Positions 1-64,000 of a DNA stretch of 64,000 bases are shown piece by piece. The position numbers and the translations under genes are program-made. The stretch spans positions 1 through 64,000 of the forward strand of contig CAADGV010000030.1 in assembly GCA_900696645.1 (NCBI GenBank), in the 5' to 3' direction. Source of the stretch: an uncultured Chlorobiota bacterium. Its GTDB lineage: Bacteria; Bacteroidota; Ignavibacteria; UBA10030; UBA6906. The stretch's first letter is position 1, and the number at the start of each line of letters is the position of its first letter. Under the pieces are notes generated by a model. The model ran no database searches. It worked only from the letters and a program-made list of their open reading frames with translations, and was not told the origin of the DNA.

Positions 1-1
1 C

Positions 2-151
2 CACTTCAATGGTGTCACGTGGCGCAACTTCATCAACCAAACAGGAATATCGGGAATCTACTACTCGGTGAGCATCAAAGGCGATCTTATCATTGCAGTC
101 GGGTATGCTAATAACAGGGGAGTTGTTGCAATCGGTCGCAGAACATCATAA
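2..151 (+). CDS. C-terminal end of a secreted repeat protein (5' truncated)
   Basis: An open frame enters from the left edge and stops with TAA at 149-151, leaving 49 residues. The visible part alternates short beta-strand-like stretches (GVTWRNF, GIYYSVSIKGDLIIAVG, GVVAIGRR), as in beta-propeller or BNR/sialidase-like secreted proteins, where a W/D-containing turn precedes a hydrophobic strand. No catalytic residue can be judged from so short a tail. It lies on the same strand as, and 38 bases before, the interrupted signal-peptide gene at 190. The family assignment is an inference from strand pattern only. Confidence 0.5.
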   Translation, partial: HFNGVTWRNFINQTGISGIYYSVSIKGDLIIAVGYANNRGVVAIGRRTS

Positions 152-189
152 TCCAGGGGCTTCTTAATTCAATCAAAGGAGGCATCGGC

Positions 190-282
190 ATGCAAACAGG
201 ACCTTTCCTTTCTTTCCTCGCTGTTCATCTGACACTCCTTCTTTTATTTGGGAGTGCTCCCGCACAAACCGCAGACCTTTGA
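190..282 (+). pseudogene. Signal-peptide gene truncated by a REP/RAYT insertion
   Basis: The ATG at 190 sits 8 bases after AAAGGAGG, a strong ribosome binding site. It opens 30 codons that are almost only a Sec signal peptide: a hydrophobic core (FLSFLAVHLTLLLLFG) and an A-P-A-Q cleavage region. The frame then runs straight into the inverted repeat at 273 and stops at TGA 280-282 inside it. No continuation exists beyond the element, because clpC (opposite strand) ends at 947. I read this as the 5' stub of an exported protein, probably a relative of the protein ending at 151, that lost its body when the element arrived. Confidence 0.6.
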
Positions 283-320
283 GGTCTTACCGGATTAATC
301 TTTGAAGACCTCAAAGGTCT
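273..320. repeat. Left inverted REP pair flanking the RAYT gene
   Basis: Two copies of a short palindrome lie head to head: AGACCTTTGAGGTCTT at 273-288 and its exact reverse complement AAGACCTCAAAGGTCT at 305-320, separated by 16 bases. Each copy is itself an AGACCT/AGGTCT hairpin. Such pairs are the substrates expected next to REP-associated tyrosine transposases. The first copy supplies the stop codon of the interrupted signal-peptide gene. Confidence 0.75.
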
Positions 321-352
321 TGCAAAGGTTTTGCACAAGCTATGGAGCGGTC

Positions 353-889
353 ATGGAAATCGAGAAACTTCAGCCCAGCAGATTCTATCACATCTACAAC
401 CGTGGTAACAATCGGGAAGACATCTTCATCGAGGATCGCAACTACGGTTACTTCCTACGCCAGTACGAGAAGTACATCACCTCTGTCGCTGATACGTTTG
501 CGTATTGTCTTTTGAGGAATCACTTTCATCTCCTTGTTCGCATAAAGACATCAGAAGCTGATCTTGATCCCTCATGCCAATTTTCCCACTTGTTCAATAG
601 CTACGCGAAAACGATCAACAAATTCTATAAACGAACGGGAAGTCTGTTTCAAGCACGGTTCAAACGTAAAGAAGTTCAGAGTCTGTCCGACTTGAAGTTG
701 ATGGTTCACTATATTCATCATAATCCGCAGAAGCACAAATTCGTATCAGATTTCCGTCACTACAAGCACTCTTCATACGAGATCATTCGTACCTCGAAGG
801 CCTCGTTTATTTCGGTTGATGAAGTTCTTGGTTGGTTTGGGGGAAGGGAAGGGTTTGAGTGCTATCATGTTCTTGGGATAGGCCCTTGA
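353..889 (+). CDS. REP-associated tyrosine transposase (RAYT, IS200/Y1 family)
   Basis: The 178-residue protein has the Y1/HUH transposase pattern: an N-terminal FYHIYNRGNN strand, the metal-binding H-x-H motif in NHFHLL, and a later helix with HYIHHNPQKH that carries the candidate nucleophilic tyrosine. This is typical of the RAYT branch (about 150-220 residues), which processes single-stranded REP hairpins. I start at ATG 353, where homology-like sequence begins. The upstream open frame to 302 reads through the left repeat and is unlikely to be translated. The gene is bracketed by matching inverted repeats at 273-320 and 883-931, so the element looks complete and possibly active. Confidence 0.88.
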   Translation: MEIEKLQPSRFYHIYNRGNNREDIFIEDRNYGYFLRQYEKYITSVADTFAYCLLRNHFHLLVRIKTSEADLDPSCQFSHLFNSYAKTINKFYKRTGSLFQARFKRKEVQSLSDLKLMVHYIHHNPQKHKFVSDFRHYKHSSYEIIRTSKASFISVDEVLGWFGGREGFECYHVLGIGP

Positions 890-931
890 GGTCGGCACAA
901 GGATAATACCTTGCAAGACCTCAAGGGTCTT
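883..931. repeat. Right inverted REP pair flanking the RAYT gene
   Basis: CCCTTGAGGTC at 883-893 is the exact reverse complement of GACCTCAAGGG at 917-927. The second lies in the larger hairpin AAGACCTCAAGGGTCTT at 915-931. The first copy overlaps the transposase stop codon (887-889). The sequence differs by one base from the left repeats (GGG for AGG), as is usual for REP families. The hairpin also lies just past the clpC stop on the other strand and could end clpC transcripts. Confidence 0.7.
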
Positions 932-946
932 GTTTAGGAGACGAAA

Positions 947-3445
947 CTACGAAACATCCGCCGGTTTTTCTTCTTCCTCTTCGGGTGTGTCCACTTCGTC
1001 GGCAGTAACAACCGCAAACTTCAACTCATCGGCTTTCTTGTTTACTTTTGCACGGAGAAGTGTGCCGTCCGGATACTTGCCCTTAAGCAGTTCTTCGGCA
1101 ATCGGGTCTTCGAGATATTTCTGCAATGCCCGGCGTAGCGGCCGTGCGCCGAAAGCGGGGTCGTATCCTTTGTCGGCAAGGAATTCTTTTGCCTGTTTCG
1201 TTAATTCGATAGTGATACCCATTGAGGCAATCCGCTTCATCAGGTCGCGCATCTGAATATCAACAATCTGCATGATATGCTCTTTCGTCAGCGAGCCGAA
1301 GATAATCGTGTCGTCGATGCGGTTCAGGAATTCCGGATTGAACACACGTTTGAGTGCATCTTCAATGGTTGATTTGATTGCTTCCGTTGTGTGCTTTGCC
1401 GTGTCGGTACCGAAGCCGAACCCGCCGCTCTTCTTGAGGTCACGCGTGCCAATGTTCGACGTCATGATGATGATGGTGTTCTTGAAATCCACGCGTCGTC
1501 CGAGGCTGTCGGTCAGAATGCCATCGTCGAACACCTGCAACAGAATGTTGAATACATCAGGATGTGCCTTCTCAATCTCATCAAGAAGAACAACCGAATA
1601 AGGCTTACGGCGTACCTTTTCCGTAAGCTGGCCGCCCTCTTCGTATCCGACATAGCCCGGAGGGGCGCCGACGAGGCGAGAGACGCTGAATTTTTCCATG
1701 TACTCGCTCATGTCAATACGGATCAGCGACTCTTCCGAATCGAACAAATAGCGGGCGAGCGCCTTTGCCATCTCGGTTTTGCCGACGCCCGTGGGTCCGA
1801 GAAAGATGAACGAGCCGATGGGCCGGGTCGGGTCTTTCAATCCGGCGCGTGTACGGCGGATTGCCTTCGTCAGCTTGATCAGCGCCTCATCCTGCCCGAC
1901 CACCTGATCCTTCAACGCCGTATCCATCTTCAACAGCTTTTCGGATTCGGATTGCGCAACTTTGTTCACCGGAATGCTTGTCATCATCGAAACAACGTCG
2001 GCGATTTCTTGTTCCGTCACTTCGTGAACGGTGTCCTGAGCCTTCAGCTCCCATTCACGCTTTGCGATTTCGAGATCGCTGAGCAATCTCTTTTCCAAAT
2101 CACGCAGGCGGGCAGCCTCTTCAAAGTTCTGATTCTTGACAACCTGGTTCTTAGATTGCTTGATTTTCTCGACTTCACCCTCAAGGTCAAGAATTTCCTT
2201 CGGCACATGAATATTGGCGAGATGAACACGCGAACCCGATTCATCCATTACATCAATAGCTTTGTCGGGAAGATAGCGGTCGGTAATGTAGCGATCGCTG
2301 AGTTTCACGGATGCCTCAATCGCCTTCGGGCTGTAGCGGACGCCGTGATGCTCTTCGTATTTGTGTTTGATGTTGGTGAGAATCTGGATTGTCTCGTCAA
2401 CCGTTGTTGGGTCCACCATGATCTTCTGGAAGCGGCGGTCGAGTGCGCCGTCCTTTTCGATGTATTGCCTGTATTCATCGAGCGTTGTTGCGCCGATGCA
2501 TTGCAGTTCGCCCCGTGAAAGCGCAGGTTTGAACATGTTGGAGGCATCAAGCGAACCTGATGCTCCTCCGGCACCTACAATGGTATGCAACTCGTCAATA
2601 AAGAGGATAACGTCTTTTGCCTTCTCCAATTCATTCATCACGGCCTTCATGCGTTCTTCAAACTGGCCGCGGTATTTCGTTCCGGCAACAAGTGCCGCAA
2701 GGTCGAGCGTGACAACACGCTTGTTGTGAAGAACTCGTGAAACCTTCTTCTGCACGATGCGCATTGCAAGTCCTTCGGCAATTGCCGTCTTGCCGACACC
2801 CGGCTCACCGATGAGGACGGGGTTGTTTTTCTTGCGGCGGCTCAGTACTTGCGCGACGCGCTCAATCTCCTTCTCACGGCCGACAATCGGATCGAGCTTG
2901 TCTTCGGCTGCCATCTTCGTCAGATCGTGGCCGAAATTGTCAAGAACGGGGGTCTTGGATTTTTCGGGCTTCTTTTCTTGCTGCGAACCATGAGGTGGGC
3001 TGCTGGGCTTTCCACTGATGATATTGTCGAGTTCTCCCCGAACTACATCATAATGAATATTGAATTGATGGAGGATCTGCGCGGCGATGTTGTCATCATC
3101 TCTCAAAAGAGATAGGAGAAGATGTTCGGTTCCGATAACATCGGACTTGTACAGCTTCGCCTCGAGGTAGGTGATTTTCAGAACCTTCTCCGCTTGTTTT
3201 GTAAGCGGGATATTCCCGATGGTGAGCGTGCCCCCCGACGTGCGGACGGTATCCTCGATCGCCTTCTTCAGCTTGTAGAGATCGACGCCGAGGTTGCGAA
3301 GAATTTTTACCGCGATGCCTTCTCCTTCACGGATTACACCGAGCAGGAGATGCTCGGTACCGATGTAGTCATGCCCCAACCTCAATGCTTCTTCGCGGCT
3401 AAGCCTTATGACGTCCTGCACACGGTTCGAAAAATTGCCTTCCAT
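947..3445 (-). CDS. clpC: ATP-dependent Clp protease ATP-binding subunit ClpC
   Basis: This 832-residue Hsp100 unfoldase feeds substrates to ClpP in the cytoplasm. Visible domains are a double Clp_N repeat at about 1-145 (two EHLLLxxxR units), AAA module 1 with Walker A GEPGVGKT at 213-220 and Walker B FIDELH, a UVR-type coiled coil around 430-465, and AAA module 2 with Walker A GPTGVGKT and the ClpB D2-small domain. The UVR segment and length separate ClpC from ClpA and ClpB. The start is supported by AAAGGATGG just before ATG. No adaptor (mcsB, ctsR) is adjacent. The C-terminus is acidic ([11 protein letters not shown]). Confidence 0.97.
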
Positions 3446-3747
3446 CCTTTTCCTTTGCTCTTCTGAAAAGTGGATTTAATGTGGTGTTGAATCCCTATCT
3501 CAACTATAATCGTCAGTTTTGCTAACGCAGCTTAGTATGACATTGGTTCCGAATCACAAATCTGGTAATTTGCCACGAGAAATATAGGTAAATGAGCAGG
3601 GTAAGTCAATTACGAATATTTTGAGATTTACCCCATATCCGGTTCTGTTTGACGGCCGTCCTTTGTTTTCTTCCACAAAGCGGGTATATTTGGCAGCAAT
3701 TTTTTCTGAAGTGACACATTTCATAATTCAGGGGAAGAACAGATAGC
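3446..3747. other. Divergent intergenic region between clpC and the SGNH gene
   Basis: This 302-base AT-rich gap separates two divergent genes and must hold both promoters. I see no open frame with coding character and no RNA fold. A candidate rightward promoter is listed separately at 3663-3690. A TATAGT box on the minus strand near 3505-3510 could serve clpC, but it has no good -35 partner. Confidence 0.5.
3663..3690 (+). promoter_or_regulatory. Candidate sigma-70-type promoter for the SGNH gene
   Basis: TTGTTT at 3663-3668 and TATATT at 3685-3690 are separated by 16 bases. This would start transcription near 3697, about 50 bases before the ATG at 3748. The -35 box matches only 4 of 6 consensus bases, so this is tentative. 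Confidence 0.35.
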
Positions 3748-4965
3748 ATGAGTGATCTGCAGAATGGGGGAAATGGCGCTGTCGGCAGGAAATCCGGAAC
3801 GAAGCTTCGGGAGCTCGGCAAGGGGATACTGCTCACAACCGTTTCCATAGTCGTGTGCTTGGGTTTGCTTGAGGTCGTGGTCCGACTCGTTGAACCGAAA
3901 GAGGTAATGAGATACTTCTATTCACAAGATGACGACATCCTTCATCACAAGTTCAAGCCCAATGCCTCCGGACGCTACAAAACCAACGAATTTGACACGG
4001 ATTACAACATCAACTCTCTCGGTTTACGGGACAAGGAGTACAGCGTCCGGAAACCGGACAATACCTTTCGCATTTTGATGTTGGGAGATTCGTACACGGA
4101 AGGCGACGGCGTACACAGTCATGAAACATTTTCCAAGCTTCTTGAAGACCAGCTTCAGACGCGTACCGGCCCCATGAAGTATGAAGTGATCAACGCCGGC
4201 GTGGGGAGTTATTCTCCGCTTCTGGAGTACATCTATTTGAAGCATTATGGCCTTCAACTCGAACCCGATCTCGTCATTCTCAACTTCGACTTATCGGATG
4301 TGTATGACGACTATGTGTACACGAAAACCGCCCGTTTTGATGAGAATGGAATTCCGTTGGGCGTCAGCCCGTCCGGCGAACCGGAAGGCCTGCTGACAGG
4401 CCCGTTTGCCGCGATCAAAGATTGGTTCAAGCACAATGTCAGGCTTTACAACTTCATCCGAATCCGCATCACCCCGCAACTCGAAATGGCCAAGCGACAG
4501 GGGGATTTCAACGGAGATATTTTCCGCGACAAGTATGCAATGCTTCGAGAAACGTATGTTGACAGCAGCAAAAACTGGGAGTTGACGCATAAGTACCTTC
4601 TGCTCATTCGTGATGAGCTTCGTCGGAGAGGGATTGATTTTTGGATGACCGTGTATCCCTACGGATTACAGGTTCACCCGAACGAGTGGAAGTCGGGGAG
4701 AGAGTATTGGCAGTTCAGGCAAGATACCGTGTACTCTACCTGGCCGCAGGATCAGCTTGAACAATGGGCAACGGGTAACGGCATCAAAGCAATCAACATG
4801 TGTTCCGATTTCCGGGAGAGGTCGAAAACAGTATTTCCTCTGTTCCTTGACAATAATGGTCACTGGGTTGCTGCAGGGCATCAAATAGTGGCCGAAGTCT
4901 TGTATCGCAACGTAGAGCAATTCTTGAGCGAAAGGGAAGTATCCGCGGCAACTCAATTTCCATAG
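3748..4965 (+). CDS. Membrane-anchored SGNH/GDSL-like hydrolase
   Basis: This 405-residue protein has one N-terminal membrane helix (about 26-45) and an exported SGNH-fold domain. Block I is GDSYTEG at 113-119 with the nucleophilic serine, block II is NAGVGSYS near 149, and a block III-like NFDLSD lies near 180. The C-terminal catalytic block reads DNNGHW (368-373): the Asp-His spacing is one longer than the usual D-x2-H, or Asn replaces the Asp. Relatives deacetylate or acetylate extracellular polysaccharides; the substrate here is unknown. The gene is monocistronic, ended by the hairpin at 4997-5022 that it shares with the convergent sigma-54 activator. Confidence 0.75.
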   Translation: MSDLQNGGNGAVGRKSGTKLRELGKGILLTTVSIVVCLGLLEVVVRLVEPKEVMRYFYSQDDDILHHKFKPNASGRYKTNEFDTDYNINSLGLRDKEYSVRKPDNTFRILMLGDSYTEGDGVHSHETFSKLLEDQLQTRTGPMKYEVINAGVGSYSPLLEYIYLKHYGLQLEPDLVILNFDLSDVYDDYVYTKTARFDENGIPLGVSPSGEPEGLLTGPFAAIKDWFKHNVRLYNFIRIRITPQLEMAKRQGDFNGDIFRDKYAMLRETYVDSSKNWELTHKYLLLIRDELRRRGIDFWMTVYPYGLQVHPNEWKSGREYWQFRQDTVYSTWPQDQLEQWATGNGIKAINMCSDFRERSKTVFPLFLDNNGHWVAAGHQIVAEVLYRNVEQFLSEREVSAATQFP

Positions 4966-4996
4966 CTCTGAATGGGAGAAGTCACGCTGAACAAAA

Positions 4997-5022
4997 AAGG
5001 CTCCGTGTGTTGACGGAGCCTT
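4997..5022 (-). terminator. Intrinsic terminator, strongest for the leftward sigma-54 activator
   Basis: The 8-base perfect stem GGCTCCGT (4999-5006) / ACGGAGCC (5013-5020) encloses a 6-base loop. On the minus strand the stem is followed by TTTTTTGT, a classic terminator 29 bases past the activator stop. On the plus strand only TTGTTC follows, so it would end the SGNH transcript more weakly. Confidence 0.85.
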
Positions 5023-5050
5023 GTTCATTACAGCAAGCGAGGTGGCGGAC

Positions 5051-6427
5051 TCATTTCCCTTCAAGCCGCCAATCAAAACTGTGCAGCTTGTTGTGGAGAG
5101 TCTTCCTGCTAACACCGAGAATGCGTGCGGCTTTTGCTTTGTTATTGCCCACCGAAGCGAGAGTCTCAAGGATGAGCTTCTTCTCCGCCTCTTCCACGGA
5201 ACTGCCGATCGGGATGCTGATGTGCATGATTTCGTTCTGCGTCTTGAGAATTTTTTCCGGAAGGTCGAGTACGGAAATTACTTCGCCCGGGCAGATAACA
5301 ACGGCCCGTTCAATTGCATTCCGCAACTCGCGAATATTTCCCGGCCAATGATATGATTGCAGCATTTCGATGTAGTCGCTCGCAAACCCTCGTATCTCCT
5401 TCCCGTACTTCAGACCGAACAACTTCAGGAAATGGTGGGCGAGAGGTACTATATCCTGCTTGCGGTTGCGAAGCGGAGGCAATTCCATCTCAACAACACT
5501 CAAGCGGTAGTACAGATCGGAGCGCAGAATTCCTTGATCCAACGCGCTTGATACTTCGCGGTTCGTCGCGGCAATAACGCGTACATCCACTTTCAATTCG
5601 TTTCTTCCGCCCAATCGCCTGAATGACTGCTCTTCGATTGCCCGCAAGAGTTTCGCTTGCGTTGCGGTGCTCATCTCACCGATTTCATCAAGAAAGAGGG
5701 TGCCTTCATTAGCAAGTTCGAAGCATCCGGGTTTCTGGCTAAGCGCCCCCGTGAAAGCCCCTTTTTCGTGCCCAAAGAGTTCGTTCTCCAGAATGTCCTT
5801 CGGAAGGGCTGCGCAGTTGATGGCAATAAACGGTTTTGATGCACGCTTGCTTTTTGAGTGCAACGCTTTCGCAACAAGTTCTTTCCCCGTTCCGCTTTCT
5901 CCCCAAACAAAAACGTTGGCATCAGACGGGGCGACGGTGCTGATTGTCTGCTTCAGAAGGCTGATTGACGGGCTTTCGCCGACAATTTCCTCGAAGCTGA
6001 TGAGCGCTCTGTTTCGTTCTTCGGATCGTCGCTGGGTTTTCTCTTTGACAAACTCTGCGAGCGCGTCCTCTGTGGATTGCACAAGCCTCAGCGGTTCGAG
6101 GGGAGTGACAAGGACGTCGAATGCTCCGGCTTTCATCAGCTTGACCGCGCTGTTCACGTCGGAACGCTCGGAAAGTACAATCACTTTTGTTAGTTGCTGC
6201 CGATCAGCGAGGTGTTTGAGAAGTGCCGTATCGCTTACGCCGGGGGTAGTTGCCGGGACGAAAATGAGTCCGTACTCCGCTGATTGAATATGCTCAAAAA
6301 TGTCGGTGGAGTCGGGGAGCAAGGTGATGGAGTACTCGACGCCGCCTGCGTGCGACGTGAGGGTTTGGGCATATTCTCTAAGCTCGTTGGCAAAGAGAAT
6401 GGCCGGTCGATTCTTCAGAGAAGCCAG
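5051..6427 (-). CDS. Sigma-54-dependent activator with degenerate receiver domain
   Basis: This NtrC-type enhancer-binding protein has an N-terminal receiver-like domain, a sigma-54 AAA+ domain (Walker A GESGTGKE, the sigma-54 contact loop GAFTGA, Walker B LFLDEIGE) and a C-terminal Fis-type helix-turn-helix (AKAARILGVSRKTLHNKL). The receiver lacks the phosphoacceptor: the strand that should end in Asp reads GLIFVPATTPG. It is therefore probably not switched by phosphorylation. The first in-frame TTG (6322) would delete the first receiver strand (PAILFANE). The frame continues upstream to a perfect AAGGAG (6434-6439) followed 6 bases later by CTG (6427), with ATT at 6430. I start at CTG 6427. 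No kinase is adjacent. Confidence 0.85.
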   Translation of the reverse strand: MASLKNRPAILFANELREYAQTLTSHAGGVEYSITLLPDSTDIFEHIQSAEYGLIFVPATTPGVSDTALLKHLADRQQLTKVIVLSERSDVNSAVKLMKAGAFDVLVTPLEPLRLVQSTEDALAEFVKEKTQRRSEERNRALISFEEIVGESPSISLLKQTISTVAPSDANVFVWGESGTGKELVAKALHSKSKRASKPFIAINCAALPKDILENELFGHEKGAFTGALSQKPGCFELANEGTLFLDEIGEMSTATQAKLLRAIEEQSFRRLGGRNELKVDVRVIAATNREVSSALDQGILRSDLYYRLSVVEMELPPLRNRKQDIVPLAHHFLKLFGLKYGKEIRGFASDYIEMLQSYHWPGNIRELRNAIERAVVICPGEVISVLDLPEKILKTQNEIMHISIPIGSSVEEAEKKLILETLASVGNNKAKAARILGVSRKTLHNKLHSFDWRLEGK

Positions 6428-6731
6428 AATGAACTCCTTGGGGGATTAGAACAATTCTCAATCGAGAAAAACACTGCCTTGTCGAAATAGGGAAGTGTTC
6501 CGTGAACAAACTAAACAGAGCGAGTAAAAAGGTTACATTCGCTATTCGAAGTATACTTCATTGCAACCCGTTTTCTGATGATACATGTCACAAATCACCC
6601 ATGGATTGGCTCAATCTTCGAAAAACGCTTAAGCGAACAGAGTCGGAATACATCCTTAAACCTGAAATTCCACCTTTCCAAGACAAATATACAAGTTACT
6701 CTCGCCGAAATGCAACGTGGGATTCATATTC

Positions 6732-6750
6732 ATTGGAAATTGTTTCCAAT
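6732..6750. promoter_or_regulatory. Perfect palindrome upstream of addB, possible operator
   Basis: ATTGGAAA (6732-6739) and TTTCCAAT (6743-6750) form a perfect 8-3-8 palindrome about 112 bases before the chosen addB start. The 6500-6860 region has atypical codon use and long T runs, so I treat it as a leader/regulatory segment. Binding by a dimeric regulator is an inference. Confidence 0.35.
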
Positions 6751-6861
6751 GTCCCTTCTATACGCTATTCATTGCGCGTACAGCGTTTTTTTTGTAATCT
6801 ATGCAGGCAAAGCAAGCTCCATTCATCTCCATTTCACGTTTCCTCGGTCGCAAAAGACGTC

Positions 6862-9800
6862 ATGCCCATTACTCTCAGGCGAAAAAACAAATCCTCTTCA
6901 AAACAGCCAAGTTTGTTTTCTGCTATTAATTCGGCAGAGCGCACTCTCCTTGTTGTTCCCACAAAGCGCCGGAGTCGCTATCTCGTCAGAGAATTACTGT
7001 CGGCTGGGGCAGAGACCGTGGCCCAAGTGCCAATCTTCACGCTGGAATCACTTGCATTCAGGCTTTTCGAAGGTGCTTTCGAAAGCCTTCGTGTTGTTGA
7101 GGAGCCGATTCAAACTTTGTTGTTTGGGCAAGCAATTGTAGCTTCGCGCGGCAAGTTGAGCTACTTTCACCTGAGGGATCGGGGGAATGTACTTCCACGC
7201 GGTACATTGGACAAAATAATCCAAGTGATTCGTCATCTCAAAGAATACGGGATCTATCCCGAAACTCTCGCAGAAGAGTTGGTATCGGAGGATGAGGGGG
7301 ATCAGCCGAAGCTTTGCGACATCATAACAATCTACACAACTTACGAATCCTTGCTTTCCGATCTCGCTGCTGTTGATCCTGAAGGCGTCTTCAAAATGCT
7401 GCACCACACCTGTACACAGCCAAAGTTCGAACAGGCCTTCCGAGGCGTCTTTCCCGATGTGCGGAGCGTGTCCATCGTCGGGTTTGATGAATTCACGGAA
7501 CCCGAACTCGGCTTCATACAAAAGCTCTCCTCATTGGATGTTGAGGTAACTCTGGTGTTCGATTTCCAACCCGGCAATGAAGCACTGTTCGGACATCTGG
7601 AGCAGAATTACAGAAGATTTCTCGACATGGAGTTCGTAACTGAAAACGATGCGGGCACAGGCAATGTTATTCTGAACAGGCCGCAAGTGGGCGACCGTGT
7701 CGCGCAGACAATCTGGAATGTTGCAGCCAACATGTTTCGACGTAATGGAGAGACGAGAAGAGAGCGATGCGCCGACCATGTAACCGTCGTGAGGGCGAAG
7801 GATCGTGTTGCCGAAGTGGAGTGTATATGCAGGCTCATCAAGCAACTGGTGGCCGAAAAGCCAACATTGGATCTTAGCCGGGTGTGTGTTGCGATGTATA
7901 TGCCGCAGCCGTACACTCACATCATGCGTGAGCAATTCACGAGATACGGCATTCCTGTAAACATAACAGACCGGTTCCGATTGGCCCAATCACCGGTCGT
8001 TACTGCAATTGTCGGATTGTTGGAAGTGGCAATGCGGGGATTCCGGCGAGAAGATGTTCTCAGAACTGTCGGGTCGACTTATTTTGAGTGCATCAACAAC
8101 GGCATCCCTGTCGATGCTCCAAATCTGATGAAGACAGCGCGGGAGTTGCGCATTGTCGGCGGGGCACGTTCCTGGATTTCCAGAATCGACCGACAAATTC
8201 AGAAACTCCGGCAGACTCACCTGATCTCTCTCGACGAAGAGGAACAGAAGCGAACGAAGAGCGACATCAACAAACTTGAACAGGCAAAACAGGATATTCA
8301 ATGGCTGGAATCCCTGTTGGCAGATATCGTGCCCGATCAGACCCCGGCGCAGTTCTTTCTGCGCTTGCAACAGCTCCTTGATGCTCTTCATCTGTCGCGT
8401 CGCATTGTTGCGATAGGCGTGAGCAACCACCCCGACCTTGTTGAACAGGATGCTCGAGCCTACGCCAAATTCATTGACGTTGTTGAGCAAACGATTCATG
8501 TGCTGGAATATCAGTCCGGAAAGGATCAACGTTATTCTCTCCGCTTTTATATCGAACAGCTGAAGATTGCCATTTCGCAGGAACGCTACAACGTTCGCGA
8601 GCAATTCGGCCGGGGAGTACTCGTCACATCAATTGACGAAACACGGGGGCTTCCGCTCGATGTGATGATCGTTGCGGGGTTGGTGGATGGCGAATTTCCT
8701 TCGGTCTATCAGTCGGAACTGTTTTTCGGAAACAAGCGCCTCGCTGAACGCGAGCAGCGGCACACATGGGAAAACCGGTACCTGTTCTATCAGGCGATCA
8801 CGAACTGGTCGGAACATCTCTATTTGACGTACCCCGAGCAGGAGGTCGAGCGTGATCTTGTTCGTTCGGGTTTTATTGATGCCGTGCTGGCAATAGCCGA
8901 AGTCGAGCAGTGGGAATATCCGGGAAATGTTCCTTTTGAAGATACAATTCACTCGGCGGACGATTATTTGAGGCATCACGGACATGCCCTGCTTTCTCAA
9001 GAAAAGAGAAAGGAGGACGATGTTCCGGCAAGTCTTCGTGACAAAGTGCGGGTTGTTGAAAAGGGATTGCTCGTAGAATCGAGCCGCGTACAAACTCATC
9101 ATCTCCCCGAATTTGAGGGGATGATCTTCAACGATATTTCGGATGAAGCAAAAGAGAGCCTGAGGCAGTTGAAGCATCGGGTGTACTCCGTGAGCCAGCT
9201 TGAATCGTACGGCAGGTGTCCGTATCAATTCTTCGCCCGGCGTATTCTGCGGTTGAACATTGTTGAGGATGTCGAGGAAGAATTCTCTCCGCTGGACAAG
9301 GGCTCGGTTCTCCATGACATCCTCTTCGAGTTCTATGTTGAACGCAGAGAACAAAGGCTTCCCTCGTTGGTTGGCTGCTCGGACAATGAATTCTCCGATG
9401 CTCACAAGATGTTGCTCGCTATTGCTGAACGCAAGCTTGATGAAATCGATATTCCCGATGCGTTCTGGGAGTTGGAAAAGGAACTCATTCTCGGCAACAA
9501 GAATACGGGTGAAGGAATGTTGAGCGAGTTCCTTGAACACGAACGGAAAAGGATGTCTCCCCTGCAACCGGGGTTCTTTGAAGTCGGATTCGGACCGCAA
9601 CCTGGCTCGCGCAGTCGCATTGACTCAAAACTCTTTTCGGCTGAGCCGGTTGTTGCCGGCAACATCCAACTCAGCGGAAAAGTGGATCGCGTTGAAATCG
9701 GGGAAGAAGCTTTCGTGATTGTTGACTACAAATCCGGCAATGTCCAGGCACGACTCGACGATATTCGTTCCGGTATCAGCTTGCAGCTTCCGATTTATCT

Positions 9801-10164
9801 CTATACAATTGAACAGATGCTTGAAACGCAATTACGCAAAGAAATGGCGCCGGCCGGCGGCCTGTACTACAAGCTACGCAGTCCCGTTGAGTTGAAGGTC
9901 GGTGTTGGCAGCGGCGAGCACAAAACCGAATTGGAGGTTGCCCGCTCCAATGCCAATCTTCTTCCATCGGATAAAGAACTCAAAGAACTCATAGCTCAGG
10001 CGATCAATCTGGTAAACACATTCGTGGACGGGATGACGGAGGGAAAATTCCCTCTCACATCTCACGACAAGATCGACAAAGTCTGTACCTATTGCGACTA
10101 CAAAACAATCTGCCGCATACAAACTATTCAACGTGTGGAAAATGTGAAACAGGAGGGCGAATGA
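6862..10164 (+). CDS. addB: AddB-like helicase-nuclease subunit with Fe-S cluster motif
   Basis: The 1100-residue protein matches AddB, the nuclease/scaffold subunit of the AddAB double-strand-break resection enzyme. The N-terminal helicase-like domain lacks a GKT Walker A (VVPTKRRSRYL instead), as in inactive AddB helicases. The C-terminal PD-(D/E)xK nuclease shows GKVDRVE and VDYKSG. Four cysteines fit the AddB 4Fe-4S staple: C786 (GRCPYQFF) and C1075-x2-C1078-x5-C1084. A GTG at 6502 keeps the frame open for 120 more codons, but that stretch has no family character and contains a palindrome. I start at ATG 6862, though no strong ribosome site supports it. It heads a tightly overlapping operon; addA lies 9 kb downstream. 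Confidence 0.85.
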   Translation: MPITLRRKNKSSSKQPSLFSAINSAERTLLVVPTKRRSRYLVRELLSAGAETVAQVPIFTLESLAFRLFEGAFESLRVVEEPIQTLLFGQAIVASRGKLSYFHLRDRGNVLPRGTLDKIIQVIRHLKEYGIYPETLAEELVSEDEGDQPKLCDIITIYTTYESLLSDLAAVDPEGVFKMLHHTCTQPKFEQAFRGVFPDVRSVSIVGFDEFTEPELGFIQKLSSLDVEVTLVFDFQPGNEALFGHLEQNYRRFLDMEFVTENDAGTGNVILNRPQVGDRVAQTIWNVAANMFRRNGETRRERCADHVTVVRAKDRVAEVECICRLIKQLVAEKPTLDLSRVCVAMYMPQPYTHIMREQFTRYGIPVNITDRFRLAQSPVVTAIVGLLEVAMRGFRREDVLRTVGSTYFECINNGIPVDAPNLMKTARELRIVGGARSWISRIDRQIQKLRQTHLISLDEEEQKRTKSDINKLEQAKQDIQWLESLLADIVPDQTPAQFFLRLQQLLDALHLSRRIVAIGVSNHPDLVEQDARAYAKFIDVVEQTIHVLEYQSGKDQRYSLRFYIEQLKIAISQERYNVREQFGRGVLVTSIDETRGLPLDVMIVAGLVDGEFPSVYQSELFFGNKRLAEREQRHTWENRYLFYQAITNWSEHLYLTYPEQEVERDLVRSGFIDAVLAIAEVEQWEYPGNVPFEDTIHSADDYLRHHGHALLSQEKRKEDDVPASLRDKVRVVEKGLLVESSRVQTHHLPEFEGMIFNDISDEAKESLRQLKHRVYSVSQLESYGRCPYQFFARRILRLNIVEDVEEEFSPLDKGSVLHDILFEFYVERREQRLPSLVGCSDNEFSDAHKMLLAIAERKLDEIDIPDAFWELEKELILGNKNTGEGMLSEFLEHERKRMSPLQPGFFEVGFGPQPGSRSRIDSKLFSAEPVVAGNIQLSGKVDRVEIGEEAFVIVDYKSGNVQARLDDIRSGISLQLPIYLYTIEQMLETQLRKEMAPAGGLYYKLRSPVELKVGVGSGEHKTELEVARSNANLLPSDKELKELIAQAINLVNTFVDGMTEGKFPLTSHDKIDKVCTYCDYKTICRIQTIQRVENVKQEGE

Positions 10165-10388
10165 CGCATATCGAACAACATAAGATCATCAACGAGTTGA
10201 GGGACTTCGAGCGCAACATGACCCGCAACGAGCAGGAAGATTTTCGTATGTTAATGAAACGGGACAAGGATGATGAAGACCTTGATGATATGTCGAAGAA
10301 CAAACTGCTTCTGATGCACGAAAAATACGTTCTCAACAAACCCACAAAGATGGTCAAATCGCCATTTGGTGATTACTACAAGCAATAA
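10161..10388 (+). CDS. Small charged protein translationally coupled to addB
   Basis: The 75-residue protein is not recognised. ATG 10161 overlaps the addB stop (ATGA) and has an excellent AGGAGG at 10151-10156 inside the addB end, so translation is coupled. The sequence is highly charged and helical: an N-terminal amphipathic helix (HIEQHKIINELRDFERN), an acidic middle (RDKDDEDLDD), then a basic segment ending PFGDYYKQ. It has no cysteine and no membrane segment. Its fixed position after addB suggests a function with the nuclease or simply operon membership; the first is a guess. Confidence 0.75.
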   Translation: MTHIEQHKIINELRDFERNMTRNEQEDFRMLMKRDKDDEDLDDMSKNKLLLMHEKYVLNKPTKMVKSPFGDYYKQ

Positions 10389-10423
10389 CCTCATTGCGAG
10401 GTCGGATTGCTGAAGGAGGAATG

Positions 10424-11449
10424 ATGAAAGCAGCATTTGTCACAAAATACGGGGGGCCTGAGGTTTTGGAAATCCGGGAAACGGCAATACCGCGCCCGTT
10501 ACCGGATCAAATTTTGATTAAAGTAAAAGCAATCGGGCTGAATTTTGCAGACGTGATGGGGCGTTTTGGCGTGTATCCCGGTACGCCGCCACCGCCGTTT
10601 ATTCTCGGGCTTGAATTTTCGGGTGAAGTTGTTGAAGTGGGCGCCAAGGTAACGGAGTTCAAAGGGGGAGAACGCGTGATGGGCTACAGCCGTCACGGAA
10701 GTCATGCCGAGTACGTTTGCGTGGGCGAAAAACTCGCAACCCGTTTGCCTGCATCCATGGGGTACGAAGATGGCGCTGCGTTTCTTGTCGTGTACCTGAC
10801 GGCGTACCATGGCATTGTCCGGCTTGCAAACATCAGGCGCGGAGAAAAACTTCTCGTGCATGCCGCCGCCGGAGGCGCAGGGCTGGCGACGTTGCAATTG
10901 GGCAGACATCTCGGTGCCGAGATATTCGGTACAGCGGGAACAGAAGCCAAGATTGAATTAGCGCGCAACAACGGCGCCCATCATGCCATCAATTACAACA
11001 CAACTGATTTTGCCGAGGAGATCAAACGTATTACGGGAGACTATGGAGTTGATGTGGTGATGGATGCAGTGGGCGGACTTGTGTACGACAAAAGCTGGAA
11101 TCTGCTTGCCGGGATGGGCCGATACATTCTATACGGGCTCGCGGCTGTTGCCGGCAAGGGGGCGCTCAACAAATTGAAAGCCGCCACCGTCATGTCGGTT
11201 ATGAAGCCGATATTTCCCGTTCAGCTTATGAGTGCCAACAAATCCATCTTCGGTTTCAATCTTGGTACGCTGAAAGGAAAGGAATCGTATTTCAAAGAAG
11301 CAGCACTTGAGTTGTTGAAGCTGTACGACTTGGGCGTACTGAAGCCTCTCATCGGAAAGATCTTTCCGTTCAAGGATATTGTGGAAGCTCATCGGGCTCT
11401 GCAAACCCGCCAGACTGTGGGTAAAGTTGTTGTTTTAATGGGTGCATGA
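10424..11449 (+). CDS. Medium-chain NADPH:quinone reductase-like oxidoreductase
   Basis: This 341-residue zinc-independent MDR enzyme is of the quinone oxidoreductase/VAT-1 type. The N-terminal GroES-like domain contains GLNFADVMGRFGVYPG. The Rossmann domain has AAAGGAGLATLQLGR as its nucleotide-binding loop, followed by the GVDVVMDAVGG strand. Zinc-binding cysteines of alcohol dehydrogenases are absent. The start is ATG 10424, 4 bases after AAGGAGG (10413-10419); ATG 10421 is too close. It probably reduces quinones or enones with NADPH in the cytoplasm. The last codons overlap the methyltransferase start, so the pair is co-translated. Confidence 0.88.
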   Translation: MKAAFVTKYGGPEVLEIRETAIPRPLPDQILIKVKAIGLNFADVMGRFGVYPGTPPPPFILGLEFSGEVVEVGAKVTEFKGGERVMGYSRHGSHAEYVCVGEKLATRLPASMGYEDGAAFLVVYLTAYHGIVRLANIRRGEKLLVHAAAGGAGLATLQLGRHLGAEIFGTAGTEAKIELARNNGAHHAINYNTTDFAEEIKRITGDYGVDVVMDAVGGLVYDKSWNLLAGMGRYILYGLAAVAGKGALNKLKAATVMSVMKPIFPVQLMSANKSIFGFNLGTLKGKESYFKEAALELLKLYDLGVLKPLIGKIFPFKDIVEAHRALQTRQTVGKVVVLMGA

Positions 11450-12057
11450 TGAACGACGCAACGGGTGTAGATGAGCCTCACTATTGGGATGCCCTGTATC
11501 GCAACAATCAGGATGGTTGGGATATGGGGACTCCAACTCCTGTGTTTGTTGATCTGCTGAAGTCGCGGCGGTTCGAGCCGGGGAAAACACTCGTTCTCGG
11601 CTGTGGAAAAGGGCACGATGCTGTTCTTTTTGCCCAACACGGTTTTCCCGTTACCGCGATTGATTTCTCAGCCGAAGCAATCAAACACACACGCTCGCTT
11701 GCGCAGAAACAAGGGGTGTCGCTCGCATTGGTGCAGGAAGATATTTTTGACTACTCGCTGGGTATTTCCGAGGAATTCGATTACGTGGTCGAATATGTAA
11801 CATACTGCGCGATTGATCCTTCGCGAAGGGCCGAATTTGCTTCAGTTGTACCTTCTCTCATGAAACCGGCAGGGAGATTCATCGGGCTGTTCTTTCCGCT
11901 CGACAACCGGCCTGGGGGCCCGCCGTTTGCTGTTTCGATGGATGAAGTGAACAGGCTTTTCGGGAAGAAACTTGAACTGGTTTCGGTAGAAGTTCCGGAA
12001 CGATCGGTTACTCCGCGAAAGGGAAAAGAGATGCTGACCGTATGGCGGAAGTTGTAA
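11446..12057 (+). CDS. TPMT-like SAM-dependent methyltransferase
   Basis: The 203-residue class I methyltransferase belongs to the thiopurine S-methyltransferase-like group. It has the N-terminal YWDALYRNNQDGWDMGTPTP signature, motif I LVLGCGKGHDA (SAM binding), a VTAIDFS acidic loop and the EYVTYCAIDP motif IV region. Bacterial members methylate thiols, halides, selenium or tellurium compounds, and the substrate cannot be told from sequence. Start ATG 11446 overlaps the upstream stop; ATG 11449 is equally possible. It sits between the oxidoreductase and aat in the addB operon. Confidence 0.87.
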   Translation: MMNDATGVDEPHYWDALYRNNQDGWDMGTPTPVFVDLLKSRRFEPGKTLVLGCGKGHDAVLFAQHGFPVTAIDFSAEAIKHTRSLAQKQGVSLALVQEDIFDYSLGISEEFDYVVEYVTYCAIDPSRRAEFASVVPSLMKPAGRFIGLFFPLDNRPGGPPFAVSMDEVNRLFGKKLELVSVEVPERSVTPRKGKEMLTVWRKL

Positions 12058-12680
12058 TTGACGGTGATGGTATGACAGGCCTGAACAACAAGGAACCTTC
12101 GCTTGACCCCGAGTTTCTCATTGTAGCCTACTGCAACGGCTACTTCCCGATGGCGACCTCACGCAACGGGCCGATTGAGTGGTTTTCGCCCGATCCTCGG
12201 ACAGTCATTCCTCTGGATGAATTCAAAGTATCAAGGAGCCTGAAACAGGACATTCGCAAGAAGGAGCTCGAAATCCGGATCGACACGGCGTTTGAGGAGG
12301 TTATGCGTTGTTGCTCTGACCGCGAAGATACCTGGATTTCCGAAGAAATAATTGCTGCGTACACCAAGTTGCACGGTGCAGGATTTGCGCACAGTGTCGA
12401 GACGTGGTTCAGGGGTTCATTGGTTGGAGGACTCTACGGCGTTACCATACGCGGCGCGTTTTTCGGAGAATCAATGTTCTCTCTCGTGAAGAACGCTTCG
12501 AAAGTTGCGCTCTTTCACCTCGTTGAAAGACTGAAATCCCGCAATTTCGTTTTGCTGGATACACAGTACATGACGGAACATCTTCGAAGTCTCGGCGCCA
12601 TCGAAATTCCGCGAAGCACATACCTCAACCTGCTATCGGAGGCTTTGGCCGTCGAAGCCAAATTCTCGGACTTGAAGTAG
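12042..12680 (+). CDS. aat: Leucyl/phenylalanyl-tRNA-protein transferase
   Basis: Aat adds Leu or Phe to N-terminal Arg/Lys of proteins, making N-degrons for ClpS/ClpAP. The 212-residue frame shows the family pattern: CNGYFPMA, IEWFSPDPR, an EVMRCCSDR segment, TWIS, GGLYGV, FFGESMFS and LLDTQYMTEHLRSLGA. It has the short N-terminus common outside Proteobacteria. ATG 12042 overlaps the methyltransferase by 16 bases; ATG 12072 would also give a complete domain. It is the last gene of the addB operon. ClpC is the only Clp ATPase in view. Confidence 0.95.
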   Translation: MAEVVIDGDGMTGLNNKEPSLDPEFLIVAYCNGYFPMATSRNGPIEWFSPDPRTVIPLDEFKVSRSLKQDIRKKELEIRIDTAFEEVMRCCSDREDTWISEEIIAAYTKLHGAGFAHSVETWFRGSLVGGLYGVTIRGAFFGESMFSLVKNASKVALFHLVERLKSRNFVLLDTQYMTEHLRSLGAIEIPRSTYLNLLSEALAVEAKFSDLK

Positions 12681-12860
12681 ATTTCCAAGCAATTTTTGGG
12701 CTTTCTTCAGTCACTTAAAGAAAATAGTGAGCGAGCTAACGTATTTGCATACAGAGATTGTGCATATTGGGTTCGGGCAGGGAGCAGAAGAATGGGTTGA
12801 GATAAGACGAATTGCCGTTGATGTAGCGCACTTTTCGCAGATAATTTTGAGTTCGCCGAG

Positions 12861-12889
12861 TTGACACAACGTTAATTTGTAGCTATATT
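12861..12889 (+). promoter_or_regulatory. Sigma-70 promoter of the gene at 12918
   Basis: TTGACA (12861-12866), a 17-base spacer and TATATT (12884-12889) predict a start near 12896, only about 22 bases before the ATG. The 180 bases before it, after aat, hold no gene I can support. Confidence 0.85.
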
Positions 12890-12917
12890 GCTCCCGCAAT
12901 CAAGCGACGGAGAAACA

Positions 12918-13364
12918 ATGCCCACCAACCCCCTTTTACAACAACCTTGGAGAATTGACCGCATGGTCCCTGCACGTGGTTCTCAGAAATTTGAGCGTGT
13001 CACGATCACGCTTCTGCCTACCGCCGACGAACGAAGCTTCAAACATGTTCCTTCAACATTCAGTAAAACGAACCGCACGTATGGCTGGCGGCATTTTGAG
13101 AAGATTGATTATATGATCGTTCCGAAGAAAATCTCAAGCAACGAAATCAAAATTGATATTTTTGTCGATCCCCAATCGAAGAAGAAACTCCAGCCGACCG
13201 ACATCCAGAAGGCGGTGACGAATTTCGTCAAAGCAAAGATTCACTCCGAGTGGTCAGGGTTGAAGCTCGGAAACATCAGCCGGGCAACGGTTGCGTCGCC
13301 CCCCGATCAGAGCTTCCACCGGGGTACGATAGAAGAAATTTTGGGCGCAAATCTCGAAGCGTAG
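12918..13364 (+). CDS. Hypothetical cytoplasmic protein
   Basis: The 148-residue protein is not recognised. ATG 12918 is chosen because GGAG lies 5 bases upstream and a strong promoter ends 28 bases before it. There is no signal peptide and no membrane segment. The N-terminal half is beta-rich (ERVTITLLPT, IDYMIVPKK), a KKKLQPTDIQKAVTNFVKAKI helix sits in the middle, and the last third is proline/serine rich. It is a single-gene transcript: its own promoter is in front and a perfect terminator follows at 13387. This suggests a well-expressed housekeeping or stress protein, but no function can be assigned. Confidence 0.8.
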   Translation: MPTNPLLQQPWRIDRMVPARGSQKFERVTITLLPTADERSFKHVPSTFSKTNRTYGWRHFEKIDYMIVPKKISSNEIKIDIFVDPQSKKKLQPTDIQKAVTNFVKAKIHSEWSGLKLGNISRATVASPPDQSFHRGTIEEILGANLEA

Positions 13365-13386
13365 AAGCGTTGAGTGGCGATTCCAA

Positions 13387-13425
13387 TGCACCGAGGTTGT
13401 TTTCCTCGGTGCATTTTTGTTTTTT
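13387..13425 (+). terminator. Strong intrinsic terminator
   Basis: A 10-base perfect stem TGCACCGAGG (13387-13396) / CCTCGGTGCA (13404-13413) with loop TTGTTTT is followed by TTTTTGTTTTTT. It closes the hypothetical gene at 12918 and shows that purC must start downstream of it. Confidence 0.95.
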
Positions 13426-13469
13426 GGAGTGTCAAGAACTCTTATATGTCCCCTATTTCGAGAAACACA

Positions 13470-14369
13470 ATGGCCCGCCCGGTTATTACCCAAACTTCCT
13501 CCGAAAAATTCAAACCGACGAAACAAGGAAAAGTGCGCGATCTCTACGATCTCGGCGACTCGCTTCTTATTGTGGCAACCGACAGGATTTCAGCGTTTGA
13601 TGTAATACTTCCGGACGGAATTCCCAACAAAGGGAGAGTGCTTACACAGATTTCGGCATTTTGGTTCCGGTATCTTTCATCTGTTGTTGGCAATCATATC
13701 ATCACAACGAATGTTGCGGAGTTTCCTGAACCGTTCCGTTCGGCGTCGGAAATCTTCGGCGGTCGAAGCATGCTGACGAAAAAATTGAGGCCGATTGAAG
13801 TTGAATGTGTCGTTCGCGGCTACATCTCCGGCTCGGGGTGGAGTGAGTACAAGAAATCGAAATCCATCTGCGGAATATCTCTCCCCCAGGGTTTGAGAGA
13901 ATCAGACAAGCTCAGCGAGCCGATCTTCACGCCGACAACAAAAGCCCCCATCGGTACGCACGACGAAAACATTACGTTTGACGATGTTGTGAACCTTGTC
14001 GGAAAGGATCTTGCATCGAAGTTGCGCAACCTGACACTCGAGTTGTACACAAAAGGAGCCGAATACGCGGCGGGCAAAGGCATCATCATTGCCGACACAA
14101 AGTTCGAGTTCGGGTTGGATGAGAACAGGAACATTGTGTGGATTGACGAGGCGCTGACACCCGACTCTTCCCGGTTCTGGCCGATGGGTCAATACAAACC
14201 CGGCGGCGCGCAACCGAGTTTCGACAAGCAGTTTGTCCGTGATTATCTCCTCTCTATACAGTGGAACAAACAGCCGCCAGCGCCAAAACTCCCGGAAGAG
14301 ATCATCCTCACAACAAGCAGGAAGTACGAAGAGGCTTTGGAACTCCTCACCGGCAAGCCGGTGGAGTGA
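13470..14369 (+). CDS. purC: Phosphoribosylaminoimidazole-succinocarboxamide synthase
   Basis: SAICAR synthetase joins CAIR and aspartate with ATP in purine biosynthesis. The 299-residue protein is the long, single-domain form. Motifs are [22 protein letters not shown] (nucleotide/substrate loop), the [17 protein letters not shown] signature, the PIGTHDENI loop and [15 protein letters not shown] near the end. Frames extend left to 13446 and further, but they run into the terminator. ATG 13470 (MARPVITQ) gives the usual N-terminus. No other pur genes are nearby. Confidence 0.95.
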
Positions 14370-14403
14370 CGCGCACGTTGCACTGTAATGTACGAGAGCG
14401 GAT

Positions 14404-15654
14404 ATGATGGCCTCTCCTTCAAAGCGTGACGGGAACCTTCAGTTTTTTGTTCCCGACGAATTCCTGCCTGTACTCGTCAACTTCCCTTGGCAAGAGTCCC
14501 TTGAAAAATGGCAGGAACACGGCCTCAGACTCCTCGAAGTGAAAAGCGGGCTCTCGCGTCACGTTGTACGCTTTGTACAAGCGAACAGCCATCGGTTTGC
14601 CATCAAAGAAACGTCGCTGGAAAGCGCCAGGCGGGAATATGCGACGTACGTCCGGCTTCGCGAGATGGACATTCATACTCTTTGGCCTGTCGGCTTCGTA
14701 GCGAGAAATGACGGTACAAGAATCATCGAGACGAAAGTAGGACGCTTGCCGCAAGAACGACACACAGGATTTCTCATCACGGAGTTGATGGAGAAAGTAG
14801 TACCGGACTCGTTCCTCTTCAGGAGGGGCTTCTCAAAGAACAACAGAAGAAGAATCTGGGATGCTGTTATTCGGTTGTTTGTTGAAATGCATTCTCAAGG
14901 TGTGTATTGGGGTGATGCGTCGCTTGCCAACATGTTGATCAACTTCAGCAGCGAGATCGAGCCGGAACTCGGTCGTCGCACCAGATTGCGCGCCATACTT
15001 GCCGATGCCGAGACAGTCGAAATCCATCGCTCAATTACCGATTCGTTACGTCTTGCCGATGTTGAGTTTTTTCTTGAGTCGATGCAGTGGACTGAAGCGG
15101 ATTTGCGCGCAAGCGGCATTGTTCGTGACGCCGTCATGACGGATGAAGACCAGGAATTCATTCTCGAAACATATCACAAGCGGTTTGCGGTTGAGCAGGA
15201 AATGCGTTCGTTCGAGTTGATGACGCATATCGATGTTGACAAACTGCTTGGTGATTTTGACGTGAAGGGATATGCAAGAGTATTACTGAAGCATATCAAC
15301 GAGCACAAGTGGTATATCAGCGAACGGCTCGGTCGCGAAGTATCGCTGGTTGATGCGGCAGAAGAATGGTACAGGGATGTGTTTCAGCCTGTATGCAAAG
15401 TGTTTTTGCAGTATGATGTTGCCGATTTCTTTCCCGAAAAAACAGCGGCAAGTCTCTACGTTGAAATCATGGAACACAAATATCTTCTCAGCGAAAAGGC
15501 AGGCAAAGATGTAGGATTGATTGTGGCCGCGCGTGATTTTGTCGAGAACAAGGCAACACGAAAGCTGCCGCAGCCAATCATTCGTTCCATCATCAGAGAG
15601 TTGAGGGCATTATTCAAACGTCTTCCTCCTCCGTTACAAGCGATCTATTCCTGA
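14404..15654 (+). CDS. DUF4032-like protein with lipopolysaccharide-kinase fold
   Basis: The 416-residue protein has a kinase-like N-terminal two thirds: an invariant-lysine strand HRFAIKET, a catalytic-loop YWGDASLANML (Asp and Asn positioned as in D-x4-N) and a metal-binding LADAETVE replacing DFG. The C-terminal third is helical with an internal duplication (EHKWYISERLGREVSL and EHKYLLSEKAGKDVGL), which is the DUF4032 hallmark. Residues for phosphotransfer are present, so it may phosphorylate a sugar, lipid or protein; the substrate is unknown. It has no membrane segment. It lies 4 bases before the DUF971 gene and could share a transcript with purC. Confidence 0.75.
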   Translation: MMASPSKRDGNLQFFVPDEFLPVLVNFPWQESLEKWQEHGLRLLEVKSGLSRHVVRFVQANSHRFAIKETSLESARREYATYVRLREMDIHTLWPVGFVARNDGTRIIETKVGRLPQERHTGFLITELMEKVVPDSFLFRRGFSKNNRRRIWDAVIRLFVEMHSQGVYWGDASLANMLINFSSEIEPELGRRTRLRAILADAETVEIHRSITDSLRLADVEFFLESMQWTEADLRASGIVRDAVMTDEDQEFILETYHKRFAVEQEMRSFELMTHIDVDKLLGDFDVKGYARVLLKHINEHKWYISERLGREVSLVDAAEEWYRDVFQPVCKVFLQYDVADFFPEKTAASLYVEIMEHKYLLSEKAGKDVGLIVAARDFVENKATRKLPQPIIRSIIRELRALFKRLPPPLQAIYS

Positions 15655-15658
15655 CAAC

Positions 15659-15958
15659 ATGCAGCCCAAACAGATCAAGCGGATATCTCCCAACGAACTC
15701 AGATTTGTCTGGAATGATGGTCGTGAATCGGTATTCACAACGGACTTTCTGCGCATGCATTGTCCGTGTGCAACGTGCCTTCATGAGCGGGAAGAAAACC
15801 GGCGCCAGGGTCTGTTCAGTCTGCCGATTGCCAATCAAACAGAATTGCGTTCTCTCGAACTTTCCGGACGCAACGCAATTGTCGTCACGTGGGGCGACGG
15901 GCACAAGACGGGAATTTATACATGGGAGTATCTCAGGACTCTTGACAGCCTGCGGTGA
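15659..15958 (+). CDS. DUF971 family protein (GBBH-like N-terminal domain)
   Basis: This 99-residue DUF971 protein shows the family signature: a beta-rich domain with LRFVWNDGRES, the metal-binding cluster HCPCATC (C-x-C-x2-C), a conserved LRSLELSGRNA segment and a WGDGHKTGIYTWEYLR end. The fold is that of the N-terminal domain of gamma-butyrobetaine hydroxylase and probably binds zinc. Stand-alone members are common and near-ubiquitous in some lineages, sometimes linked to Fe-S assembly, but without a proven role. It is complete. Confidence 0.9.
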   Translation: MQPKQIKRISPNELRFVWNDGRESVFTTDFLRMHCPCATCLHEREENRRQGLFSLPIANQTELRSLELSGRNAIVVTWGDGHKTGIYTWEYLRTLDSLR

Positions 15959-16103
15959 GCCTCGATGGGGATGCAACTTTCCGGTTCATTTTCGTACAAG
16001 TATGAGGTTTTTACTACACTCTTCAACGTTCACTACAAATCTGATGCGTTTTCTGCGTGAAGAGAACATTTCTACCAACAAATCAATTCATAAGGGAGGT
16101 TAC

Positions 16104-17459
16104 ATGAGCAAGAACATGCTCGCATTCGCGCTGGTGCCGCTGGTTGTTGCGGCAATGATCGCGGGCCCGCCGGAGGTGAAGAAAGATGCTAAAGTCTTTC
16201 CGTATCCGATTCATCAAACGACGCTGGATAACGGGCTGAAGGTCGTTTCCATTCCGTTCGACAGTCCCGGCATTATTGCGTACTACACGGTGGTTCGGGC
16301 CGGTTCGCGCAACGAAATAGAGCCCGGGCTTTCCGGCTTTGCGCATTTTTTTGAACACATGATGTTCCGCGGAACGGAAAAGTACAGCAAGGACGCGTTC
16401 AACAACGTTCTCAAATCCATTTGTGCTGACAACAATGCCTTCACGAACAACGATGCAACGGTGTATCACACACTCGCAAGCGCCGATGCGTTGGAGACGA
16501 TCATGGATGTGGAATCCGACAGGTTCATGAATCTGAAGTACACGGAGGAGGATTTCAAAACCGAGGCGGGGGCAATTCTCGGCGAGTACAACAAGAACTA
16601 TTCAAGTCCGTTCCTCTCCATCTTCGAGAAATTGTATGATAATGCCTATCAGCATCATACGTACAAACATACAACAATGGGCTTCCTGAAGGATATTCAG
16701 GATATGCCGAACCAGTACGAGTACAGCCTGAAGTTCTTCGACAGGTGGTACAGGCCCGAGTACTGCACGATTCTCGTCGTCGGCGACGTGAAGCACGACA
16801 AGTTTGTAACGCTGGCAAAGAAATACTACGGCGGCTGGAAGCGCGGAAACTATGTGCTGGAAGTGCCGCAGGAACCGCCGCAAACTCAAGAGAAGTATTT
16901 TGAGTTGAAATGGAAGGCGCAGACTCTGCCGATTTTAGCCATCGGGTACCACGGCCCGGCGTTCAGCGATAAGCACATCGATATGCCGGCAATAGACTTG
17001 CTTTCGCAGTACGTGTTTTCACAGCAGTCGGAACTGTTCCGCAAGCTTGTTATCGAAGAGCAGGCGGTTGAGTTTGTGCAAGGCAGCCAGGGTGATTCAC
17101 GCGACCCCGGTATGTTCAACATCTTCACCCGCATCAAAGATCCGAAGAATATTGATATGGTGAAGAATGAAATTTTTGCGGCAATCGAAAAGGCGAAAAC
17201 AACGCCTATCTCGGCCAAGCAGCTTGCCGATATCAAATCATTCTTGAAGTACAGCTATGCGATGGGTCAGGATAATGCGAACTCAATTGCCAACAGCATT
17301 GCTCACTACATATCGATGACCGGCGACCCGGAAAGTGTCAATCGTGTGTATGCATTGTATGACAAAGTAACGCCCGAAGATTTATTGATGGTGGCAAACA
17401 AATATTTCGGCGCCAATAACCGCACGATTGTATTGCTGACACAGGAAGGAGCAAACTGA
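16104..17459 (+). CDS. M16 family zinc metallopeptidase, catalytic member
   Basis: The 451-residue exported protease has a signal peptide (hydrophobic 5-20). The inverted zinc motif is H81-x2-E84-H85 (HFFEH), and the distal glutamate in EAGAILGE (E161) is 76 residues later, the expected distance. A second, inactive M16 half follows. ATG 16104 is fixed by GGGAGG 4 bases upstream. M16 peptidases of this size act as heterodimers with a non-catalytic partner, which is the next gene, one base away. It probably degrades peptides in the periplasm. Confidence 0.95.
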   Translation: MSKNMLAFALVPLVVAAMIAGPPEVKKDAKVFPYPIHQTTLDNGLKVVSIPFDSPGIIAYYTVVRAGSRNEIEPGLSGFAHFFEHMMFRGTEKYSKDAFNNVLKSICADNNAFTNNDATVYHTLASADALETIMDVESDRFMNLKYTEEDFKTEAGAILGEYNKNYSSPFLSIFEKLYDNAYQHHTYKHTTMGFLKDIQDMPNQYEYSLKFFDRWYRPEYCTILVVGDVKHDKFVTLAKKYYGGWKRGNYVLEVPQEPPQTQEKYFELKWKAQTLPILAIGYHGPAFSDKHIDMPAIDLLSQYVFSQQSELFRKLVIEEQAVEFVQGSQGDSRDPGMFNIFTRIKDPKNIDMVKNEIFAAIEKAKTTPISAKQLADIKSFLKYSYAMGQDNANSIANSIAHYISMTGDPESVNRVYALYDKVTPEDLLMVANKYFGANNRTIVLLTQEGAN

Positions 17460-17460
17460 C

Positions 17461-19002
17461 ATGAAATCACTTACTCTCGGTATTATTGTTGGCATCCTCC
17501 TCTCGACAATTGCAGTTGCCAAAACTCCGATCAAAGTGACGGAGATACGAAGCCAGAATTCCCCGTTGATTACCTTTCGCATCATTCTTCGGGCAGGCTC
17601 GATCAACGATTGGAAGGGAAAGGAAGGCATCAACGCCCTCACCGCATTCATGATTGCGCAGGGCGGAACAAAGGATTTGAAATATCAGGAAGTGGTTGCG
17701 ACGATGTATCCCTGGGCTGCCAATGTCAACGTTCAGCCTGAAAACGAAATTACAACATTTGTCGGCCACGTTCATCGCGATCATCTCGATGCGTTCTACA
17801 AACTGTTCTCCGATTTGTTGTTAAATCCGCGATTCGATCTGGACGACTTCACGCGTAACAAGGATCTCATGCTGAGTTATCTTGAGAAGAACCTCCGCGG
17901 CACGGATGATGAGAATCTGGGGAAAGAGGCATTTCTGATTTCGATGTTCAAGGATCATCCGTACGGAACTGCTGGCGCTACTGTACAAGGCCTGAAGTCG
18001 ACAACTCTCGACGACGTAAAAGCCTACTACAAGCAAATGTACACAACAGGCAGGATCTGGATCGGAATTGCCGGCGGTTATCCTGCAACTCTCGTCACAA
18101 AAATGAAGAACGATTTCGGCAAATTGCCCGAAGGCAAGTTCGAACCTGTTCCGCTTCCGGAACCCGCGAACATAGAAGGCTTGGAAATCGACTTTGTGCA
18201 AAAGCCTGCTCGCGGAACCGCAATTTCCATGGGGCATCCGCTGCCGATTACGCGCAAGGACAAGGATTTCTACGCCCTGATGGTTGCCAATTCCTATCTC
18301 GGCGAGCATCGTACGTTCAACGGCGTTCTGATGAACCGCTTGCGAGGCGACAGGGGTTTGAACTACGGCGACTACTCATACATCGAACGCTTCACCGGCG
18401 GAACTTCCGGTACCACATTTCCGAATGTCAATACTCCGCTTCGGCAACAATACTTCAGCGTGTGGCTGCGACCTGTACAGCCCGAGAATGCGCATTTCGC
18501 TGTTCGTGCTGCGATATACGAACTCGATAAATTTGTTGAGAAAGGGCTCTCACAGGAGGATTTCGAGGCAACGCGAAAGTTCGTCACCAATTATTCAAAA
18601 CTCTGGGCACAGACACTCGATCGAAGACTCGGGTACAAAATGGATTCCGAATTCTACGGGACGGAGTATTTTATTGATCGGATTGAGAAAGAGTTGAAGA
18701 CGCTGAAGGTCTCAGACGTCAACGCTGCCATCAAGAAATACATCGACCCGAAGAACATGAAGGTGGCAATGGTGGCGAATGACGCTCAAGACTTGATGGA
18801 AAAGATGGTGAAGAACGAGCCGTCGCCTATAACGTATGCATCTCCGGTTTCTGAACGCATCCTTGAAGAGGATAAGACAATCACCGTTCTCCCGCTCGGG
18901 ATCAACAAGTCGAAATCAAGAGTCGTACCCGTGGGAGAATTGTTCGAGAACGAGAGTCCCGGAAAAGTGTTGGAGCGAAAAGAAACGGAAAAGTACAAGT
19001 AG
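17461..19002 (+). CDS. M16 family peptidase-like protein, non-catalytic partner
   Basis: The 513-residue exported paralogue of the preceding gene starts one base after its stop and has AGGAAGGAG for ribosome binding. The signal peptide ends near AVA-K. The zinc site is lost: the position of HxxEH reads GINALTAFMIAQGG. It keeps the two M16 halves and the glycine-rich binding region around NRLRGDRGLNYGD. In family members of this type the inactive chain forms the other wall of the chamber and binds substrate, as in mitochondrial alpha-MPP. Active and inactive subunits are expected to form one complex. Confidence 0.92.
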   Translation: MKSLTLGIIVGILLSTIAVAKTPIKVTEIRSQNSPLITFRIILRAGSINDWKGKEGINALTAFMIAQGGTKDLKYQEVVATMYPWAANVNVQPENEITTFVGHVHRDHLDAFYKLFSDLLLNPRFDLDDFTRNKDLMLSYLEKNLRGTDDENLGKEAFLISMFKDHPYGTAGATVQGLKSTTLDDVKAYYKQMYTTGRIWIGIAGGYPATLVTKMKNDFGKLPEGKFEPVPLPEPANIEGLEIDFVQKPARGTAISMGHPLPITRKDKDFYALMVANSYLGEHRTFNGVLMNRLRGDRGLNYGDYSYIERFTGGTSGTTFPNVNTPLRQQYFSVWLRPVQPENAHFAVRAAIYELDKFVEKGLSQEDFEATRKFVTNYSKLWAQTLDRRLGYKMDSEFYGTEYFIDRIEKELKTLKVSDVNAAIKKYIDPKNMKVAMVANDAQDLMEKMVKNEPSPITYASPVSERILEEDKTITVLPLGINKSKSRVVPVGELFENESPGKVLERKETEKYK

Positions 19003-19050
19003 GCCGGTCGCAATCACTTCACGGAAAGATGTCTGAAGTTCAGAAGAACC

Positions 19051-19076
19051 AAAGGTGAGTCGAAAGGCTCACCTTT
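19051..19076 (+). terminator. Hairpin after the M16 pair, weak terminator
   Basis: AAAGGTGAG (19051-19059) and CTCACCTTT (19068-19076) form a perfect 9-base stem with an 8-base loop. No T run follows on the plus strand, and only TTTGGTTCTT on the minus strand. It ends either the M16 operon or the short leftward Xre remnant inefficiently, or acts as a 3' stabiliser. Confidence 0.5.
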
Positions 19077-19095
19077 GCTGTAGCTGGGTACTGAT

Positions 19096-19203
19096 TTATT
19101 CATTTTCCGGATTGATGGTTTGACGTGAAACGCCGAGCCGCTCACCGAGTTCCTCCCGGGAAAATCCTTTTGCTTCTCTGAGCATTTTCAGTTTATTTCT
19201 CAT
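19096..19203 (-). pseudogene. Truncated Xre-family HTH regulator
   Basis: Reading leftward from ATG 19203, 35 codons give a textbook start of a small Xre repressor: MRNKLKMLREAKGFS, then REELGERLGVSRQTIN, the helix-turn-helix itself. The frame diverges after SRQTIN: the usual A-I-E-N-G-K continuation is replaced by PENE and a TAA. Intact members are about 65-75 residues. The DNA-reading helix is present, but the last helices needed for folding are missing, so I call it a remnant. A perfect palindrome sits directly in front of it. Confidence 0.7.
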
Positions 19204-19211
19204 GCGTACTG

Positions 19212-19230
19212 ACACTTGACAGTCAAGTGT
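19212..19230. promoter_or_regulatory. Perfect 19-bp palindrome, likely Xre operator
   Basis: ACACTTGACAGTCAAGTGT is a perfect 9-1-9 inverted repeat. It lies 8 bases upstream of the Xre remnant start and 29 bases upstream of the addA start, and it contains TTGAC on both strands. Its place suggests an autoregulatory operator of the former repressor that may overlap a -35 element. Confidence 0.65.
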
Positions 19231-19259
19231 ATTTGTCACTCTAAACATACGAACTGATA

Positions 19260-22200
19260 ATGCTGACGCAGTCTCAGGAAAGAGCCCTTAGTACTGCCCA
19301 CCATCTCTCCGTTACAGCAAATGCCGGATCCGGCAAGACGCTTGTGTTGGTGGAGCGGTACATCGACATTCTCGTTTCGGGCAAAGCCCGCGTCAAAGAA
19401 GTTGTTGCAATTACCTTCACGGAAAAGGCCGCAGGCGAGCTTAAGCGTAAAATCGCAGATGGAATACGAAAGAGAATTGAAACATCATCCGACCGTCAGA
19501 CAAGAAACACGCTGGAAGAGATTCGTGAGCAGCTCTCCGGGGCCGTTGTTGATACGATCCATTCATTCTGTTCGAAGATCCTTCGTGAGTACCCTGTTGA
19601 AGCAGGTGTTGATGCTGCGTTCACTGTGCTGGAAGTGGTTGACCAGCAGGTGATGCTTGAAGCTGCAATCAAGGAGACATTTGACAGCATCTTGAAGGAA
19701 GAGGAAACGCATGCCGGACGCCGGCGGCTGTTTGATGTACTTCGCGCGCTCGGCAAATTCAAAGTGCTGGATATCGTTCACATTCTCGCTCTCAAGCGCG
19801 AGCAGGTGGAGCGGTGGATTCTCCCCGGCGGACTGTATGAGCAAACAGATGAAGGTGTGCTTGCCTTCTGGCGTTCGCATTTGTCTGCCTTTGTGAAGCA
19901 TGAATTCGAGGACCCGCGTGTGATGAGTGACCTTCAAACGCTGGTCGATGCGGCAAAACCGAACTCGGTGATGAGCTTGCGTCCCCGGTTCAACGCATTC
20001 AAGATGGCGACCGACATCAACGAGCGGTTGCAGATTTTCGGTGAACTGCTCGAAGCGATGCTCACGCAGAAGGGTGAGTTGCGGATCAGAGTATTCGGTG
20101 ACAACGACAGCATCGTTCAACAGGCGGAACGATTGAGAGTGAAGTTCAAATCACTTTCCCCTCTCATCGACTTTGTGACACACGATGACGATTCGGCTCA
20201 CCGGACGCTTCTGCAGCACTCGCGGATATTACTGGAATTGTATCAGAATGCCGTTGAGCGCTATGAGGAAGCAAAACTCGAAAATGCGTATCTGGATTTT
20301 GAAGATCTGCAAATACGGACAAAAAACCTGCTGCGTGACGAGAGAATCCGCCGTAAGCTCTCTCAACGCTACAAATTCATTATGGTAGATGAGTATCAGG
20401 ATACAAACACCCTTCAATACGAAATACTCCTTCCGCTGATGGATAACCTGTCGAGCGGCAATCTCTTCATTGTGGGAGATCCGAAGCAGTCGATTTACGG
20501 GTTCCGCAACGCCGACGTTGCTGTATTCAATCAGACGAAAGAGGAGATTGAGGAGAACGCCGGCAAGACGGCCTCTGTTGTTCTCGCGGATAGCTTCCGG
20601 CTGCTGCGGGATATTGTTGCCTTCGTCAATCTCGTGTTCGATCCATTGATGAAAGGGAATAACGGCAAATACGAAGTGTCGTATGAACCGCTCGTTCAGG
20701 GTCGGCAAAACAAGGCGCCGGGCAGAGTTGAACTGATTCTGCGTGAACCCTCGAATGATGGAGGGGAGGAGCAGGTATCGGAAGGAGAGTTGATAGCGAG
20801 ACGTATCCTTCAGTTGTGTTCCGAACCCTATCACGTATTCTCGAAAGATGAAGACTCCCGTCCCGCCACTTTCAGTGATGTTGCAATTCTTCTGCGTAGC
20901 CGGACGGGTCTCTCTGATCTTGAAGATGCGCTGATTCGCCACAGCATTCCCTATCTTGTCAGCAGCGGTGTCGGGTATTTTCAGACCCAGGGCATTTATG
21001 ACTTCTACAACTATTTCCGGTTTCTGCTGAACACGGATGACGATGTGGCTCTGGCCGGAATTCTTCGATCTCCCTTCTACAATGTTTCTGATGCCGAGTT
21101 GTACGAGCTTTCGCTGGAGAGACGCGGAGGAAGTTTCTGGAATGCGATTGCTTCGGGTAAAGGTAAAGCGAAACAGTTCACATCGGTTGTTCGGGCTGTC
21201 ACGATTCTTGCGGAGCATACGGCTGTTGCGTCGCGGCTTCCCGTTTCCGAAATGGTGAACCGCATTGTGAACGATACTGCATATGCAGGTTTTGTCGCAG
21301 GAACGCCGCGGGCCGGGCAGACATTTGCCAATCTGGAAAAGCTCAAACGCTTTGCACGAAGCTACGAGCAACAGGGCTTTACCACGTTGTACGATTTTGT
21401 CGGCAGACTGAAGCGATTGATCGAACAGGAGGAAAAGGAAGGTCAGGCGTCCGTTGATGTGCTGGCCGACGCAGTGAAGATCATGACTATTCACGCTGCG
21501 AAAGGCCTGGAGTTTCCCATCGTCATTGTGCCGGGACTTGAGCGGGCGTTCCGCTATGACAATGAACCTTTTCTTGATGACGAATTGGGGTTGGGCTTCA
21601 CGGGGCAAACAACAAACAGCGATGACCGCACAGTGCCGATCGCGGAATATCTCAAGAGAAACTCCCGTGCAAAAATGCTTGCCGAAGAGAAACGGATTTT
21701 CTATGTGGCATGCACTCGTGCGCGGGATATGCTCATTCTGTCCGGTGCTGCCGAAGGCAACCGTTCTTCGGAACATTACATGAACTGGCTGCTGAACGGA
21801 CTTGAGGTCGGGAATGTTATCCCGAAGCGAAAAGTCTCTCTTGATCGGGTGACGGAATGCCTGCGTACAACAGCCGACGGTTTCGAGCGATTTTCGGAAA
21901 GGCATAGACTTGATGTTCATGTTCTGAGGCCTGCCGATGTTGCGCGGCAAAGTGCGACTGGATTCACCCGCCCGACCTCTTCAAGAGCAAAGCGGCTGAT
22001 GATCGATCCGTTGCCGCCGGGAGTTCAGGGAGAGATTTTTTCGGCCAGCAAGATCCGAACATATGTTGATTGTCCGGCGAAGTACTACCTGCGTTATGTC
22101 GCCGGACTTCCAGCGGCGCCGGCGCGATTGTACACAGATCAGATTGACGATGAACGTGATACTGAAATTCCTGCCGACTTGCGCGGCCGGGCGTTCCATT

Positions 22201-22805
22201 ATCTGATGCAGTACATTGACGACACCGGCAGCGAGAAGAAAAAAACAGTGACAACGTTGAAAGACTTCATTGCCCGAGACTCGTATTCTATTCTCTCCGA
22301 ACCATCTATCGAACTTGAGTCGCTGGCGGAAACCGCGCTCAAGGTGATCGGCACGAACTTCTGGAATACGGTGAAGCGCGGGGCAGAGACTCGGACGGAG
22401 TTCACCATCATGGCGGCATTCGGCGACGACTTCCTTGTGGGCACTTTGGATCGCATCTTCCGCGATGCGGATGGCGTATGGCACGTTCTCGATTATAAAA
22501 CCGATTCTCTTTCCAACCACACGGTTCAGGAGAAAGCTACTCAGTACGAGCCGCAGGTGAAATTCTACTCGTTGCTCGTCAACAAGCATCTCTCCGCGTC
22601 CCGAATCGAAGCGCATCTTCTTTTCACTGAACGTCCGGATGAGCCCGTCAACTTCTCATACGACGAAATAGCGCTTGATCAATTCGAAAAGGAGCTGTCC
22701 TCCATCATCCAAAAAATCCACGCAAAAGAGTTCAGTCCCGATGGAAGAAGACCGTGTTCAGGCTGCCCGTTTATTCCACAGGGCTGTTTCGCACTTATCT
22801 CGTAG
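19260..22805 (+). CDS. addA: AddA-like UvrD-family helicase-nuclease with C-terminal Cys cluster
   Basis: The 1181-residue SF1A helicase fused to a RecB-type nuclease is the motor subunit paired with AddB. Motif I is ANAGSGKT (20-27), motif II MVDEYQDTN, motif III VGDPKQSIYGFRNAD, and motif VI VACTRARDM. The C-terminal nuclease shows GTLDRIF and LDYKTDS. Unusually it also has C938 (TYVDCPAKYY) and C1166-x2-C1169-x6-C1176, the same 1+3 cysteine layout that staples the AddB nuclease with a 4Fe-4S cluster. The start at 19260 is close to the N-terminal Q-motif and has only a weak ribosome site. It is expressed apart from addB. Confidence 0.93.
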   Translation: MLTQSQERALSTAHHLSVTANAGSGKTLVLVERYIDILVSGKARVKEVVAITFTEKAAGELKRKIADGIRKRIETSSDRQTRNTLEEIREQLSGAVVDTIHSFCSKILREYPVEAGVDAAFTVLEVVDQQVMLEAAIKETFDSILKEEETHAGRRRLFDVLRALGKFKVLDIVHILALKREQVERWILPGGLYEQTDEGVLAFWRSHLSAFVKHEFEDPRVMSDLQTLVDAAKPNSVMSLRPRFNAFKMATDINERLQIFGELLEAMLTQKGELRIRVFGDNDSIVQQAERLRVKFKSLSPLIDFVTHDDDSAHRTLLQHSRILLELYQNAVERYEEAKLENAYLDFEDLQIRTKNLLRDERIRRKLSQRYKFIMVDEYQDTNTLQYEILLPLMDNLSSGNLFIVGDPKQSIYGFRNADVAVFNQTKEEIEENAGKTASVVLADSFRLLRDIVAFVNLVFDPLMKGNNGKYEVSYEPLVQGRQNKAPGRVELILREPSNDGGEEQVSEGELIARRILQLCSEPYHVFSKDEDSRPATFSDVAILLRSRTGLSDLEDALIRHSIPYLVSSGVGYFQTQGIYDFYNYFRFLLNTDDDVALAGILRSPFYNVSDAELYELSLERRGGSFWNAIASGKGKAKQFTSVVRAVTILAEHTAVASRLPVSEMVNRIVNDTAYAGFVAGTPRAGQTFANLEKLKRFARSYEQQGFTTLYDFVGRLKRLIEQEEKEGQASVDVLADAVKIMTIHAAKGLEFPIVIVPGLERAFRYDNEPFLDDELGLGFTGQTTNSDDRTVPIAEYLKRNSRAKMLAEEKRIFYVACTRARDMLILSGAAEGNRSSEHYMNWLLNGLEVGNVIPKRKVSLDRVTECLRTTADGFERFSERHRLDVHVLRPADVARQSATGFTRPTSSRAKRLMIDPLPPGVQGEIFSASKIRTYVDCPAKYYLRYVAGLPAAPARLYTDQIDDERDTEIPADLRGRAFHYLMQYIDDTGSEKKKTVTTLKDFIARDSYSILSEPSIELESLAETALKVIGTNFWNTVKRGAETRTEFTIMAAFGDDFLVGTLDRIFRDADGVWHVLDYKTDSLSNHTVQEKATQYEPQVKFYSLLVNKHLSASRIEAHLLFTERPDEPVNFSYDEIALDQFEKELSSIIQKIHAKEFSPDGRRPCSGCPFIPQGCFALIS

Positions 22806-22910
22806 CCAGCTATGAAAGCAGTTAGACACCATCTGAAAGCTGATACCTTGGTTGAATTCACAGATTCTGTTTCCCTGTAAGAAGTTAACGCCCTTCGACT
22901 AATAAACTGC

Positions 22911-22939
22911 TTGCATTTCTTGTTTGTTTTCCCTATTTA
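22911..22939 (+). promoter_or_regulatory. Candidate promoter of the hybrid kinase gene
   Basis: TTGCAT (22911-22916), a 17-base spacer and TATTTA (22934-22939) would start RNA near 22946, 45 bases before the ATG. Each box matches 4 of 6 consensus bases. The rest of the 185-base gap after addA shows nothing else. Confidence 0.4.
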
Positions 22940-22990
22940 TTCCAAAGACTTAGCATATTCTGACCTCTTAAACAGAATTTGGGGAAATTC

Positions 22991-25417
22991 ATGCTTGACT
23001 ACAGTCAGTATGAGAATATTCTTGAAAGCATTAGCGGTGGTTTTTTTGCGCTCGACAACGAATACAGAATCACATATTGGAATCATGCTGCCGAAAACGG
23101 AACGGGACTGAAGTCCGAAGATGTGTTAGGCAAGAATGTGTACGAGGTGTTTCCGAATGCCAAAGGGGCGCTGCTCGGCGATAAGTACCAGTTAGCAATG
23201 GACACGAAGACGTTTCAGAGTCTTGAAACCGCCTACAAAGACGACAGGTTTGAGGCGTGGTACGACATACGGATCTATCCGGCAGCAAACGGCCTCTCGG
23301 TTTTTTTTCAGGATATTACCGAGAAGAAACGGGATCAGCGGCAGAAGGAAACGTTGGTCGAAATCTCGAAAGCCATCAACTCGTCAAAGCATCTCGATGA
23401 ATTATGTGTGCAGGCCGCGGAAAAGATCGCCCTTCTTTTTGAAATTCCCCCCAAGTTCGTCTGCATTTATCTCTATGACCCCAACGGACAGGAAGTACGA
23501 CTCGTTGCACCTGCATTGTTCGATATGGAGTTTTCACAGGAAATGGTTCATCAGCGGGTTGGGGAGGATGCGTACTTCCTTCCGGCGCGTGCCGCGTTCC
23601 AGAAGCTAACGATCGTCACGGATGAAATCGGCGAAAGCACAACCGCCGACCTGTTTGCCGGCGAGATGAATGAACTTCAACTCAAGACGCTGATTGTTGC
23701 GCCTCTTATTGTTCAGGATGAAGTGCAGGGCGTGCTGGAAGTACTGACCATCAAGGACAAGAAATTCGTTGGCGGAGAACTGGAACTCCTCTCGGTGGTT
23801 GCGAATGAACTTGCAACCGGCATGAGCCGCAAACGCCTCATCGATGAACTTCGCTCGAAAAACGTTGCCCTCGAAAACCAAACTCAGAAAACGCAGGAAG
23901 CAAGCGACACGCTGAAGAAATTTCTTGCCACGTTCAGCCACGAACTCCGCTCGCCGTTGAATTCCATTATCGGGTTTTCAGATTTGCTGGCGACACAGTT
24001 CGACGGGCTTTCGCCGGAAGCTGTTCAGGATTTTATGAAGAATATCAATGCCAGCGGAAAGCATCTTCAGCAGATTATCAACGATATTCTCGATCTGTCA
24101 AAGATTGAGGCCGGTAAAATGGAGTTGCATATTGCCAGCTACCCCGTAAACTATTTCGAGGAAAGCGTGCGGCGTGTGCTTGCCGCAGCCATAACGGAGA
24201 AGAACATCCGGCTGGATTTCTCCCTTTCTCCTGAATTCGAGGAAATTGTTGTCGATCAGACGCGCTTCAGGCAGATTCTCATCAATCTTGTTTCCAATGC
24301 AATCAAGTTCAGTCACAAGAATGGTTCTGTTACGGTCTCGTCGGAGCGCGTGGGAAATGATCTGCAGTTTGAAGTACGCGATGCGGGAACAGGCATCAAG
24401 CCCGAAGAAGTCGCCGGATTGTTCAAGCCGTTCAAGCAGGCGGCAAGCGGAAAGGGTCTGAACCAACAGGGCATCGGGTTAGGGCTTGCCATCACGAAGA
24501 AGCTGATTGATCTGCACGGCGGCAAAATCTGGATCGAGAGTGAGTACGGAACAGGAACACGTGTTCGCTTCCGCATTCCGCTGGTGATTGATGCAACCTC
24601 CGAGCAACTGAAGCAGGCTGAGATGTTGATAGATGCGCTGAATCGCGAGAACCGCCCGTCGGAGAGCGGGGAAAAACCGCTTGCGCTGATTGTTGAAGAC
24701 TCGGCACAAGCAAGTGAACTTCTCCGCATTCACATTGAGGCGGCAGGCTATCGCGTCGAGGTCGCTCACGACGGCGTCGAAGCAATCGAGAAGGCAAAGC
24801 GTCTTCATCCCAACATTATTACGCTCGACTTGATGCTGCCGGTGAAAGACGGCTGGCAGGTTATGAAGGAACTGAAACGGCATCCGCTGTGCAAGCATAT
24901 CCCGATTATTATCGTTTCCATTGTTGACGAAAAGAATCTCGGATTCAGTCTCGGGGCGGTGGATTATTTCGTGAAACCGGTGAACAAGGAAGATCTGCTT
25001 TCCGCAATGGACCGGGTTCGCCTTCACACAACATCGGACTCGCAGGTTCCCAAAGTTCTCGTTATTGATGATGATCGTGCGGCCACTGATCTGATTGAAG
25101 TGATTCTTGAAAGCGAAGGGTATCACGTGTTGAAGGCGTTTCACGGTAAGGAAGGTTTGCACATTGCCGCGAAAGAGCGGCCCGACGTCATCATTCTCGA
25201 TCTCATCATGCCCGAAATGTCGGGACTCAGTGTCGCATACCAACTCAGGCAGATTCCGGCAACCCGTTCCATTCCCATTATCGTTCTTACGTCGATGGAT
25301 ATCGACCAGGAAACCCGTGAGCAATTGGGGAGTTATGTTTCAGGTTTGATGAGCAAATCGCAATTCACGAAGAAGGATCTCCTCCGTGAAATCGGCGGCA
25401 TCGAATCCGTCCGCTGA
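22991..25417 (+). CDS. Hybrid sensor histidine kinase (PAS-GAF-HisKA-HATPase-REC-REC)
   Basis: The 808-residue soluble hybrid kinase has a PAS domain at 1-115, a GAF domain at about 125-285 and a short coiled linker. HisKA carries phosphoacceptor H317 (FSHELRSP), and HATPase_c shows NLVSNAIKFS, DAGTGI and QGIGLGLAI. Two receivers follow at about 565-680 (Asp in TLDLMLP) and 690-805 (Asp in ILDLIMP). There is no transmembrane segment, so it senses a cytoplasmic signal through PAS/GAF. ATG 22991 is preferred because GGGGA lies 6 bases upstream; a TTG at 22979 is not. The following HTH-receiver and phosphoacceptor genes are candidate partners. Confidence 0.93.
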   Translation: MLDYSQYENILESISGGFFALDNEYRITYWNHAAENGTGLKSEDVLGKNVYEVFPNAKGALLGDKYQLAMDTKTFQSLETAYKDDRFEAWYDIRIYPAANGLSVFFQDITEKKRDQRQKETLVEISKAINSSKHLDELCVQAAEKIALLFEIPPKFVCIYLYDPNGQEVRLVAPALFDMEFSQEMVHQRVGEDAYFLPARAAFQKLTIVTDEIGESTTADLFAGEMNELQLKTLIVAPLIVQDEVQGVLEVLTIKDKKFVGGELELLSVVANELATGMSRKRLIDELRSKNVALENQTQKTQEASDTLKKFLATFSHELRSPLNSIIGFSDLLATQFDGLSPEAVQDFMKNINASGKHLQQIINDILDLSKIEAGKMELHIASYPVNYFEESVRRVLAAAITEKNIRLDFSLSPEFEEIVVDQTRFRQILINLVSNAIKFSHKNGSVTVSSERVGNDLQFEVRDAGTGIKPEEVAGLFKPFKQAASGKGLNQQGIGLGLAITKKLIDLHGGKIWIESEYGTGTRVRFRIPLVIDATSEQLKQAEMLIDALNRENRPSESGEKPLALIVEDSAQASELLRIHIEAAGYRVEVAHDGVEAIEKAKRLHPNIITLDLMLPVKDGWQVMKELKRHPLCKHIPIIIVSIVDEKNLGFSLGAVDYFVKPVNKEDLLSAMDRVRLHTTSDSQVPKVLVIDDDRAATDLIEVILESEGYHVLKAFHGKEGLHIAAKERPDVIILDLIMPEMSGLSVAYQLRQIPATRSIPIIVLTSMDIDQETREQLGSYVSGLMSKSQFTKKDLLREIGGIESVR

Positions 25418-25510
25418 GGTCCTTCCCAACCCCTGTTCTTTTGGCTGGTGATCAGCGTCTCATTCTCATCTCCATTCCTTAAACCGGCCTGTGATTGGCC
25501 TTTGAGAGAA

Positions 25511-25539
25511 TTGACATCTCTGCCAATCCTCACTATATT
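25511..25539 (+). promoter_or_regulatory. Sigma-70 promoter of the HTH-receiver gene
   Basis: TTGACA (25511-25516), a 17-base spacer and TATATT (25534-25539) give the same arrangement as at 12861. The expected start is near 25546, 34 bases before the ATG. The HTH-receiver gene is therefore transcribed independently of the hybrid kinase. Confidence 0.85.
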
Positions 25540-25579
25540 GAATGCGTAAATCACGCAAATCACTTCTATTGAGCATCGG

Positions 25580-26200
25580 ATGTCGTCAAGGGTAACCTAC
25601 AGAAAGCCATTGGGGGTTGGTCAGGTTGCGTCCATTTGCACGGTAAGCAAAAAGACCGTGCTGAATTGGATATACGAAGGCGCCCTCAAGGCTTTTACAA
25701 CCTACGGTGGCCATTATCGTGTCTGGCCGGTAAACCTCAAGAAGTTCCTCGATGCCTCCGGAATGGACATCCCGTTTGAATACATTGACGAAACCTCGAC
25801 CAACGTATTGATTATTGACGACGAGAAGCCTTATGCCCAAATGCTCAAAAGTGTCATCTCGGCAGAATTGCCAAGTGTCGAGATTACCACAACCGATGAC
25901 GGTTTTGAGGGACTTCTTCTGATTGGAGAAAAGAAACCCCATCTTCTCATTCTTGATGTGAAAATGCCGAAAATTGACGGGTTTCGGATTTTGGAATTGC
26001 TGAAATCGCGAAAATCCCAATACAACATGAAAATCATGGTCATTTCGGGATTTCTGAATCCTGACTTCAAAGAAGAATTGTCAAAAACCTGTGCCGATGC
26101 CGTTGTTGACAAAGTTTCAGACATCAGTGAATTGGTAAAAGCGGTGGCAACCCTGATCCGGTCGGATGCCATGTCGCTTCATGAAGAACTCGTCCGCTAA
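25580..26200 (+). CDS. HTH-receiver response regulator (excisionase-type HTH, C-terminal REC)
   Basis: The 206-residue regulator has its domains in reverse order. A MerR/excisionase-like winged HTH occupies about 8-60 (VGQVASICTVSKKTVLNWIYEG, then the AFTTYGGHYRVWP wing). A receiver at about 75-200 has the acidic pair D80-D81, phosphoacceptor D126 (LILDVKMP) and the conserved switch lysine in VDKVSD. Phosphorylation should alter DNA binding through the C-terminal receiver. The gene has its own strong promoter and is followed by a stand-alone phosphoacceptor-helix protein, so the two probably act together. The binding site is unknown. Confidence 0.85.
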   Translation: MSSRVTYRKPLGVGQVASICTVSKKTVLNWIYEGALKAFTTYGGHYRVWPVNLKKFLDASGMDIPFEYIDETSTNVLIIDDEKPYAQMLKSVISAELPSVEITTTDDGFEGLLLIGEKKPHLLILDVKMPKIDGFRILELLKSRKSQYNMKIMVISGFLNPDFKEELSKTCADAVVDKVSDISELVKAVATLIRSDAMSLHEELVR

Positions 26201-26225
26201 GTTCAACTATTTCAGCTTCGTGCTT

Positions 26226-26510
26226 ATGACACCTTCACAACAAACAGAATTGGAAGAGTTGCAGGGGCAGGTGACAAACATGAAGTCGGGAATCCGCGAA
26301 ATTGCCCATGAGATCAACAACCCGCTGGGCGTTTTGCGGATGGCTGCCTATTTGCTTGAAACGACAACTCCCGATCAAGAAAAACGCCTGCATTACGTCA
26401 ACTTGATCAATACCAGCATCGACAGGATAGAAGCGGGACTCAAGCGCCTGAGGGCACTTCGGGATAACCCTTCAATGCCTGTTCCCTCTGCTCTTGACAA
26501 GAAACCATAG
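26226..26510 (+). CDS. Stand-alone histidine-kinase dimerisation/phosphoacceptor (HisKA) protein
   Basis: The 94-residue protein is little more than a HisKA domain: a coiled N-terminus, then the H-box with H28 (IREIAHEINNPLG), a second helix ending in RIEAGLKRLRALRD, and a proline-rich tail. There is no ATPase domain in it or in the bases that follow. Its H-box is of the EINNPL type. It could dimerise with or be phosphorylated by a kinase and pass phosphate to the preceding receiver, like an Spo0B-style phosphotransferase. ATG 26181 is an alternative start overlapping the previous gene. It could also be the remnant of a full kinase. Confidence 0.75.
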   Translation: MTPSQQTELEELQGQVTNMKSGIREIAHEINNPLGVLRMAAYLLETTTPDQEKRLHYVNLINTSIDRIEAGLKRLRALRDNPSMPVPSALDKKP

Positions 26511-26583
26511 CCGGGGCCTTTCGTATAAGAACCTGTGTCGGACATAGAGGATGGATTCCTGATCCCCTTTATTTGAGCTACGT

Positions 26584-28029
26584 ATGAAAGCATATTCCCG
26601 TTCAACAGCCTGGTTGGTGATATTCTTACTCTCCTCCTGTACCGAATCGCCAAAACTGACCACCAACTCCCCGGAAGCATTGAAGTGGTACAACGATGGT
26701 GTTCATCAGTTCGAGAATTTCTATTACGTCGAAGCGAAGAACTCATTTGACAAGGCCTTGCAACTCGATTCCAACTTCGCGATGGCCTCGGCACGACTCG
26801 CGTATCTGCATGTCCGCAATGGTAATGAATCGGATGCAAAAGCAGAAATAGCGCGGGCGCTTCAGGTTTCGGTGAACGCGACAAAGCGGGAACAATTGTT
26901 CATCCGCCTGCTCGACCATATCATTCATTTCCGCAATGCCGACGCGGCGGCGGTTGCCGATACCCTGATCGACCGGTACCCGAAGGATGCGGAGATATTT
27001 GTTCTTCGGGGCAATCTCTGTGAATTGAACAAGCGTCACGACAGAGCGCTGGAATTCTACCAGCGGGCCGTTCGAACGGATACTGCCTACGGTCCGGCGG
27101 CAATGTCGCTTGGCTACGCGTATTCAGGTCGGGGGGATTTTGACCGTGCAATTCAGGAGATGGAACGCTATATCCGCCTTTCGCCGAATGCAGCCGACCC
27201 GCGGGCAAGTTTTGCCGACGTTCTCCTGCGTGCAGGAAGGTATGAGGAAGCGCTCCAGCAATACCAGCGATCATTGGAATTCAAGCCTGATTACTGGTAT
27301 TCCATCGGCCGGATCGGGGATGTGTATATGATCATGGGAAGATTGAAGAACGCGGAAACCCAATTTGACCTCGCAATGACGAAGATGGTGTTGAACAATC
27401 AGGTTCGCGCTTCCCATCTCACCACGAAGGCCATTCTGCAAATGCGCCGCGGCGAATACCCCGACGCAGTACGCTTATGCGAACAATCGCTTGCACTCGA
27501 TTCGCTGAACATCCGGGCTGCGTACATCAAGGTTCGGGCGTTTGCCCGACTCGGCAAATTCGACGAAGCCGAACAGTATATTGATTTCATAAGAAACGAG
27601 ATTACGCGGAGAAATCTCGGGGAATCGATGGCAATGCTTGAGTTTTATGGATTGCGCGCGCATTTGTACCGCTATCAGGGGAGGGTGGAAGAAGCCGTGG
27701 CGGCATGTGACAGCGCAATGGAATACGGCTCCGAATTGACGCGGGCGGATATCTATCACGAGCTTGCGGAAATTCATCTGGCGGAAAAGGATTACGAATC
27801 AGCATTGGATGCGCTCGAAGAAGCCCTCCGCTACAATCCCAACGCCCCGAGTTCCCTGCTCACACTCACAAAAGTGTACAAAGCTCTCGGGGACAAGCAA
27901 ATGGTTCATGAAATCGGCGGCCGCCTGTACGATTTGTGGAAGAATGCCGACCCTGATTTTCAGCCTCTTCTCGAGCTGAAAAAACTGGTTTCCGGTGCCC
28001 GTGCACAGCAGCCGGTAGCCGTCTCGTAG
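26584..28029 (+). CDS. TPR-repeat lipoprotein
   Basis: The 481-residue protein has a lipoprotein signal (LVIFLLSSC, lipidated C19) followed by about ten tetratricopeptide repeats through the whole chain, for example ALEFYQRAVRTDTAYGPAAMSLGYAYSGRG and EALQQYQRSLEFKPDYWYSIGRIGDVY. TPR proteins of this kind scaffold envelope complexes, and no enzyme motif is present. A 73-base gap separates it from the phosphoacceptor gene and an intrinsic terminator follows, so it is either the last gene of that group or independent. Confidence 0.88.
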   Translation: MKAYSRSTAWLVIFLLSSCTESPKLTTNSPEALKWYNDGVHQFENFYYVEAKNSFDKALQLDSNFAMASARLAYLHVRNGNESDAKAEIARALQVSVNATKREQLFIRLLDHIIHFRNADAAAVADTLIDRYPKDAEIFVLRGNLCELNKRHDRALEFYQRAVRTDTAYGPAAMSLGYAYSGRGDFDRAIQEMERYIRLSPNAADPRASFADVLLRAGRYEEALQQYQRSLEFKPDYWYSIGRIGDVYMIMGRLKNAETQFDLAMTKMVLNNQVRASHLTTKAILQMRRGEYPDAVRLCEQSLALDSLNIRAAYIKVRAFARLGKFDEAEQYIDFIRNEITRRNLGESMAMLEFYGLRAHLYRYQGRVEEAVAACDSAMEYGSELTRADIYHELAEIHLAEKDYESALDALEEALRYNPNAPSSLLTLTKVYKALGDKQMVHEIGGRLYDLWKNADPDFQPLLELKKLVSGARAQQPVAVS

Positions 28030-28064
28030 AACGTTTCCTCCCGGAAGCCCGTCAGAGCACAAAG

Positions 28065-28102
28065 CCGCAGGGAAATCAATAGTCTCTGCGGTTTTCCTTT
28101 TT
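28065..28102 (+). terminator. Intrinsic terminator after the TPR gene
   Basis: The stem CCGCAG (28065-28070) / CTGCGG (28086-28091) has a 15-base loop and is followed by TTTTCCTTTTT. The stem is short but the T-rich tail is good. Confidence 0.65.
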
Positions 28103-28121
28103 GGTCTGAACATCCGACACG

Positions 28122-29315
28122 ATGAATCGCAAGCAGCACAACATCCTCATTCTTGTTCTCGGCTCGCTCACCGCCATCGGGCCGTTTTCCATCGATATGT
28201 ACCTGCCGGGATTTCCCGCCATTGCCCGTGACCTGCGCACCGACATTTCCCACGTTGCTCTTACGCTCACCAGCTACTTCATCGGGATAACACTCGGCCA
28301 ACTTGTGTACGGGCCGCTGCTTGACCGGTACGGGAGAAAAAAGCCACTTGTGGCCGGACTGCTTATCTACATCGCTGCCGCCATCGGGTGCGGGCTTGCG
28401 CCTTCGATTGAAGCGCTGGTGGTGCTGCGGTTTCTTCTGGCCATCGGCAGTTGTGTGGGGATTGTTGCGGCGAGGGCGATTGTGAGGGATTTGTTCCCGC
28501 TGAACGAGATTGCCCGTATCTTCTCCACGCTGATGCTCATTCTCGGCGTATCGCCGATCATCGCGCCCACGGTCGGGGCATACGTTACGGAAGTGTGGAA
28601 TTGGCGGATTATCTTTGCAATTCTTGCTGCAATTGCGGTGTTCATTCTCGCAGCCGTCATCCGTTACCTGCCGGAGAGCCGCGCCGCAGACACATCTCAA
28701 TCGCTTCACCCGTATCGAGTTGTGCGCGAGTATACCGGAATCATGAAAAACCCGACGTTCATTGCCTACGGACTAGCCAGTGCGGCGGCCTCGGGCGGAT
28801 TATTTGCCTACATTGCGGATGCGCCATTTGTGTTTATGGAACTTTTCGCATTCACCGAGCGGCAATTCGGCTGGGTGTTCGGCCTGAGTGCGTGCGGCGT
28901 TATCGGGGCGAGTCAGGTAAACCGCTTCGTGCTGCGGAAACGGGGGAGCAGGGAGATCGCTCTGGCGGCAGCGGCTGCACAGACTGCCGTCAGTGTGTTG
29001 TTCGTTGCAGGCGTTCTTGCGGGCGTCCCGCCGTGGGTCGTTATGCTGATGATCTTCGGCTATCTCGTCGGACAAGGTTTCCTCGGCCCCAACACAACGG
29101 CGATTGCCATCGAGCCGTTCACGCGCAACGCAGGCACTGCCTCCGCCCTCATGGGCAGTATGCAGATGGCCGCCGGGGCGATAGGCTCATCGCTCGTGAG
29201 TTTCTTTCACACAGGCACCGCACTGCCGATGGCGGGGATGCTGCTGGTTTCGGCGGTGGTGAGTGTGGGGTTGCAGGTGGGGAATAGAATTCTTGGAATA
29301 AAGGAAAGTCCATAA
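28122..29315 (+). CDS. Bcr/CflA-type multidrug efflux MFS transporter
   Basis: The 397-residue inner-membrane protein has 12 predicted helices. The Bcr/CflA group is recognised from FSIDMYLPGFPAIARDL in helix 1, GQLVYGPLLDRYGRKKP (MFS motif A) after helix 2 and an RDLFP loop near helix 4, followed by the SPIIAPTVGAY motif C. It should export drugs such as bicyclomycin or sulfonamides, or metabolites, in exchange for protons. It stands alone: a terminator precedes it, and a bidirectional terminator separates it from the convergent lipoprotein gene. The start codon has only a weak ribosome site. Confidence 0.92.
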   Translation: MNRKQHNILILVLGSLTAIGPFSIDMYLPGFPAIARDLRTDISHVALTLTSYFIGITLGQLVYGPLLDRYGRKKPLVAGLLIYIAAAIGCGLAPSIEALVVLRFLLAIGSCVGIVAARAIVRDLFPLNEIARIFSTLMLILGVSPIIAPTVGAYVTEVWNWRIIFAILAAIAVFILAAVIRYLPESRAADTSQSLHPYRVVREYTGIMKNPTFIAYGLASAAASGGLFAYIADAPFVFMELFAFTERQFGWVFGLSACGVIGASQVNRFVLRKRGSREIALAAAAAQTAVSVLFVAGVLAGVPPWVVMLMIFGYLVGQGFLGPNTTAIAIEPFTRNAGTASALMGSMQMAAGAIGSSLVSFFHTGTALPMAGMLLVSAVVSVGLQVGNRILGIKESP

Positions 29316-29350
29316 AACGACGATTTTTTTGACATCAACCAAAAAATACA

Positions 29351-29375
29351 AAACCCCGCCTCATCAGCGGGGTTT
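29351..29375. terminator. Bidirectional terminator between convergent genes
   Basis: AAACCCCGC (29351-29359) and GCGGGGTTT (29367-29375) form a perfect 9-base stem with a 7-base loop. An A run (29339-29346) lies to the left, and on the plus strand the T content continues as TTTCGTTGG. It serves the MFS gene and the leftward lipoprotein gene. Confidence 0.85.
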
Positions 29376-29427
29376 CGTTGGTCAAATCTTTTTGTAGGGA
29401 CAAGGCTCCGCCGTGGCCTCACTGATC

Positions 29428-29970
29428 TCACTCCACATACACCCACACTTCCGTATCATCCTTGTAGTCCTTGAGGTACACAGCTCCGCCTTCTTTCGCG
29501 AGAAAAGGGATCCACGACTTCCAGTCGAGATTGGCCTGAACACTGACTTTGCTTTCCTCGTCACCAAGTGAGATGTCGAGCTCGGGAAGTACTATGCGGA
29601 ACTTCTGCTCGCCTGCTTTGTAGGTTTCGAGAACAAGCCGGTTGTTGCCTCCTTTCCCCCCGGGAATGTTCAGCGGTTTCATGGACATAGTCACTACCGA
29701 ACCCTCCTTGCCGCGTGTAGTGATTGAACGCTCACGGCCATCAAGCACGGCCTGCAACTTCTCCCTCGTGATCAGCCCGTCATTATCCTCCTTTAGGAAA
29801 TTAATATGCGGTTCCTTTGTATCAAGAAGTTTCCGGGCCATCGCCTCCGTTACTGCTATCGAGGTCTGTCCGTGGTTCTCTCTTACATCAATCCAAAGGG
29901 CCTTCTGCGTTGCACAGGAGAAGGAGGACAGACACAGCAGCCCGATGCCGATCGTTTGTAGCTGTTTCAT
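29428..29970 (-). CDS. Putative lipoprotein
   Basis: The 180-residue protein is not recognised beyond its export signal. A hydrophobic core is followed by the lipobox LSSFSC with lipidated C19. The mature part is beta-rich with charged segments (FLKEDNDGLITREKLQAVL, an EF-hand-like spacing that I do not regard as a true calcium site). ATG 29970 has AAAGG 8 bases upstream and sits just before the signal core; longer frames to 30066 add a non-signal leader. It is divergent from the YiiX-like hydrolase gene at 30116, so the two may share regulatory DNA. Confidence 0.75.
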   Translation of the reverse strand: MKQLQTIGIGLLCLSSFSCATQKALWIDVRENHGQTSIAVTEAMARKLLDTKEPHINFLKEDNDGLITREKLQAVLDGRERSITTRGKEGSVVTMSMKPLNIPGGKGGNNRLVLETYKAGEQKFRIVLPELDISLGDEESKVSVQANLDWKSWIPFLAKEGGAVYLKDYKDDTEVWVYVE

Positions 29971-30115
29971 GATTGCGCCTTTTCGAGATGAATCTGCGGG
30001 TTTGTTGTTAGATAGTACGATTTGAAACAGGAAAGTTGCGGCAGGCACATTTTCAATTCTGTGCATTTCTCGCTATCTTCTTACTGATTCAGAACTCAAC
30101 ACCTCTACCGCCCTG

Positions 30116-31615
30116 ATGCCTGCAGCACAGATTTCCGCAGAGAATACTCTCCCGCGCCGGCTCCGACGCATAACTGCGTTTTTGACAGTGACCGCCGCCG
30201 TGTATCTGGTACTGCTGATACCCGATCCCGAACCGGCGCCCCCGAAGCCCGCCGCGCGAAAGGCATTTGCATGGAATCAGGATCAATACTGGTCTGCGCT
30301 GGAGTCGAGTTACGTTGCTGCACGCCAATTCGGCTGTGAGAATCTTGACAGCTTGATACAACAGGGTATCGGGCAGAGCGTGAGTTTGACAAATGCTTTG
30401 CATGTGGCCGCGTACCCTGCGGAGGATACACTCTTCGACGCAATCGAACGCAACATCTTCACTCTCGCCCCGATGGTTGCCGCGTGTCCGCAATACCTGC
30501 ACGACTATGCCGCCGCCATCACTGCAATGCGGACGGCCGTGAAAGAACAGTCACGCAACTGGGACATGCAAGCACAAGCGGTGCGTGACAGGCTTTACCG
30601 GCTGTTGTACGGAAGCAGGGCTGCGATGGAGGAGGTGATGCTTCAGGCGTCGCCCGCGTCGTTGCCGCCGATTGTTGTATGTTATGATGAGCCATCGGCA
30701 ACTCCCTCGACGGAGATTTTAGGTGTACGAGTGCACAGCGGGGATATTCTTGTTTCACGGGGCGGAGCCGCTACATCGGCATTTATTGCGCGGGGCAATG
30801 ATTACCCCGGCAACTTCTCGCATGTTGCGCTTGTGCATGTAGATTCTTCCGGACATGCATCCATCATCGAGGCTCACATCGAAAAAGGAGTTGCAGTTGC
30901 AAGCATCGAAGAATATCTGCGTGACACAAAGCTGCGGGTGATGGTGCTTCGGTTTCGAGCCGATCTTCTCGCAGATTCGATGCTTCCGCACAAGGCGGCG
31001 GCATTTGCCTTGCGGGACGCCGGAACAAGAAGGATTCCTTATGACTTCAAAATGAATTTTCATGACAGCACGGAGTTCTTCTGTTCGGAAGTTGCGTCGA
31101 GCGCGTACAGGCATGCCGGCATTACGTTGTGGATGGGACTTTCGAGCATCTCGACGGTGGGTGTGTCATCGTGGCTGGCCGCGTTCGGCGTCGAACATTT
31201 CGAGACACAGGAGCCCGCCGATCTCGAATACGATCCGCAACTCCGTGTCGTTGCGGAATGGCGTGACCCCGACGTGCTATTCAAGGATCACATTGACAAC
31301 GCCGTGATCGACGTGATGTTGGAGGGGGCGGAAAAGGGAGAACGGTTGGATTACGATTGGTATATGTTGCCGGTGGTGCGTGTCGTGAAGGCGTACAGCG
31401 CTATCCTGAATGGGTTTGGAGGAGTCGGGCCGGTGCCTGAAGGGATGAGCTCGACCGCCGCGCTGCGCAACAAGAGATTTACCGAACGTCACGCGCGGAT
31501 GACTGCATTCGTGTTGGAACGTGTGCAGCAATTCGAGAAGGAACTCGGCTACGTTCCGCCGTATTGGGAATTGGTAAGGTTTGCGCGGGAAGCCAAGAGC
31601 AAGGCAGATTCTTAG
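30116..31615 (+). CDS. YiiX-like permuted NlpC/P60 cysteine hydrolase, membrane anchored
   Basis: The 499-residue protein has one N-terminal membrane helix (about 20-36), a helical region, and a permuted papain-like domain. The catalytic order is reversed compared with NlpC/P60: His236 in NFSHVALVH comes first, Glu252 (IIEAHI) follows, and the Cys323 nucleophile is in EFFCSEVAS. YiiX/YebB-type enzymes of this order act on amide or ester bonds of lipids or peptidoglycan. A long C-terminal helical region follows. The catalytic domain should lie in the periplasm. Confidence 0.82.
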   Translation: MPAAQISAENTLPRRLRRITAFLTVTAAVYLVLLIPDPEPAPPKPAARKAFAWNQDQYWSALESSYVAARQFGCENLDSLIQQGIGQSVSLTNALHVAAYPAEDTLFDAIERNIFTLAPMVAACPQYLHDYAAAITAMRTAVKEQSRNWDMQAQAVRDRLYRLLYGSRAAMEEVMLQASPASLPPIVVCYDEPSATPSTEILGVRVHSGDILVSRGGAATSAFIARGNDYPGNFSHVALVHVDSSGHASIIEAHIEKGVAVASIEEYLRDTKLRVMVLRFRADLLADSMLPHKAAAFALRDAGTRRIPYDFKMNFHDSTEFFCSEVASSAYRHAGITLWMGLSSISTVGVSSWLAAFGVEHFETQEPADLEYDPQLRVVAEWRDPDVLFKDHIDNAVIDVMLEGAEKGERLDYDWYMLPVVRVVKAYSAILNGFGGVGPVPEGMSSTAALRNKRFTERHARMTAFVLERVQQFEKELGYVPPYWELVRFAREAKSKADS

Positions 31616-31716
31616 TTCACGTTCTTCACTTGCTGCAACGTGAAAAAGCATTGTCTCCCGTCCATCTGTTTGGTAACTTGAGTAAAGCAGATTCAGATTA
31701 TCATGAGGGATTAAGC

Positions 31717-32136
31717 ATGAGAATATTCGTTGTTGCGTTGATCGTTGTTCTGGCAATTTTCCGCACGGAAGCACAAACGCCTGCCGGAAAATCCTTCACT
31801 ATCGACAATTGTGTTAACATCTTCGACCCCGCAAAAGTTGAATCAACAAAGGTGGGTTACCAATACTGGTTTGCGGACAAGAAATTTCTGGATGGCCGGA
31901 CTCTGAAGATGAGTGTTGTTCAACCGCATAAAGCAACTCATCCACCCCATAAACATTCTGAAGATGAGTTCTTTTTTGTGTTGGAAGGAACGGCTGAATT
32001 CTATCTCGACGGGAAAACGAAAGTCGCAGGGCCGTATGCGAGTTTCTACTGTCCCTCCAACAGCGAGCACGGCATCCGGAATGTCGGCGACACGGAATTG
32101 AAGTATCTGGTGATCAAGAAATATGAAGAGAAGTAG
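31717..32136 (+). CDS. Exported single-domain cupin
   Basis: The 139-residue protein has a signal peptide (core VALIVVLAIF, cleavage near TEAQ) and one cupin barrel. Motif 1 is HPPHKHSEDEFFFVLEG, with metal-binding His and Glu; motif 2 is GPYASFYCPSNSEHGIRN with the last His. ATG 31717 is preceded by GAGGGA at 6 bases. Sugar-binding or isomerase cupins of this type are frequent in pectin and uronate loci. It overlaps the pectate lyase by 14 bases, so a shared role in pectin breakdown is likely but not proven. Confidence 0.88.
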   Translation: MRIFVVALIVVLAIFRTEAQTPAGKSFTIDNCVNIFDPAKVESTKVGYQYWFADKKFLDGRTLKMSVVQPHKATHPPHKHSEDEFFFVLEGTAEFYLDGKTKVAGPYASFYCPSNSEHGIRNVGDTELKYLVIKKYEEK

Positions 32137-33289
32137 ATACGCTCCCTTGATGCTTGCATCCCTGCTGCTCTTGTTGTCAAGTTGCTCGACAGCGCAACAG
32201 CGAAATGACACCGCCGATCTCAGCCGTTTCTGGGAAACTTCCCATCAGTGGTACGACATCAATGATGATGACAAGATCATTACACCTCTGCCCGACAAAC
32301 CCCGATACAAATCGACCGAGATTACCAGCATAGCGGACAATGTTCTTCTTTTCCAGAAATCAAACGGCGGCTGGCCAAAGAACTACGATATACGGGCAAT
32401 TCTCACAGATGAGCAGAAGCAAGCAGTAGAGAAATCCCGGAGCGAGACCAACACGACATTTGACAACGGCGCCACCTATACGCAGGTTGAATATCTCGCG
32501 AGAGTGTTCACAAGAACAAACGACAACCGTTACAAAGAAGGCTGCCTGCGCGGGATTGATTTCATCCTTGCCGCGCAATATGACAACGGCGGCTGGCCGC
32601 AGTTCTATCCCGACTCACGCGGCTACAGGAAGTACATCACGTTCAACGATGGGGCGATGATCGGAGTGATGAATCTGTTGCACGGAATTGTGAACAATGA
32701 GCCGGAGTATGCGTTCGTTGACGAGGCTCGGCGCAGCAGAATTCGCCACGCGTTCGAAAAAGGCATCGATTGTATTCTGAAATGCCAGATTGAAGAAGAC
32801 GGGGTGAAGTCGGTCTGGTGCCAGCAGCATGACGATGTGGACTTTCGTCCTCAGAGTGCCCGGTCGTTCGAGCCGGCGGCCATCTCCAATCAGGAAAGCG
32901 CTGAGATTGTTTTGTTTCTCATGAAGCTCAAAGAGCCGGGTCCGGCAGTAGTAGCGGCCGTGCAAAGCGCCGTTGAATGGTTCAGGAAATCCGGGATTCA
33001 CGGATTGCGTGTTCAAATTGTTGCCGCACCGGCCACCGAATTCATCTACCGAAAATCAAGCGACGATCGCATTGTCGTTGCCGATTCATCCGCCCCTCCA
33101 ATCTGGCCTCGCTTCTCTGAATTGAACACACACAAGCCGCTTTTCTGCAACAGGGATGGCCATCCGGTGTATTCACTTGCTGAAGTCGAGCGTGAGAGGA
33201 GAGTCGGCTATGCCTGGTACACGTACGAGCCGCAAAACGTTCTCGACAAATATCCGAAATGGTTCAAGCGAGTGAGCGTAAGCAAGTGA
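32123..33289 (+). CDS. pelA: Pectate lyase, polysaccharide lyase family 10, lipoprotein
   Basis: The 388-residue protein has a lipoprotein signal (LLLLLSSC, C21) and a PL10 domain, an (alpha/alpha)3 toroid. It carries SNGGWPKN, TFDNGATYTQVEYLAR, QYDNGGWPQFYPDSRGYRKYITFNDGAM and, near the end, RFSELNTHKPLFCNRDG with the R-x-Y-x-W substrate region GYAWYTYEP. PL10 cleaves polygalacturonate by beta-elimination with a catalytic Arg and calcium. It is surface or periplasm anchored. The upstream cupin overlaps its start, and its stop overlaps the esterase start (GTGATG). Confidence 0.92.
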   Translation: MKRSRYAPLMLASLLLLLSSCSTAQQRNDTADLSRFWETSHQWYDINDDDKIITPLPDKPRYKSTEITSIADNVLLFQKSNGGWPKNYDIRAILTDEQKQAVEKSRSETNTTFDNGATYTQVEYLARVFTRTNDNRYKEGCLRGIDFILAAQYDNGGWPQFYPDSRGYRKYITFNDGAMIGVMNLLHGIVNNEPEYAFVDEARRSRIRHAFEKGIDCILKCQIEEDGVKSVWCQQHDDVDFRPQSARSFEPAAISNQESAEIVLFLMKLKEPGPAVVAAVQSAVEWFRKSGIHGLRVQIVAAPATEFIYRKSSDDRIVVADSSAPPIWPRFSELNTHKPLFCNRDGHPVYSLAEVERERRVGYAWYTYEPQNVLDKYPKWFKRVSVSK

Positions 33290-34242
33290 TGCGGTTGAGC
33301 AGAATTCTTGTTCTCGTGTTGTTTGCTTCATTGCGCCTTGCGGCTCAGACGGAAACACCCCACGACACATCCTACACAATCTACTCGGCGTGGATGAAGT
33401 TGAGAGAAGAATATCCTCACATTACTCCGGTTGGGTTATCGGATCAGGAACGCGTTCGAAGTGATGAAAACATCGTCTATGCTTCATACGGCGAACGCCG
33501 GCTGCATCTCGATATCTTCCGGCCCGACGATGACGCCGTTTATCCTGCTGTGCTGATGATTCACGGAGGCGGGTGGCGTTCGGGAAACAAGGAGATGGAA
33601 CATGCAATGGCGGGCTACTTCGCAAAGCGAGGCTTCGTTGCTGTGCCGGTTGAATACCGACTCTCACCTGAAGCGCAATATCCTGCCGCGGTTCACGATC
33701 TTAAAGCGGCAATTCGATGGCTGAGAGTGAATGCAGCTGTGCACAACATCAATCCCGACAAGATCGCCGTTTACGGAAGTTCAGCCGGCGGTACACTTGC
33801 GGCATTGGTGGGTACCACGGGAGGGAAGTATGAAGGAGGCAACCCGGGCGCGCCGACTTCTGTTCAGACGATTGTTGATGTTGACGGCATTCTCGACTTC
33901 ACGCATCCGGCGGAAAGCGGAAAAGATACGGGCTCGGCACCATTATCTGCCGCTGCGGCATTCTTCGGGGCGACGTACAAGGAGAAGCCGGAATTGTGGC
34001 GCGAGGCTTCGCCGCTGAATCATGTTTCGCACAATACTCCACCGATTCTGTTCATCAACAGTTCCGTCGATCGGTTTCACGCCGGACGAGATGAGATGAT
34101 TGAGAAACTCAACCGGCTCGGCATCTACTCCGAAGTGCATACAATTCCCGGCACGCCGCATTCATTCTGGTTGTTTCATCCGTGGTTTGAAGAGACGGCT
34201 GAGCGGGCCGTTGCTTTTCTTAATGCTATCCTGAAAGAATAA
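33289..34242 (+). CDS. Exported alpha/beta-hydrolase esterase (BD-FAE/acetylxylan-esterase-like)
   Basis: The 317-residue exported hydrolase has a signal peptide ending LAAQ. The oxyanion hole is HGGGW (92-96), the nucleophile Ser165 is in GSSAGG, the acid is in NSSVDRF and the base is in PHSFW. This HGGG/GxSAGG pattern is that of hormone-sensitive-lipase-like esterases, many of which deacetylate or deferuloylate plant polysaccharides. I start at ATG 33289, overlapping the lyase stop by one base; the frame upstream is the lyase end. Its place after a pectate lyase suggests removal of acetyl or feruloyl groups from pectin. Confidence 0.88.
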   Translation: MRLSRILVLVLFASLRLAAQTETPHDTSYTIYSAWMKLREEYPHITPVGLSDQERVRSDENIVYASYGERRLHLDIFRPDDDAVYPAVLMIHGGGWRSGNKEMEHAMAGYFAKRGFVAVPVEYRLSPEAQYPAAVHDLKAAIRWLRVNAAVHNINPDKIAVYGSSAGGTLAALVGTTGGKYEGGNPGAPTSVQTIVDVDGILDFTHPAESGKDTGSAPLSAAAAFFGATYKEKPELWREASPLNHVSHNTPPILFINSSVDRFHAGRDEMIEKLNRLGIYSEVHTIPGTPHSFWLFHPWFEETAERAVAFLNAILKE

Positions 34243-34267
34243 TCTGCTTAGATACAAAGGGTGTATT

Positions 34268-34996
34268 ATGAAGACGATCGTTCTATTCCGGTACATGATC
34301 ATATTGTTGGTTGCGTCATTCGCGGCATTGTTTGAGCTGTATGCACAACCGCAACGCGTGCTTATCGTGACGGGAGGAAAGGATTTCGACAAGCAGGCAT
34401 TCTACGAAATGTTCAGCGGCATTGAGCATGACACGATTTCAAAGCCCGCGGCGTTTGATCGCTTTGCAGACGCCGGTTTCAATTCGCGCTATGCCGCCGT
34501 TGTCTTTTTTGACACCTACCAGCCGATTTCACAGCCCGAAAAGGAGGCATTTCTGGGGCTGTTCAATGCTGGTGTCGGCTGCGTTTTTCTGCATCACGCC
34601 CTCGTGTCACATCAGGAGTGGGACGAGTACGAGAAGATTGTCGGAGGGAAATACCATCACAAACCCTACATGCACGGGGAAAAGAAATACGGACCATCTA
34701 CCTATAAACACGATCAGGATTTCACGGTGAAGATACTGAATCGAAATCACCCCGTTACACGCGGTGTTCAGGATTTTTCCATACACGACGAAACCTATCT
34801 CAACTTCTCCGTGCGTAGCGAAGTTACCCCGTTGTTGACTTCTGATAATTGTGAAGGCGGAGAATATATCGGGTGGGCGCACAAGTTTGTGAATTCGAAG
34901 ATCGTCTACTTGCAGCCGGGGCACGACAGATTCGCGTTCGAAAATCCATCCTATCGTCTGCTGGTTCGCAATGCAATCGACTGGGTTTCCAGGTAG
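34268..34996 (+). CDS. ThuA-like exported protein
   Basis: The 242-residue protein has a signal peptide (core MIILLVASFAALFEL, cleavage YAQ) and a ThuA domain with a class I glutamine-amidotransferase-like fold. Visible family features are VLIVTGGKDFDKQAFY, the VVFFDTYQPIS strand, GVGCVFLHHALVS, HPVTRGVQDFSIHDETY and GWAHKFVNSKIVYLQPGHD. ThuA proteins accompany sugar-utilisation and polysaccharide loci, and their activity is uncertain. It follows the esterase by 25 bases and is likely the last gene of the cupin/lyase/esterase group. Confidence 0.9.
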   Translation: MKTIVLFRYMIILLVASFAALFELYAQPQRVLIVTGGKDFDKQAFYEMFSGIEHDTISKPAAFDRFADAGFNSRYAAVVFFDTYQPISQPEKEAFLGLFNAGVGCVFLHHALVSHQEWDEYEKIVGGKYHHKPYMHGEKKYGPSTYKHDQDFTVKILNRNHPVTRGVQDFSIHDETYLNFSVRSEVTPLLTSDNCEGGEYIGWAHKFVNSKIVYLQPGHDRFAFENPSYRLLVRNAIDWVSR

Positions 34997-35212
34997 TTTC
35001 GGGCTGTTCGGGCGAAACTCATAAAGTTTGACGATTTCAGCTATCTCGGCTTCGAGCAGGCGGTCAGTGAAAAGAGGCCTGATGCGGATAGAGGGTCGGG
35101 ACTATACCGCCTGTGATGGAGATGTGGTCTCTTTCCGCTTTAATGTTTGATTATTATACACAACTGACGTATCTTCAACCCAGCATCTCATGCCCGCATT
35201 CCCGCAGGCATA

Positions 35213-35230
35213 ATCCGCCGCAAGGCGGAT
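35213..35230. repeat. REP-like hairpin before the TonB receptor gene
   Basis: ATCCGCC (35213-35219) and GGCGGAT (35224-35230) form a perfect 7-base stem with a GCAA tetraloop, 33 bases upstream of the receptor start. The wider gap 34997-35263 also holds a weak hairpin (34995-35001 with 35013-35019) without a T run, and otherwise nothing I can support. Confidence 0.45.
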
Positions 35231-35263
35231 CTAACCAATCCCCAACATACTTCAGGAGTACCT

Positions 35264-37783
35264 ATGAAGCTCGCAAAGCTACTTTTTGTCGCTGGCTGCA
35301 TCATTCTGCTGGTGGCGAACACTGCTGCCGTAGCGTTTGCCCAAACCGGAACGATCAACGGGAGGGTCACGGACCAGCGTACCGGCGATCCGCTTCCGTT
35401 TGTGAATATTGTGGTGAAAGGAACGAGTACAGGGGCCGCGACCGGCGTCGACGGCAGTTATACGATTACGAATCTTGTTCCCGGCACGTACGCGCTCGTG
35501 GTACGCCTTGTCGGGTATGAAACCCAGGAAATTACGGGAGTTGTGGTAGTAGCAGGCGGAACCGCTACGCGGAATATTCGATTGGCTGAAACCTCGGTTC
35601 AAATGTCCGAGATGACCGTGTTCGGCGCCTCCCGCAAGGCAGAACGTATAGTTGAAGCGCCCGCCGCTATTTCGACTGTTGCGCCGAAAGAAATAGAAAT
35701 GAAGGCGGGGTCGGGTCAATTGCCGCGATTACTGGAAGGTGAGCCCGGCGTGGATATCGTCCAGAGCGGCATTCAGGATTTTAACATCAATACGAGGGGA
35801 TTTAACAGCTCGCTGAACCGCCGACTTCTGGTTTTGATGGATGGACGTGATTTGGCGGTCGCTTTTCTTGGGGCACAGGAATGGAACGGCTTGCCCATCC
35901 CGCTTGAAGATGTCGGCAGATTAGAACTGGTTCGCGGACCGGGTTCGGCGCTGTACGGCCCGAATGCATTCAACGGGGTCATCAACATAACAACTCCCGC
36001 GCCCAAGGATGTTCAGGGATCGAAACTCAGTTTCTCTATCGGCGAATTGGGAACACTGCGAGGTGATTTCCGGCAGGCGACCGTGCTCAACGAAAACTGG
36101 AGCTACAAAGCAAATGTGGGTCGTGTGCAAAGCGATACGTGGTCACGATCCCGTGTGGGAGCCGGTCCGTTTGAGTATCCCGGCCTCGCCCCTGAAGCCC
36201 GGCGGCTGAATGCAGGCGACGTATCATCGCACTACTTCTCGAGCCGCGTCGATTATACGATGGAAGAGAATGTTATAACAGCCGAGGGTGGTTTCTCCGA
36301 AGTTCAGAACGAGTTGTTTGTAACCGGCATCGGCCGGGTTCAGGTAACGAAAGCGCACAAACCATGGGGCAGGATCAACTTCAGCAACCCCAACCTAAAT
36401 GTGATGGCGTGGGTGCAGGGCCGCAAAAGTGTTGAGCCCCAATACTCACTCGCTTCGGGGGCTCCGCTTATTGAACGTTCGGGCATTGTCAATGGGGAAG
36501 TTCAGTACAATACCGACTTGCTCGACGACGCCATGCGCGTGGTTCTCGGCGTTTCACACCGCTACTATCATGTGAACACACGGGGAACATTGATGGCGGA
36601 AAAGCAGGATGACAACACAAGCGGTATTTTCGGGCAGCTTGAGTACACGCCTGTCGAGGGAATCAAGTTCGTGGGAGCGGCACGTTATGATCGCAGCACG
36701 CTTCACGAGAGCCAGTTCTCACCAAAAGCAGGCATCGTCTGGTCGCCCTCCCCCGATCATTCATTCCGCGGAACTTTCAACAAGGCATTTCAGGTTCCGA
36801 ACTACTCCGAGTTCTTCCTGCGTGTCGATGCCGCAGCCCCGACGACAAGTCCCAGAACCCTCGAAGCCGGACTTGAAGGATACTATGCCGCGGTGAAGGC
36901 CTCGTTGCCGGCTCAGTTTGTCGATCCGTTGAATCTTCCCACCAATCTTCCGTGGAATTTCAACCAGGCAACGCGAGTCTATGCGCTCGGCAACAAGGAT
37001 CTCAAAGTCGAAAAAATCAACGGCTTTGAAATCGGGTACAAAGGTGTTTTCTTCGATAAGAAAGTGTTTGTGACGGTTGACGGATATTACAACCGGGCCG
37101 AGGACTTCATTACCGACCTTTTGCCCGGTGTAAACCCGAACTACCCGAGGTACAGTCTGATGGATGGCGGCACGAACGTTCCCAAAAATCTCGATGACTT
37201 GAATGCGTTGTACAACCAGCTCGGGCTTCCTGCAGCCCACCCGCTGCGGCAAAATCTGGCAGCACTCCGCGCCGGATACAATCAGCTTGCGGCGCAACTC
37301 GGGCCGCTTCTTGCGACAGTTGAAAACGGCGAACGGGCGGGTGTTGTGTCGTACACGAATGCAGGCAAAGTCGATGAAACCGGCGTCGAAGTAGGCGTCA
37401 ACTACTACATTGATGATGAAGTGATGATCAGCGGCAACTGGACGTGGTATGATTTCAAAGTGAAGGAACAGCAGGCGGGTGACGTGCTTCTGCCGAATGC
37501 TCCGAAACACAAGTTTGCCGCCGCATTCAACTGGACCCGTGCGGACGGTATTGATATGTCAATTCAAGCTCGCAATGTACAGCCCTTTACCTGGTCTGCC
37601 GGCGTTTTTTCAGGGAAAATCCCTGCGTACACCATCGTCAACGGTTCGGTTGGCTATCGTCTCTCGAAGAATTACCGGGTCGGTATTACAGTAAGCAACA
37701 TGTTCGATAACCGTGTCTACCAACTGTTCGGCGGTTCCATTATCGGTCGGCAGGCAATCGGAACAATTACGGCTACATTCTAA
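35264..37783 (+). CDS. TonB-dependent outer-membrane receptor with N-terminal CarboxypepD_reg domain
   Basis: The 839-residue exported protein has a signal peptide to AFAQ (27), a carboxypeptidase-regulatory-like domain at about 28-115 (INGRVTDQRTGDPLPFVNIVVKG), a plug at about 130-235 (VDIVQSGIQDFNINTRGF, VERVRGP-like LELVRGPGSALYG) and a long barrel ending in aromatic F (TITATF). It should import a ligand with TonB energy. AGGAG lies before the ATG. Its place after the pectin genes would fit an oligosaccharide receptor, but no SusD partner is next to it and a 267-base gap separates them, so the ligand is open. Confidence 0.92.
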   Translation: MKLAKLLFVAGCIILLVANTAAVAFAQTGTINGRVTDQRTGDPLPFVNIVVKGTSTGAATGVDGSYTITNLVPGTYALVVRLVGYETQEITGVVVVAGGTATRNIRLAETSVQMSEMTVFGASRKAERIVEAPAAISTVAPKEIEMKAGSGQLPRLLEGEPGVDIVQSGIQDFNINTRGFNSSLNRRLLVLMDGRDLAVAFLGAQEWNGLPIPLEDVGRLELVRGPGSALYGPNAFNGVINITTPAPKDVQGSKLSFSIGELGTLRGDFRQATVLNENWSYKANVGRVQSDTWSRSRVGAGPFEYPGLAPEARRLNAGDVSSHYFSSRVDYTMEENVITAEGGFSEVQNELFVTGIGRVQVTKAHKPWGRINFSNPNLNVMAWVQGRKSVEPQYSLASGAPLIERSGIVNGEVQYNTDLLDDAMRVVLGVSHRYYHVNTRGTLMAEKQDDNTSGIFGQLEYTPVEGIKFVGAARYDRSTLHESQFSPKAGIVWSPSPDHSFRGTFNKAFQVPNYSEFFLRVDAAAPTTSPRTLEAGLEGYYAAVKASLPAQFVDPLNLPTNLPWNFNQATRVYALGNKDLKVEKINGFEIGYKGVFFDKKVFVTVDGYYNRAEDFITDLLPGVNPNYPRYSLMDGGTNVPKNLDDLNALYNQLGLPAAHPLRQNLAALRAGYNQLAAQLGPLLATVENGERAGVVSYTNAGKVDETGVEVGVNYYIDDEVMISGNWTWYDFKVKEQQAGDVLLPNAPKHKFAAAFNWTRADGIDMSIQARNVQPFTWSAGVFSGKIPAYTIVNGSVGYRLSKNYRVGITVSNMFDNRVYQLFGGSIIGRQAIGTITATF

Positions 37784-37803
37784 CCTTCCGGCGTTTGTTT
37801 CCG

Positions 37804-37843
37804 CGGGGCATATCGAATTCTCGACATGCCCCGTTTTTTTTTA
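37804..37843 (+). terminator. Strong intrinsic terminator after the TonB receptor
   Basis: CGGGGCAT (37804-37811) pairs perfectly with ATGCCCCG (37826-37833) around a 14-base loop, followed by a run of nine T. Confidence 0.93.
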
Positions 37844-37858
37844 TTGGATGAGTGATGA

Positions 37859-38020
37859 GCGACGCGTCAACGGACTGACATTGATCCGTTGGTTTCTCCC
37901 GTCAAGATTGTGAGTTGGCAAGGAGGAGAACATTGGTCCATCGGCCGAACGCAATTTCTACGGCTTGAAGAGGCTATTCGCGCATGCGAACGCAGGGGAT
38001 TGATGTACGAGATTGTTTGA
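37859..38020 (+). pseudogene. Start-less reading frame, possible gene fragment
   Basis: Between the TonB terminator and the M14 gene a 53-codon frame is open from a stop at 37856-37858 to TGA 38018-38020. It has no ATG. The protein-like end (SWQGGEHWSIGRTQFL, then RLEEAIRACERRGLMYEIV) has coding-like codon use and could be the 3' remnant of a lost gene. I do not recognise it. A GTG inside it has no ribosome site. Confidence 0.3.
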
Positions 38021-38062
38021 AGACCAGAACTATTTCTATAAGAATGAAGGAGATTGAGAGCA

Positions 38063-39871
38063 TTGCGAATTGCGGATTCAGGATTTCGGATTGGATTGAC
38101 CTGTGCGGTGTTGCTTCTTTTGACCGGTACCGACCTGTTCAGTCAGTCGTCTATTGCGGATAAGTGGGAAACGTACTATGAACGAAGCGGTGGCAAAAGA
38201 ACTCCGTCTTACGCTGAGACCATCGCATACTGCAAACGGCTGGCGGAGGCTTCCCCGTGGGTGAAGTATACGTCGTTCGGCACAAGTCCGCAAGGGCGGG
38301 AACTGCCTCTCGTCATTCTCTCCAGAGAGAAGACCTTCGATCCTGCCAAAGCTCGGGCGAGCGGCAAGGCAATCGTGCTCATTCAAAGCGGCATTCACTC
38401 CGGCGAAATCGACGGCAAAGATGCAAGCCTGATGCTGATGCGTGACATCGCCATCACGAAGAAGTATGCAAACCTGCTCGACAATACTATTCTGCTGTTC
38501 GTTCCGATCTTCAGTGTTGATGCGCATGAACGTTCAGGCCCGTATAATCGCATCAACCAGAACGGGCCGGAGGAAATGGGTTGGCGGGTCAATGCACAAA
38601 ATCTCAATCTTAACCGCGACTATATGAAAGCCGATACGCCTGAAATGCGTTCGATGCTCAGGCTGTTCTCTGCGTGGCTTCCCGACCTGTATGTTGATTG
38701 TCATGTAACAGACGGAATAGAATGCCAGTACGACATTACGTACGCGATTGAGACGGCACAGAATATCGACCCGAACGTGGCACAGTGGATTGAGCAAAAA
38801 CTCCTTCCCGAATCGCTGCCGAAAGTCGAGGCTGCCGGGCACAAGATTTTCTATTACGTGTTTCCCCGCGAAGATAATGATCTCAGCAAAGGGCTTACGG
38901 CGGGTGCAGCTCCGCCCCGGTTTTCCACAGGATACGGCGCTCTGCACAGCCGCCCGACAATGCTGATTGAGACACATATGCTGAAGCCGTACAAAGTCCG
39001 TGTCGAAGCGACGTATCATTTTCTCAAGGCGATGGTTGAATGCGTCAACGCCGATGCGGAAACACTTCGGCGGGTTGTTCAGGAAGCCGACCGGACAGTG
39101 AGCGAAGCAGGAAGCAATGCTACAATGATGCTTCCACTGACATTCGGCCTGTCCGAAAAAAGAGAGATGAGGAAATTCCTCGGAATCAAATCCGGAATGC
39201 AACCAAGCCCGATTTCCGGCGGCATGCGACGGATCTATACAGGTGAACCGGAGGAGATTACGGTACCGTTCTTTTCTGAGGTAACTGTGACGGATTCGGT
39301 TCGGATTCCGTATGCGTATCTCATTCCGGCGGAGTGGAAATTTGTTGATGAGATTCTGGCTCTGCACGGCGTAACGGTTGAGCGAATCACAGAACCGGTG
39401 TCTATCGAAGTCGAGTCATACAAATTCTCGGAATTGAAATTCCGCGAGCGTCCGTATGAGGGAAGGCAAGGGGCGACGTTCAAAACGGAGACTATCAAAG
39501 AGGTCAGATCTTACCCGAAAGGAACACTCATCGTTCGAACGAACCAGCGCACGGCGAAAGTAGCAATGCATTTGCTGGAACCGCGTGGTCCCGATTCGTT
39601 CGTCGCGTGGGGCTTCTTCAACACCATCTTCGAGCAAAAGGAATATGCCGAATCGTATGTGATGGAAGAAGTTGCTGCTACGATGTTGGCGGAAGACACA
39701 GCATTGAAGCAGGAGTTTGAACACAAAGTCCAAAGAGACACAAGCTTTGCAAGGAATCCCTGGGCACGGTTGAATTGGCTCTACCTTCGTTCGAAGTGGG
39801 CAGATCCATGGCTCAACAAGTATCCGGTTGGAAGGGTGGTAGACAAAGCAGAGTTTGCGAAGCTGAAGTAA
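38063..39871 (+). CDS. Exported M14 family zinc carboxypeptidase
   Basis: The roughly 602-residue secreted metallopeptidase has a zinc site visible as H-S-G-E in IQSGIHSGEIDG (first His and Glu) and a later His in YVDCHVTDG. A candidate catalytic Glu is in LIETHML. The C-terminal 250 residues are a beta-rich accessory region. The frame has no ATG near its start: AAGGAG at 38047-38052 fits TTG 38063 (10 bases) better than TTG 38054 (1 base). A signal peptide (CAVLLLLTG, cleavage FSQ) follows. Members remove C-terminal residues or act on cell-wall peptides. It converges on the glycosyltransferase 24 bases away. Confidence 0.88.
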   Translation: MRIADSGFRIGLTCAVLLLLTGTDLFSQSSIADKWETYYERSGGKRTPSYAETIAYCKRLAEASPWVKYTSFGTSPQGRELPLVILSREKTFDPAKARASGKAIVLIQSGIHSGEIDGKDASLMLMRDIAITKKYANLLDNTILLFVPIFSVDAHERSGPYNRINQNGPEEMGWRVNAQNLNLNRDYMKADTPEMRSMLRLFSAWLPDLYVDCHVTDGIECQYDITYAIETAQNIDPNVAQWIEQKLLPESLPKVEAAGHKIFYYVFPREDNDLSKGLTAGAAPPRFSTGYGALHSRPTMLIETHMLKPYKVRVEATYHFLKAMVECVNADAETLRRVVQEADRTVSEAGSNATMMLPLTFGLSEKREMRKFLGIKSGMQPSPISGGMRRIYTGEPEEITVPFFSEVTVTDSVRIPYAYLIPAEWKFVDEILALHGVTVERITEPVSIEVESYKFSELKFRERPYEGRQGATFKTETIKEVRSYPKGTLIVRTNQRTAKVAMHLLEPRGPDSFVAWGFFNTIFEQKEYAESYVMEEVAATMLAEDTALKQEFEHKVQRDTSFARNPWARLNWLYLRSKWADPWLNKYPVGRVVDKAEFAKLK

Positions 39872-39895
39872 TTGCCGGCCTTTCAAGATGCAGGA

Positions 39896-41071
39896 TTACG
39901 GTTGCACAGCCTTTTCCTTCAGTCCGGGTTTAAGGTAGTAGGGCAATTCAAGCAGTTCGTAGTAGATCTCTTCGATGCGCGTGATTTGTTTCCGTTGATC
40001 AAACATCTCTTCTACACGTCGTCGTCCGGCTTTTCCCATCGAAAGGCGCAATTCGGGATCGGTGCCGAGCCGTTCTATTGCGTCGGCAAGCTGTTGTGCA
40101 TTTCGAGGATTCACATATATTCCCGTTTCACCATCCACCACAATATCCAGCACGCCGTCACAGTTTGTCGAAACGACGGGCCTTTCCATTGCCATCGCTT
40201 CAATCAACACAACCCCGAATGCTTCGGCATGTGACGGAAATGCGAAAATATCGAACGCCGCCATCAAGTCGGGCACATCTTTTCTGAATCCTGTAAACGT
40301 CAGAACACCATCGAGTTTCAGTGCACGACCCATTGACCGGATACGCTGCTCGTATGTCTGCTCGCCGTAGCTTGCTTCACCGACAACGAGGAAGCGGATA
40401 TTGCCGTACTTGTTGTTCAGGATGGAGGCTGCCTCAAGAAACTCTTCATGACCCTTCCCGGGAGAAAATCTTCCGACAAATCCCACAACAAGCGTCTCAT
40501 CATCAATACCAAATTCACGCCTTACGCGATGTTTGCTGACGCGGCTCGGCGAGAATGCTTCCGTGTCAACAGCGTCGTGCAGCGTCATGACGCGCTCCGG
40601 CGGAACGGGTGTTGTTTCAACCACATTCTTGCGGATGACTTCGGAGATGGCAAGCACACGGTCAACGTTCGCGTACGTGAACTGATGCAGCAGATCCTTC
40701 TTCTGCACATACGAACCGACACGCTTGCTGAGAATAATGGGGCATCGTTCGCCGGAGAGCTTCTTGGCGGGGACAATCGTGGCGATATCCTTTGAATGCT
40801 GGCAGTGAATGATATCGATGCCTTCGCGGCTAACAAACCGGGCCAGCTTTGCAATGATCAGCGGATGGACGTAGCCGCGAATGTTCAGAGGCACTACGTT
40901 GAGGTCGGCTGCGCGGCCTGCCTCTTCGAGCCTGCTGCCGCGAACACATGCAAGCCACACGCGGTGGGCGCGGGACTTCAGTTGCTTTGATATTTCGAGC
41001 GCCTGCAATTCCAATCCGCCCCACGAGGCGGAAAAGCAGGTCTGCAGAATGTTCAGAGGTTGATGGATCAT
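39896..41071 (-). CDS. Glycosyltransferase family 4 (GT-B)
   Basis: The 391-residue cytoplasmic or membrane-associated GT-B enzyme shows an N-terminal acceptor domain (GGLELQALEISKQL), then VVGFVGRFSPGKGHEEFLEAA at the start of the donor domain. The retaining-GT signature is EAFGVVLIEAMAMERPVV, with the E-x7-E pair that holds the nucleotide sugar. It probably adds a hexose in lipopolysaccharide or another surface glycan. No other glycan genes are next to it, so it may be an orphan. The C-terminus is basic. It is complete. Confidence 0.92.
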   Translation of the reverse strand: MIHQPLNILQTCFSASWGGLELQALEISKQLKSRAHRVWLACVRGSRLEEAGRAADLNVVPLNIRGYVHPLIIAKLARFVSREGIDIIHCQHSKDIATIVPAKKLSGERCPIILSKRVGSYVQKKDLLHQFTYANVDRVLAISEVIRKNVVETTPVPPERVMTLHDAVDTEAFSPSRVSKHRVRREFGIDDETLVVGFVGRFSPGKGHEEFLEAASILNNKYGNIRFLVVGEASYGEQTYEQRIRSMGRALKLDGVLTFTGFRKDVPDLMAAFDIFAFPSHAEAFGVVLIEAMAMERPVVSTNCDGVLDIVVDGETGIYVNPRNAQQLADAIERLGTDPELRLSMGKAGRRRVEEMFDQRKQITRIEEIYYELLELPYYLKPGLKEKAVQP

Positions 41072-41155
41072 CTGTCGGGTGGCGAAGGTAGTTCAAACAT
41101 ACAGAAAACTACGGCAAGGAACAACCCGAGATGAAGTGGCTAAATCACGGTATAT

Positions 41156-41303
41156 GGAACGCTGATAGCACAGATCGGACAGATGTACGCAGATGTGTTG
41201 TGAGGCACCGGGAAAACAGCATATCGCGAAAATCTGATCCTTCTGGTGTTGTCTCAAAAGAAATCCGTTTCAATATCCGTTCAATCAGCGTCATCTGCGT
41301 TCC
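41156..41303. repeat. 148-bp miniature inverted-repeat element
   Basis: The 29 bases at 41156-41184 (beginning GGAACGCTGAT) match the reverse complement of 41275-41303 (GGAACGCAGAT) at 21 of 29 positions. This bounds a non-coding segment with no open frame of note. The sequence style (GCTGAT/CAGAT blocks) is like the degenerate miniature elements found between genes in this group. It fills most of the 294-base gap before crcB, in which I see no fluoride riboswitch. Confidence 0.55.
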
Positions 41304-41365
41304 AATTCCCATAAGTTGAGAACCAAGCCGTTGCGTCTTTTCCTCTTCTTCAGTAAGATGTTGAC

Positions 41366-41737
41366 ATGAATTATCTGCTTATCTTTCTCGGAGGCGGAAT
41401 CGGGGCAACTGCACGCTACTGGCTGCAGGGATTCGTGTACCGCTTCGCATCCGCCGGATTTCCGTACGGAACTCTCGTCGTTAACATCCTCGGTTCGTTC
41501 ATCATCGGCGTTGTGATGACATTGTTAGGCGAACGCTTCGTCGTCAGCCCGTCGGTGCGTGTGTTTCTCACGATGGGAATTCTGGGGGGGTTCACAACTT
41601 TTTCGACATTCAGCTACGAAACCATGGCATTGCTGCGCGACGGGAGTTACGGGTTAGGCTTCCTAAACGTGCTTGCCAGCGTCGGGATTTGTCTTTTCTC
41701 GACCTGGTTGGGTATTACTCTGGCCAAACTTCTGTAA
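41366..41737 (+). CDS. crcB: Fluoride ion exporter CrcB/Fluc
   Basis: The 123-residue protein has four membrane helices and works as a dual-topology dimer exporting fluoride. Family marks are GGIGATARYW at the start, TLVVNILGSFIIG (conserved Asn), and GGFTTFSTFSYE with the phenylalanine track and the central sodium-site residues. It lies 15 bases before the DUF190 gene, a frequent partner of CrcB. Upstream is the miniature element; no fluoride riboswitch is visible. Confidence 0.95.
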   Translation: MNYLLIFLGGGIGATARYWLQGFVYRFASAGFPYGTLVVNILGSFIIGVVMTLLGERFVVSPSVRVFLTMGILGGFTTFSTFSYETMALLRDGSYGLGFLNVLASVGICLFSTWLGITLAKLL

Positions 41738-41752
41738 GAAAGCGAGACTGCA

Positions 41753-42100
41753 ATGAAACTTGAAGGCGAAGGAAAACTCCTCAGAATCTTTCTTGGCGAA
41801 TCGGACAAGATTGACGGCACGCCGTTGTACGAAGCGCTTGTGGTTGCGGCGAAAGAGCACGGACTCGCCGGAGCAACGGTGTTACGGGCTATTCAGGGGT
41901 TCGGCGCACGAAGTCGCATACACACGGCAAAAATCCTGCGCCTCTCCGAGGATCTTCCGATTGTTGTCGAGATTGTTGATACGGAAGAGAAGATTCGAGT
42001 GTTTATGCCGGTTGTTGACGACTTGTTCCAGCGCAGCGGCTCCGGCGGAATGGTGACACTCGAACGGGCGGAAGTGATAAGGTATACACAGGGTAAGTGA
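41753..42100 (+). CDS. DUF190 family protein, CrcB partner
   Basis: The 115-residue DUF190 protein is PII-like: a ferredoxin-like fold predicted from LLRIFLGESDK, LYEALVVAAKEHGLAGATVLRAIQGFG and PIVVEIVDTEEKI. Members are commonly encoded next to, or fused to, CrcB and may sense a ligand or regulate the channel as a trimer. It is probably co-transcribed with crcB (15-base gap). It is complete and has no membrane segment. Confidence 0.9.
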   Translation: MKLEGEGKLLRIFLGESDKIDGTPLYEALVVAAKEHGLAGATVLRAIQGFGARSRIHTAKILRLSEDLPIVVEIVDTEEKIRVFMPVVDDLFQRSGSGGMVTLERAEVIRYTQGK

Positions 42101-42131
42101 TTAGGCGTTTCTGACAAATTACCGTTTACGA

Positions 42132-42299
42132 ATGTCGAAACTCACCATCTACCCAAAACCAACCTGCGCAACCTGCCGTGAAACGATGGCGATTCTGAAA
42201 GAAGCGGGAGTTGATTTCGAGGCAGTCAACTACAGAACCGCCGCGAATTTCTATTGCCACAGAGACACAGAAAAAGGAAGATTGGATTTCAAAGCGTAG
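42132..42299 (+). pseudogene. arsC: arsC/Spx-type reductase gene truncated by a miniature element
   Basis: From ATG 42132 the first 38 codons are a clear ArsC-family start: KLTIYPKPTCATCRETMAIL then KEAGVDFEAVNYRT. The thioredoxin-like strand-helix with C12 and C15 is intact. At 42256 an inverted-repeat element begins, and the frame runs 15 codons into it before TAG 42297-42299. Intact ArsC proteins are about 115 residues. No C-terminal part exists right of the element, where the leftward membrane-protein gene ends at 42336. The rest of the gene was lost, so arsenate reduction from this copy is not expected. Confidence 0.8.
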
Positions 42300-42332
42300 G
42301 CTTGAAACTCCGTACCTCGGTGTCTCGGTGGC
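42256..42332. repeat. 77-bp miniature element with 16-bp terminal inverted repeats
   Basis: GCCACAGAGACACAGA (42256-42271) matches the reverse complement of 42317-42332 at 14 of 16 positions. The interior is short and non-coding. It interrupts arsC and ends 4 bases before the stop of the convergent membrane-protein gene. The size suggests an element mobilised in trans. Confidence 0.7.
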
Positions 42333-42335
42333 TAG

Positions 42336-42719
42336 TTACGTTGTTGTACCGACGCTCTTCATTCGTGTTGAAAGGAACAAGAGAATCCCTGCAAGTATCG
42401 GCGGCAGAGCCATTGTCAGTTCCATGAAGATTATTGTGGAAAGCGGGAAGTGATGCATCATGACGGGGTAACCGATGAGCACGAAGGCGCCGATCAAAAG
42501 AAAGACGAACACGCCGTGATTCGGCCATCGCCACGCAAGTAACGCGATGCCTAAAAAAACAAGTCCGGGAAAGAGAATATGCATGATGATGCCGGAGAGT
42601 TGCAGATTCTCGCCGACTCCTGAGGCTATACCAAAAAACAACCAGAAGCCCGCCCACAACAATCCTAAAACTCTTGCCGCATACAGCAGCAGTCGTGATT
42701 TGTCGATTGGTGCTTTCAT
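42336..42719 (-). CDS. Small four-helix membrane protein
   Basis: The 127-residue inner-membrane protein has four predicted helices (about 15-35, 42-63, 66-82 and 88-112). It has the short loop GVGENLQLSGIIMHILFPG and the histidine-rich turn PVMMHHFPLS, and no recognised domain. ATG 42719 follows GGGAG by 5 bases; an upstream extension to 42755 is unlikely. It is leftward and 36 bases after the M1 aminopeptidase, so it is probably co-transcribed with it, but no common role is evident. Confidence 0.8.
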   Translation of the reverse strand: MKAPIDKSRLLLYAARVLGLLWAGFWLFFGIASGVGENLQLSGIIMHILFPGLVFLGIALLAWRWPNHGVFVFLLIGAFVLIGYPVMMHHFPLSTIIFMELTMALPPILAGILLFLSTRMKSVGTTT

Positions 42720-42755
42720 CGTATCTCCCTTGGTGTACTCAAAACATAAATACAT

Positions 42756-44717
42756 TTAACGAATAACTACAGCCGTCCGCGTTCGGAACGTCTGCCCGGC
42801 CTGAAGTCTGTAGTAATAGACGCCGCTTGGAAGTCCGTCAGCTTCAAATGTTGTGCGATGAAGCCCCGGATACACGGGTTCATTTACGAGTGTCCGTACC
42901 TGTTGGCCCAGAAGATTGAAGACGGCAAGTGTAATGAATGCGGCGCGTGGTACTTCATATTCGATAACAGTTGAACCGTTAAACGGATTGGGATAATTCG
43001 GTCGCAATCGGAAATCAACCGGGATCGCAGGGTTTGTTCGAATGTCGCGCAATATCCAATTGTCAGGGTCAAGCTCGACTTTTGCAGGCCTGCGCGAGAG
43101 AATGGCGGAGAATTGTTGCGGATTTGCGTCATTGAAAAACGTTACTGTTGTATCCCGATCGTCAGTCGAAAATCTGAAATCAACCGGCATTGTGAAAAAT
43201 GCAGGGTTGGCAGTGCCGGTTGATTGAGAGAGATTCACTGTCACTTCATATCCATTGGAACGCTGCACGGAAGACCACGAGAAGCTGTACGTCGGGTACT
43301 TCTCCCCATAGAGCCATTGTTGGAAAAACCAGCCGAGCGATTGTTGCGAAACAGTTTCGCAGACGAACTGAAAATCCTCTGAAAGTGCCACGCCAAAGCT
43401 TAAACGCGGATCGGCAGCATAACTCTTCAAAGCGTGAAAAAAAACTGAATCACCCAAAACGCGCCGCAGCATGTGAAGCACGGAAGCCCCTTTGCGATAC
43501 ACCGTCGGCTGATCGAACAGGGTTCGGACAACCGATGTGTCGATCTTAACAAGAGGGCCGACGGCTCGCTTCGCCGTAGTCATCGTTTCATGCATTCTGT
43601 TCCGATACTGTTGTATTCCGTACCGGCCCTCTGCGTAAATTGATTCGCCGTAGGATGCGAAGCCCTCATTGAGCCAGAGATGCTGCCAGTTGGCACAGGT
43701 AATGAGATCGCCGAACCATTGATGCGCGAGCTCGTGGGCGAGAACGTATTCCTCAAAGGCGGCAAGCGTAAGCGAAGTCATGGTTTGATGTTCCATTGCC
43801 CCGCCCGAGCCGAACTGCGCGTGGCCGTATTTTTCGTTGAGAAATGGATACGGGCCGAAACGGTCCGAGAAGATATCCAGCATAGGCAGAACTTTGGAGA
43901 GGCTATCGCGGGCTTGCGTAAGATGTTGCGGCAGAACGTAGTTCAGCACGGGCATTGAGTCGGTTGGGGAATAGCGGTACCAATCCGTAAACTCGGCGTA
44001 GTTCGTGAGCGACACGAAAACGAGATACGTCGCAATCGGGTAGCGTGTGGACCAGAAGTACGTGTGCGTGTTGTCCGGATTCTGAGTGATGCTGACGAGT
44101 TTGCCGTTTGAAGCAACCTTGAAATCCTGTCGGCATGTAACGTGAATGTCAACAGAATCGGCCTTATCGATGGGATGATCTTTCGAAGGCCACCAATCCC
44201 GCGAGCCGTAGGGCTGACTCAGCGTCCAGACCCACGGCGTAGAGCCGTGCCCGCCGAAGACAAAGCTTCCGAATCCCGTCCCCTGCGGAATCCCCTGATA
44301 ATACACATCCAGCACCACCATCTGACCGAAACCGTAACTTCGGTTGAGTTCGATTGAAACGGTAGTGGGGTGCTGGACGAACTGAACGTTGACATTCTCC
44401 ATCTTGATGGAATCGACCGTTAAGGTATTGGTCAAGTCGAGAGAGAGTGTCGCAAGCTGGTCGACTTTGCTGATGGCTTTGAGCGTCACGACGCCTCTCA
44501 GAAAATTAGGAGACGTCGTGATGTGGAGATTCAAGCGGTAGTATGTAACATCAATTCTGCTGTCGGCATTGGGATGCTGATGGGTATTAAGAAGCGATAC
44601 GTACCGATGGCCTTCGGCGCTGAATGGATCTTGCTGCTTTTCCGGCAAAACAAGCAATTGCCCGAATACCGCATGCTTACACACCAACACCGCAACCGCC
44701 ATTTTCAGCAATCTCAT
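42756..44717 (-). CDS. Secreted M1 family aminopeptidase with type IX C-terminal domain
   Basis: The 653-residue zinc aminopeptidase has a signal peptide (KMAVAVLVC) and an N-terminal beta domain. The exopeptidase loop GGAMEHQTM is followed by the zinc motif HELAHQWFGD with downstream Glu in WLNEGFASYGE, and a C-terminal helical domain. The last 80 residues are a Por-type secretion domain (NYPNPFNGSTVIEY... GVYYYRLQAG), so it is exported through the type IX system. ATG 44717 is chosen over the longer frame because it starts the signal. It follows gltA by 80 bases on the same strand. Confidence 0.93.
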   Translation of the reverse strand: MRLLKMAVAVLVCKHAVFGQLLVLPEKQQDPFSAEGHRYVSLLNTHQHPNADSRIDVTYYRLNLHITTSPNFLRGVVTLKAISKVDQLATLSLDLTNTLTVDSIKMENVNVQFVQHPTTVSIELNRSYGFGQMVVLDVYYQGIPQGTGFGSFVFGGHGSTPWVWTLSQPYGSRDWWPSKDHPIDKADSVDIHVTCRQDFKVASNGKLVSITQNPDNTHTYFWSTRYPIATYLVFVSLTNYAEFTDWYRYSPTDSMPVLNYVLPQHLTQARDSLSKVLPMLDIFSDRFGPYPFLNEKYGHAQFGSGGAMEHQTMTSLTLAAFEEYVLAHELAHQWFGDLITCANWQHLWLNEGFASYGESIYAEGRYGIQQYRNRMHETMTTAKRAVGPLVKIDTSVVRTLFDQPTVYRKGASVLHMLRRVLGDSVFFHALKSYAADPRLSFGVALSEDFQFVCETVSQQSLGWFFQQWLYGEKYPTYSFSWSSVQRSNGYEVTVNLSQSTGTANPAFFTMPVDFRFSTDDRDTTVTFFNDANPQQFSAILSRRPAKVELDPDNWILRDIRTNPAIPVDFRLRPNYPNPFNGSTVIEYEVPRAAFITLAVFNLLGQQVRTLVNEPVYPGLHRTTFEADGLPSGVYYYRLQAGQTFRTRTAVVIR

Positions 44718-44797
44718 CAACTCTATGCAGAAGTACAAAGTACCCCGGCCGCTCCCGCGCGCAACGCACGAAAACGGCCGATGGTGAAAGAACATGC

Positions 44798-46126
44798 TTA
44801 TCGTTTGCTCAGCGAAACAACCTCCCGCTTATCATATCCCAGATACACTTGCCGCGGACGGGCAATCTTCTGCTCGGGATCGAGCAGGAGTTCCTGCCAC
44901 TGTGCAAGCCAGCCGCTCATTCTCCCGATCGCAAACAAGACCGGGAACATGTCAACGGGGAACTTCATTGCCTGATAGATCAATCCGGAGTAGAAGTCAA
45001 CGTTGGGATAGAGCTTTCGCTTCACGAAATAATCATCCTCGAGAGCAATACGTTCGAGCTCAAGAGCAATATCCAGTTTCGGGTTGCGTCCCGTTACTTC
45101 GAACACCTGATCTGCAAGCTTCTTGATGATTTTGGCGCGAGGATCGTAGTTCTTGTACACGCGATGGCCGAAGCCCATCAGTTTACCTTTGCCATCTTTC
45201 ACCTCACGAATAAACGCGGGAATTTTGTCCTTGCTTCCGATTTCATCCAGCATGTAGAGGACCTCAGCATTTGCTCCACCATGCAGCGGACCATACAATG
45301 CTGCCGCTGCCGCTGCCGCCGCACTGTACGGATCAACATGCGAGCTGCCAACAGAACGCATGGCGTTTGCGCTGCAGTTCTGTTCGTGATCTGCGTGCAG
45401 GATGAAGAGAATGTCGAGTGCCTTGGCGAGGACAGCGTTGGGTTTGTATTTTGGCTCGGCAACTTTGAACATCATGTTCAGGAAATTCTCGGCGTACGTC
45501 AATTCGTTGTCTGGATGGACGTACGGCATGCCGATGCTGTGACGGTATGCGAACGCGGCCAACGTCGGGACTTTGCCGATCAAGCGGTAGATTGTCAGCA
45601 TCCGCTCTTGGGGGTCATGGATTTTTTTTGCAGATGGATAGAATGTTGAAAGCGCTGCAATCGTACTGACAAACATACCCATCGGGTTTGCGTCGTAATG
45701 GAATCCGTCCATGAACTTTTTGATGTTCTCGTGGACGAACGTATGGGTCGTGATGTTGTTCGTCCACTCTTCAAGTTGTGCTTTGTTCGGCAACTCGCCG
45801 TGAATCAACAGATACGCTGTCTCAAGATAGGAGCAGCGTTCAGCAAGTTCATCGATTGGATAGCCGCGGTAACGAAGAATGCCTTTGTCGCCGTCAATGA
45901 ACGTAATCTTGCTTTTGCATGACGCCGTGTTCATGAACGCCGGATCATAAGTCATCATGCCGAAATCTTCCGCGTCAACCTTGATCTGTCGCAGGTCTAT
46001 GGCCTTCACCGTGCCGTTGTCAATGGGAATCTCGTATTGTTTTCCGGTACGATTGTCGGTGATTGTAAGCGTGTCAACTGTTCGTGTATCTTTCTGTTGT
46101 CCGCTTGGGGCAGTTGTAGGTTCCAT
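44798..46126 (-). CDS. gltA: Citrate synthase
   Basis: The 442-residue type II citrate synthase condenses oxaloacetate and acetyl-CoA at the entry to the TCA cycle. Catalytic residues are in HADHEQNCSANA, YGPLHGGANAEV (His) and VDFYSGLIYQ (Asp). The GFGHRVYKNYDPRA segment binds CoA/citrate. An unusual nine-residue alanine run (SAAAAAAAAAL) lies before the catalytic loop. ATG 46126 has GGAGGAG upstream. It is first in a leftward group with the M1 aminopeptidase. Confidence 0.96.
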   Translation of the reverse strand: MEPTTAPSGQQKDTRTVDTLTITDNRTGKQYEIPIDNGTVKAIDLRQIKVDAEDFGMMTYDPAFMNTASCKSKITFIDGDKGILRYRGYPIDELAERCSYLETAYLLIHGELPNKAQLEEWTNNITTHTFVHENIKKFMDGFHYDANPMGMFVSTIAALSTFYPSAKKIHDPQERMLTIYRLIGKVPTLAAFAYRHSIGMPYVHPDNELTYAENFLNMMFKVAEPKYKPNAVLAKALDILFILHADHEQNCSANAMRSVGSSHVDPYSAAAAAAAALYGPLHGGANAEVLYMLDEIGSKDKIPAFIREVKDGKGKLMGFGHRVYKNYDPRAKIIKKLADQVFEVTGRNPKLDIALELERIALEDDYFVKRKLYPNVDFYSGLIYQAMKFPVDMFPVLFAIGRMSGWLAQWQELLLDPEQKIARPRQVYLGYDKREVVSLSKR

Positions 46127-46452
46127 TGTTGCTCCTCCAAAAATAAGTGGGTTATTGACCAAGAGGATCAATCTCGCAAGGGAGGTGGGGAGTGGTGCGG
46201 AAGGAAAAAGTCCCAGAGAGATTGCTCTCCTTGTGAATCTGAAAGAACGAGACTTTCTGAAACTAACCTATGAAGAACAGAAGGCAAAAACAAGTCTCGA
46301 ACTCGTTGGAGTGGTGCTCGGAGTTTTCCGGTTTTGTCGTCCCCGCCAGAGTTTTTCCTCGTCGAGAGACTGCAAATGTAGCCGCCTTCCCAGAACAAGT
46401 AAAACGAGGAAATTAAAAAATCATAATTACAACAATATCTGAAAATTTTTGC
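46127..46452. other. Intergenic leader between gltA and the envelope operon
   Basis: This 326-base region separates divergent transcription units. The part near gltA should hold its leftward promoter, but I see no convincing box pair. A plus-strand frame runs through much of it; its codon use and low-complexity end (KTRKLKNHNYNNI) look like chance. The right part becomes very AT-rich before the promoter at 46453. Confidence 0.45.
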
Positions 46453-46480
46453 TTGACAAACAGATATAATACGTTATATT
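46453..46480 (+). promoter_or_regulatory. Sigma-70 promoter of the 46.5-56 kb envelope operon
   Basis: TTGACA (46453-46458), a 16-base spacer and TATATT (46475-46480) predict a start near 46488, leaving about 95 bases of untranslated leader. An exact TATAAT (46465-46470) also falls inside the spacer but is too close to this -35 box. Confidence 0.8.
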
Positions 46481-46583
46481 TGCATTTGTCAGTTGAATCG
46501 GTAGTTTGCAAACTCAAAACGAGTAAAACAAGCATTATTGAGTCTGCCGTGCAGTAGTCACTCGGCACATTTTACTCTAATTC

Positions 46584-47159
46584 ATGCAAGGGGTTCTCTT
46601 GTTATATCTTCGCACGCTAATTTATGTGTCCCTCCTGATTCTCACAATTCATTCATCAGCATTTTCCCAACGGGCGGACTCAACACATGCAATGTCTAAG
46701 CCGTCACCAATCAATCTCAATGAGGGAGTGAGCTTCGAAATTGCTCCGCACACCGGATTGATGGGGCGGAGCGGAACATTCGGGCTACGTCTTTCAATGA
46801 ACTACGGATCGTTCAATCTTGAACTGGCGGGAGAGCAGGTGATCGGCAATCTGGCTAATCTATACCCTTTGTCTGTCAATGCAATTCTGAACCTGTCAAC
46901 TCGCTCCCGGCTTATTCCATACGGGGCTGCAGGAGTAGGTTTGCTGCTTACCGTGCCAACCGCAACGATCGGAGATGAGACGGTCTCGTCTCTTGCCGTG
47001 AACTTCGGTGCCGGGGCTCGATATTACTTCACACGATCCTTCGGTGTACGCGTCGAAGTGAAGCAGTATGTCACAAATGTGAAGAACAGCAGAGACCAGA
47101 AGGATGAGTTGCTGCTCTTTCAGGGGATAAGCCTCGGCGTTACATTCATGGTTCGATAA
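46584..47159 (+). CDS. Outer-membrane beta-barrel protein
   Basis: The roughly 186-191-residue exported protein has a signal peptide ending SAFSQ and alternating amphipathic strands (GTFGLRLSMNYGSFNLELAGEQ, ARYYFTRSFGVRVEVKQYV), finishing in FMVR. It resembles small Omp beta-barrel-domain proteins, and no ligand is apparent. ATG 46584 lacks a ribosome site. TTG 46599 has AAGGGG 5 bases upstream and could be the true start. It is the first gene of a long envelope run, with a paralogue-like barrel next. Confidence 0.72.
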   Translation: MQGVLLLYLRTLIYVSLLILTIHSSAFSQRADSTHAMSKPSPINLNEGVSFEIAPHTGLMGRSGTFGLRLSMNYGSFNLELAGEQVIGNLANLYPLSVNAILNLSTRSRLIPYGAAGVGLLLTVPTATIGDETVSSLAVNFGAGARYYFTRSFGVRVEVKQYVTNVKNSRDQKDELLLFQGISLGVTFMVR

Positions 47160-47179
47160 ACATCTACCAACGGAGGAAC

Positions 47180-47761
47180 ATGCGATTTCTACTGACTTCC
47201 TTTTCTCGGCATCGTTTACAGGGCATACTGCTGATTGTCTCGTCTGTATTCATTTCCACTGCTCCGGTACGGGCGCAGATGCCGTATGATAACAGCGTCA
47301 GCATATCGCTGGGCGCGTATGCTGCCAGCGGATTCGGAACGAATTTTAATTACGGAGCGCGATACAACTACTTCATTTCAGGGGGCAAGTTTTTCATTGA
47401 AGGTGCCCTCAGTTTCGGAAGTCTGAAATCCAAGGTTCTCGAAAACATTACGCGATCGCAAGTCTTTGACACAGAACGCCTGTACACATACGAATTCGTT
47501 GCGGGCATTGACCCGTACCCGAACGGCTATACACCCTACTTCGTGATTGGTGTGGCGGGATTGAATCAAGGCGGACAATCGAACTTTGCCGGTGTGCTCG
47601 GCCTTGGCAAGAGAGTTCCGCTGAAGGGTTTGTTTGGAGGTGACAGGCTGGGATTCCGGTATGATGTACGTGATCAGATTTTTTCCCAAAGAATAATGAA
47701 TAATGATCCGTTTATCTCACATAACATCGTCTTCACGCTCGGATTGCAACTGTATTTCTAA
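47180..47761 (+). CDS. Outer-membrane beta-barrel protein
   Basis: The 193-residue protein has a signal peptide ending VRAQ and then about eight predicted strands (SVSISLGAYAASG, FFIEGALSFGSLKSK, NIVFTLGLQLYF) ending in the aromatic F typical of barrel proteins. It is similar in size and style to the preceding barrel, but the sequences are not obviously duplicated. GGAGG lies before the ATG. It is separated from the next gene's start by 33 bases; the two barrels may support secretion or anchoring of the downstream envelope proteins. Confidence 0.75.
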   Translation: MRFLLTSFSRHRLQGILLIVSSVFISTAPVRAQMPYDNSVSISLGAYAASGFGTNFNYGARYNYFISGGKFFIEGALSFGSLKSKVLENITRSQVFDTERLYTYEFVAGIDPYPNGYTPYFVIGVAGLNQGGQSNFAGVLGLGKRVPLKGLFGGDRLGFRYDVRDQIFSQRIMNNDPFISHNIVFTLGLQLYF

Positions 47762-47794
47762 ATGACACACACCATGAATCTTGGGGAGAGGCGT

Positions 47795-50035
47795 ATGATT
47801 CACAAACAAGTTGTTCTCCGAATATTCTTGAATGTACTGTTGTACGGAGTAATCGGCGCAATGCTTGCGGCGTGCGGTTCTTCACCGCCAGATGACATTC
47901 TGGACAAATCCGGCCAAGCAGCGCTGGTGTTTGTGAAGGAAAAGAGCCGGACGAATAACATCAGCGAGCCGATGCGCAGCAATATCGACAAATACTATCC
48001 CGGCAGTGATCTCTACGTACTCAGCCCGATCTCAAGCCAGGGCAAGCTGACAAATCTGACTGCCCAGTACACAACCAACGGCGTTACCGATCCGCGGAAC
48101 TTCGGTGCTTGTGCCGACCCGGAAGCATCGTACGACGGGAAGAAGATTCTCTTCTCAATGAAAGTAAACCGGAACAGCCGGTGGCGACTCTACGAGATGA
48201 ACGCCGACGGAACCAATCTCGTGCAACTCACGGACGGTTCGACCGGCGACGATATGGATCCGGCGTATCTTCCGAATGGCCAGATTGTGTTCACATCGAC
48301 CCGTCCGGGAATTGTTGATGAGTATGAACGACGCGAATCTCCTCTCCTCCATGTGGGTGATCGTGCGGGTGATGGAAGGCTTGTCAACATCAGGCAGATC
48401 TCGTTCAACCAAAGTCATGACATAAACCCGATGGTTCACTCAAGCGGCAAGGTTATCTATGGCCGCTGGGAACATCTTGGCAACCCGAATAAGTTTCCGT
48501 TGTTCGTTATGAATCCGGACGGGACGCGACCGTTCATCCTGTACGGCAACCACTCTCCGCAGGCAAGCGGCGACAGATCATTTACAGAGGCTCGTGAACT
48601 CTCGGATGGCGGATTAGTGTGCTCGGTGATGGAACGGAACTCTCCGTTTGAAGGCGGCGCAATCGCCATCATTGATATCTCAAAATCGGATGACAATCTC
48701 ACATTCATCTCTCCGCCGGATGCAATCTTCAACAACTCCGGCAGGGCAACAAGCGCCTTCTTCAAAACTCCGCATCCGATTATTGACAAAGGAGCATCGA
48801 CGGAGAGAAGGGAGAAAATCCTTGTTGCCATGTCTCCCATTCCCCGCGAGCCGGGCGGCAGCCGCAGTGAAGGAGTGGACTACGGGATATATATTATGGA
48901 TAAAGACGGTAACAATCTCCGCCTCATCTATAACGATCCCGAGTACAACGAGATCGACCCTGTTCCGCTTCTCCCTCGTGAAAAAATTCCCGGCGGGGTT
49001 CCGCAAGTGATTGCAATGGATCCGAATGTAGCCACCGGACTTGCAACAGCAGCATCAACAGGAATGTTCTTCGACGGCAACGTGTATGATAGGGCGACGA
49101 ACGACGGACAAGTGCGGCCATCGGCGACTTTCGTGAACGATGACGGGTCGGCCGGCCAGGTGAGGTACGTGCGTGTGTTGGAGGCAGTATCGTTGCCGCG
49201 GGAGGGCAACAGGCGAGGTCAGGCCATCGGAAACACGAATCTCGAAAAACAAAGAGTGGTGGGATATGCTGCAGTCAGGTCGGATGGTTCGTTTTCGATT
49301 GAGGTGCCGGCCAACCGTTCGTTGCATCTGCAAACCCTTGACCAGCATGGCGTTATGCTCGTCAACCAATTGACGTGGATTCAGGTGATGCCCGGTGAAA
49401 AGCGTTTGTGCACAGGCTGTCACGATTCTCATGATCGTGACCGGATTATCAACGACCTGCAGATTGCGCCGAACAACCAGGTCTTGAACCGCGCACGCGG
49501 CAGCGCGTATGAATCAGGGTTTCATAACGCCGAAGTCGTTGTGAATCATCCTGCAGCGCGAACCGATACACTCGACTTTTTTGACCGACATCGAACGAAC
49601 CGAACAAACACAGTTCAGGCAGTTTTTGACCGCCGCTGCATTTCCTGTCACGGTGAAACGGCTCCCGCGGGCGCGCTCAGTCTGCAAACAGTTGCAGCCG
49701 ACCTGACGCCGCCCCCGGCAAACAGCAACATTACAACCACTGTGTACGAGAGGATCACGCAGAATGGTACATACCGCACGCCGTCCGGCAGCCAGTTGCG
49801 GTATGTGAGGGACGATGGTGCACGACGCAGTCCGCTCATCTGGGTCATGTTTGGAAAACAATTAAATGATCAAACCAACAGGGATTACAGAACGCTTACG
49901 TACGACCACACACAACTGTGGACGAAGGATCAGTACAACCGAATCGATCCGTTCCTGCCTGCCAACCGTGACTTGCTGATGATGATCGAATGGGTTGACG
50001 CCGGAACCCAGTACTCCAACACTGTAAGCAGATAA
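47795..50035 (+). CDS. Beta-propeller lipoprotein with two haem-c motifs (HzsA-like)
   Basis: The 746-residue lipoprotein (lipidated C27 in MLAACGSS) has a TolB/PD40-type propeller in its first two thirds (YEMNADGTNLVQLTDG, VFTSTRPGIVDEY). Two cytochrome-c sites follow: CTGCH (DSHD after it) and CISCH. This architecture resembles hydrazine-synthase alpha-like proteins, common far outside anammox bacteria and mostly without known function. ATG 47795 has GGAGAGG upstream; the frame to 47762 is not needed. It probably transfers electrons at the outer face, upstream of the DUF4266/DUF3570 pair. Confidence 0.85.
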   Translation: MIHKQVVLRIFLNVLLYGVIGAMLAACGSSPPDDILDKSGQAALVFVKEKSRTNNISEPMRSNIDKYYPGSDLYVLSPISSQGKLTNLTAQYTTNGVTDPRNFGACADPEASYDGKKILFSMKVNRNSRWRLYEMNADGTNLVQLTDGSTGDDMDPAYLPNGQIVFTSTRPGIVDEYERRESPLLHVGDRAGDGRLVNIRQISFNQSHDINPMVHSSGKVIYGRWEHLGNPNKFPLFVMNPDGTRPFILYGNHSPQASGDRSFTEARELSDGGLVCSVMERNSPFEGGAIAIIDISKSDDNLTFISPPDAIFNNSGRATSAFFKTPHPIIDKGASTERREKILVAMSPIPREPGGSRSEGVDYGIYIMDKDGNNLRLIYNDPEYNEIDPVPLLPREKIPGGVPQVIAMDPNVATGLATAASTGMFFDGNVYDRATNDGQVRPSATFVNDDGSAGQVRYVRVLEAVSLPREGNRRGQAIGNTNLEKQRVVGYAAVRSDGSFSIEVPANRSLHLQTLDQHGVMLVNQLTWIQVMPGEKRLCTGCHDSHDRDRIINDLQIAPNNQVLNRARGSAYESGFHNAEVVVNHPAARTDTLDFFDRHRTNRTNTVQAVFDRRCISCHGETAPAGALSLQTVAADLTPPPANSNITTTVYERITQNGTYRTPSGSQLRYVRDDGARRSPLIWVMFGKQLNDQTNRDYRTLTYDHTQLWTKDQYNRIDPFLPANRDLLMMIEWVDAGTQYSNTVSR

Positions 50036-50044
50036 AGAGAAGAA

Positions 50045-50263
50045 ATGAGAATATCACAGTTGTTTGCTGTAGCGTTGCTGCTCTACTTTTTTGCGGGCTG
50101 TTCGTCAACAAAAGTCTATCAGCGCGGCAACCTCGGCGATCCTATCATGGAACGGAAAGATGTGTTCGCGAAACAGAGTCTTGAAGAGAAGTTCTTTTCG
50201 ACTCGCGAGGGAAGCATCGGCGGTACAAGCGGCATCGGCGGCGGCTGCGGTTGCGCAAAGTAA
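50045..50263 (+). CDS. Small DUF4266 lipoprotein
   Basis: The 72-residue protein has a lipobox (FFAGCSS, C19) and the DUF4266 signature: VYQRGNLGDPIMERKD, SLEEKFFSTREGSIGG, and a glycine-rich GGGCGCAK end with two cysteines. In other genomes this family sits beside DUF3570, ApbE flavinylation enzymes and thioredoxins. Here DUF3570 follows, but no apbE or thioredoxin gene is near. The two terminal cysteines could bind metal or be modified; this is unproven. Confidence 0.9.
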   Translation: MRISQLFAVALLLYFFAGCSSTKVYQRGNLGDPIMERKDVFAKQSLEEKFFSTREGSIGGTSGIGGGCGCAK

Positions 50264-50304
50264 TATGACTCATTAAGAAACCGATTCGGGAACGACACAA
50301 CGAC

Positions 50305-51444
50305 ATGAGACGATACATCAAGCCGATTTCCGTATGCACGCTGCTATCATTTCTCCCGTGGTTGACGGGATATGCCGCGGGCGAACGCGAAGGTCTCGGT
50401 TTCACAACGTACTATTTCTCCGACAGCGGCGACAACAGTGTCGTGACGACATCCTTCAAACTCGCCAAGAAACTCCTGGAGAACACGTTGTTTCTGATTG
50501 ACATAGAATTGGATCAGGTCACGGTTCCCGCCGTTACGGCAGTAACCGGTGCTACAAGGCCTCAAAGACGGAAGAACGAACCCTTCGAGAAAAACCGTGG
50601 ACAAATAATCGTCGGTGTGCAGCAAGGTCTCGGAGACAATGCCTCGTTTGCGGGGAACTTCTACCGAAGCCAGGAAATTGACTACGTCTCGAATGCGTTT
50701 GTCGGCATCTTCAGCCACGATCTGAATGACAAGAACACAACGGTGACGTTACGGGGTCAATACAATGCCGATTTGGTCGGCAAAATTCTTGATGATGGTG
50801 ATATCGTCAATCAACGAAAGAAGACTTACAACGGCTCATTCAATCTCTCACAAATCCTTTCTCCCAACACCGTTATGGATGTGAGTTACGATTTTGTGCT
50901 GCACAAGGGATTTCAGAGCGATCCGTACAGGCAGGTACGAGTGCTTGACGGAACAGGTGCTTCGATTACGGTTGATGAACTCCACCCGAACTCACGGACG
51001 CGGCATGCCGCAGCAATGAAGCTGAGCCAGTTTATCGCGCCGATCAAAGCATCCGTTATCGGCAGCTACCGCTACTATTTTGATTCGTGGAAAGTAAAAT
51101 CTCATACAGGCGAAGTCAAGTTCAACAAATATATTCTCAATGATCTCGTCTTCGGTGTCGATTTCCGCTACTACACGCAAACGGCGGCGTATTTCTACAA
51201 AGACAGATATGACGGGAATCAGTATCAGGCGGGGGGACTCCGCACAGCAGATTACAAGTTGAAGGAGTTTTCATCCAACAATTTCGGGTTTACGCTGACG
51301 TATCTGTTACGAGGGCTTGCAAAGTCGAATCCAGACATGCAGTTCCTTCAGGATTCGGCCATAGAACTTCAATATTTTCGATACTTCAACAGCTTGGATT
51401 TTTCGGCTGATATTATTCAAGCAAGCATCACGTTTTCGATTTAA
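50305..51444 (+). CDS. DUF3570 outer-membrane barrel protein
   Basis: The 379-residue exported protein has a signal peptide (cleavage near YAAG) and continuous barrel-like strands ([53 protein letters not shown]), ending ITFSI. This is the DUF3570 family, the constant companion of DUF4266. Barrel size (about 16 strands) suggests a porin-like or electron-conduit sheath. It follows DUF4266 by 41 bases. With the dihaem propeller lipoprotein before it, the set resembles a porin-cytochrome arrangement, which is an inference. Confidence 0.85.
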
Positions 51445-51458
51445 TCGGGGAGAAGCGT

Positions 51459-53918
51459 ATGAGTACCATAAAAGTGTGTGCAGTGATGGTGATGAGCGCT
51501 GGCATGTGGGTGACGGCAAGTGCAGGAGGGTCACGCTCGCCTGAGCAGTTGGGTGCACACTGGGCACGGGTTTCCGATGAGGCGCAGATTCAGCTTATCG
51601 TTGATAGGCTGAGATCGGGTGGTGGTGAAGGGACGGTGAGGAAACTCGTGCCCGCCAATCTTGCAACAGCAACACAAACATCAGGGCACTCGCTCGCAGG
51701 GGAGCGCGGTGGGACGACAGGAGCGGTGCGTACATCTACCAATGTGGCTGCGGAGCGGCAACGGGGCGGCCGCTCGTCGTACAGCGTAAATATGCAGGCG
51801 AACGCAGCCACGGTGGATTTTCCTTCCGGCGAGAAGCTTGAACTGCAAAAAGCCGAAGGTTTCTGGAAAGTGACCGGTGGTTCAGTCCCCAAGGGTCTGT
51901 CCGCGGAGGAAGGTGAAGCCCGCTCGATCACCACCATAACGGGAGGCTCCGGGGTATCCGTTGGAGAAACGTTTGCCCCCGCCGCAATCAGCCGTGAACA
52001 CAGCATAGGACGTTTGACGAGCGGTGTGACGCGGGCTCGAATAGGCCGGCAACTGTTCGGTGCGCCGGAAAATACAGCCTCGTACTACAGTGTTAGCTAC
52101 AGGAAATCAGCTCCATTTGTCGAGGCAACGTACATTCAATTTGTTCTTGATCCGGAATGGAATCGCATTGTGTACGGCAGCATGGGAAACTGGATCAGAA
52201 CATACACTGTGCAAAGTCCGTCGGGAATTGCGGTGGATGCGGACGGTAATGTGTTCGTCGGAGAAGCTGCAAACAAGCGCGTGCTGGTACTGAAACTCAC
52301 GGGCAGCGGAAACGATGCGGTGCTGCAGCATCGCCATCAAATTAACAACATCACAACGCCGACCGACATTGCCATCAACGACAACGGCACGCCGTTCAAC
52401 ACGGACGACGATTTCGTGTACATCGCGGACGCATCGCAAAACAACATCTACAAGTACACAGGCGGCGCAGGCCGCAACTCGCTTGTTGCAGTGTACGAAG
52501 GTTTCGACTCGCCGACCGGAATTGCAGTCGGCAGATGGAACGGGGCGAACGAGAACATCCTTTATGTTATTGACAAAATTGCAAAACGCATTCGAGTGTA
52601 CGACGACGAGGGCACATCCCTCTTTCTGTTGGGGGAATACAAGGGTGATTACAGCCAGTATTTTTCATCAATAAAGATTGACCATTTCGGGCATGTGTAT
52701 GTTGTCGACAAGGTGAACTCCCGAATTCTGAAATTCACATCCTCGCTCGACCTTCTCGATGCGGAAGGCGGAGATGATACCTACCAAGCGCTGGCGCATA
52801 TTGATATCCCTTTTGCAAAAATCGTTGTTGAAGGCGAAGGGAGCTATTGGACAGGGTTCAACCAGTTGTTTGCCGTTGAACGTTGGGACAACGGCAGCGG
52901 CGCACAACGTCGTACGCTCGGCGTAAAGATGAAGAATATCGAATTCAGCGCCGATGCCGATATCAGCGCTGTGCGTAATGATTTTATCCTGACCGATGTC
53001 AGCAATGTCCATGTCAGGATTTATGATGAGAACAAGCGGCTCGTTCGCACTCTGACTTCATCGTGGATGGTTGCCGGAAGCAAGGACCTGCAGTGGGACA
53101 GGAGAGATGATGAGGGAACGCAGGTTCCTCCCGGCACGTACCGTTATGAAGTCGGAGCAACATCGGCGTACGGCGGCGAGCCGACAATTTCGAATACCCG
53201 CTTCTATTTGCCGTTGTATTACCATGAAGATTGCGGCAGTACAAACCGGATGAATGATGCACATCTCGTTCAGGGAAGCGCTGTGGCATGGGGCTCTGCT
53301 CCGTCGCAAACAGCGAGTGAGCACGGTTCGTCGGTGCAATACAGGTTCACCGGTTTGAACCCGGCGGGTGAGTATGAAGTCGCTGCAGAGTGTGCGGCCG
53401 GTGATGGAGTGCAGCGACTTCAGGAATTAACCGCCGATGGCATCCGCGTCGGCGGGCATATTCGTGTTACGGCAAACCCTGCAGCAACAGGCTTCATGAA
53501 ACTTCCGCAGGAGAGCTACGCCGACGGTGAGGTGACGATTGCCGTGAACAGACTTGCCGAAGGCTCGGCGGTGGTAACCCAGTTGTGGCTGAAGGAAACC
53601 GGCGTCGGGTTTAACCCGCAGCCAATTGCCACGGTGCCCTCGAAGTACCTGCTTGAGCAGAACTTCCCAAATCCCTTCAACCCGACAACAACCATCCGGT
53701 ACGCAATCCCGGAAGATGCTGTCGTAACGTTGAAGGTGTACAATATCAACGGACAGGAAGTGGCAACACTGGTAAGCGAGCCGAAGGCAGCAGGCAAATA
53801 CGAAGTAACATTCGACGCGAAAAACACGCTCGGCAGTTCACTCTCGTCGGGCATTTATTTCTACAGAGTGACGGCGGGAAGGTTCACGGAAACGCGCAAA
53901 ATGGTTTTGTTGCGGTAA
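51459..53918 (+). CDS. Secreted NHL-like beta-propeller protein with type IX C-terminal domain
   Basis: The 819-residue exported protein has a signal peptide ([15 protein letters not shown]) and a long low-complexity region. Six or so propeller blades of NHL type follow ([47 protein letters not shown]), with a FlgD-like Ig segment ([24 protein letters not shown]) and a carbohydrate-binding-like portion. The last 90 residues are a type IX sorting domain ([11 protein letters not shown]). It is surface-exposed or secreted. GGGGAGA precedes the ATG, 15 bases after the DUF3570 stop. Confidence 0.88.
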
Positions 53919-53993
53919 GATGTGAGCTATTACATTACAATAAATAAACAAACGATACGGTACGAACGTTGGAGTAATCGGGGAGATACGAAA

Positions 53994-55448
53994 ATGAAAA
54001 CACTTGCACTTTGTGTAGTATTACTCATTGTTTGTTTCACACCTCAAGTTCTTGCTCAGCCATCTGTTACATGGGTGAACGCATACTATACCGATTGGGA
54101 CTATCAAAGAATGCCCCCGAGCGCTATCGACTTTCGGGGACTGACGAACATCATCTTCATCAATCTCGATCCAATCGGCAGCCCTCCCTACTTTCAATTT
54201 CACTGGCCCGGCCAGCAGGTCTTTGAGGCAACCGCAGCCGATTTGATTGCCCGGGCTCATGCCAACGGCGTCAAAGTACTTCTCGGCCTGGGCGGCGTGT
54301 GGTGCTCCGGCGACTGCGGGGGAAATGCATTCCTCAACCATGCGAATGATCCGGTATGGGTTCACAACTACGTGACCGCCGTTCTCAATTATGCCAGATC
54401 CAAAGGGTATGATGGAGTTTCGCTCGATTGGGAAGGAAGTGTGTTTCGTGAGGGATGGATCCGGCTTACCGACAGTCTCAGGGCCGGACTGAACAGGTGG
54501 AATCCAAGAGGCAAGTTCAGCGCTGCCATTGCCGGCATGATTCAGATGGGTTGGAACAATCCCTACGATATTGCCGCGCTCAACAGGAATATCGACTACA
54601 TCGAATCCATGACGTTCGATCTGAATGGATATTGGAGCGGCGCAAGCGGCTTCAACTCACCGCTGTATGACCCGACTCCTAACTGGCCCGGATACAGAGG
54701 CGATAACGTTCACCAGTCGTCGCTCAACTGGATAGCTCGCGGCGTTGAGCCGGCGAAGTTTGCCACGGGTATTCCATTCTACGGTTTTAAGTGGTGGGGG
54801 ATTACGGCTCCGGGACAGACCGGTTGGTCCAACAGTTATTTTACACGGTATCATTTTGTTCTGCGGGAGGATTTGGGCAAAGGTGTGCTGCGCAGGGATA
54901 CACAGTCGAAGACACCCTGGATCAGCAAAGTGAACGGGCAACTTGGCTCGAACGAAACGGCATACATTGATTACCACGATTCGCAAGCCGTGACCGAAAA
55001 AGTAAACTATGCCCTCCAGCAGGGGCACGGCGGGATAATGGTTTTCGATCTGAATTCAGGATATCTGGACCCGCAGAACTATCCGAATGTTTCTGACAGA
55101 AATCCGCTGCAAACTGCAATGAGAGTCGCACTGGGGTCGACATCACTTCAACCGCCCGACATACTACCCCGAGGGTTTCTGTTGGAGCAGAACTTTCCGA
55201 ATCCCTTCAATCCAACAACAACAATACGATACGCATTGGCGGAGGATGCAGTTGTTACATTGAAAGTGTACAACATGATCGGGCAGGAAGTTGTAACGTT
55301 GTTGAATGAGCCGAAACAAGCCGGAACGTACGAAGTAACATTCGAGGCGAGGAACAACCGTGGCGATGCACTGACCTCGGGGGTGTATTTTTACGAAATG
55401 AAGGCAGGCGGCTACTCCGAAACAAAGAAGATGGTTCTGCTACAATGA
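53994..55448 (+). CDS. Secreted GH18 chitinase-like glycosidase with type IX C-terminal domain
   Basis: The 484-residue secreted protein has a signal peptide ending VLAQ and a GH18 TIM barrel. The catalytic DxxDxDxE region reads DGVSLDWEG (the terminal Glu is the acid), a substrate strand GVKVLLGLGG precedes it, and a YIESMTFDLNGYW strand follows. The second Asp of DxDxE is Leu here (S-L-D-W-E), which is seen in some GH18 members. The C-terminal 90 residues are a Por domain almost identical to that of the preceding gene. ATG 53994 follows GGGGAGA. The target could be chitin or peptidoglycan-like glycans. Confidence 0.9.
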   Translation: MKTLALCVVLLIVCFTPQVLAQPSVTWVNAYYTDWDYQRMPPSAIDFRGLTNIIFINLDPIGSPPYFQFHWPGQQVFEATAADLIARAHANGVKVLLGLGGVWCSGDCGGNAFLNHANDPVWVHNYVTAVLNYARSKGYDGVSLDWEGSVFREGWIRLTDSLRAGLNRWNPRGKFSAAIAGMIQMGWNNPYDIAALNRNIDYIESMTFDLNGYWSGASGFNSPLYDPTPNWPGYRGDNVHQSSLNWIARGVEPAKFATGIPFYGFKWWGITAPGQTGWSNSYFTRYHFVLREDLGKGVLRRDTQSKTPWISKVNGQLGSNETAYIDYHDSQAVTEKVNYALQQGHGGIMVFDLNSGYLDPQNYPNVSDRNPLQTAMRVALGSTSLQPPDILPRGFLLEQNFPNPFNPTTTIRYALAEDAVVTLKVYNMIGQEVVTLLNEPKQAGTYEVTFEARNNRGDALTSGVYFYEMKAGGYSETKKMVLLQ

Positions 55449-55511
55449 ATTCCATGCAACTGAGCCATATAACAATCACACCATTCCAACGACATGACAT
55501 GAGGCAGAGAG

Positions 55512-56180
55512 ATGTTATCGAAATATCGGGCTTTGCGGGTGACGGCATTGGCCGTTGCATTCTTAACAACAACATCATCGGCAGGGGTGTTTTCCACTGC
55601 ACTGCTTGCCGGTTATAAGGGCGGGACTGGTTTTGCATTGAGCGGATCAGCAGCCGGGTTTGCTTCCGGTTTTCCACTTGCGTTTGAATTCACAGTCGGT
55701 CACGCCCGGATGGATCCGGGGAGCGCGGAACTGGCACGAAAGATCTTCATCAACGATGCTACGGACGGAACGCCCGAAAAGGCAGGCTGGATGTGGGATA
55801 TGCAGTTCGATTTTCTCCATCCCGTCAGGATACTCGGACTGAACAATGCCAACGTGTATGCAGGTGTCCGCTATTCCGTTTTCACGGCTAACTTCAAGTT
55901 CGTTGGAGGGAATGAAGACTTCGACGTCACAAGCTATCAATGGGGAATAGGGGCAGGCGTGAAGGCGTTGTTTCCGATGAGCAGAAGTCTGGGATTTGTT
56001 GTGAAGACAGGCGTTGAGCATTTCTTCACCGGAACACTGTACGGGCACGATACATCCTACAGCCCGAACGGCGAATATGTGAACAGGAGGAGAGACTATA
56101 CGTTTAAGGAGGCGGACGCTGTTGTCAATCAGCCGAAGTTTCACTTGGTAGGAATGCTGGGAATCAGCTACGCGTTCTGA
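55512..56180 (+). CDS. Outer-membrane beta-barrel protein
   Basis: The 222-residue exported protein has a hydrophobic signal (VTALAVAFLTTTSSAG) and antiparallel strands rich in alternating residues (FASGFPLAFEFTVGHARM, NVYAGVRYSVFTANFKFVGG, YQWGIGAGVKALFPMSRSL), ending GISYAF with C-terminal F. It is probably an eight-stranded barrel of no named family. It is the last clear gene of the envelope run and 63 bases after the GH18 gene. The mature part lacks cysteine. Confidence 0.75.
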   Translation: MLSKYRALRVTALAVAFLTTTSSAGVFSTALLAGYKGGTGFALSGSAAGFASGFPLAFEFTVGHARMDPGSAELARKIFINDATDGTPEKAGWMWDMQFDFLHPVRILGLNNANVYAGVRYSVFTANFKFVGGNEDFDVTSYQWGIGAGVKALFPMSRSLGFVVKTGVEHFFTGTLYGHDTSYSPNGEYVNRRRDYTFKEADAVVNQPKFHLVGMLGISYAF

Positions 56181-56210
56181 GTTCAGTCAATCAGCATAAC
56201 AAGTAACATT

Positions 56211-56224
56211 GGGGGGGGTGGGGG
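56211..56224. repeat. Homopolymeric G tract at the start of a small gene
   Basis: Eight G (56211-56218), a T, then five G run directly into the ATG at 56225, where the second run also acts as the ribosome binding site. Slippage in such tracts can change the spacing of the ribosome site. Confidence 0.5.
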
Positions 56225-56482
56225 ATGAATCTCGTACATCATTTTCATTGGACGTCGTCGGTAAAATGTCCGAACCATCACGAAGCTGTCAACGTCTTCG
56301 TCGATCAGCCGGTGGCGCCGGGCGGTTCCCATATTGAAATAACGGGTTGTTGCAGGGAATTTACGGGGCTTGTCGAAAAGAAATTGCGAAGCGTCGTGCA
56401 GGCAAGCTTTCACACAAGCGTTACGACTTCGTCGGAAACGGGGATGGCGGACTGGCTTTCGAAGCTTCCGCGAAGAAGTTAA
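56225..56482 (+). CDS. Small hypothetical protein
   Basis: The 85-residue frame has coding-like codon use and an extreme G-rich ribosome site. It has a histidine-rich start (NLVHHFHWTSS), Cys residues at KCPNHHEAV and TGCCREFTGL in a zinc-ribbon-like but incomplete spacing, and an internal VNVFVDQPV strand. I do not recognise it. It has no signal peptide and is convergent with ppk1 (77 bases between ends). It may be genuine or a chance frame; the cysteine pairs argue mildly for a real small metal-binding protein. Confidence 0.45.
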   Translation: MNLVHHFHWTSSVKCPNHHEAVNVFVDQPVAPGGSHIEITGCCREFTGLVEKKLRSVVQASFHTSVTTSSETGMADWLSKLPRRS

Positions 56483-56559
56483 AACAGGAATTGTACCATC
56501 CGCTCGACAGCGAAGGATAATCAACGCACAATTGGCAAACGCTGTCGGGTGGTTGGTGC

Positions 56560-58860
56560 TTAAATGTCGAATGCAGGCTCGGATCGTTCGCCCAAGGGGG
56601 ACTCCCGGGGCATTGCCTTTCGCGGCGATTCCTTGGATCGGGAAAGCATGAGATGTGACTGCACATCAAACGCCGGCTCGCCGTTCAGCGGAACCACGCG
56701 TGTGTAGCCGCCGTTCGCATCGAGTACGCGGGTTCCTGCCGTGTCGCGTAAAGCATCATCGAGCGTTTCGCGTTTGATGAATTCGGCCCACACCCGATCC
56801 TCAATAGGGAACATGAGTTCAACGCGCCGGTCGAGGTTGCGTCCCATCAGGTCGGCACTGCTGCAGTAGAGTTCGGGATGTTCATTATTGGAGAAGTAGA
56901 AGACGCGGCTGTGTTCGAGAAATCTGCCAACAATACTGCGTACACGAATATTTTCGCTGACGCCCTTCACGCCGGGACGCAGACAGCAAATTCCCCGCAC
57001 AATAATGTCAATCATCACTCCTGCCTTCGAAGCCTCATACAGCGTTTCGATCATTCTTGTGTCGGTCAGGGCGTTCATTTTCATCAATATCTTTGCGGGC
57101 TTGCCGCTTCGCGCGTGCCCGATCTCCCGCTGAATCAATTCTGTCATTCGGCTTCGCAAGTTCACGGGAGCGACAATCAGCTTCTTGAACTCCTCCTTGT
57201 GCGAAAACCCGGTAAGGAAATTAAACACTTCGGAGGCATCAACGGCAAAGTCGTCTTTGCATGTCAGGTAGCTGATATCGGTGTAGATACGTGCCGTGTC
57301 GGGATTGTAGTTGCCTGTGCCGAGATGAACGTAACGACGAAGCCCGTCCGGTTCTTTGCGTATCACCAGCGCAATTTTGGAATGTGTCTTCAATCCGACC
57401 AATCCGTACACGACGTGAATACCCGCCCGTTCGAGTTTTTTCGCCCAGCCGATGTTGTTTTCCTCGTCGAAGCGGGCTTTCAGTTCCACGAGAACGGCTA
57501 CTTGTTTTCCGCTTTCGGCTGCAAGAATCAACAGCGGAATAAGCGGCGATTCCTTCCCGATTCTGTACAGAGTTTGTTTGATGGCAAGAACATTCGGGTC
57601 GGTTGCCGCAGACCGGATGAACTGCACAACGGGGGCAAACGAATCGTACGGATGATGCAGCACAACATCACCCCGCCTGATCAAGGCAAAGATGTCGTCG
57701 CCCTCTTCTTCATTCAACAAAACGGCCGGATGGTGGGGCGCATCTTTGAGATCGGGACGGGGAAGCTTCAGCAGTTGCATAAGATGGCCGAAACCCAGAG
57801 GCGGCCTGAGATGGTACACATCATCTTGCGTGATGTCCAGATTCTCGGCAAGAATGTCGATAATGCGCTGGGGCATCGTATCTTCCACCTTCAGCCGCAC
57901 AACCGATCCGAAGCGCCGCATCTTGATCGATTCCTCGATCGAATGAATCAAATCCTCCGCTTCATCTTCCTGGATTTCAATGTCGGCGTTGCGCGTAACG
58001 TGAAACGCGTGGGATTCGTTCACCGTCATGCCGGGGAAAAGCAGGCCGAGGTTCTCACGTATCAATTCCTCAAGCCATACAAAACGGTGCGGCGGCCTGT
58101 TGCCGTTCGGAATCTCAACCAGGCGCGGGAGAACATCGGGTACTTTAACACGGGCGAAGCGTTCCTCGCCCTTCGGGTTGCTGACGGAAACTGCAAGGTT
58201 CAGACTCAGATTGGAAATGTACGGGAACGGATGTCCCGGATCGAACGCGAGCGGCGTGAGCACAGGAAAGATTTCCCTGGCAAAATACTCCGCGAGCCGG
58301 GCTTTCTCTTCGGAAGTGATATCCTTCATCTTCAAAAGATGAATTCCGCTTTCCGCAAGCTGCGGATGCAGCTCGTTCCAGAAGAGGCCGGACTTGTCTT
58401 TGAACATGCGCGACGAACGCTCGTGAATTGCTTTAAGCTGTTGAACAGGGACTTTACCGTCGGGCGAAAGTTCCGCAACATCCGCAAGAATCTGTTCCTT
58501 GATGGCAGCGACGCGGATCATGAAGAATTCGTCGAGGTTGGAACTGGTAATTGCGAGAAATTTGGCACGCTCAAGCAAGGGATGGCGCTTGTTCTGTGCT
58601 TCTTCAAAGACGCGTTGATTGAACTCAAGCCAGCTCAATTCGCGGTTGATGTACAACGACGGGTCAAGCGTGGACTGTCCGGGCAATCCCTGATCGGCAG
58701 TGCGGATGGGCTTGCGGCGGCGGATTCGTGATGTTCGTGCGCGGCGGGGTTTGGCCTGACCTTTTGATTCCAGTTGATCCGTGTCCGCCTTCGCCTCGGT
58801 TTTTCGGGTCAAGGTATCCTCGTCCGTGGTTTTTTTTGGCTGATCGCGCTGCTCAAGCAT
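56560..58860 (-). CDS. ppk1: Polyphosphate kinase 1
   Basis: PPK1 polymerises the gamma-phosphate of ATP into inorganic polyphosphate at the membrane. The 766-residue protein has a non-conserved basic and acidic N-terminal extension (about 70 residues) before YINRELSWLEFNQRVFEEA. The middle and catalytic domains show AIKQTLYRIGKESPL, the autophosphorylated His in GLKTHSKIALV, HLGTGNYNPDTARIYTD, and a second-site IVRGICCLRPGV. ATG 58860 is used; TTG 58869 would add three residues. A hairpin stands just before it. Confidence 0.95.
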   Translation of the reverse strand: MLEQRDQPKKTTDEDTLTRKTEAKADTDQLESKGQAKPRRARTSRIRRRKPIRTADQGLPGQSTLDPSLYINRELSWLEFNQRVFEEAQNKRHPLLERAKFLAITSSNLDEFFMIRVAAIKEQILADVAELSPDGKVPVQQLKAIHERSSRMFKDKSGLFWNELHPQLAESGIHLLKMKDITSEEKARLAEYFAREIFPVLTPLAFDPGHPFPYISNLSLNLAVSVSNPKGEERFARVKVPDVLPRLVEIPNGNRPPHRFVWLEELIRENLGLLFPGMTVNESHAFHVTRNADIEIQEDEAEDLIHSIEESIKMRRFGSVVRLKVEDTMPQRIIDILAENLDITQDDVYHLRPPLGFGHLMQLLKLPRPDLKDAPHHPAVLLNEEEGDDIFALIRRGDVVLHHPYDSFAPVVQFIRSAATDPNVLAIKQTLYRIGKESPLIPLLILAAESGKQVAVLVELKARFDEENNIGWAKKLERAGIHVVYGLVGLKTHSKIALVIRKEPDGLRRYVHLGTGNYNPDTARIYTDISYLTCKDDFAVDASEVFNFLTGFSHKEEFKKLIVAPVNLRSRMTELIQREIGHARSGKPAKILMKMNALTDTRMIETLYEASKAGVMIDIIVRGICCLRPGVKGVSENIRVRSIVGRFLEHSRVFYFSNNEHPELYCSSADLMGRNLDRRVELMFPIEDRVWAEFIKRETLDDALRDTAGTRVLDANGGYTRVVPLNGEPAFDVQSHLMLSRSKESPRKAMPRESPLGERSEPAFDI

Positions 58861-58869
58861 GAATAACAA

Positions 58870-58899
58870 GGCGAGTCACTGGACTCGCCCCCGTTTTTT
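58870..58899 (+). terminator. Hairpin with T run upstream of ppk1 (antisense terminator)
   Basis: GGCGAGTC (58870-58877) pairs perfectly with GACTCGCC (58882-58889) around ACTG. On the plus strand CCCG and six T follow, so it is an intrinsic terminator pointing away from ppk1. No plus-strand gene precedes it, so it would stop antisense RNA crossing ppk1. In the ppk1 message the same stem lies 9 bases before the start codon and could hinder ribosome access. Confidence 0.6.
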
Positions 58900-59195
58900 G
58901 TGAATCTGAAGTGTTGAGATTGTGAATTGATGATAAGGCATGTTCCGGAAGAAGGCAAGTTATGGTTGTGTAAAGAATCCCGTGTGGAACAGTCAGGATG
59001 TCGGCCATTTTGGGCATTTTTGGCTCAATCCGATACTAAATGAGCGAACTACGACTAAATCAGTCCTTGTTGATTAAGACGATCTTGTTGATATTTCAAC
59101 GTAATTTTCACGTCCAAGAAGCTTCGCGTTATCGTCGCTTTTTGTGTTCCTTGAACATTGATTTTAAGAAATCACGCTGAAGCAAAGGAGCTTAC
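58900..59195. other. Divergent intergenic region, ppk1 and cytochrome operon
   Basis: Both promoters should lie in this 296-base region. I see no box pair good enough to call. A short palindrome GTTGATATTTCAAC lies at 59088-59101, and an AAAGGAG ribosome site at 59184-59190 serves the rightward gene. No gene or RNA fold is visible. Confidence 0.4.
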
Positions 59196-60056
59196 TTGGC
59201 GCATAAAGTTTTTCTGTTTTTTCTGTTCTTTGTAGCCGGTACCGCAATTATCGTCGTCGGTATCAACGGATTCAGCTATTACACCACCCCCATTCCCCAG
59301 CGGCCCTTTCTTCCCGAATACAACACCATGAAGCCGTCCGGCAACTACAGCCACGGACTCGGAATTATCGGGGCGTCGATGATTACCATCGGGGTTACAA
59401 TGTATTCGACACGCAAACGAGTGAAGAAACTCTGGAATCTTGGCAAGCTTTCGCGCTGGCTGGAAGTTCACATCTTTCTCTGTTTGCTGGGTCCTATTCT
59501 CGTTGTGTTTCATACCACGTTCAAAGCGGGCGGCATTGCTGCGATCAGTTTGTGGTGTATGGTTTCGGTTGCGGCCAGCGGCATCATCGGCAGGTTTCTC
59601 TATGTACAGATTCCGCGCAACCTCAAGGGGAGTGAATTAACCCGGCAGGAAATCAACAACGAACTGGACAGACTTCGAGACGAGATTGCGCATTCCCCTC
59701 TTGGCATTCAGTTGGTAAACAAGATAGATGAGAGCTTTTTGGCAATTCCGAAACCCGAAAAGCTGCTGGAAATGTTCGGGCTACTAATTCGTCTACAAAA
59801 CACGAGACGCCAGGTGAAACACGCTGTTCGTGAAATGATTGCCAAAAGCAGAATGACGGGGGAACAGACCCGCTCACTCTACAAACTTGCCTCCGCCCGA
59901 ACAACGCTCGTTCAAAAAACAGTACTGCTTGCCCAAGTTGAGAAGTTGTTTTTCTACTGGCATGCGATTCACCTACCGTTTACCGTCATCATGTTCATTA
60001 CGCTGGCCGCTCATGTTTCGGTAACTGTGCTGCTCGGATACCGCTGGATTTTTTGA
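59196..60056 (+). CDS. Dihaem cytochrome-b-like inner-membrane protein
   Basis: The 286-residue membrane protein has about five helices (4-24, 52-70, 88-108, 114-134, 252-280). Two helices carry histidine pairs in the same spacing: H92-x13-H106 and H259-x13-H273, the classical layout for two b haems stacked across a four-helix bundle. The region between (about 140-250) is a soluble helical domain. The start is TTG 59196, fixed by AAAGGAG 5 bases upstream. It is immediately followed by two multihaem cytochromes c, so it is the likely quinol oxidase or membrane step of an electron conduit. No named family was recognised. Confidence 0.78.
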   Translation: MAHKVFLFFLFFVAGTAIIVVGINGFSYYTTPIPQRPFLPEYNTMKPSGNYSHGLGIIGASMITIGVTMYSTRKRVKKLWNLGKLSRWLEVHIFLCLLGPILVVFHTTFKAGGIAAISLWCMVSVAASGIIGRFLYVQIPRNLKGSELTRQEINNELDRLRDEIAHSPLGIQLVNKIDESFLAIPKPEKLLEMFGLLIRLQNTRRQVKHAVREMIAKSRMTGEQTRSLYKLASARTTLVQKTVLLAQVEKLFFYWHAIHLPFTVIMFITLAAHVSVTVLLGYRWIF

Positions 60057-60059
60057 GTG

Positions 60060-61706
60060 ATGAGGATGAAGGAAATAGTCCCGCTGCTGATTTGCCTGAT
60101 GTTGCGGGGAAATATCTATGCCCAGTTCTCGCCGGGCGAGCTCTCCCGCGTCCACATGCAGCTTGAAGGAATCAAGACCTGTCTTCAGTGCCATGAAACA
60201 GGAAAGGAAATCAGCGGGCAGAAATGCCTCGCCTGTCATCAGGAAATCAAGTCAGCAATCGATGCGAAGCGCGGGTATCACTTCAGAGTTGCTGCGCAAC
60301 AATGCGTGGCGTGTCACAAGGAACATCTCGGCCGTGATGCGAAAACGATTCAGTTCGACAAGAATACGTTCGATCATGCGCAGACAGGTTTCAACCGGAC
60401 GGGGAAGCATGCAACAATTCGGTGCGAGGATTGCCATTCCATAAAGAATATCAAGGACCCGCACATTCTTGCACTCGTAAAGGAAACCGGACGGGAGACG
60501 TATCTTGGGCTTTCTCAATCCTGTTCCGATTGCCACACTGACAGGCATAATGCCACAGTAGGCAAGGAATGTCAGGGCTGTCATACAACAACGGCCTGGC
60601 GGCCGGCCACGTCTTTCGATCATTCGAAGACAGAGTTTACACTAAGAGGCACTCACACCAAAGTAGCGTGTATTAAATGCCACACCGATCTTGAAGCAAG
60701 AGAAAAGGAGAAGCCCATTCTTTTCTCAACAAAGCCATTTTCTGACTGCGCCCCCTGCCATCGTTCGTCCCACAGTGTCGAATTTGCAGGAAAGCAAGCT
60801 TGCAGTTCCTGTCATTCGGAAGAGGGTTGGACAAGTGCGCGGGCAAGCACCAAGTTCAACCATGATCTGACACCTTTCCGTTTAATAGGAAAACATGCGA
60901 CTGTTCAATGCGAAAAATGCCACAAATCGACGGCAATTTCGATTCCCGGTCAACGGCTGAAGTTGGCACACAATACGTGTCGTGATTGTCATACAGATTA
61001 TCACAAGGGGGAATTTGCGGCGAGGTTCGAGAGCAAGTGTGAAACGTGCCATACGCCCTTCGGATTCCGGCCGGCAACATATACCATTGCCGCTCACAGC
61101 ACAGCCCGCTTTCCATTGACAGGAGCCCATGTGGCGACACCCTGCGAGAAATGTCACGTGTCAGGGAATGACGGGAGGAAGATCTTTCGGGTTGCGAATA
61201 TCCAATGCGACGGATGCCACAGAGATGTGCACAACGGGCAGTTTGCGTTTGAAATGAAGGGGCAGAGCTGCGCCGCGTGTCATTCAACGGAAGACTGGTT
61301 TCCCAATAAATTCGATCACTCAAAAACAGATTTCGTCCTTGTTGGCAAGCATGCGAAGACGAAGTGTGCAAGCTGTCACAAACCCGTCAGGATCGGAAAT
61401 GCAGAGGTTGCTCAATTCAAGAATACGTCTTCAAAATGCGAATCGTGCCACAAGGAAGTCCACACGAAACAGTTTGCGAAGAGCGGTGAGACAGACTGCG
61501 CAAGTTGTCATGAGCCGTCAGGATGGAAGTCACCGGTATTCGACCACAATACACAAAGTTCGTTTGCACTGACGGGCGCGCACTCGCGTGTGGATTGCCG
61601 TCAGTGTCATCAGGAGGAACAGAGTAGCTTCGGGAGATTTGTTCGCTACAAGCCACTATCAACGAAATGCGAATCATGTCATGCGCAAGGGAGTATCAGG
61701 CAATGA
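60060..61706 (+). CDS. Exported 20-haem cytochrome c
   Basis: The 548-residue exported protein has a signal peptide (VPLLICLMLRGNIYAQ) and 20 CxxCH haem-binding motifs by my count. Recurring segments such as FDHSKTEFTLRGTHTKVACIKCH-type units combine an F-x-H start, an F-x-L-x-G-x-H middle and a CxxCH, so extra His ligands alternate with haem sites. There is no membrane segment beyond the signal. GTG 60057, ATG 60060 and ATG 60066 are possible starts; the gene begins right at the preceding stop. Its own stop overlaps the next cytochrome (ATGA). It should carry electrons through the periplasm. Confidence 0.93.
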   Translation: MRMKEIVPLLICLMLRGNIYAQFSPGELSRVHMQLEGIKTCLQCHETGKEISGQKCLACHQEIKSAIDAKRGYHFRVAAQQCVACHKEHLGRDAKTIQFDKNTFDHAQTGFNRTGKHATIRCEDCHSIKNIKDPHILALVKETGRETYLGLSQSCSDCHTDRHNATVGKECQGCHTTTAWRPATSFDHSKTEFTLRGTHTKVACIKCHTDLEAREKEKPILFSTKPFSDCAPCHRSSHSVEFAGKQACSSCHSEEGWTSARASTKFNHDLTPFRLIGKHATVQCEKCHKSTAISIPGQRLKLAHNTCRDCHTDYHKGEFAARFESKCETCHTPFGFRPATYTIAAHSTARFPLTGAHVATPCEKCHVSGNDGRKIFRVANIQCDGCHRDVHNGQFAFEMKGQSCAACHSTEDWFPNKFDHSKTDFVLVGKHAKTKCASCHKPVRIGNAEVAQFKNTSSKCESCHKEVHTKQFAKSGETDCASCHEPSGWKSPVFDHNTQSSFALTGAHSRVDCRQCHQEEQSSFGRFVRYKPLSTKCESCHAQGSIRQ

Positions 61707-64000
61707 CTAAATCCTTGAACCGCACTGAAAGCAGCCTTACGGCCAATGTATCAGGATGGATATGCAGGAGTACCAGACTGTTCCTTTATCTTAGTATTCT
61801 CACGTCGGTTTTTCTGGGAGTTGAGAAGGGTGTAGCACAGGAATCGCCCCACGGCAAGATCCGGTTCGAATGCAAGACATGCCACACAACGGAAACGTGG
61901 AAAATAAAGGAAGGCGGTATATTCAACCACGAAGCAACCGGTTTTGCATTGACAGGGCAGCACACGTCGTTGCAGTGTGTATCATGTCATCAGGGCCTGA
62001 AGTTTCCCAAGAAGTCATCAGACTGCCTGTCATGTCACACGGATGTCCATAAGAGTGAGATGGGAAACAACTGCTTGCGATGTCATACGACGCAATCATG
62101 GAAGATTGCCGACATGGTGCAGAGACATCAATCAACCCGATTCCCGCTTCTCGGCAAGCACTCGACGTTACCTTGCCAAACATGCCACACCAATGCTGCC
62201 CGGAAACAGTTTGCAGGAACACCGACCGATTGCTTTGGCTGTCATCAGGAGGATTTTACGACGGCTCGATCTCCGAATCATGTTACTTCGGGATTCTCCA
62301 CGGATTGCATGCAGTGCCACGACGTCACAGCGTTCAGGTGGGGAGCGGGATTCCAGCACGAACTGACGCGATTTCCTCTCACAGGGGCGCATGTCGCGGC
62401 ATCGTGCTTTGCCTGTCACAAGAATCAAGTCTTCAAATCAACACCAACAGTATGTGTATCCTGCCATCAGACCGAGTATACATCGACGGCGAATCCGAAC
62501 CATGCAGCGGCCCGCTTTGCGACTGAATGCCAGACGTGCCATACCACATCACGATGGCCGGGAGTCGCGTACAATCACGATCAAACGCGATTCCCGCTGG
62601 TCGGTGCTCATCGCAATCAGCAGTGCAGGGATTGCCATGCTGACAACGTATTTTGGGGAAAGCCAACGGATTGTCTCTCATGCCACCGCACGCAGTTCAA
62701 TTCCGCACAAAACCCGAACCATGTTGCAGGCAGCTTCCCGACGGATTGTCAGCTGTGTCATACGTCGAACGCGTGGAGTCCCGCGCAGTTTGACCATAAC
62801 GCGACACAATTTCCGTTAACAGGGCGGCATGGCAGCACGCAATGCCAGGCGTGTCACATCAACAACAACTACCAGCTTACATACACGAATTGTTACGAGT
62901 GCCATCAAGCGAACTACAATCTGCCGGCAAATCCGCGGCATGTGACACCGAGTTTCGCCCTTGACTGCACGCCGTGTCATTCAACGTCGGCGTGGTCGCC
63001 GTCATCGTTTACTCATAGTGCGACGAGTTTTCCGCTTACAGGGCGTCACGTGAGTACGTTGTGCAACCAGTGCCACGTGAATAATGTGTATCAGAATTTG
63101 CCCGGAACATGCTATGATTGCCATTCAAACAATTATCTTGCGACGACAGATCCGAACCACGTGCAGCGGAATTTCAGCCATGATTGTACGCAGTGCCATT
63201 CAACCAATGGCTGGGATGGCGCGTCGTTTGACCACAATACCACGAACTTTCCTTTGACGGGCAGGCACCTTTCTACACAATGCGCGCAATGTCACATCAA
63301 CGGCAACTATCAGCTTGTGTACACAAACTGCTATCCGTGCCACACAACACAGTACGCTCAACCACAGAACCCGAACCACGTTCTTGGAAACTTCAATCAT
63401 GACTGCGTGCCGTGCCACACGACTACGGCGTGGATGCCATCAACATTCAGTCATTCGACTACACCGTTCCCGCTGGTTGGGGCCCATCAATCTGTGTCGT
63501 GCAATCAATGTCACGTCAACAACCAATATCAGGGGCTTCCGAACACATGCTGGGATTGCCATGCCACGACGTTCAACAACACAACAAATCCGAATCATCA
63601 GCAGGGGCAATTCAGTCACGATTGCTTCCAATGCCATACGCAGTCTGCATGGCAGCCCGCATCATTCAATCATTCAACAACTAATTTTCCGCTGACTGGC
63701 CGGCATCTGACGGCACAATGCCAGCAGTGCCATATAAACGGTAATTATCAGCTTGTGTATACGAATTGCTATCCTTGCCATGCAACGCAATACGCTATTC
63801 CGACAAACCCGAATCACGTCACGCTCCAATTCGGCCACGATTGTACGCCGTGCCATACACAGTCGGCGTGGCTTCCGTCAACCTACAACCACGATCAGCA
63901 ATACTTCAGGATTTACTCCGGGAAGCATCGAAACAAGTGGACGAGTTGCTCGCAATGCCACCCGTCGATCGGGCAATATCAGAACTTCACGTGCATCAGT
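61703..64000 (+). CDS. Giant multihaem cytochrome c, at least 29 haems (3' truncated)
   Basis: ATG 61703 overlaps the previous stop, and the frame stays open for 766 codons to the window end. A signal peptide (core LFLYLSILTSVFLG, cleavage GVAQ) leads to at least 29 complete CxxCH motifs. A thirtieth is cut: the last codons read C-I-S. From 62303 the protein is a tandem repeat of 73 residues (one unit 74), each with three haem motifs and the pattern DCxxCH, W, FxHxxTxFPLTGxH, CxxCH, YQL, CYxCH, NPNH. The extra histidines offer bis-His ligation. It is likely an outer-surface electron wire, exported via Sec. Confidence 0.95.
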   Translation, partial: MTKSLNRTESSLTANVSGWICRSTRLFLYLSILTSVFLGVEKGVAQESPHGKIRFECKTCHTTETWKIKEGGIFNHEATGFALTGQHTSLQCVSCHQGLKFPKKSSDCLSCHTDVHKSEMGNNCLRCHTTQSWKIADMVQRHQSTRFPLLGKHSTLPCQTCHTNAARKQFAGTPTDCFGCHQEDFTTARSPNHVTSGFSTDCMQCHDVTAFRWGAGFQHELTRFPLTGAHVAASCFACHKNQVFKSTPTVCVSCHQTEYTSTANPNHAAARFATECQTCHTTSRWPGVAYNHDQTRFPLVGAHRNQQCRDCHADNVFWGKPTDCLSCHRTQFNSAQNPNHVAGSFPTDCQLCHTSNAWSPAQFDHNATQFPLTGRHGSTQCQACHINNNYQLTYTNCYECHQANYNLPANPRHVTPSFALDCTPCHSTSAWSPSSFTHSATSFPLTGRHVSTLCNQCHVNNVYQNLPGTCYDCHSNNYLATTDPNHVQRNFSHDCTQCHSTNGWDGASFDHNTTNFPLTGRHLSTQCAQCHINGNYQLVYTNCYPCHTTQYAQPQNPNHVLGNFNHDCVPCHTTTAWMPSTFSHSTTPFPLVGAHQSVSCNQCHVNNQYQGLPNTCWDCHATTFNNTTNPNHQQGQFSHDCFQCHTQSAWQPASFNHSTTNFPLTGRHLTAQCQQCHINGNYQLVYTNCYPCHATQYAIPTNPNHVTLQFGHDCTPCHTQSAWLPSTYNHDQQYFRIYSGKHRNKWTSCSQCHPSIGQYQNFTCIS
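62303..64000 (+). repeat. Tandem 219-bp triheme coding repeats
   Basis: The first haem codon of each unit begins at 62303, 62525, 62744, 62963, 63182, 63401, 63620 and 63839 (Asp or Glu before CxxCH). Steps are 222, then six times exactly 219 bases. Later units are the most alike at DNA level (for example 63182 and 63620 onward). The array continues past the window. Confidence 0.95.

Follow-up and report, generated by a model that had tools for sequence, protein, structure and literature searches.

The locus described here raises two questions: whether a run of genes for exported proteins, in which DUF4266 and DUF3570 proteins stand beside a dihaem lipoprotein, small barrels and type IX cargo, forms one system, and what such a system might do. 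The original prediction, made from the sequence of the window (the whole 64-kb stretch of DNA analysed), treated eight genes as a single undescribed set, possibly a surface redox or glycan-modification machine. The features of the operon are as follows.

46453–46482, plus strand: predicted promoter, TTGACA-16-TATATT, with 11 of 12 consensus matches
46453–46482, plus strand: the same promoter block in an alternative, Bacteroidota-type reading, TTG-N19-TATATTTG
46584–47159, plus strand: g1, exported small outer-membrane beta-barrel of 191 aa (OMP_b-brl, 28.1 bits; cut-off 28.7)
47180–47761, plus strand: g2, exported small barrel of 193 aa, TIGR04565-like (weak match, 35 bits)
47762–50035, plus strand: g3, dihaem c-type lipoprotein with a predicted HZS-alpha fold (HZS_alpha, 76.5 bits; PD40; CxxCH at 550 and 626)
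50045–50263, plus strand: g4, DUF4266 small lipoprotein with a C-terminal CXC (C68, C70; PF14086, 52.9 bits)
50305–51444, plus strand: g5, DUF3570, predicted 16-strand outer-membrane barrel (PF12094, 133 bits)
51459–53918, plus strand: g6, 819 aa, NHL-like propeller with FlgD Ig and type IX sorting domains (family searches: NHL/FlgD_ig, TIGR04183)
53994–55448, plus strand: g7, GH18 glycosidase with a type IX sorting domain (GH18, 117 bits; DGVSLDWE motif)
55512–56180, plus strand: g8, exported protein of 222 aa, barrel-like by reading of the sequence, without family match

The ORF list of the 64-kb window places the eight plus-strand genes at 46584–56180 with intergenic gaps of 20, 0, 9, 41, 14, 75 and 63 bp, and all eight proteins (g1-g8) have a hydrophobic export segment at the N-terminus. 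For g7, the signal peptide begins at 53994, which corrects a start at 53922. The promoter fits both the sigma-70 consensus and the Bacteroidota pattern TTG-N19-TAnnTTTG (46453/46475), and its block (46453–46482) is near-identical in the sister genome L021, where the flanking sequence has diverged. The predicted layout of one promoter and eight rightward, exported genes was thus confirmed by the ORFs, the export segments and the retention of the promoter in the sister genome. Internal terminators that might split the operon were absent, with no terminator-like site on the plus strand in any intergenic gap of g1-g8, and the gene gaps suggest, though only indirectly, that g1-g8 are a single promoter-driven unit. 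The operon's upstream neighbour is a leftward gene, citrate synthase by reading of the sequence, and its downstream neighbour is a convergent gene, read in the same way as polyphosphate kinase.

Comparison with related genomes, proposed originally as a test of the gene order, showed that g1-g5 together with g6 are a real conserved unit. The set is shared by Ignavibacteria, Calditrichota and Gammaproteobacteria at approximately 25-72% identity and in two different gene orders, namely b0–g1–g2–g3–trx–DUF4266–DUF3570–g6 in Ignavibacteria and Calditrichota and g3–g1–g2–trx–DUF4266–DUF3570 in Gammaproteobacteria. Because the order differs between these two clades, linkage of the module has survived rearrangement. 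Trees of the cytochrome and of DUF3570 have a common deep split, with strong support, between Ignavibacteria plus Calditrichota and Gammaproteobacteria. The small barrels g1 and g2 are both conserved together with the module in other loci. The family match of g1 lies just below the OMP_b-brl cut-off, and its gammaproteobacterial homologue consists of SH3_3 and OMP_b-brl; the gammaproteobacterial homologue of g2 scores 170 bits to TIGR04565. The propeller gene g6 follows DUF3570 in L019, L021, L028, L030, L060, L062, L063 and L064; within Ignavibacteria and Calditrichota it is conserved as the final gene of the module.

Among 60 relatives, a strong HZS_alpha match and DUF3570 co-occurred in four genomes, lying in one cluster in all four, and a fifth relative had thioredoxin, DUF4266 and DUF3570 together but lacked the cytochrome. 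When genome contigs were scanned, the set was recovered from Calditrichota (60–72% identity) and from a Burkholderiales MAG (about 31% identity), in which the order is ApbE–cytochrome–CX4CH lipoprotein–barrel–barrel–TlpA–DUF4266–DUF3570. Profile searches detected close, long relatives in 9/40 Calditrichota genomes, one of them cut off at a contig end, and in roughly 50 of 369 Gammaproteobacteria. DUF3570 lies beside the cytochrome in 56 of the 57 loci of this cytochrome clade with sufficient flank, a count restricted to loci with flanks that do not run into a contig end; in the one locus without it, the cytochrome gene is split. DUF3570 was missing from all eight loci that encode distant HZS_alpha proteins. 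Top-hit bias was partly checked with 15 further gammaproteobacterial hits, ten with the module, four cut by contig ends and one without it, and with five distant HZS_alpha loci, none of which had the module. The cytochrome-bearing variant is rare in the window's phylum: in a sample of 395 genomes, DUF3570 was present in 117 and this cytochrome in the window's genus only, and two further genomes of the window's family, outside the sample, carry it.

The proteins of the conserved unit point to redox chemistry. DUF4266 (g4) has an FAGC lipobox (Cys19) and adjoins DUF3570 (g5), both scoring above curated family cut-offs. The g5 model (mean pLDDT 86) is a 16-strand barrel whose structural matches are outer-membrane barrels. 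Two ApbE-type flavinylation motifs, TGAT (81-84) and TGAS (217-220), are located in long loops of this model, between barrel strands 3/4 and 9/10; under the rule that termini and short turns are periplasmic, these loops would face outwards. The first-site [S/T]xA[S/T] motif occurs in 45 of 46 DUF3570 homologues, and the second-site TGAS is kept in the window's genus only. In Chlorobium luteolum, flavinylation of DUF3570 by its ApbE at two [S/T]GA[S/T] motifs has been demonstrated biochemically (PMC8238504); ApbE modification of the window's DUF3570 is putative. The cytochrome g3 has a propeller, an LAAC lipobox (Cys38) and two haem c motifs that are invariant across 30 homologues. The structure predicted for it (mean pLDDT 80) matches 5C2V chain A over near-full length (TM 0.65/0.64, E 9e-34), indicating a hydrazine-synthase-alpha fold.

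A TlpA thioredoxin lies directly before DUF4266 in most module loci, together with the cytochrome, although the window, G001, G012 and a small number of other module loci lack it. ApbE adjoins the module in some homologous loci, including several gammaproteobacterial ones, and is present in eight of ten genomes checked, being missing in G003 and the MAG G439. Thioredoxin and ApbE belong to the system, and the window's genus has lost the linked thioredoxin. The original idea that the cytochrome and its neighbours travel in place of thioredoxin and ApbE was not supported, since both accompany the cytochrome in other loci; replacement of thioredoxin by the cytochrome was rejected because the two co-occur in most loci. 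The search for distant partners yielded a single, unlinked ApbE in the window's own genome (C24:60257-61102) and, for thioredoxin, nine TlpA-like matches, the best being 35% identical and unlinked.

Because the set is kept in three clades and two orders with DUF3570 linkage in 56/57 loci, g1-g6 are best taken as one module, and we think it rather probable that they form an outer-membrane haem–flavin–thiol electron-transfer module. This reading is supported by the motif in 45/46 homologues and by the flavinylated C. luteolum protein (PMC8238504). Of the functions first suggested, a redox role is well supported and the most likely. In the proposed mechanism, a periplasmic thiol carrier would swap electrons with the CXC lipoprotein DUF4266; most homologous loci would use their linked TlpA as this carrier, whereas in the window an unlinked one would have to stand in. 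DUF4266 would then hand electrons to an FMN, attached by ApbE to the outward-facing TGAT loop of the DUF3570 barrel, and the dihaem lipoprotein g3 would be the next step, connecting to a cell-surface substrate or acceptor. The module proteins would assemble into a single complex anchored by the two small barrels g1 and g2, with the type IX-secreted NHL propeller g6 as its outermost partner. Several points count against the module reading: the operon encodes neither a multihaem conduit nor a terminal reductase, the genus of the window itself has no linked thioredoxin and its ApbE is unlinked, and conservation of gene neighbours is by itself no proof that the proteins form a physical complex.

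Part of this system is already known. The DUF3570/DUF4266/thioredoxin/ApbE core was described as 'DsbD systems' by Meheust et al. (2021, eLife 10:e66878; PMC8238504), with which the module shares the C-terminal CXC of DUF4266, the ApbE motifs of DUF3570, an ApbE in the genome and, in most homologous loci, the linked TlpA. It differs by adding a constant dihaem HZS-alpha-fold lipoprotein, two small barrels and a type IX protein, and the window differs further in having neither thioredoxin nor ApbE linked. The terms PD40, hydrazine and beta-barrel are absent from the main text of that paper (PMC8238504), the only one that was found on DUF4266/DUF3570 by name or Pfam number in a search with subscription journals mostly outside its scope. 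Within the same scope, no description was found of the constant cytochrome and barrels, or of the gammaproteobacterial TPR/ExbB/ExbD/TonB linkage presented below. The claim of an undescribed system therefore stands for the whole set in the literature searched but fails for the four-gene core of 2021; the constant cytochrome, the barrels and the linkage to a gammaproteobacterial machine appear to be new. A partly described DUF3570 flavin system thereby becomes an outer-membrane haem–flavin–thiol unit of six to seven fixed parts. MtrCAB-type porin-cytochrome conduits likewise join an outer-membrane barrel to an exported cytochrome c, but they have about 20 haems, whereas the window has two and its barrel is a DUF3570 protein with flavin motifs, not MtrB.

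In approximately 40 gammaproteobacterial loci, the module occurs with a protein of ~185 aa, a TPR protein of ~630 aa and a TPR lipoprotein of ~940 aa, and ExbB, two ExbD and a TonB-like protein lie near it in eight of nine extended flanks. A second conserved trio, consisting of a monohaem protein (~400 aa), a LamG dihaem lipoprotein (~850 aa) and a TAT protein (~550 aa), flanks about 32 gammaproteobacterial loci. Neither the TPR/ExbB/ExbD/TonB genes nor the second trio were found beside the module in seven Ignavibacteria/Calditrichota loci tested, and the former were not found in the window's neighbourhood. The gammaproteobacterial TPR, TPR, ExbB, ExbD, ExbD and TonB-like genes joined to the module resemble the Group B Agl/Glt core that is clustered in non-gliding bacteria (Luciano et al. 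2011; PMC3169522), a likeness to the Myxococcus Agl/Glt proteins judged by domain make-up alone; the window and its relatives differ in having no such genes beside the module. TonB clusters tied to cellulose use in Teredinibacter (PMC10734418) carry other genes and were set aside as not relevant. In Gammaproteobacteria, the DUF3570 unit is accordingly linked to a conserved, uncharacterised Agl/Glt-like core. As a tentative proposal, for which we would claim somewhat less than an even chance, the module may be an undescribed outer-membrane redox machine of at least three phyla, in which electrons cross the outer membrane by way of the HZS-alpha-fold cytochrome, the flavinylated barrel and the CXC lipoprotein and which, in Gammaproteobacteria, is built into an Agl/Glt-like proton-driven complex. 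If true, this would make the Agl/Glt-like complex of non-gliding bacteria a machine coupled to redox chemistry.

The same neighbours could be read differently, with the module as a maturation or quality-control device for surface machines. Its thiol, flavin and haem parts would act on the cysteines or cofactors of surface proteins and adjust their redox state. A proton-driven envelope machine would put these proteins on the surface; in Gammaproteobacteria it would be of the TonB/ExbBD type and include TPR proteins, and in Ignavibacteria and Calditrichota it would be type IX secretion. Extracytoplasmic thiols are usually reduced by a TlpA-type thioredoxin, and both the gammaproteobacterial association with the ~185 aa and TPR proteins and ExbB/ExbD/TonB-like genes and the type IX-secreted protein with which the Ignavibacteria and Calditrichota modules end favour such a role. 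However, no motor genes adjoin the module in any of the seven loci tested from Ignavibacteria/Calditrichota, g6 and g7 are poor in cysteines, and thiol maturation needs no two-haem cytochrome. We therefore consider the device unlikely.

The electron-transfer module might instead reduce iron or another metal at the outer membrane for assimilation, as might be suggested by the 25 DUF3570 clusters in which Meheust et al. (PMC8238504) note VIT1 iron transporters. Neither family searches nor reading revealed a metal transporter or a TonB-dependent receptor, whether in the operon of the window or within the module at the loci examined; iron uptake was rejected for lack of a transporter nearby, and the metal reading is improbable.

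Both g6 and g7 look like type IX cargoes, as predicted, with TIGR04183 sorting domains (44.6 and 39.9 bits, respectively; cut-off 23) and a PorU sortase in the genome (C6:66071-69388; 919 bits, cut-off 420). Among the loci examined, GH18 lies beside the module only in the window and G001. The terminal gene g8 has no match in family searches and a homologue only in G001 (95% identical). The genes g7 and g8 are genus-specific passengers of the module, and of the gene set first drawn, g1-g6 alone extend beyond the genus. A surface glycan-modification machine centred on GH18, the other function first suggested, is very improbable: GH18 does share the gene run, and in the sister genome a GH9 is inserted beside GH18/g8, but no GH18 gene adjoins the module at the other loci examined from Ignavibacteria, Calditrichota and Gammaproteobacteria. 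GH18 is therefore a late, replaceable addition confined to the genus and not a core part, and the glycan-machine reading was rejected.

That the module is a hydrazine-synthase-like nitrogen enzyme has next to no probability, for although g3 has the full-length HZS-alpha fold (TM 0.65) and matches NF052339, its 129 bits are far under the NCBIfam cut-off of 800 bits, the axial ligand of haem alpha-I (Tyr591-type) is replaced by D558 and is non-Tyr in all homologues shown (haem motif region CTGCHDSHD, versus CSGCHYGSY of hydrazine synthase alpha), and family searches of the eight operon genes found no beta or gamma subunit genes. The overall fold and the two haem c sites are common to g3 and hydrazine synthase alpha (HzsA, 5C2V), but g3 is a lipoprotein whose partners are DUF4266, DUF3570 and the barrels instead of beta and gamma subunits. 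The same fold and haem c sites are shared with the non-anammox homologues of hydrazine synthase alpha described by Hagglund et al. 2025 (PMC12758564), and a class of such relatives outside anammox bacteria hereby gains a constant partner set.

The tail of the operon looks like a slot that takes exchangeable cargo, since in the sister genome a GH9 enzyme bearing a type IX tail is inserted between the GH18 gene and the barrel-like g8:

L021 (sister genome), 1382-3397: GH9 enzyme with type IX tail

In genomes of the same order as the window, type IX sorting tails are part of the HZS_alpha proteins themselves (825-1052 aa), which suggests that haem proteins of this fold are displayed on the surface. 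DUF3570 was not found near their genes:

L023, 8038-11067: HZS_alpha protein with type IX sorting tail
L024, 7562-10720: HZS_alpha protein with type IX sorting tail
L025, 5496-7973: HZS_alpha protein with type IX sorting tail

The window's own genome encodes, side by side, two ORFs of 1808 aa and 1821 aa, each of which combines PorU-like stretches with a type IX tail:

G000, C10:82255-92363: two neighbouring very long ORFs

In approximately 32 gammaproteobacterial loci, a conserved three-gene set adjoins the module, encoding a monohaem protein of ~400 aa, a LamG dihaem lipoprotein of ~850 aa and a TAT protein of ~550 aa. Apart from LamG and a TAT signal, no Pfam family was found in the trio proteins:

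L077, 11563-16994 (likewise L086, L095, L098 and others): trio flanking the module

In one gammaproteobacterium the cytochrome gene is broken into two ORFs and the DUF3570 module was not found beside it, a possible natural loss. In genome G014, the cytochrome and the thioredoxin are separated by an acidic lipoprotein that matches fn3 weakly:

L125, 8434-10254: split cytochrome gene, gammaproteobacterium
L019, 10803-11561: acidic lipoprotein, 252 aa, genome G014

The record name of one metagenome-assembled genome (L027, 'Deltaproteobacteria bacterium PRO9') is probably wrong, because it was sampled within the Calditrichota group and its cytochrome falls with Calditrichaceae in the cytochrome tree.

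What the first reader, a model, noticed from the sequence alone, without database searches (positions are those of the whole stretch)
59196..64000. Candidate electron conduit: dihaem b protein, 20-haem and at-least-29-haem cytochromes in one unit
Seen: three genes with 0- to 4-base junctions. The first has two H-x13-H helices typical of dihaem b cytochromes, the second has 20 CxxCH and the third has at least 29. Known: quinol-oxidising b subunits plus multihaem c proteins move electrons to the outside in Geobacter-like systems. Inferred: this is a complete inner-membrane-to-surface route without a recognised porin in view.
Basis: partly seen in the sequence, partly recalled or inferred. Interest (0 to 1): 0.9.

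Follow-up and report, generated by a model that had tools for sequence, protein, structure and literature searches.

The report
Bacteroidota haem wire across the envelope
A conserved but unnamed set of genes in many Bacteroidota appears to build a complete wire of haems from the inner membrane, through a new outer-membrane barrel, to the outside of the cell; its outer part comes in lengths that grow in steps of three haems, so many of these bacteria may have an unrecognised way to exchange electrons with their surroundings.

Summary
In detail: a dihaem-type b protein, a 20-CxxCH and a 31-CxxCH cytochrome (complete past the window end) sit head to tail. The "missing porin" is the next gene: a 531-aa protein at 64102-65694, predicted as a 22-strand outer-membrane barrel, followed by a membrane-anchored NAD(P)H/FAD/Fe-S flavoprotein. 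The unit b - (TPR) - flavoprotein - 20-haem - long cytochrome - barrel recurs across Bacteroidota: b in 40 and barrel in 38 of 395 genomes, every barrel genome also having b; 553 relatives in species genomes; a complete copy with its own haem lyase on a plasmid of the isolate Emticicia oligotrophica. The inner cytochrome is almost constant (20 haems in 85 of 102), with exactly 20 further invariant histidines. The outer one varies from 10 to 64 haems but is 3n+1 in 67 of 79 (77 of 79 counting CxxxCH/CxxxxCH), through a 73-residue three-haem module. Pfam and NCBIfam do not name the b protein or barrel, and I found no paper describing the unit. Best reading: a trans-envelope electron conduit, probably fed by NAD(P)H through the flavoprotein (NADPH-oxidase-like logic) rather than by quinol; entry point and direction are inferred. 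New variant of the porin-cytochrome kind.

The parts
59196..60056 (+). Dihaem-type b cytochrome, 286 aa; 5 predicted TM helices, H92-x13-H106 and H259-x13-H273, about 100-aa cytoplasmic helical insert
   Evidence: ORF; five His invariant in 36 orthologues; AF2 pLDDT 88; positive-inside loop 71-88 carries +6 net charge; no family reaches its cut-off for the window protein
60057..61706 (+). 20-haem c cytochrome with Sec signal peptide, predicted periplasmic segment
   Evidence: 20 CxxCH; 20 CxxCH His plus exactly 20 further invariant His in 21 orthologues; Cytochrome_C7 76.9 bits vs cut-off 24.8
61703..64000 (+). Long modular c cytochrome, 31 CxxCH, complete at 64102 beyond the window, with 73-aa three-haem modules in the middle. 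The rest of the unit lies outside the window on the same contig (numbering continued): outer-membrane barrel 64102-65694 (531 aa, 22 predicted strands) and membrane-anchored FAD/NAD(P)/Fe-S protein 65705-67024 (439 aa)
   Evidence: Cytochrome; Cytochrome_C7 110.3 bits, 9 stretches. Barrel. Flavoprotein:

Best explanation
The operon encodes a trans-envelope electron conduit. Electrons from cytoplasmic NAD(P)H enter the membrane-anchored FAD/Fe-S protein, cross the inner membrane through the two b haems of the 59196 product, pass to the 20-haem cytochrome that bridges the periplasm (nearly constant length), and leave through the long three-haem-module cytochrome docked in or on the 22-strand barrel, whose length sets the reach outside the cell. 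Shown: gene order, haem motifs and counts, conservation, co-occurrence, predicted barrel. Inferred: cofactor occupancy, docking, NAD(P)H rather than quinol as donor, outward direction, final acceptor.
For: Conserved unit across Bacteroidota: b protein in 40 of 395 genomes (33 genera), 37 of these loci with the 20-haem gene beside it; barrel in 38 of 395, all among the 40 (Fisher p about 5e-51, uncorrected for kinship); same order in most of 80 further loci; whole unit with CcsBA haem lyase on Emticicia plasmid pEMTOL02. Haems: 40 conserved ligands for 20 haems; three extra His per three-haem module at 96-100%. Length rule: 3n+1 in 67 of 79, 77 of 79 with CxxxCH/CxxxxCH; sibling species 31 vs 37 haems differ by a duplicated pair of modules. 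Barrel: 22 strands, Z about 20 to TonB-dependent receptor barrels. NAD(P)H entry: invariant GxGPxG, GGGDSA and SYR...F.R.K, Fe-S Cys; distant b relatives also lie beside multihaem c genes, with flavoproteins of different types (FNR-type FAD/NAD/2Fe-2S in Methylophaga, FAD/FHA/Fer2 at G000:C32).
Against: No experiment shows haem loading, location, current or acceptor. The flavoprotein is separated from the b gene by three genes here and was not seen near the unit in some relatives (L070, L074). One Fe-S Cys is Ser in part of the family. No lipobox in the long cytochrome, so how it is held at the surface is open. Fold search gives the b protein only weak matches (b561 and STEAP1, Z about 7). The Emticicia carrier is, from general knowledge, an aerobe, so the unit need not mean metal respiration.
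Confidence: 0.62

Rival explanations
1. Same conduit, but fed by menaquinol at the b protein, as in CbcL/CymA-type systems; the flavoprotein is a regulator or serves haem or thiol chemistry.
For: Dihaem b helices are typical of quinol-reactive subunits; some loci show no flavoprotein gene near the unit (L070, L074).
Against: Flavoprotein kept within about 16 kb in 34 of 40 loci and between b and the 20-haem gene in many; distant b relatives sit with other NAD(P)H-type flavoproteins; no quinol-family profile match.
Confidence: 0.3
2. The conduit runs inward: electrons from Fe(II), minerals or partner cells are brought in.
For: Multihaem wires are reversible; carriers include aerobic or microaerobic lineages (Emticicia, and Saprospiraceae and Cytophagaceae titles).
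Against: Moving electrons into a negative cytoplasm up to NAD(P)H potential needs energy input and no such coupling is seen (inference).
Confidence: 0.15
3. The barrel is an export pore for the long cytochrome, which is released or forms a filament or a periplasmic charge store (like GSU1996), rather than a sheath of a continuous wire.
For: Foldseek matches include usher barrels; no lipobox on the cytochrome; c7-polymer cytochromes of Geobacter are discussed as capacitors (PMC10138318).
Against: Ten-haem versions, with the haem number of MtrA, occur with the same barrel; strict barrel-b co-occurrence fits an electron path as well as export.
Confidence: 0.2
4. A multihaem catalytic enzyme (nitrite, hydroxylamine, tetrathionate) rather than a wire.
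For: Multihaem c proteins include such enzymes; tetrathionate-type model E 0.09 to the 20-haem protein.
Against: No NrfA/HAO family hit; every haem has a second conserved His, leaving no open site.
Confidence: 0.03

Closest known systems
Mtr/Mto porin-cytochrome system (MtrCAB)
   Same: Outer-membrane barrel plus multihaem cytochromes in one operon; ten-haem minimal versions of the outer cytochrome
   Different: No MtrB_PioB (PF11854) match in the genome or in the barrel family; 22 predicted strands; no lipoprotein decahaem; includes b protein and flavoprotein; 10-64 haems in one chain
Geobacter-type Pcc clusters, including Ignavibacterium album IALB_1837-1840 (PMC4245776)
   Same: Porin plus periplasmic multihaem cytochromes; same broad lineage
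   Different: I. album's Pcc periplasmic cytochrome has 14 haems, 400 aa; no b protein or flavoprotein mentioned for it in the passages read; relation of the barrels could not be tested
GSU1996/GSU0592 dodecahaem 'nanowires' (GSU1996: four trihaem domains)
   Same: Wire of three-haem modules in one chain (PMC10138318)
   Different: Up to 64 haems instead of 12; module spacing 16-25-32; paired with a barrel and inner-membrane entry
NADPH oxidase/ferric reductase/MsrQ and DUF4405 cytochromes
   Same: Membrane b haems on paired His helices; for NOX, a NAD(P)H flavin donor on the cytoplasmic side; DUF4405 shown to bind haem b (PMC11334425)
   Different: No PF01794 match; flavin domain is a separate TrxR/YpdA-like protein with Fe-S clusters; electrons passed to c haems
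Large Ignavibacteria cytochromes of bioanodes (PMC7399161) and the Bacteroidetes_1 EET cluster (PMC8258643)
   Same: Cytochromes with 40 and 33 CxxCH in Ignavibacteria; an uncharacterised MHC plus barrel cluster
   Different: The passages read describe neither this gene order, nor the three-haem rule, nor the flavoprotein; the second cluster has six MHC genes

Membership tests
Mtr/Mto (MtrCAB) | MtrB/PioB-family porin (PF11854) | tested here: not met
   0 matches in the whole genome; none in 28 barrel homologues
Mtr/Mto (MtrCAB) | MtrA/DmsE decahaem (TIGR03508) above cut-off | tested here: not met
   46.7 bits against 192.2
Geobacter Pcc | OM lipoprotein cytochrome in the cluster | tested here: not met
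   No genuine lipobox seen in the two cytochrome families; regex hits in the 20-haem set are the first CxxCH itself, and 5 of 110 long-cytochrome ORFs match a loose pattern
Geobacter Pcc | Porin homologous to OmbB/OmbC | not testable with these tools
   No profile for OmbB in the libraries used
Trans-outer-membrane porin-cytochrome conduit (general kind) | OM barrel co-encoded with signal-peptide multihaem c proteins | tested here: met
Trans-outer-membrane porin-cytochrome conduit (general kind) | Physical barrel-cytochrome complex carrying current | not testable with these tools
   needs biochemistry
CbcL/ImcH/CymA inner-membrane quinol oxidases | TM helices and CxxCH haems in one chain, NapC or HydC/FdnI-like match | tested here: not met
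   No CxxCH in the b protein; no NapC profile; PF01292 in 3 of 36 only, below cut-off where bits were shown
DUF4405 (PF14358) | Pfam match above gathering score | tested here: inconclusive
   16 of 36 members match, best E 1.2e-5 (bits not shown); those scored in detail reached 20.9 bits or less against 26.7, mostly over one His helix
Ferric reductase/NOX (PF01794) | Pfam match and fused FAD/NAD domain | tested here: not met
   flavin domains are on a separate gene
Ferric reductase/NOX (PF01794) | Two H-x12-14-H pairs on two TM helices | tested here: met
   H92-x13-H106 and H259-x13-H273 invariant, on predicted helices 85-107 and 245-279
Cytochrome c7-type polymers (GSU1996) | Tandem three-haem modules, Cytochrome_C7 match | tested here: met
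   110.3 bits, 9 stretches; 143 modules of exactly 73 aa
Cytochrome c7-type polymers (GSU1996) | c7 order of haem spacing and fold | not tested
   Module spacing is 16-25-32; no structure of the module predicted

The most novel reading that the evidence does not exclude
A separate class of extracellular electron conduit, widespread in Bacteroidota and carried by at least one plasmid: NAD(P)H-driven and quinone-independent, with a new barrel family and a surface wire whose reach is adjusted by whole three-haem modules.
Probability: 0.42. Interest if true: 0.88.

Novelty: new variant of a known kind. Interest (0 to 1): 0.74.

Why it matters
If right, a tenth of sampled Bacteroidota genomes, from groundwater and sediment Ignavibacteria to a cultured Cytophagales isolate, hold an unnamed electron outlet that current annotation calls 'hypothetical' and 'cytochrome c3 family'. 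It would add a proposed NAD(P)H-fed entry to a field built on quinol-fed systems, give a marker set (b, barrel) for surveys, and provide natural haem wires of 10 to 64 haems on one plan for testing how wire length affects current. It is directly testable in Emticicia oligotrophica DSM 17448.

Tried and rejected
Soluble nitrite/hydroxylamine enzyme: no family hit and no free axial site. MtrB porin elsewhere in the genome: none. PDB sequence profiles of the b protein and the barrel: nothing of note. Fold search of the b protein: no significant Foldseek match; VIA rows are mostly helical bundles, b561 and STEAP1 at Z about 7 carry little weight, and NOX was not listed. phmmer of the long cytochrome against PDB: none; module profile hits nine-haem and Hmc-type cytochromes only weakly, over part of the module. 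Lipobox regex: false hits on the first CxxCH. Rfam upstream: nothing; promoter and terminator counts no more than chance. Literature searches found no description of the unit, but only open-licence papers were searched and supplements could not be read.

Full report
Observation. The b gene 59196-60056 starts with TTG behind AAGGAG. The 20-CxxCH gene begins on the next base (60057). The long gene most likely starts at the ATG at 61703, which overlaps the TGA stop of the previous gene (ATGA). The contig continues (G000:C30, 182,766 bases), so the long gene could be closed: it ends at 64102 with 31 CxxCH. Shuffled sequences give at most 4 CxxCH.

What lies beyond the window. One base of overlap later comes a 531-aa gene (64102-65694) and ten bases after it a 439-aa gene (65705-67024). 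The first has a signal peptide and a C-terminal Phe. AlphaFold with 28 homologues gives a small N-terminal beta domain, a linker of low confidence, and 22 long strands (mean pLDDT 79); the solved structures that fit best are TonB-dependent outer-membrane receptors, which have 22 strands (Z about 20), and other outer-membrane barrels. The second carries an N-terminal membrane helix followed by basic residues, two Fe-S cluster motifs, and a YpdA/TrxR-like FAD plus NAD(P) domain pair. Invariant residues include the FAD GxGPxG, the NAD(P) GGGDSA, and SYR...F.R.K, which by analogy with thioredoxin reductase suggests NADPH. The second cluster has an invariant His where the second Cys would be (CxxHxxCxxxCP), and the first has Ser for one Cys in part of the family.

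The b protein. In 36 orthologues H92, H106, H256, H259 and H273 never change. H92-x13-H106 and H259-x13-H273 lie on predicted helices 85-107 and 245-279, the layout of two stacked b haems. A loop with net charge +6 places residues 71-88, and by topology the 100-residue helical insert, in the cytoplasm. No Pfam or NCBIfam family reaches its cut-off for the window protein; 16 of 36 relatives touch DUF4405, a haem-b-binding membrane cytochrome family (PMC11334425), those scored in detail below threshold. Fold search does not settle the family.

It is a conserved unit. Among 395 Bacteroidota genomes the b protein is in 40 (33 genera) and the barrel in 38, all of them among the 40 (Fisher p about 5e-51, not corrected for kinship). 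In the two others the b gene is degraded (G093) or the contig ends in the long cytochrome gene (G357). In several assemblies (G078, G318, G381) the contig breaks inside the long gene and the barrel is found on another contig. Of the 40 b loci, 37 have the 20-haem gene beside it and 34 the flavoprotein within about 16 kb. The order is b, often a TPR protein with a CcmH/CycH-like TPR match, flavoprotein, 20-haem, long cytochrome, barrel; in the window's own relatives the flavoprotein comes last. A scan of species genomes confirmed 553 relatives; the 80 best, where the title names a group, are Bacteroidota, Ignavibacteria, Chlorobiota or Kryptoniota, and mostly show the same order. A plasmid of Emticicia oligotrophica DSM 17448 (deposited as complete) carries the whole set with its own CcsBA haem lyase; its products are called 'hypothetical', 'NAD(P)-binding' and 'cytochrome c3 family'.

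Haem arithmetic. The first cytochrome has 20 haems in 85 of 102 complete copies and 23 in 11. Its 21-sequence alignment has 20 invariant CxxCH plus exactly 20 other invariant histidines (my count from the list), so each haem can have two His ligands and none is left open for catalysis. The second varies from 10 to 64 haems, but the number is 3n+1 in 67 of 79 complete copies, and in 77 of 79 when CxxxCH and CxxxxCH are counted. The reason is a module of 73 residues with three CxxCH (spacing 16-25-32) and three further His present in 96-100% of modules. The ten-haem versions have the same kind of start and end with fewer modules between. Between the window's species and its nearest sibling (b protein 95% identical) the chain differs by a duplicated pair of modules, 31 versus 37 haems. 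The 73-aa module copies within the window's gene are only about 46-61% identical in DNA, so collapse by the assembler is unlikely here. Whole-module change is what tandem-repeat recombination gives, so the rule shows that the module is the unit, not by itself that length is selected.

How it most likely works. NAD(P)H -> FAD -> Fe-S -> two b haems -> 20-haem bridge -> long cytochrome at the barrel -> outside. Only the parts list and conservation are shown; the order of electron flow is inferred. The main support for the flavoprotein entry is that distant relatives of the b protein also sit beside multihaem c genes, with flavoproteins of different kinds: an FNR-type FAD/NAD/2Fe-2S protein with a 7-haem cytochrome in Methylophaga pinxianii, and a FAD/FHA/Fer2 protein with a 10-haem cytochrome at G000:C32 and in two distant genomes. 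A compact 186-aa relative next to a 10-haem gene shows no flavoprotein nearby. This is the logic of NADPH oxidases, though not that family by profile. Near-constant versus variable length suggests that the 20-haem protein spans the periplasm and the long one reaches outward; this too is inference.

Comparison and novelty. It works like Mtr/Pcc conduits but fails membership tests for Mtr (porin and decahaem profiles) and for the lipoprotein of Pcc; homology to OmbB could not be tested. I. album's known Pcc has a 14-haem periplasmic protein (PMC4245776). Ignavibacteria cytochromes with 40 and 33 CxxCH were noted on bioanodes (PMC7399161), so large cytochromes in this group are not new; I found no text that describes this operon, its barrel, the flavoprotein or the three-haem rule. 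A homology-independent survey (PMC11475568) found many unnamed MHC neighbourhoods, which may include this one in supplements that I could not read. I rate it a new variant of a known kind.

Noticed in passing
L181 (NC_018749.1 72311-91141): Emticicia oligotrophica plasmid pEMTOL02 carries the whole unit with CcsBA and, upstream on the other strand, sigma factor, Rieske and YceI genes; haem counts 23 and 40 fit the rule.
   Followed up: yes
L182 7049-10403: Methylophaga pinxianii plasmid: FNR-type FAD/NAD/2Fe-2S protein, distant b relative (24% identity) and 7-haem cytochrome as a three-gene unit, near a ccm cluster.
   Followed up: partly
L075 (G000:C32:86000-102000); also L183, L184: Conserved odd cluster: FAD/FHA/Fer2 protein, FHA protein, 10-haem cytochrome, distant b relative and cNMP-binding plus 4Fe-4S protein; in G000 also genes that look like a Ser/Thr kinase and a PP2C phosphatase. 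May be a regulated redox unit.
   Followed up: partly
window 47762-50035: PD40 propeller protein with a hydrazine-synthase-alpha middle domain match (76.5 bits, Pfam) and two CxxCH, far below the NCBI hydrazine synthase cut-off.
   Followed up: no
L096 10114-17538 and L097 67-6855 (G000:C9): Second large multihaem region: genes with 13, 19, 4, 6, 11, 12, 5 and 8 CxxCH around membrane subunits.
   Followed up: no
L003 7705-9024, residues 89-100 of the product: Invariant His in place of the second Cys of the second Fe-S motif (CxxHxxCxxxCP).
   Followed up: no
L094 (G136) and G093:C75: Decayed copies: b gene next to a barrel remnant with the cytochromes gone, and a b fragment with an internal TGA.
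   Followed up: no
L003 10029-13436: 1135-aa protein, mostly charged coiled-coil repeats rich in Glu/Arg/Lys, downstream of the unit.
   Followed up: no

What the first reader, a model, noticed from the sequence alone, without database searches (positions are those of the whole stretch)
62303..64000. Exact 73-residue triheme repeats in a giant cytochrome
Eight units, six steps of exactly 219 bases, each with three CxxCH and conserved non-haem histidines (FxH, GxH, NPNH). The regular step and the bis-His supply suggest a stacked linear haem wire whose length can grow or shrink by unit recombination.
Basis: partly seen in the sequence, partly recalled or inferred. Interest (0 to 1): 0.85.

Follow-up and report, generated by a model that had tools for sequence, protein, structure and literature searches.

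The report
Adjustable-length haem wire, triheme units
A bacterium of the Ignavibacteria carries a five-gene set for moving electrons through its cell wall; the outermost protein is a chain of equal-length three-haem blocks whose number differs between species in whole blocks, while the partner chain inside the wall almost always keeps 20 haems.

Summary
The reading frame (start most likely 61703, stop at 64102, 102 bases past the window) encodes about 800 residues with 31 CxxCH. Seven units of exactly 73 residues lie at 62351-63883, each with three CxxCH and three further invariant histidines (positions 3, 14, 51). It sits third in an operon: inner-membrane protein (predicted two haem b), 20-haem periplasmic cytochrome, this cytochrome, 22-strand porin, Fe-S flavoprotein. 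The set matches the published PCC3 porin-cytochrome type, described from Proteobacteria; here it is common in Ignavibacteria and other Bacteroidota, with the flavoprotein as constant fifth member.

Length change by whole units is supported, on a species time scale. The window's units are diverged (46-68% DNA identity), yet a congener carries exactly two more units (438 nt) and the window's last unit is a chimera of that congener's units 7 and 9. Two more pairs differ by exactly 219 nt. Across relatives the extracellular haem number is 3n+1 in 52/56 proteins, and 14/15 in a held-out set (range 10-61); the periplasmic partner has 20 or 23. Haem stacking could not be measured. Variable haem numbers in PCC3 were known; the triheme quantum and mapped junction appear new.

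The parts
59196..60056 (+). Inner-membrane protein (P0003, 286 aa): five predicted TM helices, two WX3HX13H motifs, SGXXG; predicted two haem b; TTG start behind an AAGGAG site
   Evidence: motifs as published for PCC3 inner-membrane proteins (PMC5566968)
60057..61706 (+). Periplasmic multihaem cytochrome (P0002, 549 aa, 20 CxxCH)
   Evidence: 20 CxxCH kept in 56 of 73 relatives
61703..64000 (+). Extracellular multihaem cytochrome (P0001; likely start 61703, open frame from 61667; continues to stop at 64102 outside the window; 31 CxxCH)
61871..62350 (+). N-terminal module with 7 CxxCH in irregular spacing, conserved in relatives
62351..63883 (+). Array of seven 73-residue (219-nt) triheme units
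63665..63883 (+). Unit 7: chimera of congener G001 units 7 and 9, junction at unit bases 110-117 (about 63775-63782)
63884..64000 (+). Start of the C-terminal cap (three CxxCH in all; its first CxxCH is inside the window, the other two lie at or beyond its end)

Best explanation
The array is the extracellular arm of a PCC3-type porin-cytochrome conduit. Electrons pass between the inner membrane (two-haem-b protein, with an Fe-S flavoprotein on the cytoplasmic side), a 20-haem periplasmic cytochrome, a porin of 22 strands, and this 31-haem outer chain, which ends in a cap. Most likely the flow is outward, to minerals, humics, electrodes or other cells. Each 73-residue unit is a self-sufficient triheme segment (three CxxCH, three distal histidines), so units can be added or lost whole without breaking the frame or the ligand set; over species time the outer chain has changed length in triheme steps while the periplasmic chain stayed nearly fixed. 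Shown here: gene set, ligand pattern, whole-unit indels, 3n+1 rule. Inferred: localisation, linear stacking, direction of flow, use.
For: Gene set and order, with overlapping genes, kept in relatives and on a named plasmid of Emticicia oligotrophica. Inner-membrane protein motifs exactly as published for PCC3 (PMC5566968). Porin ortholog folds as a 22-strand barrel, pLDDT 88, Z about 20 to 22-strand barrels. Ligand pattern invariant. 438-nt indel with chimeric unit: 62 of 71 informative sites in one-junction order, none of 100,000 shuffles as good; chimera identity 90% against 77% and 79%. 219-nt indels in two other pairs. Haems 3n+1 in 52/56 and 14/15 held out, including single-contig genomes. 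dN/dS 0.075 for this gene.
Against: No protein of this set has been tested here or, as far as found, anywhere in Bacteroidota. Homology to the proteobacterial PCC3 proteins was not tested directly. The four-unit model has pTM 0.47 and no PDB match. In Sideroxydans lithotrophicus PCC3 genes go down on Fe(II) (PMC8788666), so the electron partner of the type is unknown. The relatives are mostly metagenome assemblies, in which repeats can collapse, although the window's units are too diverged for that and complete genomes obey the same rule.
Confidence: 0.82

Rival explanations
1. The conduit works inward: it takes electrons from Fe(II), minerals or a cathode and the flavoprotein passes them to NAD(P)+ or ferredoxin.
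For: PCC3 was first proposed in Fe(II) oxidisers (PMC5566968); the constant Fe-S flavoprotein could reduce NAD(P)+; direction in such conduits is often reversible.
Against: Ignavibacteria are reported as anode-biofilm members and iron reducers (PMC7399161); PCC3 is down on Fe(II) in ES-1. No test for autotrophy was made here.
Confidence: 0.25
2. The outer chain is mainly a charge store (capacitor) or a sticky, redox-active surface protein, and haem number has little to do with reach.
For: Haem number varies from 10 to 61 with the same partners, which a strict length requirement would not allow.
Against: The constant one-to-one ligand supply and unit length argue for a constant geometry along the chain. 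Storage and conduction do not exclude each other.
Confidence: 0.15
3. Unit-number differences are assembly artefacts of repeats in short-read data.
For: Most relatives are metagenome assemblies; a few arrays have units above 90% identical.
Against: In the window's gene the units have no exact run over 14 nt and the unit 7/9 pair of the congener no in-register run over 12 nt, far below assembly word length. Single-contig genomes show 22, 28, 37 and 43 haems, obeying the same rule.
Confidence: 0.04
4. The chain polymerises into a free extracellular filament like the OmcS-type nanowires, rather than being one arm of a porin complex.
For: Haem-dense, repetitive, predicted extracellular; some Bacteroidetes relatives repeat the whole body-plus-cap module in one chain.
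Against: Porin and periplasmic partner are next door wherever the contig is long enough, as in porin-bound systems; OmcS-type wires polymerise small subunits non-covalently (own knowledge), here the repeat is covalent.
Confidence: 0.08

Closest known systems
PCC3 porin-cytochrome clusters (He et al. 2017, PMC5566968; Gallionellaceae survey PMC10734462)
   Same: Porin, very haem-rich extracellular and periplasmic cytochromes (published medians 34 and 21; here 31 and 20), about 300-residue inner-membrane protein with two WX3HX13H and SGXXG, residues per haem 26-27 (published median 26), repeated units, variable extracellular haem number.
   Different: Bacteroidota rather than Proteobacteria; constant fifth gene for an Fe-S flavoprotein not described for PCC3 in the text read; 22-strand porin with an N-terminal beta domain against porins of up to 42 predicted strands; periplasmic haems 20/23 (3n+2) against 21/24/27 (3n).
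24- and 49-haem cytochromes of Burkholderiales (PMC7399161)
   Different: There no unit length, quantum or junction was given.
MtrCAB / MtoAB
   Same: Works like it: porin-sheathed cytochrome plus outer cytochrome; weak sequence likeness of both cytochromes to the decahaem DmsE/MtrA model.
   Different: Ten haems each; the likeness is well below the model's cut-off (28 and 47 bits against 192).
OmbB-OmaB-OmcB (Geobacter Pcc; also in Ignavibacterium album, PMC4245776)
   Same: Porin plus periplasmic plus outer cytochrome.
   Different: 8- and 12-haem cytochromes in Geobacter; the periplasmic one of Ignavibacterium album has 14 haems; far fewer haems than here.

Membership tests
PCC3 | Outer-membrane beta-barrel porin gene in the cluster | tested here: met
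   Ortholog in congener locus L073 predicted as 22-strand barrel, pLDDT 88, Z about 20; the window genome's own P0004 is its homolog
PCC3 | Periplasmic multihaem cytochrome with about 21 haems | tested here: met
   P0002, 20 CxxCH; its location is inferred
PCC3 | Extracellular multihaem cytochrome with very many haems and repeats | tested here: met
   P0001, 31 CxxCH, seven 73-residue repeats; that it is extracellular is inferred
PCC3 | About 300-residue inner-membrane protein, five TM helices, SGXXG on TM4, WX3HX13H on TM3 and TM5 | tested here: met
   WX3HX13H at 88 and 255, SGIIG at 128, five hydrophobic stretches at threshold 1.2; the four histidines and SGXXG are invariant in 14 rows
PCC3 | Sequence homology to the proteobacterial PCC3 proteins (e.g. 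Slit_0867-0870) | not testable with these tools
   No proteobacterial PCC3 record could be fetched; the one distant plasmid hit (Methylophaga) is another kind of locus
MtrA/DmsE decahaem family (TIGR03508) | Score above the curated cut-off | tested here: not met
   28.4 and 46.7 bits against 192.2
c7-type triheme nanowire domain (TIGR04257) | Score above the curated cut-off | tested here: not met
   11.7 bits against 40
Cytochrome_C7 (PF14522) | Score above the curated cut-off | tested here: met
   110.3 bits against 24.8, 11 stretches; a loose CxxCH-rich family
OmcS-type cytochrome filaments | Polymerisation of subunits into a filament | not testable with these tools
   needs electron microscopy

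The most novel reading that the evidence does not exclude
In Bacteroidota, PCC3-type conduits have a nearly fixed periplasmic haem chain (20, less often 23) and an extracellular chain whose length is set by evolution in whole triheme units (haems = 3n+1, 10 to 61) through unequal recombination or slippage between units: a natural length series of one conductor.
Probability: 0.65. Interest if true: 0.65.

Novelty: new variant of a known kind. Interest (0 to 1): 0.55.

Why it matters
Whether long multihaem proteins conduct as uniform wires, and what limits their length, is an open question in extracellular electron transfer. Here nature supplies related chains from 10 to 61 haems built from the same unit, with the same partners, so reach, conductance and charge storage can be compared against unit number directly. 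The nearly fixed inner partner suggests (an inference) that periplasm width, not conduction, sets its length. The result also extends PCC3 to a phylum not named in the PCC3 papers found.

Tried and rejected
(1) Current instability of the window's array: not supported, no DNA tandem repeat and no exact run over 14 nt. (2) A 371-residue difference between L105 and L137 first looked like a five-unit gain; the DNA alignment points to a 1-nt frameshift near the end of L105, so it was dropped. The absence of a match says nothing about the fold. (4) Sequence search of PDB: single sequence none; profile gives only weak CxxCH-driven matches to other multihaem cytochromes, best a sixteen-haem cytochrome, E 3.5e-11. 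(5) The Methylophaga plasmid hit is not a PCC3 cluster. (6) A search from a proteobacterial centre was not possible. (8) Promoter and terminator scans gave no more sites than shuffles. (9) Porin fold search: MtrB-type porins are not among the rows shown; this excludes nothing.

Full report
What is there. The frame that holds the array runs from 61667 (likely start 61703, where its ATG overlaps the stop of the gene before) past the window to a stop at 64102. It encodes 31 CxxCH. After a signal-like N-terminus and a module of seven CxxCH with irregular spacing come seven units of exactly 73 residues at 62351-63883, then a cap with three more CxxCH. In every unit the three CxxCH start at positions 19, 35 and 60, and three other histidines, at 3, 14 and 51, are invariant; a fourth, at 58, occurs in four units. 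Twenty of 73 positions are invariant among the seven. In 46 four-unit segments, 42 from relatives at 38-67% identity, the same histidines stay. Three haems and three spare histidines per unit is what bis-histidine ligation needs. Which histidine serves which haem is not shown.

Repeats are old in the window's own gene. Units share 46-68% of bases, with no exact run over 14 nt, and no DNA tandem repeat is reported. Units 3, 5 and 7 resemble each other most (64-78% of residues), and 4 and 6 resemble each other (60%), so the later half is built of alternating pairs of 146 residues.

Surroundings. On the same strand, overlapping or nearly so, lie: a 286-residue inner-membrane protein (59196-60056), a 20-CxxCH cytochrome (60057-61706), the 31-CxxCH cytochrome, and, beyond the window, a 531-residue barrel protein and a 439-residue protein with two 4Fe-4S motifs and a pyridine-nucleotide flavoprotein domain. 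The inner-membrane protein has five hydrophobic stretches, WX3HX13H at 88 and 255 and SGXXG at 128; He et al. 2017 give exactly these as the marks of PCC3 and PCC4 inner-membrane proteins, and take the four histidines to bind two haem b (PMC5566968). The barrel protein was modelled through its ortholog in a congener (locus L073): pLDDT 88, an N-terminal beta domain and 22 long strands, with Z about 20 to 22-strand outer-membrane barrels (a shared barrel shows no function).

Relatives. The inner-membrane protein is found in 38 of 80 close genomes and, at E 1e-69 or better, in 40 places of a 392-genome sample of the phylum. A scan of 84,980 species genomes found 495 relatives, of which the best 80 are Ignavibacteria and other Bacteroidota. 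In those 80 the flavoprotein gene is present in 72; the eight others are mostly short or cut contigs. Gene order is IMP-cytochromes-porin-flavoprotein or IMP-flavoprotein-cytochromes-porin. A named example is plasmid pEMTOL02 of Emticicia oligotrophica, with a 23- and a 40-haem cytochrome. The window's genome holds only this one array.

Haem numbers. Among complete proteins in the 80 named loci the first cytochrome has 20 CxxCH in 56 of 73 and 23 in 11; the few others include wrongly assigned genes. The second has 10 to 61 haem motifs (CX2-4CH), equal to 3n+1 in 52 of 56 (a third expected by chance, nominal binomial tail 1e-20, too small because the proteins are related). On 20 further loci taken afterwards, duplicates removed, the rule held in 14 of 15 and the first cytochrome had 20 in 14 of 17; four come from single-contig genomes, with 28, 37, 43 and 22 haems.

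Unit gain and loss. The congener G001 (inner-membrane protein 95% identical, dS about 0.5-0.7) has nine units. Apart from small gaps near the N-terminus, the only indel against the window's gene is 438 nt, exactly two units. Units 1-6 match one to one at 83-90% DNA identity; the window's unit 7 matches G001 unit 7 at 77% and unit 9 at 79%, but a chimera, first half from 7 and second half from 9 with a junction at unit bases 110-117, matches at 90%; 62 of 71 informative sites follow that order, never reached in 100,000 shuffles. The last unit of a third congener (11 units) resembles G001 unit 9 in its first half too, so the likely event is a two-unit deletion in the window's lineage. Pairs L042/L043 and L056/L063 differ by exactly 219 nt. 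In other relatives neighbouring units are 91-97% identical in DNA, a sign of recent gain or homogenisation. The gene is under purifying selection (dN/dS 0.075).

Structure. A four-unit model has pLDDT 81 but pTM 0.47, no PDB match, and no coordinates are released. Stacking is therefore inferred from 24 residues per haem in the array and from published PCC3 models that appear long and mostly linear (PMC10734462).

How it most likely works. Electrons from the quinone pool or from the flavoprotein enter the haem-b protein, pass along the 20-haem periplasmic chain, through the porin, and out along the 31-haem chain. Direction is inferred: Ignavibacteria are known from anodes and iron reduction (PMC7399161), but PCC3 was proposed for Fe(II) oxidation, and in ES-1 it goes down on Fe(II) (PMC8788666); in Sideroxydans CL21 its expression does not follow iron oxidation except for one inner-membrane gene (PMC12442390).

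What was known. PCC3, its huge haem numbers, its repeats and the wire idea (PMC5566968); variable outer cytochromes of 10-35 haems and periplasmic ones of 21, 24 and 27 in Gallionellaceae (PMC10734462); [quoted passage not shown] No paper in the held library names PCC3 together with Bacteroidota. What seems new: the PCC3-like set with a constant flavoprotein in Bacteroidota, the 3n+1 rule against a nearly fixed inner partner, and a mapped unit junction.

Noticed in passing
L068:4016-16020 (G000 contig C32, about 90000-102000): A second, distant relative of the inner-membrane protein (25% identity) with a 10-CxxCH cytochrome, a 1225-residue LVIVD-repeat protein with 10 CxxCH, and a 763-residue flavoprotein with FHA and 2Fe-2S domains; a similar set in congener G001 and in G056, partly in G014 and G006. 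No porin matched.
   Followed up: partly
L137:13801-17544 and L144:9909-13652: In two Bacteroidetes the outer cytochrome (49 CxxCH) repeats the whole body-plus-cap module about four times in one chain, so the cap is not always an end.
   Followed up: partly
window 56560-58869 (-): Polyphosphate kinase gene divergent from and directly upstream of the electron-transfer operon.
   Followed up: no
window 53922-55448 (+): Family 18 glycosyl hydrolase with a type IX secretion sorting tail.
   Followed up: no
L158 (G356 C1:2456000-2470500): A single-contig genome has the inner-membrane protein but no cytochrome gene of seven or more CxxCH in the fetched stretch; a possible orphan.
   Followed up: no
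window 62789-63883: Alternating unit types (3, 5, 7 against 4, 6), a 146-residue higher-order repeat; the three congeners have 7, 9 and 11 units, steps of two.
   Followed up: partly
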